The notes beneath the pieces are model-generated. The model was not told the origin of the DNA. It searched no databases and was given only the letters and a program-made list of their open reading frames with translations. The position numbers and the translations under genes were made by a program. DNA of 64,000 bases from Erythrobasidium yunnanense (lineage: Eukaryota > Basidiomycota > Cystobasidiomycetes > Erythrobasidiales > Erythrobasidiaceae), in assembly GCA_001600175.1 (NCBI GenBank), contig BCJC01000001.1, positions 3,643,652 to 3,707,651 on the forward strand. The letters run 5' to 3'. Positions 1 through 64,000 of the stretch are shown here, one piece after another (position 1 is the first letter of the stretch; every line of letters begins with the position of its first letter).

Positions 1-1416
1 GACGGCATTCTCGCGGTATCTTGTCAAGACAGCCTAGCAATATACCAGGCGTGAACCCTCTTCCTATCTCAGGCGGAGTATCGCCCTCACCTCCTTCTCC
101 CGCACTACCCTATCCACCCATCGGTCCTCCTACGACATACGACCATCCTCCGTTTGCTGTAGCCCGTCCCGCACTCGCTACCTACGGCTCCTCACCACGC
201 TCTCGAGGCGTGTCGTACAGTTCTTCACCCGGGCGATATACGAGCCCCATAGCAGCAGCCGCGAATGCCGCTGCTGTGCCTCTATCAATAGTCGGCAACA
301 CGTCCGCGACCGCCATTGCGAAAGCACTCAACATGGCCTCATTGAAACTCTTCGGCTCTCCAACTGAGAATATCTGGTTGCGGAAGAGATCACATAGAAT
401 ACCTGTGCCGAGATCGGTGGAGCCGAAGATGTTAGAGCCGGAAGAAGAACGTCTTTTGAATACGCTGGAAGACACAGCGCAGAAAGCAACCGTCATCTTC
501 GATTTCGCGGATAGTAAATTCTTCTTGATGGCGGAATTGGCGGGCAGTAGTGAAGGAGGTGGGAATGCGGGGATGATGAAAGCTAGTATCGCAAGTCCGT
601 TCGGGAACGGAGTCACTGCTGCCCAATTGCAGAGGCGATCATCGTCAGCTAGCGAAAGATCACCTTCTTCACCCTCTCCACTAGGTCAAGCAGCAGCGTC
701 TTCTTCGACTCAACCGCCAACTGGCGCAGAAGCTAAATACGCTGCTCTGGTCGGCGAAACACTGGTCTTGTACATCAAGGCTCTCGCTTTTCTGGATAAA
801 GGCATTGTGCTCTCGAGGAACTTCTGGTCTCAGAGAGCACAAGCCGGACAAGGTGCTACTGCCGACTTTAACGACTGTGAGCTCGACAGAAAAGTCGGAT
901 TAGCTATATCAGTGAAGCTGATGATCATGTCTGGACAGACGTACAGTGGTTCAGAGGACGGTGTAACGAATACTTCGAGAAAGCAGAGCTCGTCAAAGGC
1001 CGCTTGGTCGGAGATATACCCGACTCCGCGATGTTGGCAGAGAAGCTGATTTTCAATCGTGCTCTGGAGATGGTGAGGAAGTCAACTGCTTTTTCGGCTT
1101 CCAGGTGTATACTTATTGCCTATCTATCGTACAGTCTCGCGCAGCTGCTGTCAGCGAGCTCACAGGCGACAATCCGCAAGAATGTGAAATCGCATACGAT
1201 ACGGCTCTCTGGATGCTCTTCGCCATTCTTGATGATACAATGCAAGGAGGCGAGCCTGTTCAAGAGGAAGACCGTCACAATATTCAGAACTGTAAAGTGC
1301 TCTCATCCGGCCCTATAGGCAAGACGGCTGATTCCTTTGCTCCATATGCAGTCATCAAATCTATCCAGGGCAGACTTGATGCTCTACGGCGCAAGATACG
1401 CTCCTCAGCAACATAG
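1..1416 (+). CDS. ATG1: Autophagy serine/threonine kinase Atg1/ULK, C-terminal part (5' end outside window)
   Basis: Only the regulatory C-terminal part is inside the window; the kinase domain lies upstream. Three exon pieces are seen: 1-876, 939-1072 and 1135-1416. A Ser/Pro-rich linker (to about 320) is followed by two conserved helical blocks of the Atg1 C-terminal MIT-type domain. The first includes VLYIKALAFLDKGI and, across the first intron, VQWFRGRCNEYFEKAELV. The second includes AEKLIFNRALEM, then, across the second intron, SRAAAVSELTGDNP and the block AYDTALWMLFAILDD. In the family this domain binds Atg13 and drives formation of the initiation complex at the phagophore assembly site. 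Joining phases are consistent at both introns. The protein ends with a short basic tail. The family assignment is firm; nothing can be said about the catalytic half. Confidence 0.85.
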
Positions 1417-1951
1417 ATTCAGCCTACTGCCACTTTTCTTCCTTCCCTCGATTCTGCCTTCGCTGTTCTTACGTCTTCTTTACGTGGTCTCAGGCGGTCT
1501 TCAACAGTTGTCTGTACAGTATCAGCTTCTTCGATCAATTTCCGTCGTTACTTTAGTTCATGTTGATGATTTTTCTTACCTGGTACCAGCCGTTCCCCCT
1601 ACCTGTATCATAGCGACGTTCACTACATGCATTTTCTCCTGCTCTGGCCAGCACTACTAACCTTCTAATCTCGCTGCAGACATCCCTCGGTGATCACCCT
1701 GTCAGATCCTCCGCCATCTCCGGGCAATCTATTTATGGTTAATTAGGCGCGACACGCGTTCTTCCTCGATTCTCCAGGTTTTCGCATGACATTTTCCTCC
1801 ATGAATCGGAGCACCGTGGGAGATCTCCAGATTACTGACCGTGCGCGCTGCACGCTGCCCGAACCCAGATGTTGCAGCTTGGATTCGGCCAGTCCACTTT
1901 CTCTGGCTTCCTTGGCTTTCCTTCTTTAACGAAATCAAGCAGCCTTCCACT
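1417..1951. other. Intergenic region ATG1 - MFS copy 1
   Basis: Downstream flank of ATG1 and upstream region of the first MFS gene. It is pyrimidine-rich around 1430-1480 and again just before the start codon at 1952. I see no further gene; the short open frames here lack support. Confidence 0.5.
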
Positions 1952-4198
1952 ATGTCGGCCATACCTATCGACGAGAAGCTCGAGAGCCCCGAATATGCAG
2001 AAGCTGCCAACACCCCGTCTGGTCAAGAACCCGCGGTTATACTGGACGCTATGGCCGAGAAGAGAATGTATCGCAAGATGGACTTTCGACTGCTTCCCAT
2101 TCTATCGTTACTATATCTAGTCGCGTTCTTGGATCGAGGCGTAAGAGCTTCACCGGTTCGGCATAGCCGGGAGACATTTCCAACTAATCTGCATGGCCGT
2201 GCCTCTTTCGAATGTAGAAGTGAGGCAAATACTCTAGACGAGCAGAACCCAGGCTGATGGATTCTGCTCTTACCCCAGTATTGGAAATGCCAGACTAGCT
2301 GGACTGGAAAAGGACCTCCACATGTCGGGCGGGAATTATGCTCTTGCTCTGAGTATGTACTCCCACAGCCCTGTACTCACGCCTACGGCTAATGCTCGCC
2401 CTCAGGCTTGTTTTTCGTTTCATACAATCTTTGCGAGGTCCCAGGCAAGTCTAGCAAAGGTTTCAAGCTCTGTTTACCTACTAATATTGTCGATTCTAAC
2501 AGCAAACCTCATGATGAAGCTTATCAAGCCAAAGATCTGGCTGTCTTCCATCGTTACTCTGTTCGGAGTAGTTATGATTGGCATGGGTTTGATCAGGTCT
2601 TTCGGCGGCCTAATAGCCATGCGAGTCCTCCTGGGCGTCTTTGAGTCAGGTATGTATCCTCAGGGCCAGCGAGAAGGCTTAGAGAGCTGACAGGCGTTTC
2701 ATTGACAGGCTTGTTTCCCGGAGCAACTTACCTGTTGTCGCTGTGGTATCCTCGTTCCCATCTACAGGTGAGTTCAGCGATCTTCCTGCTGCACTCGAGG
2801 CTTACAGAGCATACAGTTCCGCATCGCGATTTTCTTTTCCGCCGCTACGATAGCAGGTAAGCTTGAAGCTTCGATCCTGCCAACATTGCTAAGCGCATCG
2901 GTCGTATAGGCGCCTTCAGGTAGATATCCCTGATAAAAAGCTGAGTTGCGGATACTGAGGACCTCCGCTGCAGTGGTTTGCTGGCGTATGGTATCCAGTT
3001 TATGTCAGGAACAGCCGGATACAATGGCTGGCGATGGATCTTCATGTAAAGAAAAAAAGACACAAGCGTTACTAAGTGCTTGGGCTGACATACCTCAACA
3101 ATAGCCTGGAGGGAATGTAGGTCCTGCGAAATTCCACCTTGACCCCATCCGCTGAGCATGCGTGCAGTTTCACGACGCTAGTCGGCGCTATCAGCTACTT
3201 CTTCCTCCACAATTTCCCAGAGACTGCAACCTTCCTCACCGACGAACAACGAGAATGGGCGATCTGGAAGAAGCTCAATGATGGCACCAGTGTCGGCGAG
3301 CACAGAGGGCTCAACTGGCGTCTCATTCGCTCCGGCTTGATTAACTGGCAGGTCTGGCTAGCAACACTCTTCTACATCAGTATCGTTACCCCGCTCTACT
3401 CCATCGGTCTATTCTTGCCAACCATCATCAATGCCTTCGGAAAGTACACAAGGTAAAGCTCCAGAATTGTCCTCGCTAATGGAATGTCGTTCTGACATTG
3501 GCACGACTAGGCCTCAAGTCCAACTTTTGACGGTGCCAATATACATAACCGCGTGTATCTGGGTGCTCGTCTCTTCAATTCTCGCAGATCGATGGCAGAA
3601 ACGCTTCCTCTTCGTCTTCATTGACCAATGGTTGTGTATAATCGGTTTCGTTATCCAAGTGGCCCATCCTCCCTCTGGTGTGCGGTACTTCGGCCTATTC
3701 TTGATCGCTTCAGGGGCATACGGCGCGCTCCCGACAGTAGTAGCATGGCTATCGTGCAACCTCAGAGGACAGACTAAACGAGCTGTCGGAGTCAGCTTCG
3801 AGATTGGTATCGGTAGGTTATCCGCCTAGCTAGTGCGCGCCGAGTACTTGCTGAGGAATATCTGAAGGTAACTTCGGTGGCCTTATCGCATCAAATATCT
3901 ACATCAAGTCATTCAAAGGCCGATATTGGATTGGTAAGCCTAGGCTAGCAGGAGCGTTTCGTTGAGGTTGACTGAGACTGACGATCATCTCGCAGGTCAC
4001 GGTGTCAACCTAGGCCTTCTGTTCATGGGTATCATATGTTCTCCGCTATATGCATACCTCCTCAACAGGCTTAATAAGCAGCGGGATGCAGAGCACGAAA
4101 GACAAATGGCTCTGCCAGAGGAGCAGAGGACGAAGTATACGATCGAAGAGCTGCATGAGCTTGGAGATAAGGATCCCTCATTCCGCTATACCATTTAG
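1952..4198 (+). CDS. MFS transporter, anion:cation symporter (Dal5/allantoate permease-like) family, tandem copy 1
   Basis: A 499-aa plasma-membrane permease of the Dal5-like ACS family; family substrates are allantoate, ureidosuccinate, small peptides or organic-acid vitamins, and the substrate here is unknown. Fourteen exons join to exactly 500 codons: 1952-2140, 2218-2219, 2279-2352, 2406-2444, 2503-2649, 2709-2767, 2817-2856, 2910-2919, 2974-3045, 3105-3116, 3168-3452, 3511-3812, 3868-3933, 3996-4198. The joined protein carries the family block FLDRGNIGNARLAG near residue 60, IAMRVLLGVFESG with the family's Arg/Gly pattern, the cytoplasmic loop ILADRWQKR, and about 12 hydrophobic segments. 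Exons of 2, 10 and 12 nt are required for frame. Intron 2445-2502 is GC-AG (donor AG|GCAAGT). It is followed 570 bp downstream by a close duplicate, which lacks introns 2445-2502 and 2768-2816. Confidence 0.88.
2218..2219 (+). other. 2-nt microexon (AA) in MFS copy 1
   Basis: The dinucleotide AA sits between an acceptor (TGTAG) and a donor (GTGAGG). The flanking introns are 77 nt (2141-2217) and 59 nt (2220-2278), each with a CTAAT/CTGAT-like branch site. It supplies the first two bases of the Asn codon in the family motif DRGNIGNA. Without it the reading frame is lost. Confidence 0.8.
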
Positions 4199-4767
4199 GT
4201 AGACACGGTAGTCCAGTATGGCGGCAGCCCAGATTCATAGTAGGTTCCTCAGGCAAAACATCAGGCGCGAAATTTAATTGTGTATTTCGTAGAGCATCCA
4301 ATATGTATCTAGACCTCACGAATCAAACAAGCACGCTCGCAGAAGCGAAGACTATACTGCCTTTGTCTTTTACGAGAAGCTGTCCCAGATCTCGCTTACC
4401 GCGATTCGCGCTATGAACTATAAATTTCCGCTCCGCTGAATTCCCTACTCCTTAAGCCGCTCTCTACCACCTGTTTAATGACAATACTCTGATCCAAGCA
4501 GCATCGTGCATACTTGTCTTCCTTCGAATACAGGTTAGGTAGCGTTCCTGACAGCTCTGCTTGAGGCGGCCTATTTCCGCCACTGTCAAGGTTTAGGCTT
4601 GGCGGTCCTCTTCTCTCCAGGATTCGCATGAGACGTCACTCCGCATAAACTGGAGTCCCAGAAGATCTCGTAAACTAGCAATATGCGCCTCGAGAAGTCT
4701 GCAGCTGTCTCTTTCACCAGTCCAACTGATTCTCGGGTGCCTCGGTCGATACCGTCAAGCTTTCATC
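4199..4767. other. Intergenic region between the tandem MFS genes
   Basis: Holds the 3' flank of copy 1 and the promoter region of copy 2. No conserved open frame on either strand; nothing else recognised. Confidence 0.5.
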
Positions 4768-6900
4768 ATGTTCGGGAAACCAAGTGAAGAGAAGGTCGAG
4801 AGTTCTGAATATGCGGAAGCTGTCAAGACGCAACCTCGTCGAGAACCATCTGTGATCCTCGACGCGAAAGCCGAGAAGAGGATGTACCGCAAGATGGACT
4901 TCCGTCTGCTTCCCATTCTGGCTCTGCTATATCTCGTTGCTTTCCTCGACCGTGGTGTAAGAGCTTCACCGGTTCAGCATAGCCGAGGCATTTTTCCAAC
5001 TAATCTTCACCGGTGTACCTTTCTCATCTATAGAAGTGAGTGAGACGTAGCAATTAGCTAGGGTTGAGACTGATGCATGCTGCTCTAGTATCGGAAATGC
5101 TAGACTCGCAGGACTGGAAGCGGATCTCAACATGACAGGCGGAGACTATGCTCTGGCTCTGAGTACGCCCCGTTTTATTAGCTTCGTCTATACGTACTGA
5201 AACATCCTTTACAGGCTTGTTCTTCGTGTCTTATAACCTCTGCGAGGTGCCGGCCAACTTGATGATGAAACTCATCAAGCCAAAGATCTGGCTATCTTCC
5301 ATCGTCTTTCTCTTTGGCATCGTAATGATTGGCATGGGACTGATCACGAACTTCGGTGGTTTGATCGCCATGCGAGTTCTCCTTGGAGTCTTCGAATCAG
5401 GTACATTCGGCGCTCTCTTTTTGTCCTGAGTCGGCATTGACATCAGATTGGTCATTGACAGGCTTGTTCCCTGGCGCGACGTATCTGCTTTCGCTTTGGT
5501 ACCCACGTTCCCATTTACAGTTTCGCATCGCTATCTTCTTTTCGGCTGCTACGGTAGCAGGTGAGTCTCGAGGCCGCGTCGCAGCCGTCATTGCTGAGCG
5601 CATTGGTCGTATATAGGTGCTTTCAGGTACAGCGAGACCCAAGCGGTAGTGCAGCATCTCGATGTTGACCTATTTTTCGTATGCAGTGGCTTGCTGGCAT
5701 ATGGTATCCAATTCATGTCCGGCACAGCTGGGTATAACGGCTGGCGATGGATATTTATGTGAGCTCAGCGCTTGCACAAGCCCACTGAATACCTGAGCTG
5801 ACCCACTTTGATTACAGTTTAGAGGGAATGTAAGTCTAGCGGAAATCTCGCCTCTACATCCTTTTCTGAGTGTGTTCGCAGCTTTACAACACTCTGCGGC
5901 GCTGTTAGCTACTTCTTCCTCCACAATTTCCCGGAAACGGCCTCCTTCCTCACCAAAGAACAGCGAGAATGGGCTATTTGGAAGAAATTGAATGATGGCA
6001 CCAGTGTTGGCGAGCATACGGGACTAAACTGGCGTCTGATCCGTTCCGGTCTCATCAATTGGCAAGTCTGGCTTGCGACACTCTTTTACATCAGTATTGT
6101 CACGCCGCTCTATTCGATCAGTCTGTTCTTGCCTACAATCATCAATGCCTTCGGCCAGTTCAGCAGGTGAGGCAGCTTTTATTTGGTCTGCAATGTGACT
6201 CTGACGTATGTGTGTCTAGACCCCAAGTCCAGCTACTGACGGTGCCAGTATACGTGGTCGCATGTATCTGGGTGCTCGTCTCTTCCATCCTGGCGGACAG
6301 ATGGCAGAAGCGCTTCGTTTTCCTCTTCATTGACCAATGGCTCTGCATCATCGGTTTTGTGATTCAGCTCGCATACCCTCCGTCTGGAGTGAGGTACTTC
6401 GGCCTCTTCTTGATAGCTTCCGGTTCGTATGCTGCTCTGCCGACAGTTGTAGCATGGCTGTCGGTCAATCTGAGAGGTCAGACCAAGAGAGCTGTAGGAG
6501 TCAGCTTCGAGATCGGTATTGGTAGGTCATCGCGCCGCTTTTCCATCATGTTAACGTTAGCTGATGAAAGTCCAGGTAACTTTGGAGGCCTTATCGCTTC
6601 TAACATCTACATCAAGAACTTCGGCGGTCGATATTGGACAGGTATGCCTAGGCTAGCAGGAAATCCCTTTGCGTTCGAGCTGACGGAAATGCTCCAGGCC
6701 ATGGTGTCAACCTAGGCCTTCTGTTCATGGGCATCATCTGTTCTCCGTTATATGCCTACCTACTCAACAGGCTAAACAAGCAGCGTGACGCAGAGCACGA
6801 AAGACAGATGGCCTTGCCAGAAGAGAAGAGGACGAAATACTCTGTCGAAGAGCTCCATGAACTTGGAGATAAGGATCCCTCATTCCGCTATACCATCTAA
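4768..6900 (+). CDS. MFS transporter, Dal5/allantoate permease-like family, tandem copy 2
   Basis: Close paralog of the upstream gene, also 499 aa. Twelve exons join to 500 codons: 4768-4956, 5034-5035, 5089-5162, 5215-5400, 5462-5560, 5617-5626, 5687-5758, 5818-5829, 5882-6166, 6220-6521, 6576-6641, 6698-6900. Every exon length matches copy 1 except where copy 2 has two exons fused: 39+147 becomes 186, and 59+40 becomes 99. Thus two introns differ between the copies. The same 2-, 10- and 12-nt exons are kept. The N-terminal cytoplasmic tail is the least conserved part, while the C-terminal tail (ELHELGDKDPSFRYTI) is identical. Same orientation and spacing suggest a local duplication. Substrate unknown; the two may differ in substrate or expression. 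Confidence 0.88.
5034..5035 (+). other. 2-nt microexon (AA) in MFS copy 2
   Basis: AA lies between acceptor CTATAG and donor GTGAGTG, flanked by introns of 77 nt (4957-5033) and 53 nt (5036-5088). It is positioned exactly as in copy 1 and completes the Asn codon of DRGNIGNA. Confidence 0.8.
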
Positions 6901-7125
6901 GTTAGATGGGGCTGTCCAATACATAGCGGTAGCCTCAATTTGAAGCAGAATTGTAAAGTCAGACATTCAGCGCAGACCCTGATCGTTCAACATAGAACAT
7001 CCATTGTGTATCTAGATATGTAGATATGTAGCAAATCAGGTCAGCCTCTTCGCCGAAAGTAAGGCCATACTGCCAATGTCCTGTTCGAGAAGCCGGTGAA
7101 GGTCTCGCTCGCAACGATCCGCACC

Positions 7126-8969
7126 ATGGGATACACAGTTCCGGTCGAATTGTACAGTGCTTCTGACAAGGTTTGATTCATAACGCTGTCGCCGACTTTG
7201 CATAGGACTTGGCTGAAACGGTTGCTTTCGCAGAGCACTTTCGCGTACGAATCGACAGTGAAGCGCTGGCCGCGTATCTTGACTGGAATCATCGATGATC
7301 TCAACAAGAACTTTGATGCTTGCGAAGGCGAGAAGCTATCTGAAGCCAAAAAGCTGATCAGCGACATCGCGGCCCTGGTAAACATGCTTCATCTAGTGTC
7401 GAAGGATCTGGCTGAGCTTTCGCGACCAGAAATACGAGATTGCGCATGATAGAGCTCTTCAGTAAGGTAGTATGCGCGCTATACTGGTCCAGTGCTAGCT
7501 AACATCTGAATAGGCCTCTAGAAGAAGATGGAGGCGCAAACATCGCAGTCTACAACGAAGAGCTCGCAAAGATGGCAGAGAACGGTGTTAAAACATGGTT
7601 CCAGATGCCCTGGCTCTTCGCAGAATGCTTCATGTCGGTACAATAGCTCGATACTTGCGTGAAGCCGCTCATGAGCGAATCAGGTACCGACGTATACGAG
7701 TCTTGTTCGCACATACTCGACACTGGCAGGAATACGATCCTTTCGCGAAACAGAAGATTGACACGTTCGCCAGCGCCGCGCTTGGCGTGTTTGCCTTGGC
7801 CTTATCTGTCAACAACCTCATAGAATCGCATTCGGATGCGATCGACCAAGACAGTCTACAAGCTGAATTCTTGGAGCTTGCACAAGTTGCTCTCTGGGGA
7901 AATGCTACCGATCTATCGCTTCTTCAGAATCTGTCCCATGCAGATATTCAGGCTTTGCAGAAGACTGGAAAGGCAGCACAAAAAGAAGCAGAACATTTGA
8001 TACTCGCAAATGACCTGGACAAGGCCTGGGAACACCTCAAAACGCTCGAGAAGTCGCGAATCGATATTGTGCTGGACAACGCAGGCTTTGAGCTATATGG
8101 CGATCTACTTCTTGCCGACTGGCTTCTCTCCACTCCCTTCTGCGACGAGATCGTGTTTCAGTGAGCCTGAACAGCTTCTCTCTGTCATCTGACCCCTTAG
8201 TGACTTTGACTTGCAGTCCCAAGGTGGCCTAGCATAGCTCTGCAAAAATCCATATGTATACTAACGTTCACGCTAGGACATTCCATGGTTTGTCTCTGAC
8301 GTCCTGCCGGGAGACTTCGAAGCGACTTTCGAAGCTCTAGCGAACCCGTCCTCTTTCTTCTTTAACACGGAAGGTAATAGCAAGGTGTCTGACGAGGAGC
8401 ACATGGACGCTATTGCAAAATGCTTATCTAGATGGCGTATGTCAATATACTGAGGCACATCACGCCCAGACTGACTGTCTTTTGTCATGCAGGGGAACAT
8501 TTCAGCACCGGCCGTTTCAAGATCTCGCTTCCACAGACAGCATCTCTGACTGAAGTGGGCAAAGCATCTGCGGGCTCACCAAGCGCATACTGGACGAATC
8601 CTTCGTCTTACGCTTTCATACCTGAGAAGAGTCCTAAGCTGCTGCAAGAGCTGCAAAAAGCGAGTCTTGTGATATTTAAGGGAGACCTGAACTATCGCAA
8701 GTTGACAAGGTATGCCTCTTCAACTTCTCGAAGCGATATCTCCTGCTCATATCAGATTTAGCGATGCGAAATGGCCAAGTACAACACCATTTACAGAAGC
8801 GCTCGGACCCCTAGCTGGAGCAATCAGTCTTCTTACGCTTCGAACGCTTAAGGCAGATGTTTGCGTTGGCCTAGCCCCAGGAACAGCAGAACGGCTCGAC
8901 GCGGAGGATCCATCATGGAGAGTGAGCGGTAAATATGCTGTCATTGGCTTTTCCGGCAGGTCACAATGA
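7126..8969 (+). CDS. ARMT1/DUF89-family damage-control phosphatase or protein-glutamate methyltransferase
   Basis: A 469-aa protein of the metal-dependent DUF89 family (human ARMT1, yeast YMR027W). Family members hydrolyse damaged or overflow sugar phosphates; a protein carboxyl-methyltransferase activity has also been claimed. Nine exons give exactly 470 codons: 7126-7170, 7234-7377, 7430-7461, 7514-7633, 7684-8160, 8217-8223, 8277-8436, 8493-8709, 8762-8969. Family blocks in order are STFAYESTVKRWPRILTGII, PWLFAECFMYRRI, LWGNATDLSLL, VLDNAGFELYGDLLLADWLL (the metal-site Asp/Asn region), FHPKDIPWFVSDV, and VIFKGDLNYRKLTSDAKWP, ending at SGKYAVIGF as in the yeast protein. The start at 7126 was chosen because it places a short leader before the conserved STFAYES block. 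Exon 6 has only 7 nt (TCCCAAG). Confidence 0.88.
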
Positions 8970-9247
8970 CAAAGCTGGTAAATAGAGACGTGATGTCCTT
9001 CTATAGATACACTAGACTTCGATCAACTTCCCCCTCTGAGCATCTAGACTTGCAATGCAGCATGATGAGCACAGCATAATGCGTGGCCTACGGATATGTG
9101 ACTGTCCTACACGGGTATCTTGAATGCGTGTTTGGCTTGCACTACGTTGGTTCGGATCAAGGCTACATCGCTACCACGCTGGATTATGGGAGGATGCATA
9201 AGCCCGTGTGCACTGTCGTCTGCCCGGGTATTCCTCTTCGCGAAAGA

Positions 9248-10730
9248 TTAGGCTGGAGGACTGGGTGCCAGCTGATTTTGCTTCGTCGATGCAACAGTCG
9301 AGCGCTTTTGAATGCTGTATTCTCTCTGCAGGTCATGAATCTGTTTATGCAGAGCGAAGTGGTTCCGCTCGTGTGCTTGTAGAGCCTCGTGTGCTTCGCG
9401 CAGCATCCGTGCAATGCTTTCTACTCCAAGATCCGTTGCAGGGGTCTCTGGCGTCGCTGTTTTAAGCACATTTCAGCACGAGACTAGCTTTCAGATAATA
9501 AGTTAGCTGACCTGTTGTCGCATCATTGGAGGATACAGTAGCTTTTTGTGCGTTTTTGGTAGCGTTGGTGGGAGCAGGGCTCGCCTGTGCTGCCTTTACG
9601 ACTGGCTGATTGACAGCTTGCGGCTCAGGCTGTCTGCCCTTCGCAGCCCGCATTGTTGCAGCTTTGAGCAATTTTGTTTCCTTTTCTTTCCTTTTGGCTT
9701 CCTGGTGCACTTTCTGCTTCGCCAGTCCAGCTGCCTCCTTCTCTTGTTTCTTTGCCTGGGTCATGAGGTGAGAGTTGATGACAGTCGGTGGCTTCAACGA
9801 TGCCCAGAATGCCTTCCTCTCTGGTAAAGTAGCGTGCTCTTCCTTGAATCTCTTGACGCTTTCGAAGTCGAAATCAGGAAGATACGGTCCGACTCTAGAC
9901 GCTAGCTCCAGATAGAATATGGGTGCTAGGAAGTCCCGCACAGCATCGACACCCTTCTCCTCGTATAAGCAGCCGAGGTGCGCCTCCAAACTGTCTGCCA
10001 GCCATTTCCCATAATGCCTGCCCTGCTGTATCGGCTCAGACAAGGAGGCCCCGCCTGTGAACGTCCGCTCAGGGATACCATACTGAGCCGCAAGGCAAGC
10101 CATGTGGTTGTTTGTTATGAGGTGAGACCGCAGAGGGCCCATCCTGAATCTTCTGCCTTGGTCCCATGTATTCAAGAAGTAAAGGGTAATCTCGTTGGCG
10201 ATTATACCAGCCTGGTGATCGCCCAGAAAAGTGACGCGGGAGAAGGACCGATCAGCACTCCGATTCTTGATGTTCCTGTACCGGAATATCAGGTCATCGT
10301 AGCTTGCAGAAGTCGAAGGAAGAGTAGTCGGATATGCGCTACGTAGCCAGGCCGGCTCTTCCGATGAAGCAGATTCTAGACGAATGTACAGTGTCAGTAC
10401 CTAAGTCGTTGAAGGCAAGCCGAAGTGCGGGCTTGACCTACTAGGTGTCGGAATTGCGATTCTAAGTGCAGGCGCAGGACTTGGCGTCGCCGTCGATGTC
10501 GAAGCTTGTGGAGAGTCTCTCGTAATAGAAGTAGAAGAAAATGAAGAGGAAGACGGCGGCGCATATGAAGAAAGTGAAGTATGACATCGACTTTCTAAAG
10601 CTTGCAGCAGGAAAGTCTGCCTCGCTGCCCTCCAGATCCTTGCTTGTCTGGTGGAGAGCATGGTAGAAGAAGTTTGAGAGTATCGGCGAAAGAGCGCCGT
10701 CTGTAGACGCAGAGTATCGAGCTTTTCCAA
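9248..10730 (-). CDS. RNase III-fold domain protein, probably mitochondrial-ribosomal (mL44/mL57-like)
   Basis: Three exons (10730-10442, 10375-9512, 9456-9248) give 453 aa. The N-terminus is Arg/Ser-rich with few acidic residues, as in mitochondrial presequences. The middle holds an RNase III-like fold: FLGDHQAG, then LRSHLITNNHMACLAAQYGI and LADSLEAHLGCLYEEKG, which correspond to the family's FLGD, LR..LVSN..LA and LAD..EA...Y blocks. The first acidic signature (ERLEFLGD) is degenerate, since only FLGD remains, so catalysis is doubtful. That fits the ribosomal-protein branch of the family better than a processing nuclease. After the domain comes a Lys/Glu/Ala-rich helical region and a terminal coiled coil (residues about 385-450). 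The precise orthology is inference. Confidence 0.6.
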
Positions 10731-10798
10731 ATTTTGGTCTTTATAGATCGAGTGTGCGTCTGGAGTTTAGGTCTGTCGGTGTCCGGGCTGAGGTAACG

Positions 10799-12606
10799 AT
10801 GGATACTAGAGGCGTGAAGCTAGATGGAAGTTCGCGATGTTCTAAAGAATCGTTGAAACCCAGAAAGTCGCAAGTTGCCAGAAACCGACTGATGACAGCG
10901 TGTCCGGTCTGCGCGATATCGCTGTCTGATTTCGACGAAGCAGCGTCAGCACATCACGTAAATCAGTGTCTTGATGGCGGACTTCCATCTGGTTCTGGCT
11001 CTGGTTCTGTGACGAAATCTGATGTCAATGCGCACGCGTCGATATGTCCCATCTGCAATGGCCCGGTGCTGGATACTATGACACTCGAAGAACACGTCGA
11101 GCTATGCCTTGCGGCTCAATCTGGATCTGCCAGCACATCTACCGGACAACCTAGCGCGAATACCGAAGCTTGCCCCTCTTGTCTGATGGAATGGTCTGCA
11201 ATCGAGATACCTTTCGCAGCAAGAGAGCAACATGTGATGGACTGCCTCGCGCAGCGCGAAGCATTGGCGGCAGACGGTTCAGGCGAAGAGCCTGGCGGGC
11301 AGTGGGACGCAGCGGATGACCTTGGGGACTCCGGCAAGCACAATCACTTCGCTTCATTACTCTCAGCAAAAGGTATACAGAATGGCTTTGGGAAACTCAA
11401 ATACTCCATCAAGGGCAAAGGGCGAGCAGATCCCAATACTCCTGAACTTATACCCTTACTCTCCCTTCTCTTGGAGCGAGCATTCTCTTCTAGCAACTCT
11501 TCTACGCGATCTGCGACACTGTGTACGCCGAATGCCGTGCACATCAAGTCTCAGCCAGGAGACTTCGGATGGGGCTGTGGATACAGGAACGCGCAGATGA
11601 TCCTGGCTGCAGCTTCTCGCCTGGAACAGTATCAGACTCTATTTACCGATGGTACTGCACCTCCGGAGGCGGCAAGCAACGGGGACGGAACCAGTCATAA
11701 GCGCAAGGAGTGTCTGGACGATCGATCTATACCTGAGATACCTGAGATCGCGCAGTTACAGGAAATCGCAGAGGCGGCATGGAAGAAAGGCTTTGATCCT
11801 GAAGGAAGAGATCATTTCAAGGGCAAACTGGTAGGATCGAGGAGATGGATAGGTACCAGTGAGGTCTATGTGATGCTGACTTGGCTTGGCATAAGGTAAG
11901 ATCCATACCGTTTAGCTTTCTCTGTCTAGAATGCGCCAAATCTGACCACATGCCCGCTTTATTAGAGCCATTATAATCGATTTCCCGAAAGACAAGCAAT
12001 CCCGCAAATCAGGACCGAACAGCACGCACCATGCTCTGACGAAATGGGTATTCGACTATTTTGGCACCGCCCTGCCTGATCAAGCAGAGAACGGCGGCCG
12101 GAAGAACGCCTTCAGCGCCATCATGTCATCCGGAGGATCAGCTATACGAGTTGCGCACGATAGACTACCGCTGTATCTACAGCATCAGGGTCATTCGCGT
12201 ACGATTGTGGGAGTAGAGGTGAACAAGAATGGAGACCTGAATCTGCTTGTTTTCGATCCAGGCCAGTGAGTCGGGGCGCGACTAGCAAAATCGCCTAGTA
12301 TAGGAGCGTACTGACGGTCGCAATTGCAGTGCAGTACCAAAGACGCTTCGCGATGCAGCTCTTGCTGCTGTTCGGGCCAGCTCAAACGGCGAAAGCAGCG
12401 TCAAGAAAGCCAAGAACGGAGCAGTAGCTGCCAGTTTTGACGTTTCGGATCATCATCGTCTTCTATCATCGTTCAGGGTCAATCTCAAGAGCTTGTCCAG
12501 GCAAGACGAATATCAGATCTTGCGCATTGAGACCGATAAGCCAGCACTGAGTCCGGAGGAGAAGATGCGCAGAAGGATCATAAAGAGTGTCGAGGTCACC
12601 TCATGA
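10799..12606 (+). CDS. ZUP1/ZUFSP-type deubiquitinase (peptidase C78) with N-terminal zinc fingers
   Basis: Three exons (10799-11895, 11966-12265, 12330-12606) give 557 aa. The N-terminal third has three evenly spaced zinc-finger motifs of the C-x2-C...H-x3-4-C type, starting CPVCAISLSDF, CPICNGPVL and CPSCLMEWS, typical of ubiquitin-binding UBZ-like fingers. The C-terminal half is the C78 cysteine protease: GDFGWGCGYRNAQMI carries the catalytic Cys, GHSRTIVGVE the catalytic His, and LLVFDPGH the Asp. Family members (human ZUP1, fission yeast Mug105) cleave K63-linked ubiquitin chains, with a role in genome stability. The ATG at 10799 is chosen over the in-frame one at 10754 because nothing upstream is conserved; either is possible. 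Confidence 0.85.
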
Positions 12607-13181
12607 TGTGCGACTAGCTCGCTGTTGAGCCGATGCATCGGATCTGAACGACTTTTATAGGATACCTCAGAGTGCGGCGGTTTTCGTCAGAGGTGCCGGC
12701 AGCGAGTCTCAGTGTCCGATATTAGTCATTATCCGAGCAGTGTCGCAGTGCGGTGCCAGTAATCTGCAGTCCGCCATGTTGTTGAGATGCTACATTGGGA
12801 GCATGCTGCTCAGGAAGGAAATCGGCTTGTTGCGAGCATTGCAGAGCTTAAGAGATGATCACTTCGTCATGAAGGGCTGTGTGATAGATTGCTTGAGTCG
12901 TGAAACGGGCTGCCAAGGTCGTCCTGTCGAGATCAGTCGGGTAGCGCCAACCAGTTGCCAGTTTAGCCAAAACGGCCCGCAGAGTCAGCTTTCCAGTATT
13001 GCTCCTTCGGTATCTCAGGATTGTTTCGCTCTATCTCTTGCTCTAATGAACAGGTTCCTTCGTTGCTGCAGCTTCCCGCCTTTGCCCGCCTGCAGCTTCT
13101 CTGCCCTAAATTCCAGCCTTGCTCGTCCGTCTTCGCTTGTCAAGCACGCTGCTTTTGTATATTGATGGATGTATCGACTGC
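12607..13181. other. Intergenic region, convergent 3' ends
   Basis: Lies between the end of the ZUP1-like gene and the end of a small minus-strand ORF. It carries a plus-strand open frame (about 12740-13165) with Cys/Ser/Leu-rich composition and no family resemblance. I treat the stretch as non-coding. Confidence 0.4.
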
Positions 13182-13568
13182 CTAGTGAGCTGCCTCGACA
13201 GGGTTCTTCACGTAGTTCTGCAGTAGCCCCAATTGTCTCAGCTTTTTGGCCAGTTCCCAGCGCAAGCCAGCAAGAGTTCGTTCGCATACCTGCTCTGATG
13301 GCTTTCCAGCGTTCCATGTCTGGTATCGCAGTGTCATTTCGCTCATTCTGCGCTCAGCCTTGACTCGTGGCTCCTCCTTGAGCGCCTGGACGGTCGCCCG
13401 AGCAGCGATGGAGATGTACTTGTTGAAGCTGCGACGCAATCTCAGCCGACTCCCTGCGAGTATCTTGATACATTGTTGCAACATACGAGATTCCAGCTCG
13501 AGCAGACATGACTGATTATGAGTGCTGGAGATGGGTTGATGGGAGGAACAAGAGCCAAAAAGGTGCAA
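13182..13568 (-). CDS. Small basic helical protein of unknown function
   Basis: A single-exon frame of 128 aa; the likely true start is either at 13568 or at the internal Met of LESRMLQQC. From about residue 25 the sequence is amphipathic and strongly basic (ILAGSRLRLRRSFNKYISI, then VKAERRMSEMTLRYQTW and ELAKKLRQLGLLQNYVKNP). This looks like a real helical protein rather than random sequence, perhaps a small organelle assembly factor or a subunit of a complex. I recognise no family. The first 25 residues (Ser/His-rich) look unlike coding sequence, and an unrecognised upstream exon is possible. Treat as provisional. Confidence 0.45.
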   Translation of the reverse strand: MHLFGSCSSHQPISSTHNQSCLLELESRMLQQCIKILAGSRLRLRRSFNKYISIAARATVQALKEEPRVKAERRMSEMTLRYQTWNAGKPSEQVCERTLAGLRWELAKKLRQLGLLQNYVKNPVEAAH

Positions 13569-13894
13569 TAAGGAGAGAGTGGGTATAACCTGGGTGGTCC
13601 GTTACACAGTAGACTACACTGATTGCAAACAACAGACACAATGCTATGCTATAGTACACTTCCTGTACTGCTAGGTTGGGCGGTCAAGAAATATTCCTCA
13701 GTCTAGTTCCACTGGTCATGCGTAAAGGGTAAAGAGGGTGTATGATGATGATGTGGTAGAGGTTGCGTCTAATGCGAAATGCTGGGAAAGGGTATTCAAC
13801 GATGCGCTTTTAGCTGGACCGGCCATGCGGAGGGGTATCATGAATAGAAAGCATTGGAAAGCTATAGTACCTGATAAGACGGAAGAAGAGCTAG
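13569..13894. other. Intergenic region
   Basis: Lies between the small helical protein and the end of the secreted-protein gene that finishes at 13895. It has purine-rich stretches around 13730-13870. No gene or repeat recognised. Confidence 0.4.
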
Positions 13895-15560
13895 TCAGCG
13901 ACGATAAGATGGTTTGAAGGGATTGCGATTCACTCTAACTCCGCCTAGCACGTTGTTCAGTATCGACGATGCAGGGCTGCCGCTATCCGAAGACCCGCTC
14001 TTCTTGTCATCCGTCTTTAAAGCGACACATAGCCCCGCACTGTGGTATGAACCATCAGCATAGCTCAATTAGTAGCGTGTAAAGTGCTGCTTACAGATCG
14101 AGTACCTCGCCTTTCCCGCACTTCTTGTTGACTGCAATTTGCGCATCGATGCCAGTATCAAGGACCTTCTTGTTGCCAAGCTTGAGTGTCTCGTCGGTGT
14201 TCACCTTGACTTCTGCCTCGCCCTTTTTGACGTCGACTGATGCTGTCGCGGAGGCCTGTCAGGGAGGGGGGAATCAGCAGATGCTACGAGAGGAGAGACA
14301 AGATGCAGCAGTATTCACCTTGACACCAGCGCTGACAAGGCTTCCGACATTGGCACCAACTGTAGCAGTCGCTTCTGCGCTTGCCTGGCCACGAGCTAGG
14401 TCGACATCGACAGTAGCGCTTGCAGAGGCAGTAGCTTGTACACCAGCGATCGAGACTCCAGCAGAGACACAGACCTAAGAGACAAGCGCGTCAGCATATT
14501 ATGATGAGCAGAGAAGCGTGGAGTTTAGCGTACCTGAGCGTGGATACCGTTCTCATCGACATGCTCCTTCAGGATGCCATCACAGCCTTTGGCATTGCCG
14601 TCATGCTTGGGACCGCGATGAGTAGGAGAAGGAGTGGGGGAAGGTCTCCATTGCTCTTCTCTGTCGGTATCGTCACGATTGTTGTCATTGTCGTTGTCGC
14701 GCGAAGGCCTGACCTCCATGACCTTGTCGTGCCATGAGCGGCCATCATTGTCGTCGGACCAGCTGGTCTTGGCAGGACGAGGTCGGACGGCTAGAACGTT
14801 CTTGGGCCGCCGAGGAGCAGTAGAGTCGCCCTTGCAGTCCTGCAAGGAAGGCGTCAGTTGGTGATATTGAAGAAGAGAGCGAGTAGTGCTCACCCTGAGT
14901 TGCCTCTCGAGCTCGGCAATGCGCCTCTGAGCAGCCTCGAGCTTGTCTCCGCAGCTACCGCCGTGTCCGTGCTTGTGGTGCCATTCCTTGAAGTGCTTGG
15001 AGCATCGTCTGTGTTCTTCCTTGGTCCAAGTGTCGCGGTAGTGCTTCTTATTGGAGTTGCGGTCATGGCATCTCTTGGTAAGCTTGCCTCCGATCTGTCG
15101 AGGACATGAGTGCATTAGCATCGAAGCGTAAGATGGTGGCAGGAATTGCCTACATTGACTTCGACACAGGCATCGAGAACATTGCCAACGCTGACAATGC
15201 CTTCGAGATCCAAGAGTTCGCCATCCTTGAGAACCTTGAGACGGCCTTCGAGATCCAGAAGACCGTCATCGTCGTCATCAGGCAGGATGCGGAGAGACTC
15301 GAGGACAGTATCGTCGGTGAGAGAGGAAATGAGGCCTCGTGCTTCGTGAGCATGGTTGTGAGCATCGAGGTGTCTTGCGGCGCGCGAGTGCTGCGTAGTG
15401 AAGGGACAATCAGCTAGTGTGCCGGTAAGGCAGCTAAGAGGAGAAGGCCTACAGGCATTACGTTGCTGAGCAGAGACGAGAAGACAGGGGCTGCTGCAAC
15501 AGATTGCAGAGGAGCATATAGGGCCAAAGAGGTCCCGAAGACATAGAGTGCTGTACGCAT
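13895..15560 (-). CDS. Predicted secreted protein with coiled coil and Ala/Val/Asp-rich repeats, unknown function
   Basis: Seven exons (15560-15453, 15390-15154, 15094-14894, 14839-14534, 14474-14319, 14255-14095, 14039-13895) give 437 aa, with length and phases consistent. It begins with a signal peptide (ALYVFGTSLALYAPL core, Ala-rich cleavage region). Next are a His-rich segment (HLDAHNHAHEARG), an acidic stretch of consecutive Asp, a Leu/Asp/Gly repeat (LLDLEGRLKVLKDGELLDLE) with a Cys soon after, a Lys/His region (HFKEWHHKHGHGGSCG), a short coiled coil and an Arg/Asp-rich linker. It ends with an Ala/Val/Asp/Gly-rich domain (TVDVDLARG, SVDVKKGEAEVKV). Several Cys are spaced along the chain. 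Export and extracellular location are inferred from the signal peptide. No known family recognised; possibly a wall or matrix protein. Confidence 0.68.
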
Positions 15561-16089
15561 GACTAGTGATTACTTGAGCTGTTGTTGTAAAGGATAGTGA
15601 TAGTGGAGGTGTTATCCGTGTATTAAACGACTGAAGTAAGGTAGGCACCCGCTAATGAGCGTGCGAGGTGTAGAGAAAAGTGAAAGTAGGTAGAAGGTGT
15701 GGTGGAAGTGAGTGTGTCTGAGTGAATGAAACAGAAGAAAGAGAAGGTCTCTGTTTGAGCGTTATTTGAAGGCTGCTCAAGACTGTCCAGTATCCAAGCT
15801 GACCACATTCTCAGACCGCATTCTCAAGCTTGGTCAAGAATGTCCGCTCCTCTTTCTCCTGGTTCTGGCCCCTAAATTCTTGTACCAGTTGAAGTAGTGA
15901 AATGCCACAACTAGCTTGTGCTTGAAGAATGTCTTGTCTGCTTGTCGAAACACAGACGCGTTGTGCCGGCGTGTAGCACGCGTCTGCTGAAGCGAGCAGC
16001 AGATCTCGAATGATGTTACTCATTTGAAGTTCGATAGACTGGAGCAGGCATCGTCCGTCATACTAGGTCTCGTCTGCCGAGTCACCTAC
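15561..16089. other. Intergenic region
   Basis: Upstream region of the secreted-protein gene and 3' flank of the ALKBH7-like gene. A 70-codon minus-strand frame (15811-16023) is present, but its composition gives no reason to call it a gene. Confidence 0.4.
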
Positions 16090-17174
16090 TTATAATCGAT
16101 CCTGTTGAAAGCGAGATTAGCAGAGATGCCAACAAGCGCTCAGCATCACCCACTCTTATCATGACGCTCAATCGCTGTCCTCGCAGTTCTTCTTCCTCGT
16201 TAAGCAATGGAATCGAATGCTCCCACTCGTATCGGATCTTCCCTCTATCACCAGCAAATTTCAGCAAGTGCTGCGAGTTCGCAACGTTCAATACATACCT
16301 TTGAAGATACGCACAGCCAGGCTCAAGCGTCACTTGAATGTTCGTATCGCTCTCTTCGGCGGTACGCCCGCTTCCACCAGCTTTCTTTCGCAAGACCAGC
16401 GAGCGCGTCGTCCCTAGACANATACCAGCTATCGTTCCTGCACTCGCTTGGATATTGTCTACATGTGGCAGGATATAGCCTTTACTCGACAGATGTAGGA
16501 GATGGGTTATCAGATGTGCTGGAGAGGCCAGGTCGACGTGGGCAGCTGGAGCTTGTGATCCGGCAGGAATGAGGTAGTAGATCTTAGCTAGGACAGCTTG
16601 TAGAGCAGACTTGGTGTCTCCGTCGACAGGAGCCGGCCAGTCGGTCAGAGTCGTTTCGCGGTAGCCGGAGATCACTGTAAATCCAGCTCTCATTAGTTCA
16701 GTCATAATGTCACGTATAATCCGCACCTACCGCCATCAAAGTGTCTGTCTTGGAATGAATACCCAGCATCGGGCAGAAAGTCTAGGAAGGCTATTAGTCG
16801 CCGTCTGCACCTGCCAATACTTCATATAGGCTACTTCTGACCGTATTTACTATCACCTTGTTTGCTTTCAGATACTCTCGCTTACGCCGGCGTTCTTCCA
16901 GCGTGCTGGAGCTCTCCAGTTTCTTCAGACTCGCTTCTAACAGTATTTCTTGTTCTTTCGCGTTCAGGAAGTTAGGCCACACCTCAAGATCGTCAGCTGA
17001 GACGCCAGAAGCTTGAACGCTATCCCAGCTGCCCGCTTTGTATTCGATGTAGCGATTTGCCGGTGATGCGAGATTGTAGCTTTTCGAGCTTATTGGGCGA
17101 GATTGCACATAACGATATGATAGTAATGGACGCGATGAGGTGGTGCATCTACTGGATGCAAGCTGCCCAAGCAT
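16090..17174 (-). CDS. ALKBH7-like mitochondrial 2-oxoglutarate/Fe(II) dioxygenase
   Basis: Four exons (17174-16811, 16781-16731, 16674-16154, 16101-16090) give 315 aa. The N-terminus is Ser/Arg-rich with no early acidic residues, fitting a mitochondrial presequence. Family features are the opening block DLEVWPNFLNAKEQEILL, DAGYSFQDRHFDG, the HxD iron site in ILPHVDNIQASAGTIAG, the second His in YEWEHSIP and the 2-oxoglutarate Arg in RLSVMIRDRL at the C-terminus. ALKBH7 acts in the mitochondrial matrix in fatty-acid metabolism and programmed necrosis, or on mitochondrial RNA; substrate here unknown. Intron 16782-16810 is only 29 nt. Base 16421 is unresolved (N) and affects one residue, Ile or Met, next to the active-site strand. 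Confidence 0.82.
16421..16421. other. Ambiguous base N
   Basis: The only non-ACGT base I noticed. It lies in an exon of the ALKBH7-like gene, in an ATN codon on the minus strand, so the residue is Ile or Met. Confidence 0.9.
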
Positions 17175-17284
17175 GTGAAGTAAGAAAGGTGAAGAGCCAA
17201 AAGTTCCAGATCGAAGGTAGAATGCATCTCGATACCTATCTAAGGGCTGAACATTTTAAAAACAACACGAGAAATGAAGGATTA

Positions 17285-18814
17285 CTACCTCCCTCGGTCA
17301 CGATCTCTCCTGGACTCTCGCGAGCTATCTGCCTTCCTATAGTCATAATGCTTGGAACGCTCTCGACTTCTGCTCCTTTCACGTCGCTCTCCACGGTCCC
17401 GTTCTCCGTCCTTGTCTTTGCTCCTCCCGCTATCCCTGCTTCGATCGTCATAGCGATCGCGGTCTCGGTCTCTTTCCCTTTCGCGCTCCTTCTCTTTCCG
17501 CCTGCGTCTCCTGCGCTCTTCGTCACTCTCATCGTCGTCGTATGACCTTCGCTTCCTATCGCTTTCCCGCTCACGGCTCCGACTTCTGTCTCGACCGCTG
17601 CGTTTGCTAGAACGACTGTAATCTTCGTCTCTATCCCTTCGCCGCCTATCGCGGTCGTCGTCCTTTGACTCGTCCCTGTCACGCGATAATGAAGGCGCGC
17701 CAATGCTCTTGCCGTCCTTATCTGTCAATTGCAGAGGAGTTGAGCTGCCGCTTGCGACCGGCGCAGGTTGGGCATCGCTCTTGAGTCTCTTCGTAAGAGG
17801 CATAAAGCGCATCTCTTCTCTCTTGTTGACTCCCTTCTTCTGACCTTTTCCACTGCCTGGTCCTACAATCAAGTCTGGACCGAAGGTCTCCTCACGGCTT
17901 TTCGCTCCTATGCCTAAAAGGGCTGTCCTCGCTTTGGGGATATAGGCTTCTACCTTTTCCTTCTTCTTGCCAGGGTTTGAAGCAGTCATGCCTCGCAGAA
18001 GAGCAGCTCCGAAGTCTTCGATCGGAACGCGAGAGTAGTCGTCAAGCGTAGGGACATCCGGCCGTGCTGCTACGTCGAAGGAGTAGGCGTCCTCTTCGCT
18101 GACTTGAGGAATAATGGAAACTTTGGGAGCAGCAGGTTCATCGCTTGTTGTTGATAGTAGTTCCCGAAGAGCAGCAGCATCGGCGTCTTCTGCTGGCTGG
18201 GAAGACATCCCGTTCGAGACTTGCGCATCAGGAAGAGTAGAGGAGGAAGGTTCTTGCATGTCTATGTCGCCATTCTGCTGTCCATCGATTGAATGGCCAT
18301 TTGGTTGATCTTCGTTTGCAGGCTGCTTCTGCCTGATTCCTCCCACAACGACTCCATTTCCTATCCTCTGGACATTAGATCTACTTGCCAAAAACTCCTT
18401 CTCGGCCTCTGAAAGCTCTCTCTTGCTCTTTCTGCCGTTCTCGCTGGAGTCCGTTGAGCCTTCGCCTGGTAAGAATGTAGATTTGCCTTCTTTCTTCGCT
18501 CGTAGCTCAAGAGCAGCTTTCCGGAAGTCCTTGTTAGGTATGGCAGGGATAACTAGAGGTTTCTCCTTTCTCTGGGCAGATGTCGACCTGTCGAAGTCAT
18601 CTTTTAGCAATAAGCCTTTATGCTGAAGCCGCTGGAAAGTGGTAGCGCACTTCATAACACCTTTATCGATGCTTGTGATGCTCTCGTCGCGCCGCCTGCT
18701 AGCTCGAGTCGCGAATTCCTCTTCATCATCGCTGCTTTCGCTTCCGCCAGCACCATTCCGGCCTTGCTGCTTCCGGCCGACGTTGTTGGCTATCCTGAAC
18801 GACACATTCGACAT
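17285..18814 (-). CDS. Spp2/GPKOW-type pre-mRNA splicing factor with G-patch and RS-like tail
   Basis: A single-exon protein of about 509 aa from Met at 18814 (an in-frame Met at 18871 would add 19 residues). The conserved Spp2 region, VPIEDFGAALLRGM followed by KKKEKVEAYIPKARTALLGIG, is the G-patch-like segment that binds and activates the DEAH helicase Prp2 at the first catalytic step. It is preceded by acidic, Ser-rich disordered sequence. The last 130 residues are an unusually long Arg/Asp/Glu/Ser tail (RSRSRERESDRKRR and similar), much longer than in yeast Spp2 and reminiscent of RS domains of metazoan-type spliceosomes. That fits an intron-rich genome. GPKOW proteins also have KOW motifs, which I do not clearly see. 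The ATG at 18814 is chosen because MSNVSFRIANN resembles the family start. Confidence 0.82.
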   Translation of the reverse strand: MSNVSFRIANNVGRKQQGRNGAGGSESSDDEEEFATRASRRRDESITSIDKGVMKCATTFQRLQHKGLLLKDDFDRSTSAQRKEKPLVIPAIPNKDFRKAALELRAKKEGKSTFLPGEGSTDSSENGRKSKRELSEAEKEFLASRSNVQRIGNGVVVGGIRQKQPANEDQPNGHSIDGQQNGDIDMQEPSSSTLPDAQVSNGMSSQPAEDADAAALRELLSTTSDEPAAPKVSIIPQVSEEDAYSFDVAARPDVPTLDDYSRVPIEDFGAALLRGMTASNPGKKKEKVEAYIPKARTALLGIGAKSREETFGPDLIVGPGSGKGQKKGVNKREEMRFMPLTKRLKSDAQPAPVASGSSTPLQLTDKDGKSIGAPSLSRDRDESKDDDRDRRRRDRDEDYSRSSKRSGRDRSRSRERESDRKRRSYDDDESDEERRRRRRKEKERERERDRDRDRYDDRSRDSGRSKDKDGERDRGERRERSRSRERSKHYDYRKADSSRESRRDRDRGR

Positions 18815-19124
18815 GTCGTGCAAGCGGCTGTCTCGGCCTTCAGCTCGAGTTGGCAGAAAAACAAAGGACATCTGAAACTGGCGATGTTTGTGACCCTCGA
18901 ACTCCTGACTCGCAAAGCGTGACTTGTCAAGGGAACGTACTGAACCGCCAGCAAGTGAACGAGGGGTGCACTAAGCTGCCTAAGCAAAGACTGCTCGCCT
19001 TTCAAAGCCGATCCTCATGGCCGACAGAGTTTGGGAAAATTCTGCATTCTCGTGAACATACTGTACATGCTTCTACGTACATGCCGATTGACAAAGCCGT
19101 CCTTCTCAAAGCGTCGTATCTCAA
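18815..19124. other. Intergenic region
   Basis: Upstream region of the Spp2-like gene and 3' flank of the SDR gene, about 310 nt. No further gene seen. Confidence 0.4.
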
Positions 19125-20279
19125 TCAGCTAAAGTTCTCGATTTTTGCAGTCATGTCTCGAAAACCCTCCTGCAGCCAGGATGGCCATGCGCGTATAATG
19201 GCGTACAGGGGCGCACTTGGAATAATCAGCTGACCTCCCCGGCAGCTAAAGATGGCATCGACAACGGGTTTTGCGACGTCTTCCGCATCGAGAACTTGAC
19301 CGAGCTTCTTGAGCTGTTCTGGTGTCAGCTTGCTAAGCATGGCAGTCTTCGCGAAGGTTGGGTGGACGCAAGTAGTGTGAACCCGTGGCGCATTGTACTC
19401 ATTACGAAGCGCAGCCGAGAGTCCTCTAGTCGGAGATGAGCATATCAGCCAAGCAACACAGGCGCGAAGAATGAAGTTCCTCACTCGTGAAATGCAAGTA
19501 CGCCAGCTTTGGTTGCTGCGTAGTCTACAGTTCCAGTGACAGTGATGAAGCTAGCCACGCTTGCCAGCGTGACGATATGACCCTTGTTGGCTTTCACCAT
19601 GTCTGGCACGAAAGCGCCGCAAGTATACCAGTGCGAAGTAAGGTTGACAGCAATTGTCTTTCTGACCATGTCTAGATCCGCACTCAGGACCGGGTGCGAG
19701 GCGCCAATACCTGCGTTGTTGACGAGAATGGAGGGCTTGCCAAAGGTAGACCTGACCTCATCTGCCGCGGCGGACACAGCGTCAGAGTCAGTTATGTCGC
19801 ACTTGAGGTAGTGTATCTCCTTCACTAAGTGATCAAATGACACCATTCAGTCAACGTCTGCAATATAGGGCAGGATATTCCGTACCGTTTGCGAATTGGG
19901 AAGGAAGGGGAGAGACGTCAAGGATAGCGACCGATACCCCTCTAGCCACGAGGTGTGCAGTAATAGCAGCTCCGAAACCGCTGCACCCCCCAGTAACTAC
20001 CGCAATCTCGTTAGGCCAGTTCCATCGTTCTTTGTCACCTCGTATACGCCATCCATTCAGAGCGCAAGCACTCAGGAATCTGTTCAGAGTACCGAGTAGG
20101 CCAATACCAAGGAGCCATTTGAAGCTTGACGCAAGCTTCTTGGGGTCAAGTCTGAAAGGTAATCTCGCGAGAAGGGCCAATATGCGCTCGCGCACAGCTG
20201 GCGGAGCTCGGGAGGAGAGTGCCCAAAGCAGAGGACCAGTGACGAGAGGGTTGAGGGCAGTGGATAGGACTAGCGACAT
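19125..20279 (-). CDS. Short-chain dehydrogenase/reductase, membrane-anchored 17beta-HSD11/RDH10-like
   Basis: Three exons (20279-19886, 19824-19485, 19425-19125) give 344 aa. The N-terminus has a hydrophobic anchor (LLGIGLLGTLNRFLSA). Classical SDR signatures follow: VVTGGCSGFGAAI for cofactor binding, an acidic end to the second strand (AILDVS), LVNNAGIGASHPVL, the Ser of VTLASVASFITVTG, and the catalytic Tyr and Lys in VDYAATKAGVLAFHEG across the second intron. The C-terminal block AEDVAKPVVDAIFSCRGGQLI matches the SDR16C/17beta-HSD11/13 group. These proteins sit on ER or lipid droplets and oxidise or reduce retinoids, sterols or other lipid alcohols; the exact substrate is unknown. The start is placed at MSLVLSTALN because the preceding segment looks like 5' leader with an acceptor-like CCAG. 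Confidence 0.82.
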
Positions 20280-20843
20280 CTGCTGCAGTAATCTGACTGG
20301 AACGAAAGAAGAGAGAAAGACAGAAAGGCCACGGTGATGAGGTAGTTAGGTGCAGCCCGAACAAGTAGGCCAGAAGCTCGCAGTATGCGCGTGCGAGGCT
20401 GTCGCGCTGCAATCTCAGTAGATAAGGGACGACGAGTAAGACTGGCAGCGTTGTTGACGCGGTAGCAATCACTGCTGGATTGGACGTAAGTCGAGATTGG
20501 ACAAGGCTGCAATTAAGTGGACGAAACAGGGCCAAGACAGTAAAGCATGTTCAAAACGGTCAGGTATCAATCCTTCCTTTGCTATAGACCAGCATCGTAT
20601 CATACAAAGCCAAGAAAAATCGCTGCTGACAAGGATCCGGACATGCTATAGATACGAAGGGATGTGGTATCGGCAAAAGCGTGATCAGGACTGCTACATA
20701 TAAATGTCTTCCCAAGTATAGACCGTAAATCATCTCCAGAAAGACCCCCATGAATTGCTTGCGAAGCGCACGCATCTCGCACCCTGCTATCTACCATAGT
20801 CAGTGTGATTCCCAGAATAATTCAAGTCGATAGACCCCTTACC
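20280..20843. other. Intergenic region
   Basis: Lies upstream of the SDR gene and downstream of the 20844 gene. Minus-strand frames at 20560-20775 and 20600-20797 overlap in different phases and show no family resemblance. A GTAAGG donor and a TAGCAG acceptor near 20770-20840 could mark a 3' UTR intron of the upstream gene. Confidence 0.35.
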
Positions 20844-21428
20844 TCAGTTGACTCGAATCGAAGTAGGAGTCTGTCGGCCACTAAGCGCTTGAAGACCAGA
20901 GCGCAATGAGGTAGAGGAGGATGAGCGTGAAACACGTCTGTTTGACGTAGATGCATGAGTCGCGCCAGGAGCCGTTGCAGAGCCCACCGTTGCATACTCC
21001 TTGACTTCTTCTGGCGTCTTGCGAACCAGTGCACAGCTGTGCTCGACAATGGCCTTTCCATAGTTATCCGTCTCTCCAGTTAAGAAAGGCTCTCTGATGA
21101 TTTTCCAGTGTCTGAGGTAGTCGCGCAAAGCTGACCACTCTACATTGACGAGAGCTTGCCACTCTTTGATGTTTAAGAGGCCATCCTCGCGTTGCTTGTC
21201 GAGGTGCCCGCGGAAGCGGACGTAGTCGTCTGCATGACTCTTGATCTCGTCGTATGCTGCGCGAGAAGAGGGGAAGCAGCAGAGGAGAGATAATGAGAAG
21301 ACTCGCTTTAAGTCGCGACGGTGCGGCTGAGCATAGCCGGTAAGGAGGACGGGGTCGCTTGGGCTGTTTCGCCAGTGAATATATTCGAGGGTGATGACCT
21401 CGGAATGAAGGTTGGGGATAGATGACAT
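20844..21428 (-). CDS. Conserved-looking helical protein of unknown function with Ser-rich tail
   Basis: A single exon of 194 aa. The first 150 residues look like folded, mostly helical sequence with many aromatic and charged residues (ITLEYIHWRNSP, DLKRVFSLSLLCCFPSSR, VNVEWSALRDYLRHWKII). The last 45 are Ser/Thr/Arg-rich and probably disordered (RRVSRSSSSTSLRSG). There is no signal peptide and no catalytic motif I recognise. The upstream leader is CA-rich. It may be a scaffold or regulatory subunit, but that is a guess. Confidence 0.5.
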   Translation of the reverse strand: MSSIPNLHSEVITLEYIHWRNSPSDPVLLTGYAQPHRRDLKRVFSLSLLCCFPSSRAAYDEIKSHADDYVRFRGHLDKQREDGLLNIKEWQALVNVEWSALRDYLRHWKIIREPFLTGETDNYGKAIVEHSCALVRKTPEEVKEYATVGSATAPGATHASTSNRRVSRSSSSTSLRSGLQALSGRQTPTSIRVN

Positions 21429-22073
21429 GGCTGTAAGATGGAGCGCGCGCGTAAGAGGGAGGGCTGCGTAGGATATTGTTGTTGTGGGCTGTGAGCTGGA
21501 TCAGGTGTTCTCAAGCAGCGGCAATGACAGAGCAAGAACAAGCTTGTGAGTTTGTACGAAGGAAAGGGATGAGCTTGGAATGTAGGCTTTGGCAGAGCCG
21601 GGCTCAAACGCAGTCAGTTTTACAGACCTCCACCCTTTCTTCGCTGTCCGAAAAGGCGAACGAAATATGGCAGAGCTTCAGGCTTCATCTTGAAGTACCA
21701 GGGATCAGTACTGAATGGTTTCAAGATGCTTAGGCGAGTCGGTGTGCGCTTTTAGCTTTATCGACGTTTCGGGCGGGAAGTGACAGATGGTGGACGTGTC
21801 GAGGTCAACAAGCAAGCATAACCGAAGCGATAGCAGATAAGATGTGTGGTGTTGCAGCATTGCAGCATATAACACATGAAAACGGAAAAGCCGTAACAAC
21901 GATAAATCGAGATCCTGCTAGGGATGTGCGAGAAAGCGAAAAAGAAATGGTATAATCTAGCGTATCTAGACTGCCTGCTAGATCCGTCATACTGCGTCCT
22001 GAAGTCAGGAAAATAACAATACTGCTTGTCGTGATGACTGCCAACTGCGATGTCCATCTGCTCGGAGAGCGCC
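21429..22073. other. Intergenic region
   Basis: Promoter region of the 20844-21428 gene and 3' flank of the large secreted-protein gene. Several short minus-strand frames overlap here with no family resemblance, so I call it non-coding. Confidence 0.4.
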
Positions 22074-24273
22074 TTACATATGGAAAGCATTTCGTTTGTG
22101 CAGGATATGTTTCTTGCTAGAGTCTGCGAGAGATCGCTTGGCTTTCAAGCCACGCTTCTGGCCCCAAGTACCGCTTCCAGCCAGTCCATCGCCAATCTCG
22201 CCATACGGGTTGGAGGAGTCGATTCTGTCGGGAGTCAGGGAAGGAAGGGCAGAGCAGATGTCACCCTTGCTGGAAGTGCAGTCCTGCAACAACATTTCGT
22301 CAGAAATGGCTGCTGAATAGTGAATCCGGAAGAACTTACGGTCGTAGCGCTACCTTTGACGACAGCTGCGACGGAGCAGTCGACAAATGTTCGTTCACAG
22401 CTCTCGTACTCCGATCCGAGCTATCACAGCATCCTGTCAGCCAACTCCTTCCGTAACAACCGCAATTATATCAAACTCACTCTAGCTTGCTCCCAAAGAG
22501 CTTCTAACTGTTTTCGCAATGCTTCAGCGTCAGGAGACTCGTTTCCATCAAGTTGGGCTTGAACGGTGCTGTTCAGCTCTTGAACGAGGACTTTAGGCAG
22601 GATAGAGACGAATTGGGAGAGGTAGTTGTAGTAGACATTCTGATTGTGCAGAAGAATCTTGGGCTGAACAGAGCATAAATATCAGTATTCGAACCATTGA
22701 CGGAAAAACAACAAGCTCACGTTGTTGTTGGGGTTGCAGGTGTTGGCGGGCGTATCGTCGTAGATGGTGTCGAGGCAGTCTGGCGCAATAGGACATCGTA
22801 AGCCAAGTGCTAAATATACGAAAAAGCATAAAGCAGGCCTACCCATAAGGTCGTAGATCAAGCTCGCGCTCTCACCAGCAGTCGAAGCAGTAGCGCTGTA
22901 TCACGACACATCAGCTGTGATCTTTCGGACACCGAAGAAATCACGACACTCACGAGAGGATAGCAGAGTTGATCTTGTCTCTGACAGCAGAGTCGTATGC
23001 TCCGATATTGACGGACAGAGTCGCTACTCCCAGTGCTTGGATGTTGAGAGCCAGATTCGCAGGAAGGACGCCCTGCCGAATGCACAATCAGTACATTCTC
23101 CTACACCGTTTATGAATCGAAGAGAAGCGACGCACAGCATACTGGTTGGTAATAGCGATATAACGTTCCTGAAGCGCATCAAGTGTGCTCTGCGATTTGG
23201 TAGCACCAGGTACGGATGTTCCAGTGAGGCCAGAATCGCATGCCAGCTGGCGCTCAGCGAGTGGGACGACGGAGATCTCTTGGATTGCGTTGATCCAGCA
23301 GTTGAAAGCTGCTCGTGTTGCATCGCGGTCTTTGGCGCTGCATCGGAGGAGCTGTCAGTGATGTATCTTTAGAAGACGACAAGGAACGGGACGCACGCCG
23401 TGGTATCGATAACGTTCTGGATGGCCTGGGATGCATTGCCGATGATATACTCGACCTGCAAGGCACAGTCAGAATGGCGACGGCAATTGACCAGAGGAAT
23501 CGAGATTGACCTGAGGAACCAGTTCGACGGAGTTCAAGTATGCGGTAATGTCTGCCGCAGCTGCGTTGACCTTGTCGGTGGGAATAGTGAACTGATTGAC
23601 ATCGACTGCGCAGCTACATTCAGCTAATGTCAAAGCATGTATGCATACTTCGATGCTCACCAAAGCTGTTGAACTGCTGGGTCAAGCTATCGATTGAGAA
23701 ACCCGAAGTACTGAGGCATGATCCATCTTCTTTCGTCTTTGCACCGCCCATCGAGACGATAGCCATGATACAATCCTGCATAGCTTTCAAGTTGTGTGTA
23801 TCGTCCAGTTGAGCGATATCTCCCAGAATGACAGGGAGCGAGTCTTGGACTTTCTTGAGCTGAGTCGGAGGCGGAAGAGACGACGCTGTATTGCTGTTCT
23901 GGGGAGAGGGTGTAGATCTTCTGATTCAGGATCTGGTTGAAGGCTGTCTTGAGGACATTCTGGGCGTTTTCAGGCAAGCCCTTGAACTCCTCAAGCACGG
24001 CATTGACATCGGACTGCGCAGCAACACTATCAGCACTGATTGCGCTCCTTGATCTGATCAACATACCTTGATCTGCTGCTGGATCGACTTTGTGATGGTA
24101 CCTCCAGACACGGGCGAAATGTGTGGTAGATCTGCAGTGGTAGCTGTACCGGCCTCTACTTGGCGTCTGTAGTGAGCCCACGCGCGACGAGCAGACACGT
24201 CGTGGGCTGCAGCTTCAGGCAACAATAAGGCCGAGCCTGCCAGAAGGACTGGAAGGATAGACGTTGCGCGCAT
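22074..24273 (-). CDS. Predicted secreted 520-aa protein, unknown function
   Basis: Twelve exons give exactly 521 codons: 24273-24067, 24013-23957, 23898-23661, 23605-23511, 23455-23397, 23337-23136, 23072-22954, 22895-22843, 22779-22721, 22663-22481, 22420-22340, 22283-22074. It opens with a signal peptide (ILPVLLAGSALLLPEAAAH). The mature protein is Ala/Ser/Asn-rich and helical with several Cys, for example MQDCIMAIVSMGG, FNCWINAIQE, YDLMDCLDTIYDD and CERTFVDCSVAA. The end is basic and contains KR dibasic sites (GQKRGLKAKRS, HKRNAFHM) that could be Kex2 cleavage sites. It resembles secreted proteins of fungal hosts or saprotrophs in general layout only. The donor at 23956 (GTCCTC) is weak and inferred from frame. 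Confidence 0.68.
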
Positions 24274-24966
24274 ATTGCGATAGTTGTGATGTGATGAGTT
24301 CAGATGGGATGTAGTCCTTCAATCCAGTGCAGTCAAGCAGGCTTCAGAAGGTTCGTGCGTTGTTTGAGCGAGCTGGCAGAGGATTCCAAAAGAGTGTGAT
24401 GTCGCAGGCTGCAGATGGATCAGCTCAAAGCTGCGACGAAGCTGTGAAGTTGTTGACGAGGATGGAGTTGTCAGGAAGACAAGAGATTGTGTGCTCTACA
24501 AACATGCATTGCGACAGTCCCTGCATCTTCTGCTTGGCCATCGTAACGGTAATGCGCTCAGGCCTTTCCAGGGCAAGCAGGTGGAAGCGAAGCTGTCTGC
24601 ATTTTGCTTCCGTAAGCTACAGCAGGACGTGTGTGGTGTTAGAAGCATCTGAAGCTCTCTCGTCGTCGTTCTTCATCGTCGAATTGCAGGCTTGATTGCT
24701 CTTTCGTCCGGTCAAGTCGCAACTGAGATGAGCTGGACATGCATGATGAATGAAGATATCGCAGCGCGACTGGCCGTTCCATCAATACATACAGCCTACT
24801 AATACTAGAAGCCTGCTGAAGGCGAACACGCTCGCTATATCGCCGACTGAAGACCCAAGCCGACACACCGCACATGCTGAATCAGCCTCTCTTCTTGGAC
24901 TCGGACTGACACGTAAACCTCTCGTCTGCTCTATCTGATACGACTGTGTCCTCCTCTGCTGTCTCA
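24274..24966. other. Divergent intergenic region
   Basis: Shared upstream region of the secreted-protein gene (minus) and the NmrA-like gene (plus), nearly 700 nt. No conserved ORF; a plus-strand frame at 24327-24695 has biased, non-protein-like composition. Confidence 0.45.
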
Positions 24967-25959
24967 ATGCCCCCTCCATCTGTCCTGATCATCGGAGCCG
25001 GCGAGCTTGGTATCGAGGTCATCAAGAGTCTGGCTCATCACCCACTACGCTCCAGCAGCAAGACAGATCTCGCAGTCCTACTCCGCCCCTCATCCATCAA
25101 CTCGCAGTCTCCAGAGAAGCAAGCCGAAATCAAGACCATCACAGACCTCGGCTTCAGACTTGTCTCAGGCGATGTAGCCCACGACTCTCCAGAAGACCTA
25201 TCGCGCATCTTCGCGAGCTTCCATACAATCATATGCTGTACTGGAATGACCTTCCCTCCTGGTTCGCAAGCCAAGATCACAAAAGCGGTTCTTGAAGCAG
25301 GTTGTGCGAGGTATTTCCCTTGGCAATTTGGAGTGGACTATGATATCATAGGAAGGGAAAGCTCGCAGGATCTCTTTACTGAGCAATCGGACGTCCGAGA
25401 TCTACTCAGAGCGCAGGAGGCAATGAAATGGGTATGTCTCCGCTCCTTGTACGCAACAGGAGAAGCCGTTCTGATTCATCTTCTGTTATACTTGCAGGTC
25501 ATAGTTTCAACTGGAATGTTTATATCCTTCCTCTTCCTCCCCGCATTCGGCATTGTCAATGCAGCTCGCGATATCGTTACAGCAATCGGAAGCTGGGACA
25601 ACCGCCTGACAGTCACTTCGCCGGCCGATATAGGCCGCGTTACAGCAGCTCTTACTCTCGAGCATACATTAGAGCAGGGCATCGTATACATTGCGGGCGA
25701 TACGGTGTCGATGAGCGACATAGCGGAGGTAGTCAGGACTAGATCTGGAGGAAGGAAGCATGTTGAGACTAGGCTTAAGACGGTTGAGGACCTGAAGAAC
25801 GAGCTGGTGGATGACCCAGAGGATCCGATAAAGAAATACAGAGTCGTCTTCGGTGAAGGCAAAGGAGTGTCATGGGATAAAGAGAAGACGTTCAACCATA
25901 AGATAGGGATGAAGCTGGAAACTGTCAAGGAATGGGCCACCGCAAACTTGCACGCATAA
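24967..25959 (+). CDS. NmrA-like/isoflavone-reductase-like NAD(P)-binding protein
   Basis: Two exons (24967-25431, 25498-25959) give 308 aa. The N-terminus is a Rossmann fold with the dinucleotide loop VLIIGAGELGIEVIKSL. It is followed by VSGDVAH and a HTIICCTG strand, then ARYFPWQFGVDYD, typical of the isoflavone-reductase-like atypical SDR family. The usual Tyr-x3-Lys pair is not evident, as in NmrA-type redox sensors. These proteins either reduce small aromatic substrates or sense the NAD(P) ratio; which applies here cannot be told. The C-terminal region (IAEVVRTRSGGRKHVETR) matches the family. The intron is 66 nt, a multiple of three without stop, so a retained form would also be open. 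Confidence 0.78.
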   Translation: MPPPSVLIIGAGELGIEVIKSLAHHPLRSSSKTDLAVLLRPSSINSQSPEKQAEIKTITDLGFRLVSGDVAHDSPEDLSRIFASFHTIICCTGMTFPPGSQAKITKAVLEAGCARYFPWQFGVDYDIIGRESSQDLFTEQSDVRDLLRAQEAMKWVCLRSLYATGEAVLIHLLLYLQVIVSTGMFISFLFLPAFGIVNAARDIVTAIGSWDNRLTVTSPADIGRVTAALTLEHTLEQGIVYIAGDTVSMSDIAEVVRTRSGGRKHVETRLKTVEDLKNELVDDPEDPIKKYRVVFGEGKGVSWDKEKTFNHKIGMKLETVKEWATANLHA

Positions 25960-26160
25960 ATACGGTACTTGGACAAGCATATCTTAGACAGCGCAAAGAG
26001 AAAGAGAAAGCTCGGTTCAGAGCCAGCAAGTCATCGTTCATGAAGCACTCGCAGAAATCCGGGTGCTCAAAGAGTCGGTTGTTACGATTTTCTGGGCAGT
26101 CCATTATCCCTATTTCCCATCTAACATTTGCAACGCTCGGACAGCTTCTCCAGACTATAC

Positions 26161-28155
26161 CTATACTTTCACCCACAGCCTCTTCTCCAAGCTCCATCTG
26201 ACACTGCACGCGAGCAACACAGCTAAGAAAGTAGCACTACCAGCGAGGTACTGTGCCAGACACAACGAATCTTTTAGCATGCTCCGCCCGACAAGAATAG
26301 GGAGATAACATACCATGGCTGGCTTGAAAGCATCTGGACCACCACTTATACCTCCGAACGCTTCTAGTAGAATACCAGCAGTCGGAGGTCCGATGAGGAA
26401 CTACAAACACACCAGTCTGGGACTCAGCGCGAGACTTCATGAGATAGGGAGGGAAGGAAAGCTTACACCGATAGAAGATACTGACTCGATTACTGCTATT
26501 GCCTGAGGTACGCGATGCGAGCCTAGGATCTGGCCTACAAGCGATGATTGGAGAGAGAAGAAACCGCCTGATCCGAGTCCACACCATATGGCGAATCTAT
26601 CACAGCCGTCCACCATCAGCCTTTTCTCTCGACAATCGATATAGAAAAAGGTACGACCTACCCTAATACGCCAGCAGTAGAAATCGCAAATGGCCATACG
26701 AGAATCGTGGAAAGCGAGACTGAGAGTAAAGCAATGATGAAAGCTTGGTAGTTGCCTGTCGCGGTATCTGCTAAGATGCCGAAGCCTATCCTGCCTACGC
26801 CGGATGCTAGATTGTATGCTGCAGATAGCAGGGCGCCGGTACTGCTTGAAAGACCGATGGAGTGGGCTGTCGTCATATACGATTGGATCAGCTTGAATGG
26901 TATCAGATAGCTGACGGCTGGCATACCGTATGAAGGCAAGAACTGAGGAATAACACCGTCAGCTCACGGCTACATCCGTAGGAAGATGAACTTTACGCAC
27001 AAACGACGGAATGAAGAAGGGATAAGCGACGATGAAGCAGCTCGCAAGCAGTCGCAGGAAGAGGCCCGATCTGAACAGTGATTGTTCGGCAGGCAAACTC
27101 TGGCCTGTGGGTCTGGAAACTGGCACGCCCGTCTTGAGGAGCGTGGCGGTAGGCTATGAAATAAATGAACTTCTCAGATCAGGTCAGAGACACCAGATGG
27201 GAGGGACCTTACCACGCAAAAAACCAGGACGGAAAGCCCTGAGAAGCAAGGATGCGTCAACATTGGGTTGACGGGTTGACAATGGATATGTTGTTGATGG
27301 AGGCTAACGCACCCATGATTCGATAAGCCCAGCCTAAACCCAGAGTCGAGATTGCTTTCTGAATGACGATGGACCAGACCGCACCTCCGAGACCAGCTCC
27401 GGCGGCTTACAAGCAGCAAGAAACATTAGCATCGAACTTCCTCACACAAAAGGCCGCGGCTTACAGACAATGCCTGTCGCGAAACCTCTCTTCCGGCGGA
27501 ACCAAGTCGATGGTAGGCAGTATGTGGCCTGGCATGACTTCCGAGTAAGCGGCGTCCAGTATGCGTAGAATAGTATACTCACTATGAAGGTGATTGCGGA
27601 GCATGTCCCATACAAGAAGCCTTGAAAGATGAAGAGGGCGACTGGGTATTTGAATGTGAACGACGTCGCTATTAAGGTGATTCCCATCCCCGACATGCTC
27701 GCGATGCATGTATTTCTCGGTCCGAATTTCTCAATGATAACGTGTCCTAATGGACATACTGCTGCATTCACGAATGCGAGCACGCCTCCCAACCACGCTG
27801 CCGTCGTCGCAGATAGGATCTTATCGTGTTCAATCTGAGCTTGGACCACACCCCATGCGTATATGAATCCCAGGGAATGGAAACATATAACAAAGGTGCA
27901 CGCTGTCACGACCCAGCCGAAACCGCCTTCTGCGTACCCGGTATCCGTGTCGGCTAGTGGAAGACTCTCTTCGTGCTGATGGTAGGAAGAAGAGTGGATG
28001 GATGAAGCTGTAGATCTGGCGAGGGGAGTAGTGAAGCCTGACGACAGAGCAGTGTCGGGATAGCGTTCTTCCAGCGCAATGTTTTCTTGGTCTTCCTGAG
28101 AGCGAGTCCGGACATGCATTGACATGGCAGCAGCACTAGTTGATGCCAGCTGCAT
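26161..28155 (-). CDS. MFS monocarboxylate transporter-like protein (Mch/MCT family)
   Basis: A multi-exon gene; the first exons are 28155-27583, 27528-27465 and 27405-27313. Joined reading continues through further introns to the TAG at 26163-26161. A cytoplasmic N-terminal tail of about 85 residues is followed by the MCT signature GGFGWVVTACTFVICF and GFIYAWGVVQ. Next come VIIEKFGPRNTCIASMSGMG, FRRKRGFATGIVSAGAGLGG across two introns, FLPSYGMPAVSYLIPF, ASGVGRIGFGILAD and the end region VLLACSVRW. Twelve transmembrane segments are expected. Fungal members move pyruvate, lactate, riboflavin or related carboxylates, and some lie in biosynthetic clusters; nothing near here points to a substrate. 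The ATG at 28155 has a second in-frame Met soon after. Confidence 0.8.
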
Positions 28156-28722
28156 GACTGGCTTTGAAGTCGTCTGGGAAAGCGCTGTCTGTGCTTTCGA
28201 GGCGGAGTTCAGACTTTTCTCGCGCTTGGGATGACTCGCTTAACTTGGCCAAAGCTGAAGCTGAAGCTGAGGCTCGTCAGCTTGTTGGTGTAAGCACTCT
28301 CTAATATTGTCAGTATATGGTAAGTGTTTAACAGAGGTTGCCTTTACATCAGGAGTAATACGGAAGAAAGCCAAGCTGAAGACCGGTACTTGGATCTCGG
28401 ATTATCGCTGAGAGATGTCGCACTGCGCATTACTCATCTTCTGTATACGTCTCTGGAGCTTTCTCCATAGCAAACGACAGCTTCACTGTCCGATGTGCCT
28501 GACTGTTCCTGAGCTTCGCGTCCTGACCAAACAAAGTGAGCAAAGTCAAAGCAGGCAAAGCAGCTATATATACGCACGATATACCTACTTGAAACACTCT
28601 GATTTCTGTGATGAAGACGAGTATTCCGCTGCGCTTTGACCGCTCTTCGGACTTTGTCTCTCCCTCACTCAGCTTGGTTGTGTCTTGCTGCGTGATGTCC
28701 AGCTGAAGCCCCAGCGCCAGCC
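28156..28722. other. Divergent intergenic region
   Basis: Shared upstream region of the MCT-like transporter (minus) and the PMT gene (plus). It contains an imperfect short repeat of GAAGCT around 28250-28275. No gene seen. Confidence 0.45.
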
Positions 28723-31700
28723 ATGAAGCGGGCAGCGAGCAGTAGCAGCAATCACAGCAACTACAACAATCCAATCAAACGAGGTCTATCTCCATTGAAT
28801 CTGATCCCAAACGACGACGAAGACGGTGATTACAGCGACAGCCAAAACGGCAGACGGCCCCCATCGCCTGGCCTGCCATTACATCGAGATACGCGCAGTC
28901 TGAGTGGTGCTGGATCTGGCAGTATGAGTAATATGGATATCCATGAATCAAACAGCGCGAGCAGGAGAAGAGGCGGCGCAGGACTTGGTGGTCTTGGAGG
29001 GACAACCGCAGCTGAAAGGGCAAACATGTACACCGTATCATCAGCGAATGGTCTAAATGGCGACGAAGACACGAACGAGAAAGACTTTCTGATGGACCAT
29101 GAACCACCCTCACAAGCATACTCATCAGACAAGGAAAAGGAAAAGTGGGCAAGGCTGATCCCCCAGGAACTCAGCGGGAGTAGCAGCAGGAGTAGTATAG
29201 CGAGGCAGAAGAATAGAGCGATAGACCCGAGTACGCAGGCTGGCCTGGTGAGTTAGCCTCATTGCATGCTCAGGCAAGGTACAGGCCAAGACGTGTCAGA
29301 GCTGATTAGCTTGGTGTCGATTGCGCAGCTCTCACTCCTCAAAGACAACTCAGAGATCATCTGGGTGACGTTCTACACCTTCCTTGCCCTCTTCACGCGC
29401 CTATATCGAATCGGGAAATCCAACACTGTAGTATGGGACGAAGCGCATTTCGGGAAATTCGGTGCATACTACCTCAATCAGACCTTCTACTTCGATGTCC
29501 ATCCTCCGTTGGGCAAGATGCTTGTGGGCCTAGCGGGCGCGCTATCAGGTTTCAATGGTTCTTTCGACTTCCCATCTGGTGCAGTCTATCCCGAGCACGT
29601 ACCGTTCAAAAGTATGAGAATCATGCTCGCACTGCCGGGGATAGCGATGGTCCCGCTGGCGTGGGGAACGGCGTACGAGTTCAGATTCACGGAGAGGGCG
29701 AAACATCTAGTTACGCTCATGACGCTGTGCGGTGCGTAGCATCTCCTTTAGAAGAAAACACCACATGAAGAAGCTGATATGTCTACTTGCTGTGCTAATT
29801 TAGACATGGCATGGATGGTCATCTCCCGCTTCATCCTCCTAGACTCGATGCTCCTCTTTTTCACTTTCACGACAGTTTACTTCCTCGCATGTTTCCACAA
29901 CCAGCAGCGATAGTAAGCTGCGCCCTTCTCTCAAGCCTTTCCTTACTTGCGCTAATGTGCTTTCCAGTCCCTTCACGATAGACTGGTGGATATGGCTCAC
30001 CCTGACAGGTGTCAGTATAGGCTGTGTCACGAGGTGAGGTTAAAGCTGCTGTCCTGTCTTTCTGCCCTGACGCGTGGTGACTCAGCGTAAAATGGATCGG
30101 ACTCTTCGTGACTTCCGTAGTCGGGCTATACACGATTCAGGACCTATGGGACAAGTTTGGCGACTTAAGAATGCCCTACGTGCGTTACCTATTTTCCTTC
30201 ACCCCCTTCACTTTATGCTAACTGTATTCTTGTCGATGCAGCGCGTATACATCCGGCACTGGATAGCAAGAGGCGTCTGCCTTATCATCCTACCGTTCAT
30301 GATCTATGCGTTCTGCTTCAAGTTGCACTTCTTAATCCTCAATCGGTCAGGCCCCGGAGATGCACAGATGTCTTCGCTCTTTCAGGCGCATCTGCATGGT
30401 AACGATTTCGGCAGGAACCCCTTAGGTCAGTCACCACAGTATTCAATGTACAGAGGCTGAGACTGATGATGCTTGCGCAGAACCTGCCTTCGGATCCAAG
30501 CTGACCCTCAAGAACATGGGCTACGGAGGTGGTCTTCTGCATTCGCACGTTCAGACCTATCCCGTCGGGTCTCAACAACAGCAAGTAACATGCTACCACT
30601 ACAAAGACACGAACAACGACTGGCTCGTTATACCCCGCTGGGAAGACGAGCCTTACGAAGAAGGTGGTCCTTTACGCTATCTCGAGAACGGCGCCATAAT
30701 CCGTCTCGTGCACGCTACGACTGGCCGGAATCTACATTCCCATCCTGTCGCGGCGCCAGTCACTAAGCAGAACCATGAAGTATCATGCTATGGCAACGCG
30801 ACCGTCGGCGACAGTAATGATTACTGGGTGGTGGAAGTCGTAGACGATCTTGTCCGAGGAAGAAAGCCAGAGAACTTCAAGAGAGTCCACTCATTGACGA
30901 CGAGAATCAGGTTTAAGCACCTTAATTTGGGATGCTATCTGAGAGCGGCAAACTCGGTACTGCCGCAGTGGGGCTTCAAACAGGTCGAAGTCAGCTGCAC
31001 GAAGGAGAATAACAGGAAAGATGAGCATACATACTGGAATATCGAGTCGCACTGGAATGACCGCTGTAAGCCGCTCCATCTCATTTGACTGTCCTTGGGT
31101 GTGTGCTGAAACGCAAGTTGCGTCCCAGTACCGCCTGGCGAAGTCAAGCTCTATCGCTCACCCTTCTTCCGCGACTTCTGGCATCTCAATGTAGCTATGA
31201 TGACGTCGAACAATGCTCTGGTCCCTGACCCAGACAAGGACGACATTATCGCTTCCAAGCCATTCGATTGGCCTTTCTTACACTTAGGAATGCGGATGAA
31301 TGGGTGGCACGACACGAGCATCAAGTACTATTTGCTAGGCCATCCTCTGACATGGTGGTTCTCTACACTTTCGATCCCCCTCTTCGTCCTCTCCTTGATA
31401 TGGTACTTGTGCCGCTTCCAACGCAAATTCAACGATCTCACACCGCTCGAATGGAACCATTTCTGGTATGTCGGGCAAATGACATTCGGAGGATGGTGTT
31501 TCCACTACCTACCCTTCATGATCATGGGACGAGTCACATACCTGCATCACTATCTCCCATGCTTGATCTTCGCGGTCCTATGCCTGGGTTTCTTGCTGGA
31601 TCAATTCGTCTTCAGAAGCAAGATCATGAGGGAGAGGACAAAGATGGGTATCTTTATATTCGCTGCGTCGGCAATCGTCGGAGTCTGGTTCCATTACCGA

Positions 31701-31843
31701 CATATTGCATGGGGTATCGAAGGACCTGTGAACGATGTGAGCCGCGTTCTCACCTTGAGCTATGAATAAAGCTAACAATTCTGCCTTCTATGCAGCATCA
31801 TTACCTGAAATGGAGATCGACGTGGAATATATACAACGAATAG
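28723..31843 (+). CDS. Protein O-mannosyltransferase, PMT2 subfamily
   Basis: A multi-exon gene. Exon 1 (28723-29247) encodes a 175-residue Ser/Gly-rich cytosolic N-terminus. The catalytic module then begins: the GT39 block VVWDEAHFGKFGAYYLNQTF with the essential DE pair, DVHPPLGKMLVGL, and about 11 transmembrane segments. The luminal MIR repeats follow (GGGLLHSHVQTYPVGSQQQQ, NGAIIRLVHATTGRNLHSH, FKHLNLGCYLRA). The C-terminal membrane half includes PFDWPFLHLGMRMNGW and HYLPFMIMGRVTYLHHYLP. The MIR wording fits PMT1/PMT2 rather than PMT4, with PMT2 most likely. It transfers mannose from dolichyl-phosphate mannose to Ser/Thr in the ER. It ends with a small last exon (HHYLKWRSTWNIYNE). Introns are all about 50-80 nt. 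Confidence 0.88.
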
Positions 31844-32085
31844 AAAGCAATTACGAAAGGGTCGGAAGCAGTAACTAGCATTAGTGTCGCAACTTTCGCT
31901 GCAACTCGTGCATTGACGATTCTTCGAGCAATAGCGAAAGCAGAAGCAAGACTGACGGAGGCAAGGCTGCCTGATTAAATGGCGCCGACATCTTACTTTA
32001 TACAGGGTAACTGACTGATCGCCAAATGCCTCACTGAATACAATGCAGATGCAGTCTATGTACAGCGACAGACGGAGAATCCACT

Positions 32086-34093
32086 CTACTTCTTTTCGTT
32101 CTTCTCAGCCAATTGCTTTTTCTCCTGCTTCTCGTCTCGCCGCCGTTCCAGCGCGACTGCTAAGCACATCGCTACGATATGAACAGCCGTAATAGCTATG
32201 AGCACGCCATACCGTAGACCAACTGCACAGCAAAAGCAATTAGCACGTCCAAGCTTGAACGCAAAGCCGATATCACATACTTTTGTGTGGCTCTCGCGTG
32301 CCATAGCTTATGATCTTGTACCCTTCTATGGCTGAAAGACGCTGCGTCAGCTAGCGAACGTGGGATGCTTCCTCAAGGGAAAGGTATCTTACTGTTCAAG
32401 AAAGGCGCCCAGTACAGGAAGCGGTAGAATTTCTCCATTACTGGCAGACGTGTACATGTTAGCGTATACTTAAACTTTGTAACGAACTCCTTACATTCTA
32501 TCGGCTGGAACGAGCCTGTGAAGACAGAAGTCAGATGGAGAGCTTCTGGCAATACGAAATACAGGCTTACTGGTGAGGTTGAGTATGATCCATATAATGA
32601 GGAAGACTGGGAAGAGCACATAAATCAGATCCACCTCTCGCTAGACGCAATGATGTTCCAGCCTACATGGCGCAAACTGTTAGAGGCAGTGTCAGCTGGC
32701 AAGATATATTGAGCCGACGTGAGGGAACATACCTCTGCTGTCAGAACTGATATCATGACCTCCAGAGCCAGCCCGAGAGCGCAAAGAGCGAGATAATTCA
32801 GAGACCATAGAGCGAAGAAGCCTCCGACTGCGCAGCACCCCTGTCAGTCGAAGGTTGTAAATCTGAAGCACCCCAACTTACCATTCCCGAAGGAAACGTC
32901 GCTTGGTATCAAGAACGCTTTGAACAGCAGAGTAAAGTTGAGGGAGATCCAGATATAGTCGATCATCGGAACAGCGAGCCTAAAGATGACGAGCCAGTGG
33001 TAGTGCAGCTTCTTGTTCCACCCGGACTTCTGCCTTGCAGCATTACCCCATACTGCTATTTGGTAGGCTATGATAATGTAATAGATCAAGGCAGCTTCAA
33101 AGGGTGCCGCTGTTGCCCACTGATTGATGGGCTTGACCTGTAAAATCAGAAAATGGATACATCGCTAGTCAGAAGTAATAACGTTTTACAGAGGCAGAAG
33201 ACGTACATCCTCGTTGAAGAAGCTGAAAGGTGTCGCGAAAGCTTGAGGCGAGTTTGCAGCCGTTGCTAAGACAGCGTCGTTCCCAGCATTGTTATTCAAG
33301 TATGTGGTTATCGCTTGTGTCGACGCCATCTGAGAGACCATTCCAGCGAATTGTGCCATGAAAGGTGCGAGATACAGCAGCGTGATCTGGTAGAATCGCG
33401 CGCCAGAGTAGAAGACGCCCATGCATCCAGTAGGGTCGTAGCTTGCGTTACCAGTCTGAAGAGACGATGTCCATGTCGATGTGCAATTGGGATACACCAC
33501 AATGCCCCCCCAAAAACGGCTGAAGCCAACATCTTCTTTGACTTGATCTACTCCTCCAGGGTAGCTCGATGCATCCCGAATGGCGAAGCCCAGATGCGGT
33601 CGCATCGTCTCGACATTCGTTTCTTGAGCCATCTGGACCAACAGAGGCCCGACAGCGCCATCCTGTCCCTCAAAATTGACGGCCACGACTGTCATCTGAC
33701 TGAAGTAGCGTAGGAGTAACCAGCTTTGCAGGAAAAGCAAGTCAATGTGCTGTTTCTTGTGACATCGAAAGCTTGTCTCTCTTACTTTGAACCCCAGAAG
33801 ATCGGAAGCGCTATCCATAGCATGACTGTAACGTGGGGAGTAATGTGGAATGGGAAGAGTGTGCAAGGGTTGCAGATGGGGATAGTTAGTACTTCCAGGC
33901 AAGATAGGCCAGGCCGTCATGTTTCCAAAGCACCTGTGATCAAGGCCATTCCTTTAAGCATATCGAGAGCCGTCTTCTTCCTTGCATCCTTGACATCTTT
34001 GCTCCAGAATGACTGCTTCTCCTGGCTCATTGTGCCTTTGACTTCGGCTGACGGATCTGACGCTGCAGTTGCAGTCGAAGCTCTTTCGCTCAT
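32086..34093 (-). CDS. DUF3533/Sng1-like membrane protein, copy 1
   Basis: Multi-exon, starting at MSERASTATAA (34093). An N-terminal cytosolic tail is followed by a transmembrane helix (ITVMLWIALPIFWGSNW across introns). A luminal or extracellular domain then includes VNFEGQDGAVGPLLVQM, SPYVYPNC-like glycosylatable stretches and YLNNNAGNDAVL. A C-terminal block of several transmembrane helices includes HYHWLVIFRLAVPMIDYIWI and ends with VGLRYGVLIAITAVHIVAM and a Lys/Glu-rich tail. This is the layout of DUF3533 (yeast Sng1, nitrosoguanidine resistance and plasma-membrane lipid asymmetry). It is divergent from a second family member and shares a 326-nt promoter region with it. Exact substrate or role unknown. 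Confidence 0.78.
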
Positions 34094-34419
34094 AGTTGTG
34101 GTCGGCCTGACTTGTGTTCTTGATGATAGATCTCGAAATCAAACAACTTGAAGCAGTAACATCAACATGCACACACTCTCTCTCCCTGTTATTGCGAAAT
34201 CGGCTGCCTGCAGATCGCGATGTTTTGCGCGCGCAAGTTTTTCAGAATGACGCAAGGCTGACTACTCAAATGAGAAGGCCAGTAGATGAGTCTCCTGTAC
34301 TCACATCTACTTCCACACACATCTCAATATCAGTCCCCTACTGAGCAGGACGAACTACCTGTCTGCCCTGGCCTGACAACGCCTGCCAACGTCGAAGCCA
34401 ACGACGCCCGATCACCATC
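34094..34419. promoter_or_regulatory. Bidirectional promoter region of the DUF3533 pair
   Basis: A 326-nt stretch between two head-to-head genes of the same family, so co-regulation is plausible. No individual site is recognised. Confidence 0.5.
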
Positions 34420-36275
34420 ATGGGTGTCTTATCGAGAACGATGCCGGACGGCGAGCCTAGACACAAGGTGACGAGTTCTGAGCTCAAAGATGAGCGCAAG
34501 ACCGTCTTCAAGATGTACTTCATCAACTTTCTCTGCGTGACAGCAGCGTGACCTTTCTTCGAGAATTCCTTCCGTCTCTCACCAGGCTAACATTCGCATA
34601 TCCCCAGAATATGGTGCATCATATCAATCTACTTTGGCGCCTACTATCGCCAGACTGAGAACGCCTACCGCCTGACGATCCGCATTCTCGATATGGACTC
34701 GCAATATGCCAGAGTTGTTGCGGGAGCGCCGGCAGCTATCATGGGACCTGCAGTTGTACAAGCTGCAGAGAGGAGTAAGCTTTCCCGATGCGCTGTTCGA
34801 GGAGCAGGCATCTGATGACTTTGTGCTCCCGCAGCCATCGCAGCAATGCCCAACTATCACTTGGGCTATCAATTCGCGTCAGAGGATGAACTCAGTTTGC
34901 TAAAAGTCACGCAGGACGGGCAAGGGCAGAATGCGTCCGAGTACGCCATGGAGCTCGTCCTGAATCAGGATGTCTTTGGCGTTATCCTCATCAACCCGAA
35001 CGCTACCGTGTTAGCGACAGAAGCTGCACTGAACGGTATTGCAACCTACGATCCCCGAGGAGCAGTCTCGTTTTTCTACGAGGAAGCGAGAAATTTCTAT
35101 TCCGAAAATCAATACGTTTCTCTGCATTCGACGCGCTTGATCGAGGCTGCTATCGCAGAGGCCAGTCTGGATTTTGTCAGACTGCTCTTCACCACAGCTG
35201 GTACACTTGGAGTAGCCGATACAGCGGCTCTACAGACCGCTCTCAACGGCAACGCTCTGTCTTATCCTTTCTACTATAATCAGGCAAGGCTCGCCGATTA
35301 ATTCATCCAGCTTCAAGCTCACATCTTCCATGTTCTAGCACAACCTACGGCCTTTCGATCAGCTTGCCGTAAGTGCCTGCCTTGTCCGGCTCACATCGCC
35401 AATAAGCTGACGCCTTCCGTTGTAGGCTGAGGCAGCTGTAACAGCCGGCCAGATCTACTTGATCATCTTCACCTTCTTCATGTCGCCGATCTGGCTGAAG
35501 GCATTCGAGAATCTTCGTCGCAAGTTGACGCTCTCTTCTCAACTACTCGTACAATGGGGTGTACCTGTCACATGCTACTTCTGGATATCTCTCAACTACT
35601 CTTTAGTCACTCTAGCGTTTAAGACGGACTTTACGCGAAAGTTTGGATATGGCGGCTTTCCGTTGTTTTGGGCGTAGGTCACATCTTCTGAAGCGTCACA
35701 TTGAGTGCTGAGGAGACATTGTGTTTGTTAGCAACAACTGGCTGTCCATGACCGCCCTTGGATTTGTGATGGAGACTATGCTGCGGATAGCAGGCCCGCT
35801 CTACTTTCCCTTCTTCCTGCTGTTCTGTGAGTCAGACACCAGTGCATCTTAGACTCTAAGCTAATCACAAATCGTAGGGGTGGTCTGGAACGTCTCGACT
35901 GCCTTCCTTGACCTGTCTGATCAAGATCCTTTCTACATGTACGGGTTTGCCTTCCCGGTAAGTCTGGAGCACTTGCCTGTTGTGCAACGATCTTTACTAT
36001 TTGTTCGTGATGTACAGGTGTGGAACTCGATAGATACCTCCAAGTCCATTATCTTCGGCACGAAAGACCATCTTTTGCAGAATTTCATGGTCAATCTAGG
36101 ATGGTAAGGGCCCTGTACCTGCATCCAAGACCATTAGCTGATAATATTCTGCTATGCTAGGGTCATCGGTGGTAGCATTGCCTTGCTATCCCTAGTGACG
36201 TACAAGCGCAAGAAGGAGGAACGGCAAGAGCTGGAGGAGCGCGTCAAACAAAGAAAGGAAGAGCAGTCCAATTGA
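34420..36275 (+). CDS. DUF3533/Sng1-like membrane protein, copy 2
   Basis: Starts MGVLSRTMPDGEPRHKV. Exon 1 (34420-34547) joins 34608 in phase to give VTAAIWCIISIYFGAYYRQT, the first transmembrane helix. The luminal domain (LGYQFASEDELSLL, INPNATVLATEAALNG) and the membrane block (FFMSPIWLKAFENLRR, VQWGVPVTCYFWISLNYS) follow. The family end is YGFAFPVWNSIDTSKSIIFG and NFMVNLGW, then a Lys/Arg/Glu tail. Intron 35284-35338 is GC-AG: AATCAG is joined to CACAACC, with donor GCAAGG, giving YYNQHNLRPFDQLA. The two family members are clearly diverged, so the duplication is old. Family role: drug or nitrosoguanidine resistance and lipid distribution in the plasma membrane. Confidence 0.78.
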
Positions 36276-36361
36276 TGTGCTGCAACATATGTATCTCGTT
36301 TATCAGTGTAGCAGTACAAGCATTGCAAATATCGCTTGTATAGGTTGTGGTGCATGCCTTC

Positions 36362-37345
36362 TTACCTAAACAAGCTCGTAATCCCTGTGTGCCGCTCGGG
36401 ACCTGATGCAGCAGTGATTTGCTTCAGCTCACACGAGAGGATGTCTCCGAACATATTGCGCTTTATGTTGACGACTCTCACGTTGGCATAGTGTCTGATC
36501 TTGGGTTGGCTCTCCAGGGTTTGACGAGACCCGAGCAACTTGTCCAATCTCTTACTTGACCAGTCTGAATACTGCCACGTCGACCATTCCAGGCGTTGGC
36601 CCTCAACATGTGTAGTGATGATTGCTGCGGACGCCCTGTGTGTACTTAAATCCACAAGAGGTGCTTCGCGTACGAACTTGCTCTCATCCTCCCACGCTGT
36701 CATTACTGCTATTTGAGCCCAGCTGGCCCAGCCTGTGGTTTTGCCCTTGGCAAAGACGACTTCTTTGACTTGTAGGCCAGTAGCGAGTCGGATGGCCGAC
36801 GTTTCAGGGTGCCTTCCCAATACGCCTATAAGCATTGTAAAAGACTCCCTCAATGTGATAGCATGTCTTGGCGAGACACTTGGAGCGATAGTGCAGTCAG
36901 CGAGAGGTACCCTGCACTGCGGAAGTTCCGTGCCAGGAAGGCTGAACTCAAGGACCAATCTGTCGACAGTGTCGACACGACCGTCAACGAGGTAGTTCAC
37001 AAGCGCCGAGTCTGTAAGAAGATTGCATCCAGCTTCAGGTACCTCCTGTGGCCCTAGTCGACGCAGTCGAAGATCTTTGATAAAGTGATTTCGTAGAATG
37101 CATCTCATAGGCTTGGGTATATTGGTCTTTGCTGGCGGGGAGCGTCTGGCAATCTGCTGCGCTTCCTGCCAGCTGATGGTAGAGCCAAGTACACTCTGGG
37201 TTGATCTCGAGGATGATCTGGACGCACTTGCACGACTACCCTTGCGACGTGTTTGCCTGGTACTGACAGATGTCCTGCTAGATGCACTCGAACTTATCGA
37301 TGTCGTGTCGACTGCTGGTTTCTTCTTCTCGTCGTGGTATGACAT
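36362..37345 (-). CDS. Unnamed three-member protein family, member A
   Basis: A single uninterrupted exon of 327 aa from Met 37345 (the frame is open further upstream but without ATG). A Ser/Arg/Lys-rich N-terminus (residues 10-55) precedes a Trp motif STISWQEAQQIARR. Conserved blocks shared with two other genes in this window follow: LVLEFSLPG....CRVPLADC, KTTGWASWAQIAVMTAWEDE (at about residue 225), LDKLLGSRQTLE and, near the end, YANVRVVNIKRNMFGDILSC. No signal peptide, transmembrane helix, zinc site or known catalytic motif is visible. The lack of introns stands out among intron-rich neighbours. Function unknown; likely a soluble beta-rich domain with a disordered N-terminus. Confidence 0.72.
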   Translation of the reverse strand: MSYHDEKKKPAVDTTSISSSASSRTSVSTRQTRRKGSRASASRSSSRSTQSVLGSTISWQEAQQIARRSPPAKTNIPKPMRCILRNHFIKDLRLRRLGPQEVPEAGCNLLTDSALVNYLVDGRVDTVDRLVLEFSLPGTELPQCRVPLADCTIAPSVSPRHAITLRESFTMLIGVLGRHPETSAIRLATGLQVKEVVFAKGKTTGWASWAQIAVMTAWEDESKFVREAPLVDLSTHRASAAIITTHVEGQRLEWSTWQYSDWSSKRLDKLLGSRQTLESQPKIRHYANVRVVNIKRNMFGDILSCELKQITAASGPERHTGITSLFR

Positions 37346-38124
37346 AGCTGCAATCTTGTGTGTGCGTCCAAGGTTTTGCACTCTTGCAAATCAAGCGATA
37401 GTGTTTCGGTAACGGTTGAAGCGGGAGCCAAGGTGTGATCCTCGAGGACAGTAAGACAATGGTGCCGGTGTCAAGGGTTCACGGACAAAGGCCCTTTCGT
37501 GTTGCAGAATGGATGGGAGTACGAAGGGATACGATGAAGACATGAACGTTTATGCTGAGTGGGTGCAAACTTCTGCGCTGTTGAGACCTTTCTTGAGTAG
37601 TTACAGCGGAGATCGATTGCTTGGATGCGACGCGACAGCTAGCTTGTTCCGAATTCGCAGGTCCTCTGCAGAGAGCGTACTTCTCGGCGCTCTGCAAGTA
37701 ACGCGCTACCTCAAGACGCTGATATTCGATGTGCTCTAGATCCGAGCGAAGTCCAGGGCAGGCCAGGCTGGCTCGGAAATATCGACTGCCAGATCCTCTG
37801 GACGGTGCAGACTGACCAGAGCATAGGGAGGGAGGATCACACTCTGCGAAATCCAGCAGCTGAAGGGTCGGAATCGACAAGTGCGAGCAGAACCGAGTTT
37901 GGCATTACGGCCGAAATGCCTTAAATCTGCATCACAACACGCCAGACATATCTGGGGACCATCGTATATACACCATTAGACCAGTTGAAGAACTACGCTA
38001 CCACAGACGCTCCACGAGAAAGTGACATCAAGATCGCAAAATCTCGGCAACAGCTTCGACGGCAGCCAGACTATATAAGACGAGCCATCAGCTTTCGGCA
38101 TCAAGAGAACCGGAGTATGCTGGC
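37346..38124. other. Intergenic region with an isolated TATA-like box
   Basis: About 780 nt between two minus-strand genes. Frames at 37479-37880 and 37509-37739 have no support. A clean TATATAAG lies at 38072-38079 in plus orientation, about 50 nt before an antisense ATG (38131); see findings. Confidence 0.4.
38072..38079 (+). promoter_or_regulatory. TATA-like box without an obvious gene
   Basis: TATATAAG in plus orientation, about 50 nt before an antisense ATG inside the aquaporin 3' region. Exact consensus match, but function unproved. Confidence 0.3.
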
Positions 38125-39652
38125 TCACCCATGATTGGAGTTGCCAGGCTCGCCGATAGCACCTGTTGCCTGCTGCTCGCTGGCCATTCCTACATGAACA
38201 TTTCCGCTCTCGCTCTTCGGCAGCAGAGCAGAGTCTCCAATCTCGACCTCTTCCAGACCTTGGAACTGGATGACCGGGGCAGTCTTGTTCTGGAAGAGAC
38301 CTGGTCTAGCTTCAACATAGGCACCCATCTTCTCCTGGACGGCAGTCTCGTTGGCGTCGGCGGATGTGGGAATGGTGACGATGACGGTCTTGTTGGTTGC
38401 ATTGCGAGCCATAGTGACAGTCTCGAAGCCAGCGGCGGTGGGAGCACGAGACATGGCAATGGCAGCGCCAGCTTGAGTAACCATACCCTTCTCGGCAGCA
38501 TCGAGCTGCTCGCGGTCCATGCCTGATGCTAGAAGAGCTTCACGCTGGGCGTGACTGAAGCCATGGATGGCGGACTGCCATTTGCGAGCTGCAGGGGAGT
38601 TGGCGGCATCATCACTGTCTTGGGAAGATACGACGGAGGTCTGAAGGACGGAAGACTCAGCGTATCATTCGCAATATTGCAGTCAAGAATGCTCACGTAG
38701 TCGAAAGCCTTCAGGAGGGTCTGCAACGCCAAATCAGCCGTGAACCCCTGACCCTGCAGAAGGTCACTTACGTAGAAAGCAGCTGCAATGCAGCTCCCGA
38801 TGAATGGTCCTGCCCAGTATATCCAGTGATAGGTAGGGAAGGAAGTCGAAATGACACTAGGTCCCAAGGCGCGAGCTGGGTTCATAGCGCATCCAGTCCA
38901 GAGGGTACCCATCAACTGACAAGCAAACAGAGTGAGACCAATACCTATTGGAGCCATGAAAGTAGCGCGATGCTCTACGAAGAAATCATCAGCCCAGTTC
39001 GATATCTCGCAGCAGATTTCACTGACTCTCTGCAGCCAACATTAAGACACAGAAGACCAACACGGCAGTCAAGAACGCTTCGATCATTAAGCCTTGTCCC
39101 TTGTTGATTCCAGTTTGGAGGGTAGTGATGACCTCTGTAACTGCGTGGGTCGGCGTAAGAAGAGCCAGAAGACCAGATCCAGCGATACCACCAGCGACCT
39201 GAGCGAAGAAGAGGAGTATAGCTCTGAAAGGACGCAGAGCGCCGACGAGGTACAACCCGAGCGTTACGGCAGGATTGAAGAGCTGGGCGTTGAATAAGAT
39301 CAGTAAAATTGTTGCTGCATAGGGGACTGGCGCTGGCTTACCCCTCCAGTGATCCTGAAGAAGATCCAAGCAGTGACCAGAAGGGATAGACCCATGGAAA
39401 CAGAGATCGACATGACTGTCTCGCTGTCCAGGCCAGTCGCAGCACCTCGAAGTCCGCTAGGAGCGGAAGCGATGGCAGCTTTGGCGCCTCCCAAGCCGAG
39501 GAAGATGCTGAAGACCACACTCGTGAGCTGACACCTGATATAGGCACCATGAAAACCCACAACATGGTTGTGCCGGCAAATTCGCCGACAGTTGCGATGA
39601 CATCCTGTTGGAGGGCTGCGAAGTGAGGTTGAAGGCGTTTCATGGTCATCAT
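38125..39652 (-). CDS. Aquaporin/aquaglyceroporin (MIP family) with long C-terminal tail
   Basis: A multi-exon gene. Both pore motifs are present: LFNPAVTLGLYLVGALRPF and CAMNPARALGPSVIS. Helices include ATVGEFAGTT, ILLFFAQVAGGIAGSGLLAL, FLTAVLVFCVLMLAA and YWAGPFIGSCIAAAFY. The residues after the second motif (A-R-A-L-G-P) and the Arg fit classical aquaporins. The last exon, starting after intron 38640-38697 or so, encodes a hydrophilic tail of about 165 residues (from TSVVSSQDSDDAA to EPGNSNHG). This is much longer than usual and may regulate gating or sorting. The first intron is uncertain: a 56-nt intron with donor GTTGTG gives a good helix, and a 29-nt alternative also keeps frame. Starts at 39652, 39649 or 39643 are equivalent. 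Confidence 0.8.
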
Positions 39653-40457
39653 CGCAAATTAAGGAGCAGTGAAAACGTGAAGAGAGACACAGAAAGCAGG
39701 CAGAAGTGCGTATTTATTCATTCCCAGGATTACGGTTCGGGCTGGCTTGCAGAACAGGCAGCCCATCAGTCACATTCGCAATGATAAATAAAACAGATGG
39801 CAGTGCTCGTATTACTGATGGGAAAAATGGGAAGGAAGAAACGGAGTCTAGATCTTCTGATCTCATATTGGCCGGACTTCGCCAGAGCAGACTTTCCCAA
39901 GCGGATCCAGGCCATGGTATGCTGCATGAGCTTTTGCACAGAGAGTCTCTTCCTTGTACAGGCAGATCCTGTTTTCGTGAAATGACATCCGAGAGGCTTC
40001 AGATTCGCATTGAGATTTCGCTCCATCTCGCAAAGTGTCGATTGACGAGCGCAAAACATTGTCAAAGCTATGCTTATCGCTTATCGAGAGTGTCAAAGCT
40101 GCTTGAAGAACATCAGCCAAACCGCGAACCGGTTATTACAAGTGCCAAGCCATGGCTCTAATTCTGCAGCACGAGGCCCCTCACACGATGATCGACTCCA
40201 AGCGAAGCTTCAGCAATTTCTGCATATGCAACAATTCTCTTATCTCTTGACTGACTTATCGCTGTCGCCTTCGCCTTTGCTTTTGCTCGGATTGAAGGCT
40301 TCAAAGAAGATTCTGCAGACGACTCGCTGGACCGTACGACCTGTCTTACTGACTAGCGAGAAGAAACAAGCGTTGGAGACCAATCGTATCTATCCAAACT
40401 TATCGCTGCTCTACCTTGCCGTCACCTTTTCTTCTTCGATCTTTCTTGCAAGAAACG
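39653..40457. other. Divergent intergenic region
   Basis: About 800 nt between the aquaporin (minus) and the amino-acid permease (plus), probably the promoters of both. A plus-strand frame (39706-40161) lacks family resemblance. Pyrimidine-rich just before 40458. Confidence 0.45.
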
Positions 40458-43125
40458 ATGGCGCCAGCGGACCCAGAATATAAAGAAAAGTCTGGCTACG
40501 AGGGCGACGCAGGCCCAGTCTCCAAAGAAGCTTCGCCAGAAGATGGAAAGTACCCTTCAGAAGAGAAGACCTTGCATCGAGGCCTATCGAGCAGACAGAT
40601 TTCGTAAATCACGTTATTCGAGACGGCATCTTATCATAGCCTAATACTGTGTTCCACTACTCACTCACAAAGTATGATAGCTATCGGAGGCGCGGGTAAG
40701 CTGTGTCTTGATTATACGAAGTCGGAGACCGTGCCTGATCACCGCTGTGTACTTTCACGTCTACCTTTCTAGTCGGTACAGGTCTCATTATCGGTTCTGG
40801 AACAGCCTTGCAGCGCGGCGGTCCTCTCGGAGTATGTGGCCAGACGTTTCATCTTGTCAGAGAGCTTTGGCTGATCCGCGCGTTACGCAGATGCTTCTCG
40901 CTTATGCTATCATGGGCATGATCTGCTACCTGGTCATGTGCGCGTTGGGTGAAATGGCATGCTACATCGTAAGCTTGTCTCAGATGGGAGGAAGAAAGCC
41001 TGCCTAACCGAGGTATCCTTTCAGCCGCACCGTAAAGGCTTCTCTGGATATGCTTCAGTCAGTGATCAACTACCTCAATTACAGAGCAAATTACTGACGC
41101 TGTTGCTTTACAGAGATTCGTCGATCCCGCTGTACGTTGTTCGACGACTTGATCTTCGCGGCAGACTGCTGAAGAGACCCTGATTGGTAATACAGCTAGG
41201 ATGCGCAACCGGATACAACTATCTTTTGTAGGTCATGCGACTGCATTTCCACCGTACTGCTTGCTGACCGAGCTCCCTAGCAAATATCTCATCGTGACAC
41301 CTAAGTATGTCTATTCGGCCATTCTCCCTCAAAGCCTCCGGCTTATCATGAAATTCACAGCAACGTCGTAGCAGCCAGTATCGTGCTCAGATACTGGAGT
41401 GGCGGAAATGTGGTTCCCATCGCTGGCTGGCTGACGATTTTCAACGTCGCTATATTGGTCATCAACTTCCTCGGTATTCGCTTCTTTGGCGAATTCGAGT
41501 TTTGGTTATCACTCATCAAGGTCGTCACCCTCATCGGCCTGCTCATCATGAGTATCTGCCTAACGAGCGGAGCAAACCCAGCTGGCGATGTTATTTGGTT
41601 TAGATATTGGGGCGGAGATTCAGGTCCATTCGCTTCTTACAAGGTCGGAGGCTCGAAGGGCGCCTTCTTGGGAGTATGGGCCTGCATGGGTGAGCCGAGC
41701 CTAATGCGAGGACTGGAAAGCAGCGACTGATAATCGCGCATAGTGAACGCTCTGTTCGCATACATGGGTACCGAACTCATTGGTGTCACTGTCGGAGAGG
41801 CGTCCGACCCTCGTCGAAACATCCCGAGCGCGATCAAAAAGGCAAGCTCGCGCAGGTCAGGTAACACAGGAGCTGCACAATGGGGCTAATCATAGTATGT
41901 AGACTTTCTGGCGTATCTTGGTCTTCTATATTGGCGGAGTCTTCTGCATTTCCCTTCTGGTCGCTTCGAACGATCCCGACCTATTCGTTGCCAACCGAGC
42001 CTCAACCTCTGCTGCTGCTTCGCCCTTCGTAGTAGCAGTACGTCAACTGCAGATCCAAGCCCTTCCAAGTATCATCAACGGAGCTATCCGTAAGTTCCTT
42101 TTTTCCGATTACATGTGCCCAGGTCTCACTTCGCATTGATCGCCCGTGCAGTCATCTTCGTACTCTCCGCTGCCAATAGCGATCTATACATTGCTAGCAG
42201 AACCTTGTTTGCGCTGGCAGAGGAGAGAAAAGCTCCTAAATTCCTGACTAGGGTCAACAGAATGGGAGTCCCCGTCTACAGTCTACTCATTACATGGTGA
42301 GGCTAGTGTTCTATGCAACATGAGATCAAGCTGACGACCGTGCTGTGAATCTCAGGCTCTTCACGGCTCTCGCCTACCTCCGAGTCTCTGCAGATGGTGC
42401 CGTTGTCTTCGGCTATTTTGTCAACTTGGTTACTCTGTTTGGTGGCCTTAGTAAGCTACTACATATACACCTCTGGGATCATCTCTGACCAATGTTTGCC
42501 CGTGCCCAGCCTGGATAACCATTGCTTTCTGTCACATAAGATTCGTCAAGGCTTTCGAAGCACAAGGCATTGACAGATCAACTCTACGATACCGTGCTCC
42601 TTTTGGAAAGACTGGAAGCTGGATAGCCTTGATCGTGACCTCGGTGGTCTGCTTTTTCAAAGGAGTAGGCGGGCAGGTTCTCGCAAATGATCGCATACTG
42701 ATATAACGTCACAGTGGGACAGCTTCGTTCCCTCGTTCAGTATTGCGACCTTTTTCACCGTGGGTATCTTTCCCTTCCGTATTTTTACACAAGAATGCTC
42801 ACGAGCTCCCGCAGAATTACGTCGGATTTGTATCTTTTGCGGGCATATACATCTTCTACAAGGTCGGAGGTCTCATACATGCTTCAGAACCGACCGCGCT
42901 AAACGCCCTTCTAAAACAGCTCTTCTATAAAACAAAGCTCGTTCCTTTGAACGAAATCGACCTCATCACTGGTCAGCGTACTTCTTTATTTGGCTGAACA
43001 CCTACTGATGTAATCGTCATACAGGAAAAGCCGAAATTGACGCTGACGAGCAATACTGGGAGGAGAAACGCGCTGCTCGAGGAAAGCTCAACATTTGGCA
43101 GAAGCTAGGCGATCGTCTCATCTAG
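40458..43125 (+). CDS. Amino-acid permease, yeast AAT family (Dip5/Gap1-like)
   Basis: A multi-exon gene, starting MAPADPEYKEKSGYEG. The joined protein shows the AAT signature: LSSRQISMIAIGGAVGTGLI, GSGTALQRGGPLGMLLAYAI, CALGEMACYIPHRKGFSGYA, FVDPAVGCATGYNYL, then ILVINFLGIRFFGEFEFW, GTELIGVTVGEASDPRRNIP and VLSAANSDLYIASRTLFALA. The end is EQYWEEKRAARGKLNIWQKL. Twelve transmembrane segments; proton-coupled uptake of amino acids at the plasma membrane. The IDLITGKAEID and EQYWEE tail resembles dicarboxylic amino-acid permeases (Dip5), but specificity is inference. Includes very short exons: about 32 nt before 41230 and 24 nt near 41280-41303 (KYLIVTPN). Introns are typically 50-80 nt. Confidence 0.85.
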
Positions 43126-43363
43126 TGCACCCAAAGTACTCTCCTCATGGCATACATCGTACGTCATACCGTCTGCTGCCTGTGAGCAGCCGAATAGGTT
43201 GGAAGTTTTTGCAGGCGATTTGATTTACTCGGCCGTAAGCTTCGCCCAATGTGGAGAGCAGTGTAGTATTAGATCGTACAGCGGTCCTCCATACAGGTGA
43301 TTTGTGACTTTGTACTCCTAGCAGTCTCCTTTACAAATTTATGCCGGTCTCCAACTCCACGAC

Positions 43364-44386
43364 ATGTCATCTTCCGCCTACAGCGACCACATCTTCAGTC
43401 GCATCAAGGCAGACATCCACTTCCTGACTTCTCAGAATCTTTTGAATCAGGATGACCAAGACTTGATCATACAGCGCCTAGACGCTGCTGCGAGCGTCCG
43501 GCGAGCAGTACCTCCTCCGCCTTTAGCTGCAAACCCCGTCGATACACTATCAAATCAGCTCAGTAATACCAGCTTCAGTCCTTCACCTTCGCATCATGGT
43601 TCAGCGGGCCCTGTGCCGCCTCCAAGACGGGAAACCGCCAGAGCGTTGTGGGCGTATGGCGGAAGGTAAGACCGCCAGCCTCGCGCAGTATGGTCTTTGC
43701 ACTCATACTAGAGTGTCTCAACAGCCAGCCAGATGATCTGACATTCAACAAGGGTGACGGTAGGCGCAATAAAATGGTAGTCCTCGCTCGCGGCCAACTG
43801 ACTCTGACTCTGCAGTAATCATTATACACGTAAAGGACAATGACCACTGGTGGAGAGGCAGCGTCATGAACGAACCATCCGGCCGCGTTGGACTATTCCC
43901 GAGCAACGTGAGTGTCATCAATCGCATCGCTGGAACTCTGCTGATAAGGCACGACAGCACGTCGAAGTCTTTGGCGCTGGAATCGATGCGTCGCAACAGT
44001 TGGCTGTAGTGCCATCAAATTACCCCGCATCGCAGCCTGACAGCTACTACGGTCAATCGGATCAAGGGAAGGCGGCTCTACAAGCGTATCATGCTCCTCC
44101 TCCGCCAATGCAGCAGCAGCAGCACTATCAGCCTCCGCCTCCGCAACCATATTATCAGCAGCCACCCCAGCAACATGCTGTCGCACCTCCGATTCACAGC
44201 CCTGCCGATCCAGAGAAAAAGAATAAGTTCAAGATACCAGGCAAAGGCAGCGGAATGGGCAATACTCTGGCGCACTCGTTTGTAGGTGGAACTGGATTCG
44301 GAGCGGGTTCTGCTATTGCTGGCAACATCGTCAATTCCATTCTGGCGAGTTTTATGGCTCAACTTCATTGCTGGCATGGTAGCTGA
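43364..44386 (+). CDS. SH3-domain protein of the Lsb1/Pin3 type
   Basis: Four exons. A short N-terminal helical segment (HIFSRIKADIHFLTSQN, LIIQRLDAAA) precedes a Pro/Ser linker. The SH3 domain (about residues 90-150) runs from RALWAYGGSQPDDLTFNKGD through NDHWWRGSVMNEPSGRVGLF to PSNHVEVF, with the ALYDF-, W-W- and PSN-type positions present. A Gln/Pro/Tyr-rich prion-like region (QQQQHYQPPPPQPYYQQPP) follows. The end is a Gly-rich FGAGSAIAGNIVNSI motif, typical of basidiomycete Lsb1/Pin3 homologs that usually stop at NSIF. Here the frame runs about 12 residues further, so the true end may differ by a small intron. Family role: binding actin patch/WASP proteins and prion-curing activity. Confidence 0.75.
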
Positions 44387-44676
44387 TCTGATCCTCGACT
44401 AGCATTAATGCAATGCTCGCCTAGCGATCTCTGCCTCTCTCCGCTTTCTGCAATTCTCAATATACGGACAATCTCTCGTCTAGCTTGTCGTTCAGCGAAA
44501 GCGCTCAGTCTCAGTCTGTTGTCTGTATCACTTCTAGCGTATCCAGCAAAGCGTGTCGTCTATAGAGCAGTATGTAATGTCTTCGACCGAAGCGTGGCGA
44601 CCTTTCTTTAGACTCCCGACATCTTCTTTGCTTCGCACTTCCGCCTGAAGACCCAGCTCATCGAGATCCTTTCGAC

Positions 44677-46728
44677 ATGTCGCGGCTACGCAAGGCGGAC
44701 GAGCTGCTGCAAGACAGCGAAGTGCCGGCTGACTCGAAGCAAGTCGACCTTGAAGACGATGGAGCTTCCAAGCGCTCGATATACTCAAATTCTCTTACGA
44801 GACGTCTGCTCAAGTTTGGTGTCGAGGAAGAAGGCGTACATCCCATACCGGTTGAAGAAAGAAACGATACGAAGCTCTTTAACGTTTTCACCATCTGGTG
44901 GGCAATGAGCATAGGCATCATCCCGTAGGATAATCCTATTCTCTGTACGTGTTCTGAATGCTTATACCACTCCAGACTGTCCGCAGGCATTCTTGGAACA
45001 TGTTCGTCAAACCAGCATGAAGCGGACTTTCTTCTAAGTTGCTGACTTGCACATCGCAGTAAGCTATGGTCTTAGTCTGAGAGACGCCTCTTTGGCGATC
45101 CTCTTCTTCAATCTCCTCACCGGCGTGCCCGTCGCGTATATGTCGACATTGGGTCCCAAGACTGGCCTGCGTCAGATGATACAGGCGCGATACTCTTTCG
45201 GGCTTATAGGCGTTGCTCTGCCTGTGGTCTTGAATCTGGCGACCCTAACCGGCTACTGCATACTGAAGTAGGTCCTGATGACCGAGTAAATTCAAAGTCA
45301 AGGTTCTGACCGATCTACCCGTTTTCAGTAGCATCCTAGGTGCACAGACGCTAGCTGCGGTGTCTGGGCGTAATCTCAGTCCTTCGTCAGTGCCGGAATA
45401 CCACTACTCCAAGGGAGATAGCTAATGTGTTCCTTCAGAGCCGGGATCGTGGTCATCAGTGCGATCTCATTTGCCGTATCCTTCTGCGGCTATCGTATTC
45501 TGCATATGTGAGAGCAACTCCTCTTCACCTTGATCGGCCTTTACTGACCGTATTCTAGCTATGAGAGATATTCCTGGATACCGGCGCTGCTATGCCTGAC
45601 AATAGCCATAGGCGTTGCTGGCAAGAACTTCAAATACCAAGCAGAAACCGAGCCTGCAACTGCATCAGTCATTTTGAGCTTTGGTGCACTTCTAGCTGGA
45701 TTCATCATACCCTACGGCGGGATAGCCTCCGACTTCTTCATCTACATGCGGCCAAATGCTCCTACGTAGGCCTCACACGATACAACTTGGAGTATCATAC
45801 TAACGCCGATCTCCAGGAAACGCATCTTTTTATACACATATGCAGGCTTGCTGGTGCCGACTATACCCTTGATGGTTGCAGGTGCTGCGATGGGCGCCAC
45901 GGTGCCACAGCTCCCAGCTTGGACACTAGCGTGAGTCCCCTGCATGTCCCCGACGCTGCGAAGCTAATCATACAGGCAGCAACGAGGAGAACCACGTCGG
46001 AGGCGTATTGGTCGCTATGCTGCAGCCTGCCGGAGGCTTCGGCAAATTCGTAGCTGTCCTTCTGTCTCTTTCCGTCGTCGGGAATATCGCAGCGACCTTC
46101 TACTCCGTATCCCTTAACTTCCAAGTCTTATTTCCACCCTTCGGTCGCTGGCCTCGATATGTCTTCGCACTTCTGACGACAGCGATAGTCATACCGCTGG
46201 CTATAGTAGCTGCTAGTCACTTCTACGATGCGCTGGTCAATTTTCTAGGCAGTGAGTCGAGCGAACTTATCGAACCCGGCAATTGGCTTATGCTAGCTCA
46301 GTCATAGGATACTGGTCCTCCGCCTACGTGGCTATCGTGCTAGTGGAGCACTTTGTCTTCCGCAAGGCAGATCCTGATGCATACGACCATGCCATCTGGG
46401 ACAATCGCCGTGCATTGCCGACGGTAAGGCCTGAGTAGCCCTAATGTACATGATCTCTAGCTGAAGGAACGCGCTTTGCAGGGCTTGGCGGCTGTCGGAG
46501 CTGGTCTATCCTCAATATCTGTGATTATACCTTCCATGTCGCAGATCTGGTATACAGGTGCGCTGCCTCGAGATACTCCCGTAGGTATCCGCAAAACTGA
46601 TTTCACCCTATACAGGCCCTATTGCGAACAGGACGGGCGATATAGGCTTCGAGCTGGCTTTCGTTGTGGCAGGATTGGTGTATGTGCCATTGCGGTTTCT
46701 AGAGATTCGCATCAGGGGAAGGACCTAA
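44677..46728 (+). CDS. NCS1 purine-cytosine permease-like transporter (Fcy2/Fcy21 type)
   Basis: A multi-exon gene. Exon 1 is 44677-44924 and exon 2 is only 26 nt (44976-45001), together reading SIGIIPLSAGILGT, then LSYGLSLRDASLAILFFNLL. Further blocks are VAYMSTLGPKTGLRQMIQAR, RYSFGLIGVALPVVLN, GAQTLAAVSG, HIYERYSWIPALL, FIIPYGGIASDFFIYMRP, GGVLVAMLQPAGGFGKFVAV and NIAATFYSVSLNFQVLFPPF, ending at VPLRFLEIRIRGRT. All fit the cytosine-purine permease branch of NCS1, with 12 transmembrane segments and uptake of purines, cytosine or vitamins with protons. Substrate is not determinable from sequence. Confidence 0.84.
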
Positions 46729-46886
46729 GTAGCGTGCTTGTTGAGCATTTATCAGTACCAGCATTGTATCATAGACGCATCATATTGCAGCATAGAATCG
46801 TCAACTATCTAGCTACACCGTACAAATGTCCCACCAGCTATGCTACAGATCTACACGAAAGTGAGTCTAAGAGGGTATCTTGGGTA

Positions 46887-48686
46887 TTATGCCACGAGCC
46901 ATAAAGAAATCGCTGTCAGAGCTCTGCGAGGAAAGCGTAAGTAAACGAAGCGTCAACGGAATTGGCTGGCTTACGCGGATTGCGGGAGAAGCAGTGCATC
47001 TGCAGGGTAGAAAGCCGTCAGCGCTTCCCTGAATCTTCGGCTGGTCTGGATACTCACATTGCACGATCAAAAAGGAAGCTAAAGTGTCGGTTGTCTGGCC
47101 ATCTTTGATGAATATTTGCGTGACAACCAATTGATTGACTGCGCTTGGCGTTCCGGAGAGGAGGAATGCAACGAAAGATAGCACTGTTGGGGATTAGAGC
47201 GATGGCCATGTAGTTAGTATGCATGTGACTTACTCTTTTGGTCTCCAGGAAAGAGCCCTGTGCCATCTTTCAGACCAATGACCATGAAAATACCGATGAT
47301 AGGCATGAGCAGCATCTTGGCGAGTGTGGAAGCGAAGATGGCCCCAAGAGGCATTTGACGGAACCGTTGTCGACTAAGCTTGAGCCTTGCGAACGATGAT
47401 CCGAGGATGATGAGAGCTCCACTGGTAGTGAAGCATTAGCGCCTGCTCCACTATGGGCGGAAGGCGAACTCACGGAATCGTCATCGCACCTACGAAAGCC
47501 GTAAACTATGATAGTGCTCAGTCAGTCGCACGTCAATCCACTGATAGAGCTACTTACATCATAGAAGAAGGTAAGGGGAGGCAGCCCGTCGGGTGCATTT
47601 GCGACTCTCGAGCCAGACCAGCCTTCTACCGGCCAAACGAGAGCTTTCAGAGGCAGGACCAGAGCAAAAGGCAGAGATACCAGGACACCGAGAACCGGAG
47701 GTGTCGCCATAGCTTTGACAGTCTTGAAGGTGCTCTTGAGGATGGCATACTTAGGACGTTGTTCTGCTTCCTCAGCCTCGATGTCAGTCGGCCTTGGTGG
47801 TTGCGTGTCGCCGTCTGAACGCTTCTCAGATTTATCCGTCAGGTCTTGAGCAGCCTCGTCTCTGCGAGCTTGCACTGCGCTGTGAAGACCGATAACAGAA
47901 TCGCCGCCTGCAGCCGGGTCGAAGCCAATTTCTTCTGCATTGATACGCCTTGTCCGCAGCTCAGAGAGCTTCGGAAGTGAGGGAGGAGCAGCTCTCTGCA
48001 TCTGATGCGCTAACCTCTGTTCCAGGTGTTCCCCCTGTTCCGTATCGGTGGGAGGGTGCTGCGATCGTCCTTTCCTTATCTTGTACGAAAGCCAACGCTT
48101 TATTTGACGTATTTGTCTTTTGCGACGGGCCATTCGTCCAGCAAACGTCGCCGGGATTTCTTCATTATCCTCTTTGAAGTCCCAGGCAATGAGGCGATAC
48201 AAGCCTGTACCGTAGAAAGTACTGTTCATGGTAAGGATAAAGACGGCGATATCTGTACAGTCAAAGCAATCAGTGAAGCTCGCGAGTCTTCGTCTAAAGT
48301 GACTCACAAGCGATTCCAAGGGATGGATCGGTGCTGGGATTGAAGGGCGCTTCTTTGGCTACGGACTGAACGATAGCAGTAGGTAGATTGCCCCAGTTAC
48401 TTAAGCTTCCTAGCAGGATAATTCCCCATTGGAAATCGGCAGGAACGTAGAAGACCTCGCGGACGATCAAGACAAGGACTAGTCCGATTACTTGGTATAG
48501 GATCGCTATAAGCAGTAGCGGACCGAAATTGCTGATGTTTGAGTCATTGAAAGAAGGAACCATGCTGGAGAATAGAAGACATGGTAGGCCGATGTTCATG
48601 GAGACTTGGCTTAGACCTTTGCTTGCGGCAGGAGGGAAGAGGCCTTTCTTCGTGAGCACAAAGCCGCAAGCTATCGTAAAGAGCAT
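46887..48686 (-). CDS. PIN-like auxin efflux carrier family transporter (Ecm3-like)
   Basis: Starts at MLFTIACGFVLTKKGLFPPA or slightly upstream; an upstream exon probably supplies the first residues, because LLWQPCFK just before Met 48686 also fits the family. Conserved blocks: GLSQVSMNIGLPCLLFSSMV, GIILLGSLSNWGNLPTAIVQ, and VFILTMNSTFYGTG across an intron. A large hydrophilic loop of about 160 residues follows (Glu/Arg/Gln-rich, KAMATPPVLGVLVSLPFA at its end). The C-terminal helices are FTAFVGAMTIPGALIILGSS and FVAFLLSGTPSAVNQLVVTQ, ending after two small introns at ALLLPQSAALTAISLWLVA. Family members sit in ER or plasma membrane; in yeast Ecm3 affects cell wall and zinc. Substrate unknown. 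Confidence 0.75.
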
Positions 48687-49204
48687 CTTGAAGCATGGCT
48701 GCCAGAGCAGAGTAGAAGTGGATCGTCATTTCCCACGCTCCAACGAGATGAAAGAAATGCCAACCTTCAGGCCTGGAAAGCTCAATGAATCAGCTGAGGT
48801 AATAGGTAATAGGAAAGGTTGACGGTACCTTGCCAGATATACTGTCCTGATAATCAGAAACAAGAATTTTCTCAGTCCGGATCTCCGACAGGTTCCCCTA
48901 TCGAGCTTTTGGTCTTACCTGCAGACATCGCGCTTCGGTTTGTCTTGAACTTCTTCTTTAGCAGCAAGACAAGAAGGGCTTCTGTCGAATGGTCATCGAC
49001 GCGTTGCAATGCGAGTCAGAAGCCGAGAGCAAGAAGGTACCTCGGCCGGCTGTAGAAGGACGTCCGGCTTCTCGCTTCAAAGGCACAGGACGGACGGCGG
49101 AGCAGTGCAGGCAGATCAAATCGTTTGTCATGGGAAAAACAGCTACATCGTCGTATGGAATCATCACTGCTCGAAGATTGGCGGAAAGATGTCTCCGCTA
49201 CTGC
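48687..49204. other. Region upstream of the PIN-like gene
   Basis: Probably holds the first short exon(s) and promoter of the PIN-like gene. A minus-strand ATG TCT GCA followed by GTAAGACC near 48920 is a candidate first exon, but I cannot join it with confidence. Confidence 0.35.
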
Positions 49205-50693
49205 CTAAGAGCCCATCTTCAGATACGCACTTGCATAGCTGACACTGCTGTCTGAGATCTTGGTGCATGCACTCGATTGCGCATATCGAGTCCACTTCAG
49301 CTCTACCTCCTCTTTCGCCCATCCCGATTCTCCTCTCTTTTGTAGCTCGGCCACCGTACCTAACAATACGCCGATAGGATGTCTTCCACATACCGTGTTC
49401 TTAGTCTGTTTGATGTAATATGTGAAAGCTGAGTGAGCTTCGGCAGCTGTCTTAGTGCCTGATCCGCTCGAAAGAGTAAGAGATATATGTCGCATTCCAT
49501 CGTGATCGCAAGCTTCGATGGATGCATGGATAGGAAAGGAAGATAAGGAAGCAGGAGAACTGCCTCTCCCCAGTGACGTCGAGGCTGCATCGTTCGGTGC
49601 TTTGTAGTATGTATAGGAAAAGCGAGACCCCCTGATACGCAATGTCAGCCTAGATACTTCCCAAGCAGAAACCCATCATTCACCAATGGCAGAAATCAGA
49701 TGAGACCACAAAGATAGTGTCGGGGCTGGCCAAATACGGTGCAAGAATCTGGCCATATTGGGTCTCCTTAGAAGCCGAGATCGCGCCCACTAGTATGGGC
49801 ACAATCTTGATGTCTTGACTGTAGTAAGAATTAGTGGACGGTATGGCGATTGTTAACGGAGGGATGCACGCACCTCTCGAAGATCTTGCGGATATACGGC
49901 AAGTGCATCTGAGTCACATTGTCAATCAGCTTGTCGCGCACCGCCAGGAGTAGTCGTATGTAAATACCTCTATACTGTGCTCGTCTGCGTCGACTTGCGG
50001 CGACATCGTTGAAAAGCGACCGGTCTGATGCAGCTCGGCAGTGGCTAAGACCGTCTCACATTAGCGGCAAGGAGGGACCTCGCAAGCCTAGCGGAGCGAC
50101 TCACTCTCTAGATCGATGGGTAGATTGCCTATCGGCGTCTCATACTCGTGGCAGCCTGTCAAAGCGCAGCCATCGAAATATGCGTGATGGGACGGTCCTA
50201 GTACGAAGACGCGCTTGCTGATGAATATGAAAGGAAACTGAGCTGCTATCTGATACACGTTTATCATTGACGTACACGGATGTTATATCGATGCATCCGT
50301 ATGCCCAAGCAGCAGGTGGGCCAGAGTAAGAGTAGCCAGCGTGCCTGGGCAACATGACTGAGTATTTCTGGAGCTGCCAGTATATGGATGCTTACGGTGC
50401 GATGATGGCCTTCACACCTTTGACCGGAAAGGCGTCTATGCGGTCATTGGGATCTAGCGGTGAGCTTGTCGGTCCAACTTGAGCCAGCCAGCCATCAAGT
50501 TCCTTCGAGAGCTTCGAGCCTGTAGAAGCGATTAGCAATCCAACCTGGTATGCACTATACGCGCTCAGATGATAGGGGTAGAATGCTGACCGCTCGAAGA
50601 GTACCATGATCCCTGCTCCACCAGCTTCAGCAATTAGACTATATTGCTATTACGTAAGTCTCGCACAGCATGGGAAGCTTCGCGGATGGTCAT
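49205..50693 (-). CDS. MEMO1-like protein (AmmeMemoRadiSam/MEMO family)
   Basis: Multi-exon, starting MTIREASHAG (50693). Joined reading gives SHAGSWYSSSGSKLSKELDG, with the family Trp-Tyr block made from two small exons. It continues with KGVKAIIAPHAGYSYSGPPA, VKRVFVLGPSHHAYFDGCAL, QVDADEHSIEMHLPYIRKIF, FVVSSDFCHW, GSRFSYTYYKAP, NTVCGRHPIGVLLGTVAELQ and YAQSSACTKISDSSVSYAS. The His of PHAGY, the His-His of GPSHH and the Cys of DFCHW are the conserved metal/substrate-site residues of the family. MEMO1 is linked to copper/iron handling, redox control and cell motility signalling; fungal members are poorly studied. It is divergent from ATG8 with 376 nt between start codons. Confidence 0.84.
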
Positions 50694-51069
50694 ATCGAGT
50701 TCAAGACCGGCAGATAAGGATGTAGGCTCTTCTTTGGCAGATCGGGGTAAGAGCAGGTCTCCAGCAGCGCACTAGGTGTATGAAGCAGCGCGATATGCTT
50801 GCAGGAGGTATAGAGCACTGCGCTTGCCTTGCGAGCGCAGATGAGTCGGGTCAAGAAGGACACGTGATGCCTTTTGGGCGCGATAGCAGTAAGCGAGTAT
50901 ATGTAAGCGCTGATTGCATCAAGAGCTATGTAGATGTCTACATACGACTACTGTACTCCTTCGTTACTGTTCTGTCGTGTTTGACGCAAAGTCACCCTTT
51001 CCCGGCTACCAACTCGAGCGACAAAGCAGCCAACACAGCTACATAGACCGTACATCTACGAATTCAAGG
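50694..51069. promoter_or_regulatory. Bidirectional promoter region MEMO1-ATG8
   Basis: A 376-nt head-to-head spacer, with no internal ORF of note. No individual site identified. Confidence 0.4.
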
Positions 51070-51909
<840 letters not shown>

Positions 51910-52675
51910 TCGCTCAGCAGACTACTGGTCTGTCTCGTCTTCATCTTCTTGACCGTCACAAGTTCTCAATTATCGACTTCTAGCTTTCCGGGTCTCTTCG
52001 TCAATGTACTGGTCATTTTCTCTCTCTCTATCTTCTGGCTTCCACATCATTACAACACTCTACACTTTGTCGTAAACACAATGTCTCGCTATCGTCTCTG
52101 AACTCCTATACTCTGAAGAAATTGAAAATGTGCTCGTTGTAGTGTCAATGTATCCCACCGTGTCCTAGCCGAGGGCGTCGCTTACAAGCGTCCGATACCA
52201 CTTAGCTAAAGTCAGGTCAGCTACTTTCCCTCTTTCTGGTCACTCCACTGAAGTCCTGCTCGGGCACTGGTAAGCTCTTGTTCAGATAGCGTGTCCCTCC
52301 AATACTGACGCTTTCTCGCTCTTATGCCTCACATCAAAAACGAGAACACTTCTTAGGAGTATAATAATGCGATCAGATTGTCAAGCAAACATCCGCGCAG
52401 GTAACGAATCGTGTCCATAGCCCGACAAGGCCATTCACGGTCCGCTTCCCTCAAGCTCCTTTGAGGACATATATTCACACCTCATGCAAGGAGCTAGACC
52501 CTCTTGGCGGTCTCTTACCGGCAGGCCTTTCAACCTCTAGTCCCTTTCAATCGATGCTGCCTATCTGGTGCGGCCAGTGTTGCTGCAAGCGGAACCTTGA
52601 ACGCTCCTGTAACATTCACGAATACACATCAGCTACTGATTCCCAAGCACGCGATTGACTTGAAGCACGTTCGAA
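51910..52675. other. Intergenic region, pyrimidine-rich
   Basis: Holds the ATG8 3' flank and the long upstream region of family member B. CT-rich around 52005-52060 and 52225-52330. No gene recognised. Confidence 0.45.
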
Positions 52676-53689
52676 ATGGCCGACTCCGGTGCCAAGAAGA
52701 CATATAGACGCACTTCGTCGACAAGCTCACGAGCCTCTAGTGCTGTATCGATCGTCAAGGTTGAGCGCGGTCGAACAGGCGGCTCCTTCAGTTCATCATG
52801 CTCTTCGATGGAGTCGGCAAGCAAGGGTGAGGTGACGGGCACTCTCACCTGGATTCAAGCAGAGGAGCGCGCACTACGAATGGCACTCGGAAAACCTACA
52901 AACAGAGGCCATTATACAGACCTCAGCGCATCCGCAGACATACGAGATATAGTACTCAGACGACTGCGAACTGACGAAGTTCCTACAGTCGTACGGGGCA
53001 GCAATGAGAGATCTCTCTACAACGGGTATGGAAATTCTATGTACGACAACTTCGTTACAGATGATCAACCTGAGATCGCTTTCAAACTGGTTCTCGACTT
53101 CACTATGCCCGACCAGACATCGTCGCGCTGCAAGATTCCTCTAGCAAACTGTGGCACAACTTGCCTTTTAGACCGATACGACGCGCCCAAGATCTTCTTC
53201 GCCACGCTCATCCAGCTTTTTGACATAACCCCCTCTATGATAGCCATTCCCTTACCTCCCTGTATACAGTTAAAAGGGGTCAAGTTTGTTCCGGGCAGAT
53301 CTCAAGAGTGGGCAAGCTCTGCATCGATCTGACTGGACAAGGAGTGGGTAGACGAAAGCAAGTCTATTGCCGAAGCACATCTCGTCGGCTTCGCCTACAT
53401 ACACAGACAGAAAGTATACGCTAGATTGGACGTGAAAGTGGAGGGTCGATCACAGAGCACCACAAGGGCGCTCTGGCCAGCAAATTTGGAGTCCGCTCCC
53501 AGAGAGACTTGCGAGCGATGGATTGGGCCAAGGCAGCGAGTGGAGGGCGTCGGACAATGCTATCCTAACGTAAGAGTGGTAGACATCAAGCGCAATGCTG
53601 TAGGAACTATAGTCTCGTGCAGACTGCATCAGGTGATCAAGCCAGAGTCTTCCAGAGCTCGTCGAGTTGTAAAGGGCTTTCTACGTTAG
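52676..53689 (+). CDS. Unnamed three-member protein family, member B, with one in-frame UGA
   Basis: Met 52676 opens a frame of 218 codons to a UGA at 53330-53332. The same frame then stays open for another 118 codons to 53689, and these continue the family homology: WVDESKSIAEAHLVGF, WIGPRQRVEGVG, YPNVRVVDIKRNAVGTIVSC, ending in GFLR. The total of about 336 residues matches members A (327) and C (308), so the UGA lies inside the ancestral coding region, at the position of a Thr in C. Upstream conserved parts are TGTLTWIQAEERALR, LVLDFTMPD....CKIPLANC and SQEWASSASI. Readthrough (context UGA CUG), recoding, sequence error or a young pseudogene are all possible. No introns. Function unknown. 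Confidence 0.6.
53330..53332 (+). other. In-frame UGA inside family member B
   Basis: The reading is GCATCGATC TGA CTGGAC. Coding similarity to paralogs A and C continues in the same frame on both sides with no gap in the alignment around the stop. Confidence 0.8.
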
Positions 53690-54135
53690 TAGAGCTTCTT
53701 CACTGGCGTACAAAATCGAAGGCAGGTGTGATTGTATAAGGTGCGGAGCACTATGCTGACAACATCATATATATTTCAGCTCCATAGATCGACTTTCCCG
53801 GACACTAGGAAATCTGGCTGACAGATTCCGTCGATCACTCCAACCGAGCTCCGTAACCACCAAGTACGCTCTACACATTCAGTATGACATGATTACAACG
53901 GTCGAAACTATCGCTGCGTGATTTACAGGCCTAGTCCCCTTCGAATTCGCTTGGTTTTTCGAGAAATCTGCCTTTGCCTGCCCCCCGCCTCTACAACTCC
54001 TATGCTGCGTCCCTCCTTGTCTTGATCGCAACCACCGCGTATCGAAGCAACAGTCGAATATCTGCCCATTTACAAGCGATCTGCACAGTTAAGCCGTCAA
54101 ACCACGTCAAAGGGCCAACAAGCCAGGTGTCACCA
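53690..54135. other. Intergenic region between members B and C
   Basis: About 450 nt, promoter region of member C. The frame upstream of 54136 is open to about 53974 but lacks an ATG and family similarity. Confidence 0.4.
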
Positions 54136-55062
54136 ATGAGCTCGCGCTCATCCATGAGAAAGACGATATCTCGTCATGAAAGCACATCTAGCTCCATCAA
54201 GTCTAGCGGAAGTCAACGAAGTGCAACTCTTAGCTGGAGCTGGGATCAGGCTCAGGAGGAAGCACGTCGCCTCGCACCTCTAACGCTCCAATCGACTCAG
54301 GTTGAGAAGCTGGGGCTGCGCCTGATCAAGCCATGCGAAGAGCCTATAGCCATCTGTAGAAAACTGGACCTCGCACCTAACGGACATTCAAGGGACGGGA
54401 AGGTGTACATTGTCGATGGCCAGCTTGATATCGCCAAGAACATGGTCATCGAATATAACGCTCCTGGCGAACAGCTTAAAGATTGCAGAATCTCCCTAAC
54501 GAACTGTGCCGTGTCAGACCCCGCGTGCAAGAATGGTAGCAGTACGAAGAATACGTTTACAGATCTTATAAGGATCTTCGCCGAAAGAACCAAACCGCCG
54601 GCTGTAAAACTGGCGCCCTGCATAAAGCTGAACAACATCGTATTCGATGCTGCAGGGAAAGTCAACAAATGGGCCGCCTCTGCGAGTCTCACGATTGATA
54701 CCGCTTGGGTAGATGACAGTAAGTCCATCAACGAAGCGCGTCTCATTAGCTTCGATTCGTACGACAAGCGCCCAGCGGACGACTTCTGGATTGATATGCT
54801 GGCGCAAGGTCAGAAGCTACGTCATAGACAGGCCTTACACCCCGATCACCTGAAAGCCGGGTCCAGAAAGAAGTGGAATCAATGGCTCGGACCGAAGCAG
54901 ACTTTGGACGGCAACCAGTCTATTCAAGTCTACACGAACGTCAAGGTCGTCGACATCAAGCGCAATGTCTTCGGCGATGTAATCTCTTGCAGACTTCAGC
55001 AAGTTGGAACGGTATCCACACCCAAGCCACACAGAGGAATAGCGGGTATCTTCAAAAAGTAG
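54136..55062 (+). CDS. Unnamed three-member protein family, member C
   Basis: A single exon of 308 aa from ATG 54136; the in-frame stretch further upstream has no ATG. The N-terminus is Ser/Arg-rich (residues 1-35), then ATLSWSWDQAQEEARRLAP, MVIEYNAPGEQLKDCRISLT with the conserved Cys, a KLAPCIKLNNIVFDAAGKVN block, WAASASLTIDTAWVDDSKSI, WNQWLGPKQTLDG and YTNVKVVDIKRNVFGDVISC, ending PHRGIAGIFKK. It is closest to member B at the WVD.SKSI block and to A at NVFGD/NMFGD. B and C are tandem with 446 nt between them and the same orientation. No membrane segment, no secretion signal, no known domain recognised. Confidence 0.72.
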   Translation: MSSRSSMRKTISRHESTSSSIKSSGSQRSATLSWSWDQAQEEARRLAPLTLQSTQVEKLGLRLIKPCEEPIAICRKLDLAPNGHSRDGKVYIVDGQLDIAKNMVIEYNAPGEQLKDCRISLTNCAVSDPACKNGSSTKNTFTDLIRIFAERTKPPAVKLAPCIKLNNIVFDAAGKVNKWAASASLTIDTAWVDDSKSINEARLISFDSYDKRPADDFWIDMLAQGQKLRHRQALHPDHLKAGSRKKWNQWLGPKQTLDGNQSIQVYTNVKVVDIKRNVFGDVISCRLQQVGTVSTPKPHRGIAGIFKK

Positions 55063-55550
55063 AACATGGTGCAGGCGAGCAGAACTAGTGAAGTGCGCGT
55101 CGCATGTACTGATTCCGGACCGCTATAAGTAGACTAGCTTGCAGTAAGCTTGGATTCCGCCTCTCGCTGCACATCTGCACTTTAGAGGATTATGTGCGTA
55201 AAATCCTCTTGTGCAGACACTCACCTCTTGGCCTGGTGAAGCTTTAGCTTCCAGACATCGAGATCCCACCGATGCCGACGCCGAAGCCTCCACTTCCATG
55301 ACAGTGGAAGATATGCTGACTGAGCGTTAGACATGACGCCTTATTCTCCACGAATAAGACAGATCTGAGTACAGATGACGTCCTGCGTCTATCTTCCAGC
55401 CTGCCATCCCAGCTATAAAACGGCCGTATATGTTACTACGCTTTCTCTTCTTCATAATTTTGGATCTGACCTTACTTTCCACACTTGATGTCTTACTTTA
55501 CCTATCTCAATCACAGCTTCTTATATCACCTAGATTCTTTTCACTCTTGA
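55063..55550. other. Intergenic region with TATA-like box
   Basis: Promoter region of the next gene. CTATAAAA at 55413-55420 is well placed for a start of transcription near 55445. The 5' leader after it is pyrimidine-rich. A hydrophobic frame from 55430 is probably leader sequence, though it might contain the first exon. Confidence 0.4.
55413..55420 (+). promoter_or_regulatory. TATA-like box upstream of the coiled-coil gene
   Basis: CTATAAAA, plus orientation, about 70 nt before an ATG at 55487 and about 140 nt before the open frame that starts at 55551. Confidence 0.4.
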
Positions 55551-56666
55551 CAGACCTCACCAGGTGGACTTTCCACGACCGGAAGACCCAAGCAAGCGTC
55601 TTTGCGCCAATCCTTCGTCTGTCCCGATGCGGAATTACCTTCTCAGGCTAGTTATAACAACAGCACAGATGAGAAGGAGCAGCCCGTAGAGGACCTCACT
55701 CTACTATATCAAGAGTGTCGCGCTCATCAACAAATCGCTGCCAGAGAAGGCCGAGCGCGTTCTCTGCAATCGTCCCGATACGCCGCATCATGGCACAACC
55801 TGCTTGCTGAAGTCACCGCAAATGACAATCCAGACGACCGCGAGCAAATGCTGGAAGACCTCACCGTCCTACTTCAGGATCGCCAAGCCCTGGAAACAGC
55901 CATAGCAAAGAAGAACACCGTTGGTTCTGCAAGCAAGCCTGGCAGCGAGCATCGCACTCACATGCACTTGCTGTTACTAGATTATTGCAATGCTACAGGC
56001 AGACAACGATGCGCTACGACGTCAGCTGGCAGGTCTCGACATTGCAGGCAAAGAGGATCCAGGTTCGTTGCCAGCGACGAGGCCGCTTACATGTACATGT
56101 GCTGATGTGCAGCTATCTCCAGCCGAATAACAGCCCGCTGCTGGACCTCGGGCCGCTCCTCTTCGCCTCTACAAGCCATCGCTCATGGCTCTCCTGCTGC
56201 ACACTCTCACTCTACGGCCGAGTTCGTTGGTATGCTTCCACAAGACGGAGGTAAGCATATGACTACCTTCTTTGCACTCTTACAAGAGCTAAAACAATTT
56301 GCAAATGTACAGCTACCGGGTGCGGTCTTCGAGACCACAGGCTTGTGTCCCACACTTCTTCTTCCCATTGATCTTCGACATTCCGACTGGTCGGAAAAGA
56401 ACCTGCGTTCCTCTCCTCAGATCCCTTCCAGCAAGCAGTATCTATCCTACGAGAGTTCGGAGACACTTGTCGAGATCGCAGCTCCTCAGCCTGTCGCCGC
56501 TGCTCAACCTGTCGCAGAGGAGGAGCCTGTCGCAGAAGAAGAGCCTGTTGTCACCGTCAGGTCTACCATCCGCAACCTCGCCGAGTGGCTCAAGAAGAGA
56601 GAGCGCTCTACGACTGCCGATACCTCATCATCTTCAAAGCACAAGCCTAAGGACAGCAGGCAGTAG
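55551..56666 (+). CDS. Hypothetical acidic coiled-coil protein with internal repeat (start unresolved)
   Basis: The frame is open from 55551, but no ATG fits, so a first exon upstream is likely (candidate ATG 55487). Two similar units follow each other: EKEQPVEDLTLLYQECRAHQ and DREQMLEDLTVLLQDRQALE, about 60 residues apart, each predicted helical. After an inferred intron the chain continues as ADNDALRRQLAGLDIAGKED, a leucine-zipper-like heptad. After a second it runs in the frame of EFVGMLPQDG to the stop at 56666. The C-terminal part has Pro/Val/Glu repeats (PVAEEEPVAEEEPVV), a helix (IRNLAEWLKKRERS) and a Lys/Ser tail. Exon joins are inferred from phase only. No family recognised. Confidence 0.45.
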
Positions 56667-57411
56667 AGCGTCGTTTTAGCTCGCTTGTTACACGATTCGG
56701 CAAGCTTTAGTACGCAGAGAGCAGATCTGCTAGAGCTCTCGGAAAGCAACCAGATCCTGATCGTACGCGCCAGAATGAGCGCGTCTACCGATTCAGATCC
56801 CACGCGGAGCTAAGGAAGCAGCGCTATACTGATTTCGGTGTCGATAAGGAAGAGCAATATAGCACACCCTACGACCATGGAGCGGAATCGACCTATATCC
56901 GAAAGGGCAAGGAGCGTCAGCACCTTGGAAGAAGCTAGAACAGTCAATCGAGGAAGTGATGTGGGGAGGATTCGGTTCATGCCGACTATGCAAGCTGACG
57001 TATCTGAGTTCACAACCCTTACGCTGACCACCCGCATCATATAGTCTTTACGGACTGGACGAAAGCAGCGTGTAAGAAGATTAGGGAGGCAGCATCATGC
57101 ATCAGTTCAACGCTTCATCCGGACAAAGAATTATAGGAGCCCGCTCTCTAAACAGATGCGTTTCCCATCTTCCTGGCTTGATAACTTTCGAGGCTGACTT
57201 CGCATTTCCAGATCGCGCAAAGAGTCAGAGGAAGAGCGTGGAATGATACGATATTATCAACCATAGAAAGCACTAGTTAAAGGCCGTCGTTGTATGCCTT
57301 GTCGAAATATTGCCACAGCGCGAAGTTGCTGGAAGCTGGAGTGGAGCAGCGTCATCCTTAAAGTCTTGCTTAAGTGCATCTTCTTCCAGCATCACTACAT
57401 ACATATCAGCA
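56667..57411. other. Intergenic region
   Basis: 3' flank of the coiled-coil gene and promoter region of MBF1, about 745 nt. Short frames on both strands around 56793-57044 lack support. Confidence 0.4.
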
Positions 57412-58092
57412 ATGGGTTCAGTTACAGATTGGGATTCCAAAGTCGTTATTGGCAGCAAGTCGAAGCCTGGCGTAGCGAAGAGCGAGAAGGACATCAACGC
57501 AGCGCGAAGGTCGGGCGCCGCTATCGACTCTGAGCGCAAGCTGGGAGCAGGAAACAAAGCAGGAGTAGACCCAGATCACCAGCGTATAGCGTGCGTCCAA
57601 GCCAGCGTAGATCTCACGATGATAGACTGACATTCTCGACTCGATTATCGGACAACAGAGCCCTAGATCGCAAGGATGATCCAACACCGCCAGCAACCAT
57701 CTCAGCAGATGTCGGTAAAGCTATGATGAAGGCTCGTCAAGATCTAGGTTTATCGCAGAAGGATCTGGCTCAGAAGAGTAACGAGGTCGCAACCCTTATC
57801 CAGTCTTACGAAGGTGCGTTGTCGTCGTCTCAGTTACATGTCGGATAGCACTAATCTTGCTGTGTATACTTTCCAAATCATAGCCGGGAAAGCCATTCCA
57901 TCGCCTCAAGTGCTATCCAAGCTTGAAAGGATTCTCAAAGTACGCATTATCGCCATGCTCGTGGCTGTATATCCATGCTAACATCTTTTTCCTCAGGTCA
58001 AGCTACGGGGTAAGGACATCGGTGCACCTCTGCTCAGCCCGGCAGAGAAGAAGGCACAAGCGGAAGCAGAGAAAGGAGGCAAGAAGAAGTAG
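57412..58092 (+). CDS. MBF1: Multiprotein-bridging factor 1
   Basis: Four exons (57412-57590, 57659-57813, 57884-57939, 57997-58092) give exactly 162 codons, 161 aa. The N-terminal MBF1 domain (SDWD-type start seen as SVTDWDSKVVIGSKSKPGVA) is followed by the helix-turn-helix domain: VGKAMMKARQDLGLSQKDLA, QKSNEVATLIQSYEAGKAIP and SPQVLSKLERILKVKLRGKD, ending in a Lys-rich tail (KAQAEAEKGGKKK). MBF1 bridges TATA-binding protein and bZIP activators such as Gcn4 and also acts at collided ribosomes to prevent frameshifting. The start at MGSVTDWD matches the family. Confidence 0.93.
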
Positions 58093-58332
58093 TCGTGTCA
58101 CGACGCATGCTAGCATTTTGCAAACGCTTTACTCGTCATCGATCTTTAATTACCCTCGTCTCGCTCACGTAGTCCGATGGTCCTCGTTTATGCTTTCATG
58201 CAATACATTGTAGCTCTCATTCTTGGCTATCGTTGGCTGATATCTGCTTACTTTCTCATTTTCCTCTTTCCCAAAGGGTATCCTCGAAACGTGCCAATCC
58301 TGAGACAACTGCTACATGTGTCCGCGGACCGT

Positions 58333-59181
58333 CTAAGCTGATGGCTTAACAGCTCTAGCGAGAAAGACTCCCTTCTGCACTGCAGTCTTTCCTTGCGGAC
58401 GTATCTCAACCTGTCCTTCCATCTTGATATACACAGGGGCTTCGAGTCCAGCTTTTTTAAACAAGGTCGACATTGTCTGTTCCGAAAACCCATGAGCACT
58501 GACTGTATCGCTAGGCAGTGACTCGCTATTGTCGGTGAAATCGATAATCAGGAGTCTGCCGCCTGGTGCTAGTCGTTCTTTGAGCCTGAGAAGAGCGGTA
58601 GAGAAAGATGAGAAATGGTGAAAGCCCAGTCCGATCGCAGCTATATCGAAGTTGTAGAGACTAGGGTCTTTGAGATCTTCAGACACATCTTCTGCGAAGA
58701 GGTTGCCATATATCGCCTTGGCCCGTAGCGGTTCTCCGGCTGCGTTCTTGACGGAAGCTGAGGAGAGGAGAGTGTTGTACTGCTCTACCATCTTGGTGGA
58801 TATGTCAAGTCCAACAGCCTCTGCGATCTTGTCTGCGAGGGCCTGTGATGCATCCGACTATTCAGCATCGCATTCCCTCAAGATCTCAAAGGACGCACCT
58901 TGGTGACCATGCCAGTACCGCAGGCATAGTCTAGCAGTCTAAGATCCTTCCCAGACGAAGAGGGCAGCACGCTGTCCGCATTCTCGCGGATGAAAGCGGT
59001 AATCTTGCGTGTCATGTTAATCTGCCAAGGTTGGGTGTCATATCTTGCCGCCAGCTCACTGTATCGCATATTCAATGAGTGATCAACTTAGTATCGTAGA
59101 AGAGGCATACTCGAAGTATTTCTGGTTAAGGGCAGCATGATCGTGGTCATGATGCTGATGGTGATGATGATGAGAGGACAT
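58333..59181 (-). CDS. Class I SAM-dependent methyltransferase with His-rich N-terminus
   Basis: Three exons, the second beginning in TTCGAT at the join YFDELAARYDTQPWQ. The SAM-binding fold is clear: LRLLDYACGTGMVTKALADK (motif I with GxG), VGLDIS with the acidic residue of motif II, FDIAAIGLGFHHF and LKERLAPGGRLLIIDF (motifs IV-VI). The N-terminus reads MSSHHHHHQHHDHDHAALNQ, a natural run of histidines that could bind metal. The substrate is unknown; sequence style is that of small-molecule methyltransferases of the UbiE/Coq5-like superfamily. The start at 59181 is chosen because YFDE-type sequence follows directly and upstream sequence in frame is hydrophobic and non-conserved. Confidence 0.76.
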
Positions 59182-59503
59182 GATTGAGAAGTGGAGAAGA
59201 AGGAAGAGGGAAGCAGGAGCTGCATTGATAAGAAGGATCAGTGTCGTTAGCTTGGCCAAGAGATCAGAACTCGAGCTCACGCGTGTAGCCGGCGAAGCTG
59301 TAACCTGCAAGGTATCGGCAGCAAACATGGGAAAGGCAGCGTAAGCTCTTCAGTAAGTAGATTTTGATATGACTATTGACTTGGTTGTGCCAGAAGCGTG
59401 TCTACTTGGGCCGATAGTACGTAAAACAACAACAGCTGACAGAAGGTTAATCGAAGAAATAATGATTCCCAGCAACAGCTCGCTGACGCGTCTGCAATTA
59501 TAT
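59182..59503. other. Intergenic region
   Basis: Upstream region of the methyltransferase and 3' flank of gamma-tubulin. No gene seen. Confidence 0.4.
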
Positions 59504-61336
59504 CTACTGCCCGACTCCGTGTTCCAGATAGTCTTCCCTATTAGCAGCCTCGTATTCCTGTACGACGCTCGCTACCACTTCTTTCGCATCATCGAATTCG
59601 TCCAAATTATCTCTGAACATATCTTCCTTTCTGTATATATCGATATACGCATTCCTCTTCCTCATCTTCTCGTACTGATCTAGGATCTTCCGGAAGAGCC
59701 CGCTGATGCCTGTATGATTTGCGATCATCAAGCCTGACATCTTGTTTTTGCTTTGCACATAAGGAGAGCGGCGTGTGAGTGATACTTGAACACTTGCTGG
59801 TCCCCAAGGCACGAAAGGCGCTAGATGCCGTTCACGTATACGAATAAGCGACTTGTGCACTTCGCCTGGATCGATGGGCTCAAAGGCGGATGATGAAATG
59901 ATGTCGAGGATAGAGATATAGCAAGGCTGATTGAGTTTCGATATGCTGCTCGTGCTGGACACCGTTGCTAGCCTGTTCTTAGGCTGCAATAGACGCCGCA
60001 TGATGTCCAGGACGGAGGTTTTCTTGACGTTGGAAGTGGAGGTAGCGGAGGAAGGTGATGAGAAGGGAGTGTAGGAAGTCATGAGGAAATGACACCTTGG
60101 CGTAGGTATCAAGTTGGCAATGATAGATACGAGATCATTGTTCGTGTAGCCAGGATACCGCAGTGTCTGAGTACTAGCTGCCATCACTGTCGAGACTAGC
60201 TGATTTGTCTGCTCCATGCTGACTCCAGTCGTCGCTAGCGCTGAGTCGTCGCCGCCTTGGCTTGTTCCGCGTAGACCCTTTATGCCTGCTCGATCTGCAG
60301 CTATGCGAGCGAGAGCAGCGTTGTCGAGTACCACTGTGCTGTCTGCATGGTTGACCAGCCGCTTGAGGGTGAGAAGGGAGTTGTAGGGCTGCACAACCAC
60401 ATCGGCCACTTGTGTATTGGGAAAGACGGAATAGGTTTGGATAAGCTTCTTCGGATACCGGTCGTTTAAGCGTTCCAGAAAGTATGACCCGACTCCTGAA
60501 CCAGTTCCTCCAGCGATCGAGTGCAGCAGCATGAAGGCCTACAACAAACAAACATGATCAGTAGGCGAGGGAAGCTAGGCTTCTGCTGTGCTTACCTCTA
60601 AGCTGTCACTACCTTCTGCTTCTCGATCAATCATTTCCACCACATCTTCATAGATCTGTTCGCCCTGCTTATGCCCCATTGCCCAATTATTACCGGCGCC
60701 GCTCCCTTCTTTGCTGAGATAGATATTTTCAGGATTGTACAGTGCTGCTGTAGGTGATGTAAGGATAGAATTGATGACCTGAAATCATCAGCATGACAGG
60801 GTGTTTCGAGATGTGAGACAGATGGGTTAGCAGAGAGTTAAAGGAGAAGTCAGATAGAGTATGTGTTAGCTATATAACAGGAATCTCAGTGAGTTGCTGC
60901 GCACCCTCGGTTCCAAGTCCACGAGAATGGCTCTTGGGATGTAATGGTCGTCGTCTGCCTGATAGAAGAAGACATCCTTCCTGTCGCCGATGTTCTGTCT
61001 ATCCTTATCCACTGAAGACGTCGCTGCTGGGCCTTCCTGGATCAGTCCTTGCGAGTCTATGCCATGCTCGAGACAGAGGTTTGACCAGAACTCGGATCCG
61101 ACTGGCGAAAGGGACGAGGTTGATTATCAGATGTTGTTACATACGTTGAATAGTCTTGCCCCCCGCTCACTCTGGTTACCGCATTGTCCAGCCTGTTTAT
61201 GATGTTTATCGACGCGTCCATTTCAAGGCCAGCCAGCAGAAAGTGTTGAATTCGTACAAGACATTGTTAGTGATGCTTTATATACCCTTTAACTAGTCTT
61301 GTAACTTGCCTGGAGTGTTATAATCTCCCTGGGCAT
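59504..61336 (-). CDS. Gamma-tubulin
   Basis: Starts [20 protein letters not shown]. Exon 1 is 61336-61310 and exon 2 is 22 nt (61192-61171). Exon 3 from 61101 carries [16 protein letters not shown] and [20 protein letters not shown]. Later exons give [20 protein letters not shown], then [20 protein letters not shown], the tubulin G-loop, and the C-terminal domain to GVGQ at 59504. Intron 1 (61193-61309, 117 nt) is GC-AG (CTCCAG|GCAAGT). The protein nucleates microtubules at the spindle pole body. It has a Ser-rich insertion around [15 protein letters not shown] as in many gamma-tubulins. Divergent from ERG1 with 169 nt between start codons. Confidence 0.92.
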
Positions 61337-61505
61337 TATAGTCAGACCACTCTTCTCTGCTTCATCCGTACTGGACAAGGTCAAAGAGACTTGAACGATT
61401 TCGACACTTTTTCAAGACGATTCAGACGCTAGATCTACTTCATACAACATCGCATACAGCATAAATACCATCAAACATCAAGATACTGTCCCTCGCTGGC
61501 CGACC

Positions 61506-63518
61506 ATGAAGTCCGACCTAAGCGCAAGCTCGAGCTCAAGCTCGATGGACCGCCCTACAAGCATTGCAGCAGTCGAAGCCTGCTCATCATCATACGATAT
61601 CATCGTAGTTGGCTGTGGAGTGCTTGGATCTGCTCTATCGTACTCGCTTGCCAACTCTGGACGTCGCATTCTGGTCATCGAACGAGATCTGGCTCCCCCC
61701 AACGCACGCATAGTGGGGGAATTGCTGCAGCCAGGAGGCTGTATAGCACTAGACAAGCTAGGCTTGCTGGATGCACTAGAAGGAATAGATGCAGTCCCGT
61801 GCAAAGGATACGTAGTCCTCCATCCAACGCTGGGCAAAGCACATATTCCATACCCAGATAACTCGCACGATCGTTTCTTGGATTCGCAACAAGAATTGAG
61901 AGACTCTTGGAATGAGACAGACAAGTTTCAAGGGCGTTCATTTCACCATGGCGCTTTCGTAGGGTCTTTGCGCAGGAAGTTGATCGGAGTACCGAATCTG
62001 GATATACTCGAAGCGACAGTTAATGAACTGGTGGAATGCGACACAGCAGAGAACAAGACGATAGGAGTGAGGTGTACGCCGAAGGAGACTGGCGAGAAGA
62101 TCGAAATCTTGGCACCTCTTACGATAATTTCCGATGGATATGCCAGCAAATGTAGGCTAGGCCTGCCATAACCAAGCTCATGCATACTGACACGCTGTTT
62201 GAATTACAGTCCGCAAACTTATCAACCCTCGAGTGCCTCCTGCGATCACGCGGTCCTATTTTGTGGGCGTTGAGCTCGAAAACTGCGATCTTCCTATGCC
62301 AGGTCACGGGCATGTTGTTCTTCCAGCCTCCACTCCTTCCTCCTCTTCCGCCTCCTCTTCGTCTTCATCCACCGACATCTCAGTTGGGCCCGTTCTTCTA
62401 TATGCTCTTTCACCCACGACGACACGCATGTTAATCGACATTTCCACTTCCAAAACACCTACGAAATCCCAACTTCTGACAAGTGTCACCTCACTCTTAC
62501 CAAGCAGCGTCCAGCCTTCGTTCGTAGAAGCTGTCGCTGAGAACAACCCTCAAAAAGTCAAAAGCATGCCAAATTCCTTCTTGCCGCCATCGAAACAGGG
62601 GACAAGATATGCGAAGGAGGGAGTATTGCTAGCGGGAGATGCTATGAATATGAGACATCCTCTCACGGGAGGAGGCATGACTGTCGCGCTCAACGATGCA
62701 GTCTTATTGACGCAATTACTGGGCGGAAGAAGTACGCGTACCGATGCTGCATCGTCTGATAAAGCACCTACGGCCATCACACCTGTCTCCGAAGCGAGTT
62801 CAGAAGACTCTTCTACGCTTTCCTCATTGTCTTCCTCGACTTCCTCTCTTGCAAGTCTGGACAAGCATTTTCGCAGCGAATGTGACCTTGAAGACTGGTC
62901 GTCGGTGTCTTCACGCTTAGAAGAGTGGCATTGGAGAAGAAAGTCCGTAGCGACATGCATCAACGTGCTTGCAATGGCTCTCTACAGTCTCTTTGGAGCA
63001 GATGGTGAGTTGCAAATTCGCGTTGATCGTTGTTGAAGGTCCAACTGCTAATTCATTGCTCGACAGACGAGAACTTGGACGTCCTGCGCCGAGGTTGCCT
63101 CAAATACTTCCATCTTGGTGGCGAGGCCGTCAATGGCCCAGTCTCCCTCCTTTCTGCGTGAGTATATCCGTGATGTCACATCGCAAGAGCCATTTGAAGC
63201 TGAATTTTACGGATTCGCCAGTCTCAACCCATCTCCTCCCTTGCTCCTCTACCACTTCTTCGCAGTGGCTTTCTACTCCATCTACCTGCTCTTCACGGAA
63301 CCACGGACATCAGTAGCGTATCCTGATCGAAAAGCAATAGCGCCTAGCTATCTTCAATGGCCCCTCTTGTTCTGGAAGAGCATTTTCGTTGTGAGTATAC
63401 CCTTGCTCGCTACGTTATGTAGACTCTGAGCGCAGCTGAATATTCATATCTTCTTCATCAGTTCTTGGCGGCTTGTCAGGTCATTCTTCCCGTACTCTGG
63501 AGCGAAGTCGACTTCTAA
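61506..63518 (+). CDS. ERG1: Squalene epoxidase (squalene monooxygenase)
   Basis: Five exons (61506-62151, 62210-63004, 63067-63157, 63222-63390, 63462-63518) give exactly 586 codons, 585 aa. FAD-binding motif DIIVVGCGVLGSALSYSLAN, then ARIVGELLQPGGCIALDKLG, HGAFVGSLRRKL, and the second FAD block VLLAGDAMNMRHPLTGGGMT (GD motif), which is also the terbinafine-relevant region. The C-terminal membrane helices are LLYHFFAVAFYSIYLLF and FLAACQVILPVLWSEVDF. The enzyme turns squalene into 2,3-oxidosqualene in the ER, the first oxygen step of ergosterol synthesis. Two Ser-rich insertions (about residues 265-285 and 400-435) make it longer than the yeast enzyme (about 496 aa). ATG 61506 is used; MDRPTS further in is another in-frame Met. 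Confidence 0.94.
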
Positions 63519-64000
63519 TCTGCACTCCTCCTCGCGGCAGAACCTCTGGTCACTCGGCAGAGCTAGATGCAGCACAACTTCACGGTCGCTGTGATTCCTT
63601 AGCTGCACAACCTGGCGAACTTCACTCTCTACTTCCTACTACATAATTCACTCCGAGCATTCTGTTGTTGATCTGACCGTTTAGAAAGCATGCATTGGCC
63701 TACTCACACTCCTCCTGACCTCATACTGGAGAGCAAGGACTGACGCAAGCTGACCACGGACATGAGATCGCGCAGGATGACAGCCGCGAATAAAACCCAG
63801 ACACAAATCAGATATGGACAGTTCAAGAGAGAGTATCTTATCCTTCCTGTCATGTACCTCGTTTTGGTTTTATTGCTCACGCTGATCTACTGATACATTT
63901 CTTTCCGGTAGACAAAAAGCCTCCGTTTCTTCTGTTTATGCAGCTGTCGCACCCATGGCTCATTTACTTGGCGCGGTTGGTGGTGGGGACGTTATCACCA
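63519..64000. other. 3' flank of ERG1 and window edge
   Basis: No complete gene. A plus-strand ATG at 63951 or shortly after (MAHLLGAVGGGDV) may start a gene that continues beyond the window, but the 15 codons visible cannot be judged. Confidence 0.25.

Follow-up and report, generated by a model that had tools for sequence, protein, structure and literature searches.

A predicted two-nucleotide exon completes a conserved membrane-helix motif in two tandem fungal permease genes

Introduction

Short fungal introns are usually recognized by intron definition. A stwintron is a nested pair in which a splice element of the outer intron is interrupted by the inner one, with nothing retained between them. 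Exons of a single nucleotide have been described both in fungi and in plants. The available text of a paper published in February 2026 presents CYP621A P450 genes of Fusarium as carrying a 1-nt exon with RNA reads (PMC12940212), and the available portions of two reports on plant 1-nt exons argue for intron definition together with competition of the flanking introns (PMC4674806, PMC8831610).

Here we analyse two tandem permease genes in a window of 64,000 nt, the whole stretch of DNA under study. We conclude, with a probability of roughly 0.9, that both genes contain a genuine 2-nt exon, AA, included constitutively and lying between two ordinary short spliceosomal introns; splicing itself, the order of intron removal and the constitutive use of AA we infer from the genomic sequence. 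Because the 1-nt exon of the Fusarium P450 genes is already published, the novelty is weaker than the initial annotation of this locus had stated: the gene structure, though extreme, is of a known kind, and this is perhaps the first 2-nt exon described, as a prediction, in a fungal permease. A full-text search of open-licence papers found no case of a 2-nt exon in a fungus; among the papers listed were ones on a disease database and on HLA-F.

Results

The two genes encode permeases of equal length (Table 1). With AA kept, the spliced frame of each is 1500 nt, or 500 codons including the stop, the length that the initial annotation had given; 450 of these 500 codons (stop included) specify the same residue in the two copies, an amino acid identity of 90%. 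The copies differ with a dN of 0.062 and a dS of 1.33, and 109 of the 211 fourfold sites that they have in common differ (identity 48%); the resulting dN/dS of about 0.05, together with the equal 499-residue proteins, indicates that both copies are under purifying selection. All 11 introns of copy 2 match copy 1 introns in position and phase, and a 10-nt and a 12-nt exon in both genes mark the gene structure as intron-dense.

Profile searches gave a match to MFS_1 (PF07690, E = 2e-28) and one to TIGR00893 (2A0114; E = 2.1e-51, 175 bits); the latter score falls short of the curated cut-off of 395, meaning that the permeases are kin to the galactonate transporters and not themselves members. The combination of MFS_1 and 2A0114-type matches assigns them to the MFS anion:cation symporter type (2.A.1.14), and the DRxN of this class in transmembrane helix 1 (TM1) is present provided that the AA exon is read. 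The surroundings look fungal, with 49–52% GC, short introns and genes that include tubulin and protein O-mannosyltransferase in the window.

Copy 1 has a GC-AG intron (2445–2502, donor GCAAGT) with none at the equivalent place in copy 2, which is a gain or loss after the duplication, and a second intron of its own at 2768–2816. The latter is one of three of the 24 introns of both genes from which the branch motif CTRA[CTG] is absent, the others being 5163–5214 and 5627–5686. Elsewhere in the window, three reading frames look alike by eye (36362–37390 on the minus strand; 52664–53332 and 53935–55062 on the plus strand); a Pfam scan of those at 36362–37390 and 53935–55062 gave no match.

Table 1 Features of the two permease genes in the spliced models, in window coordinates.
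Feature	Start	End	Strand	Remarks
Gene copy 1	1952	4198	+	MFS anion:cation-symporter-like permease; 14 exons, 13 introns, 499 aa
Copy 1 exon 1, coding part	1952	2140	+	Ends ...FLDRG, phase 0
Copy 1 intron 1a	2141	2217	+	77 nt, GTAAGA...TAG
Conserved block of intron 1a	2141	2169	+	28/29 nt same as 4957–4985 in copy 2
Branch-like CTAAT, copy 1 intron 1a	2184	2188	+	A 30 nt before intron end
Predicted 2-nt exon AA, copy 1	2218	2219	+	Bases 1–2 of Asn64 codon
Copy 1 intron 1b	2220	2278	+	59 nt, GTGAGG...CAG
Branch-like CTGAT, copy 1 intron 1b	2254	2258	+	A 21 nt before intron end
Copy 1 exon 3	2279	2352	+	Starts with third base of Asn64 codon, then IGNA
10-nt exon, copy 1	2910	2919	+	Spliced model
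12-nt exon, copy 1	3105	3116	+	Spliced model
Gene copy 2	4768	6900	+	MFS anion:cation-symporter-like permease; 12 exons, 11 introns, 499 aa
Copy 2 exon 1, coding part	4768	4956	+	Ends ...FLDRG
Copy 2 intron 1a	4957	5033	+	77 nt; first 29 nt conserved
Branch-like CTAAT, copy 2 intron 1a	5000	5004	+	A 30 nt before intron end
Predicted 2-nt exon AA, copy 2	5034	5035	+	Spliced model
Copy 2 intron 1b	5036	5088	+	53 nt, GTGAGT...TAG
Branch-like CTGAT, copy 2 intron 1b	5070	5074	+	A 15 nt before intron end
Copy 2 exon 3	5089	5162	+	Spliced model
10-nt exon, copy 2	5617	5626	+	Spliced model
12-nt exon, copy 2	5818	5829	+	Spliced model

The codon that AA would complete, that of Asn64, is the second after the Arg codon and lies in the DRGNIGNA of TM1. 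The alignment of a profile of both proteins with DgoT (6e9n), a bacterial relative of solved structure, has no gaps between query residue 49 and the end of the motif, setting D61-R62-G63-N64 against D46-R47-A48-N49. In the available text of the DgoT study, proton coupling is linked to Asp46 and substrate to Arg47; Asn49 shares their buried polar pocket and is counted with its residues of lower conservation (PMC6532931). An annotation that misses AA would break both transporters right behind the coupling residues.

We found no close relatives in viral contigs, by protein or by motif pattern, and none in prokaryote genomes by protein search. A motif pattern search of the prokaryote genomes gave four loci (L001–L004), of which three (L002, L003 and L004) were judged by eye to be chance matches and not permeases. 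The fourth is a permease gene, apparently intron-interrupted, in a bin labelled Deltaproteobacteria MAG CPC1 (NYXK01000007.1). Judging by the intron-bearing fungal-like permeases on its contigs (L001 and L005–L025), this bin (G001), labelled bacterial, seems to contain fungal DNA.

Searching the bin gave 29 matching places, 13 of them with a TM1 match. DRxN, as [LM]DRxN, is found in six of the 13 (C11, C9, C13, C123, C85 and C183), and the five best TM1 matches all carry it; the remaining seven have DSSN (C224) or DK without the Asn (C58, C166, two in C126, C153 and C225), so the Asn is not universal among MFS proteins. C58 and C166, whose scores are equal, could represent a single gene. Our alignment of relatives took in the six DRxN genes and left out the other seven, a choice that by itself makes D, R and N invariant there; the DgoT alignment and the DRxN of the five best TM1 matches are independent of that choice.

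We tried every splicing with one or two introns in a region of about 160–180 nt per copy, provided that each intron was 35 nt or longer, began with GT or GC and ended in AG. Exactly one per copy spells DRGNIGNA, and in both copies this is the one with the AA exon, as the initial annotation had proposed; its further claim that the frame is lost without AA also held, the frame shifting after DRG and meeting a stop soon after in both copies. When the outer sites are kept constant and no intron is shorter than 40 nt, copy 1 allows four two-intron combinations, of which only that with AA is open and in frame, and copy 2 allows seven, of which two are open, one through AA (score 7.8) and one through AC (score −12.4), the latter giving Thr. 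A single intron keeps the frame open in 44 ways in copy 1, 13 of them with GT-AG ends, and in 33 ways in copy 2, 17 of them with GT-AG ends; none of these yields DRGNIGNA. In two respects the predicted AA exon is as expected of an ultra-short constitutive exon (1–5 nt): in both copies it is flanked by two introns with GT-AG sites of their own, and both the frame and the conserved motif depend on it.

In 60,000 simulated intronic spans for each length, YAG-AA-GTRAG with at least 40 nt on either side arose by chance in 0.05% of spans of 138 nt and 0.03% of spans of 132 nt, while the less strict AG-AA-GT did so in about 2%. In the window as a whole, YAGAAGTRAG is present at two places, both of them the predicted AA exons; since 15 of 100 shuffles also held at least two, the window-wide count alone is no proof.

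Loss of the frame could in principle be met by non-canonical splicing, with an intron whose end lies 2 nt early and lacks the AG, giving DRGSIGNA, or be the mark of decaying, frameshifted genes. A Ser is indeed read before exon 3 in both copies if the last AG is retained; this would, however, require a non-AG acceptor in both copies, and decay is hard to reconcile with a dN/dS of about 0.05 and intact frames of 499 residues. We consider this pair of explanations highly improbable.

Turning to splice-site quality, we scored the four introns at AA with a matrix trained on the 20 other introns of both genes. The donors scored −3.8, 2.5, −0.6 and 3.9, all lower than the training range of 4.1–11.7, and the acceptors 2.8, 4.2, 4.0 and 4.7, in the lower half of a range of 2.8–8.7; the sites around AA are therefore not the perfect acceptor and donor that had initially been described. 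The low donor totals arise mainly because the exonic sides score poorly (−8.1, −3.0, −4.9 and −3.0, against −2.0 to 3.9 in the training introns), the intronic sides being near normal (4.3, 5.5, 4.3 and 6.9, against 4.4 to 8.8). For the donor after AA this weakness is partly unavoidable, as a 2-nt exon puts the acceptor of the previous intron in the donor's upstream side. Introns 1a and 1b of both copies each carry a donor of the form GTAAG or GTGAG, a CTRAY branch motif and a TAG or CAG end.

The rival that we take most seriously is a single 112-nt intron in both copies (2141–2252 in copy 1, 4957–5068 in copy 2), with part of intron 1b becoming coding, so that ADGFCSYPS or TDACCSS would replace the Asn between DRG and IGNA. 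This intron is GT-AG, open and in frame in both copies, and its copy 1 acceptor, at 4.6, lies inside the training range and above the acceptor before AA (2.8). Its copy 2 acceptor (GAG), however, scores −2.2, under all 20 training introns; the two inserts are unlike in length (9 against 7 residues) and in sequence, although the remaining protein is 90% identical; and DRxN, a motif of DgoT and the nearest relatives found, would be destroyed. On balance we regard a 112-nt intron as very unlikely, if less so than non-canonical splicing or decay.

A nested intron, or stwintron, removed inside-out in place of two consecutive introns and an exon is to us the least probable alternative of all. Stwintron-like compound introns are known in fungi, but here all donors and acceptors are whole, with no splice element split by an inner intron, and the frame needs AA to be kept. 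Among open-licence papers we found none on stwintrons with microexons.

With the 2-nt exon as the preferred reading, the DRxN genes of the bin give some view of its history. Four (C11, C9, C13 and C123) have the motif without an intron and serve as length markers. In the other two (C85 and C183) a single intron, 51 or 53 nt long, interrupts the Arg codon after its second base; this site lies 4 coding nt upstream of intron 1a and 6 upstream of intron 1b, so that an intron close to the AA site is old. The AA exon itself was seen in the two window copies only and in none of the six DRxN genes. It is reasonable to suppose that, in the lineage of the window and ahead of the tandem duplication, the old intron shifted by a few bases and another was added, or else that the site was rebuilt; that the 2-nt exon predates the duplication, as had been claimed, fits the identical site in both copies at a dS of 1.33.

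Intron 1a is the longest of the 24 introns in both copies, the other 22 being 49–62 nt. The two sequences align without gaps at 59 of 77 identical bases, and within the conserved block 22 of the 23 bases outside the donor hexamer match (expected count about 1e-4 within intron 1a and 1e-3 over 11 intron pairs). We used the fourfold-site identity of 0.48 as a neutral guide for intron conservation; retention of 28 of 29 nt against this 48% indicates that some element within intron 1a is probably under selection.

The other shared introns have core identities of 0.47 to 0.71. Next highest after intron 1a is the intron just before the 10-nt exon (0.71), followed by the last intron (0.64); the intron before the 12-nt exon (0.53) and intron 1b (0.48) do not stand out. 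That the top two conserved introns both precede tiny exons is suggestive, as a pattern noticed post hoc. The intron that leads into the 10-nt exon is also unusually conserved in its 3' half, keeping 23 of 25 nt (2884–2908 and 5589–5613), and 16 identical bases, GCCTAGGCTAGCAGGA, directly follow the donor of the last intron (3938–3953 and 6646–6661; expected count about 0.02).

RNA structure was not supported as the cause of intron 1a conservation: folding gave z-scores of −0.74 (copy 1) and −2.47 (copy 2) with unlike folds, and the two-sequence consensus has one 5-pair hairpin with no compensating change. The corresponding z-scores for intron 1b are −2.91 in copy 1 and 0.15 in copy 2. Recent gene conversion is unlikely, since nearby exons are as diverged as elsewhere (9 of 13 fourfold sites differ in codons 51–75). 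Intron 1a is open in frame in both copies, with too few changes for a coding test. A search for an introner-like repeated origin found no intron match in the window at E 0.05 beyond each intron's own paralog, save for matches of 13–16 nt.

Discussion

We propose that the spliceosome would take each intron at AA as a unit. Only 2 nt separate the intron 1a acceptor from the intron 1b donor, and simultaneous occupancy of both would hardly be possible; removal would therefore be sequential, with either intron leaving first. The joined product, GGC-AA-T, would restore Asn64 in TM1. By analogy with the plant 1-nt exons, intron definition and competition of the flanking introns should apply to the 2-nt AA exon too.

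What the conserved 29-nt block does is a matter of graded guesses. Our leading guess is a splicing element, another an enhancer of transcription. A more specific and rather doubtful idea is that the first 29 nt of intron 1a, beyond the donor hexamer, make or regulate recognition of the 2-nt exon, with retention of intron 1a as a switch to short products of 101 and 91 residues; if so, both permeases would be controlled through the tiny exon.

Exons of 1–2 nt are a test of how the spliceosome works where acceptor and donor overlap spatially. The two diverged paralogs, which share a predicted 2-nt exon and, upstream of it, a constrained intron, offer a system in which the required intronic signals and the order of removal can be studied.

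Among known systems, stwintrons resemble this locus as fungal compound introns that are removed successively; they keep nothing between the introns, whereas 2 nt are kept here. The P450 genes of Phanerochaete chrysosporium are likewise fungal, with introns of 45–55 bp and very short exons, the smallest of which is 6 bp in the available part of that report (PMC1184071). APC11 and VPS55 of land plants share with AA an exon too small for exon definition, essential to the frame and missed by annotation; according to the available text, theirs is 1 nt, in plants and verified by RNA (PMC4674806, PMC8831610). In CYP621A of Fusarium, as far as the available text of that paper goes, the exon is 1 nt and not 2, in a P450 and not a permease, and the case draws on 18 listed RNA reads and 20 orthologs (24 genes elsewhere in the text), against two paralogs and their genomic DNA here. 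In both cases, nevertheless, the gene is fungal, the ultra-short exon lies in a conserved motif, the frame is lost without it and the same candidate exon is present in all genes compared; a further likeness is the distance between the outer exons, 139 nt in F. graminearum (PMC12940212).
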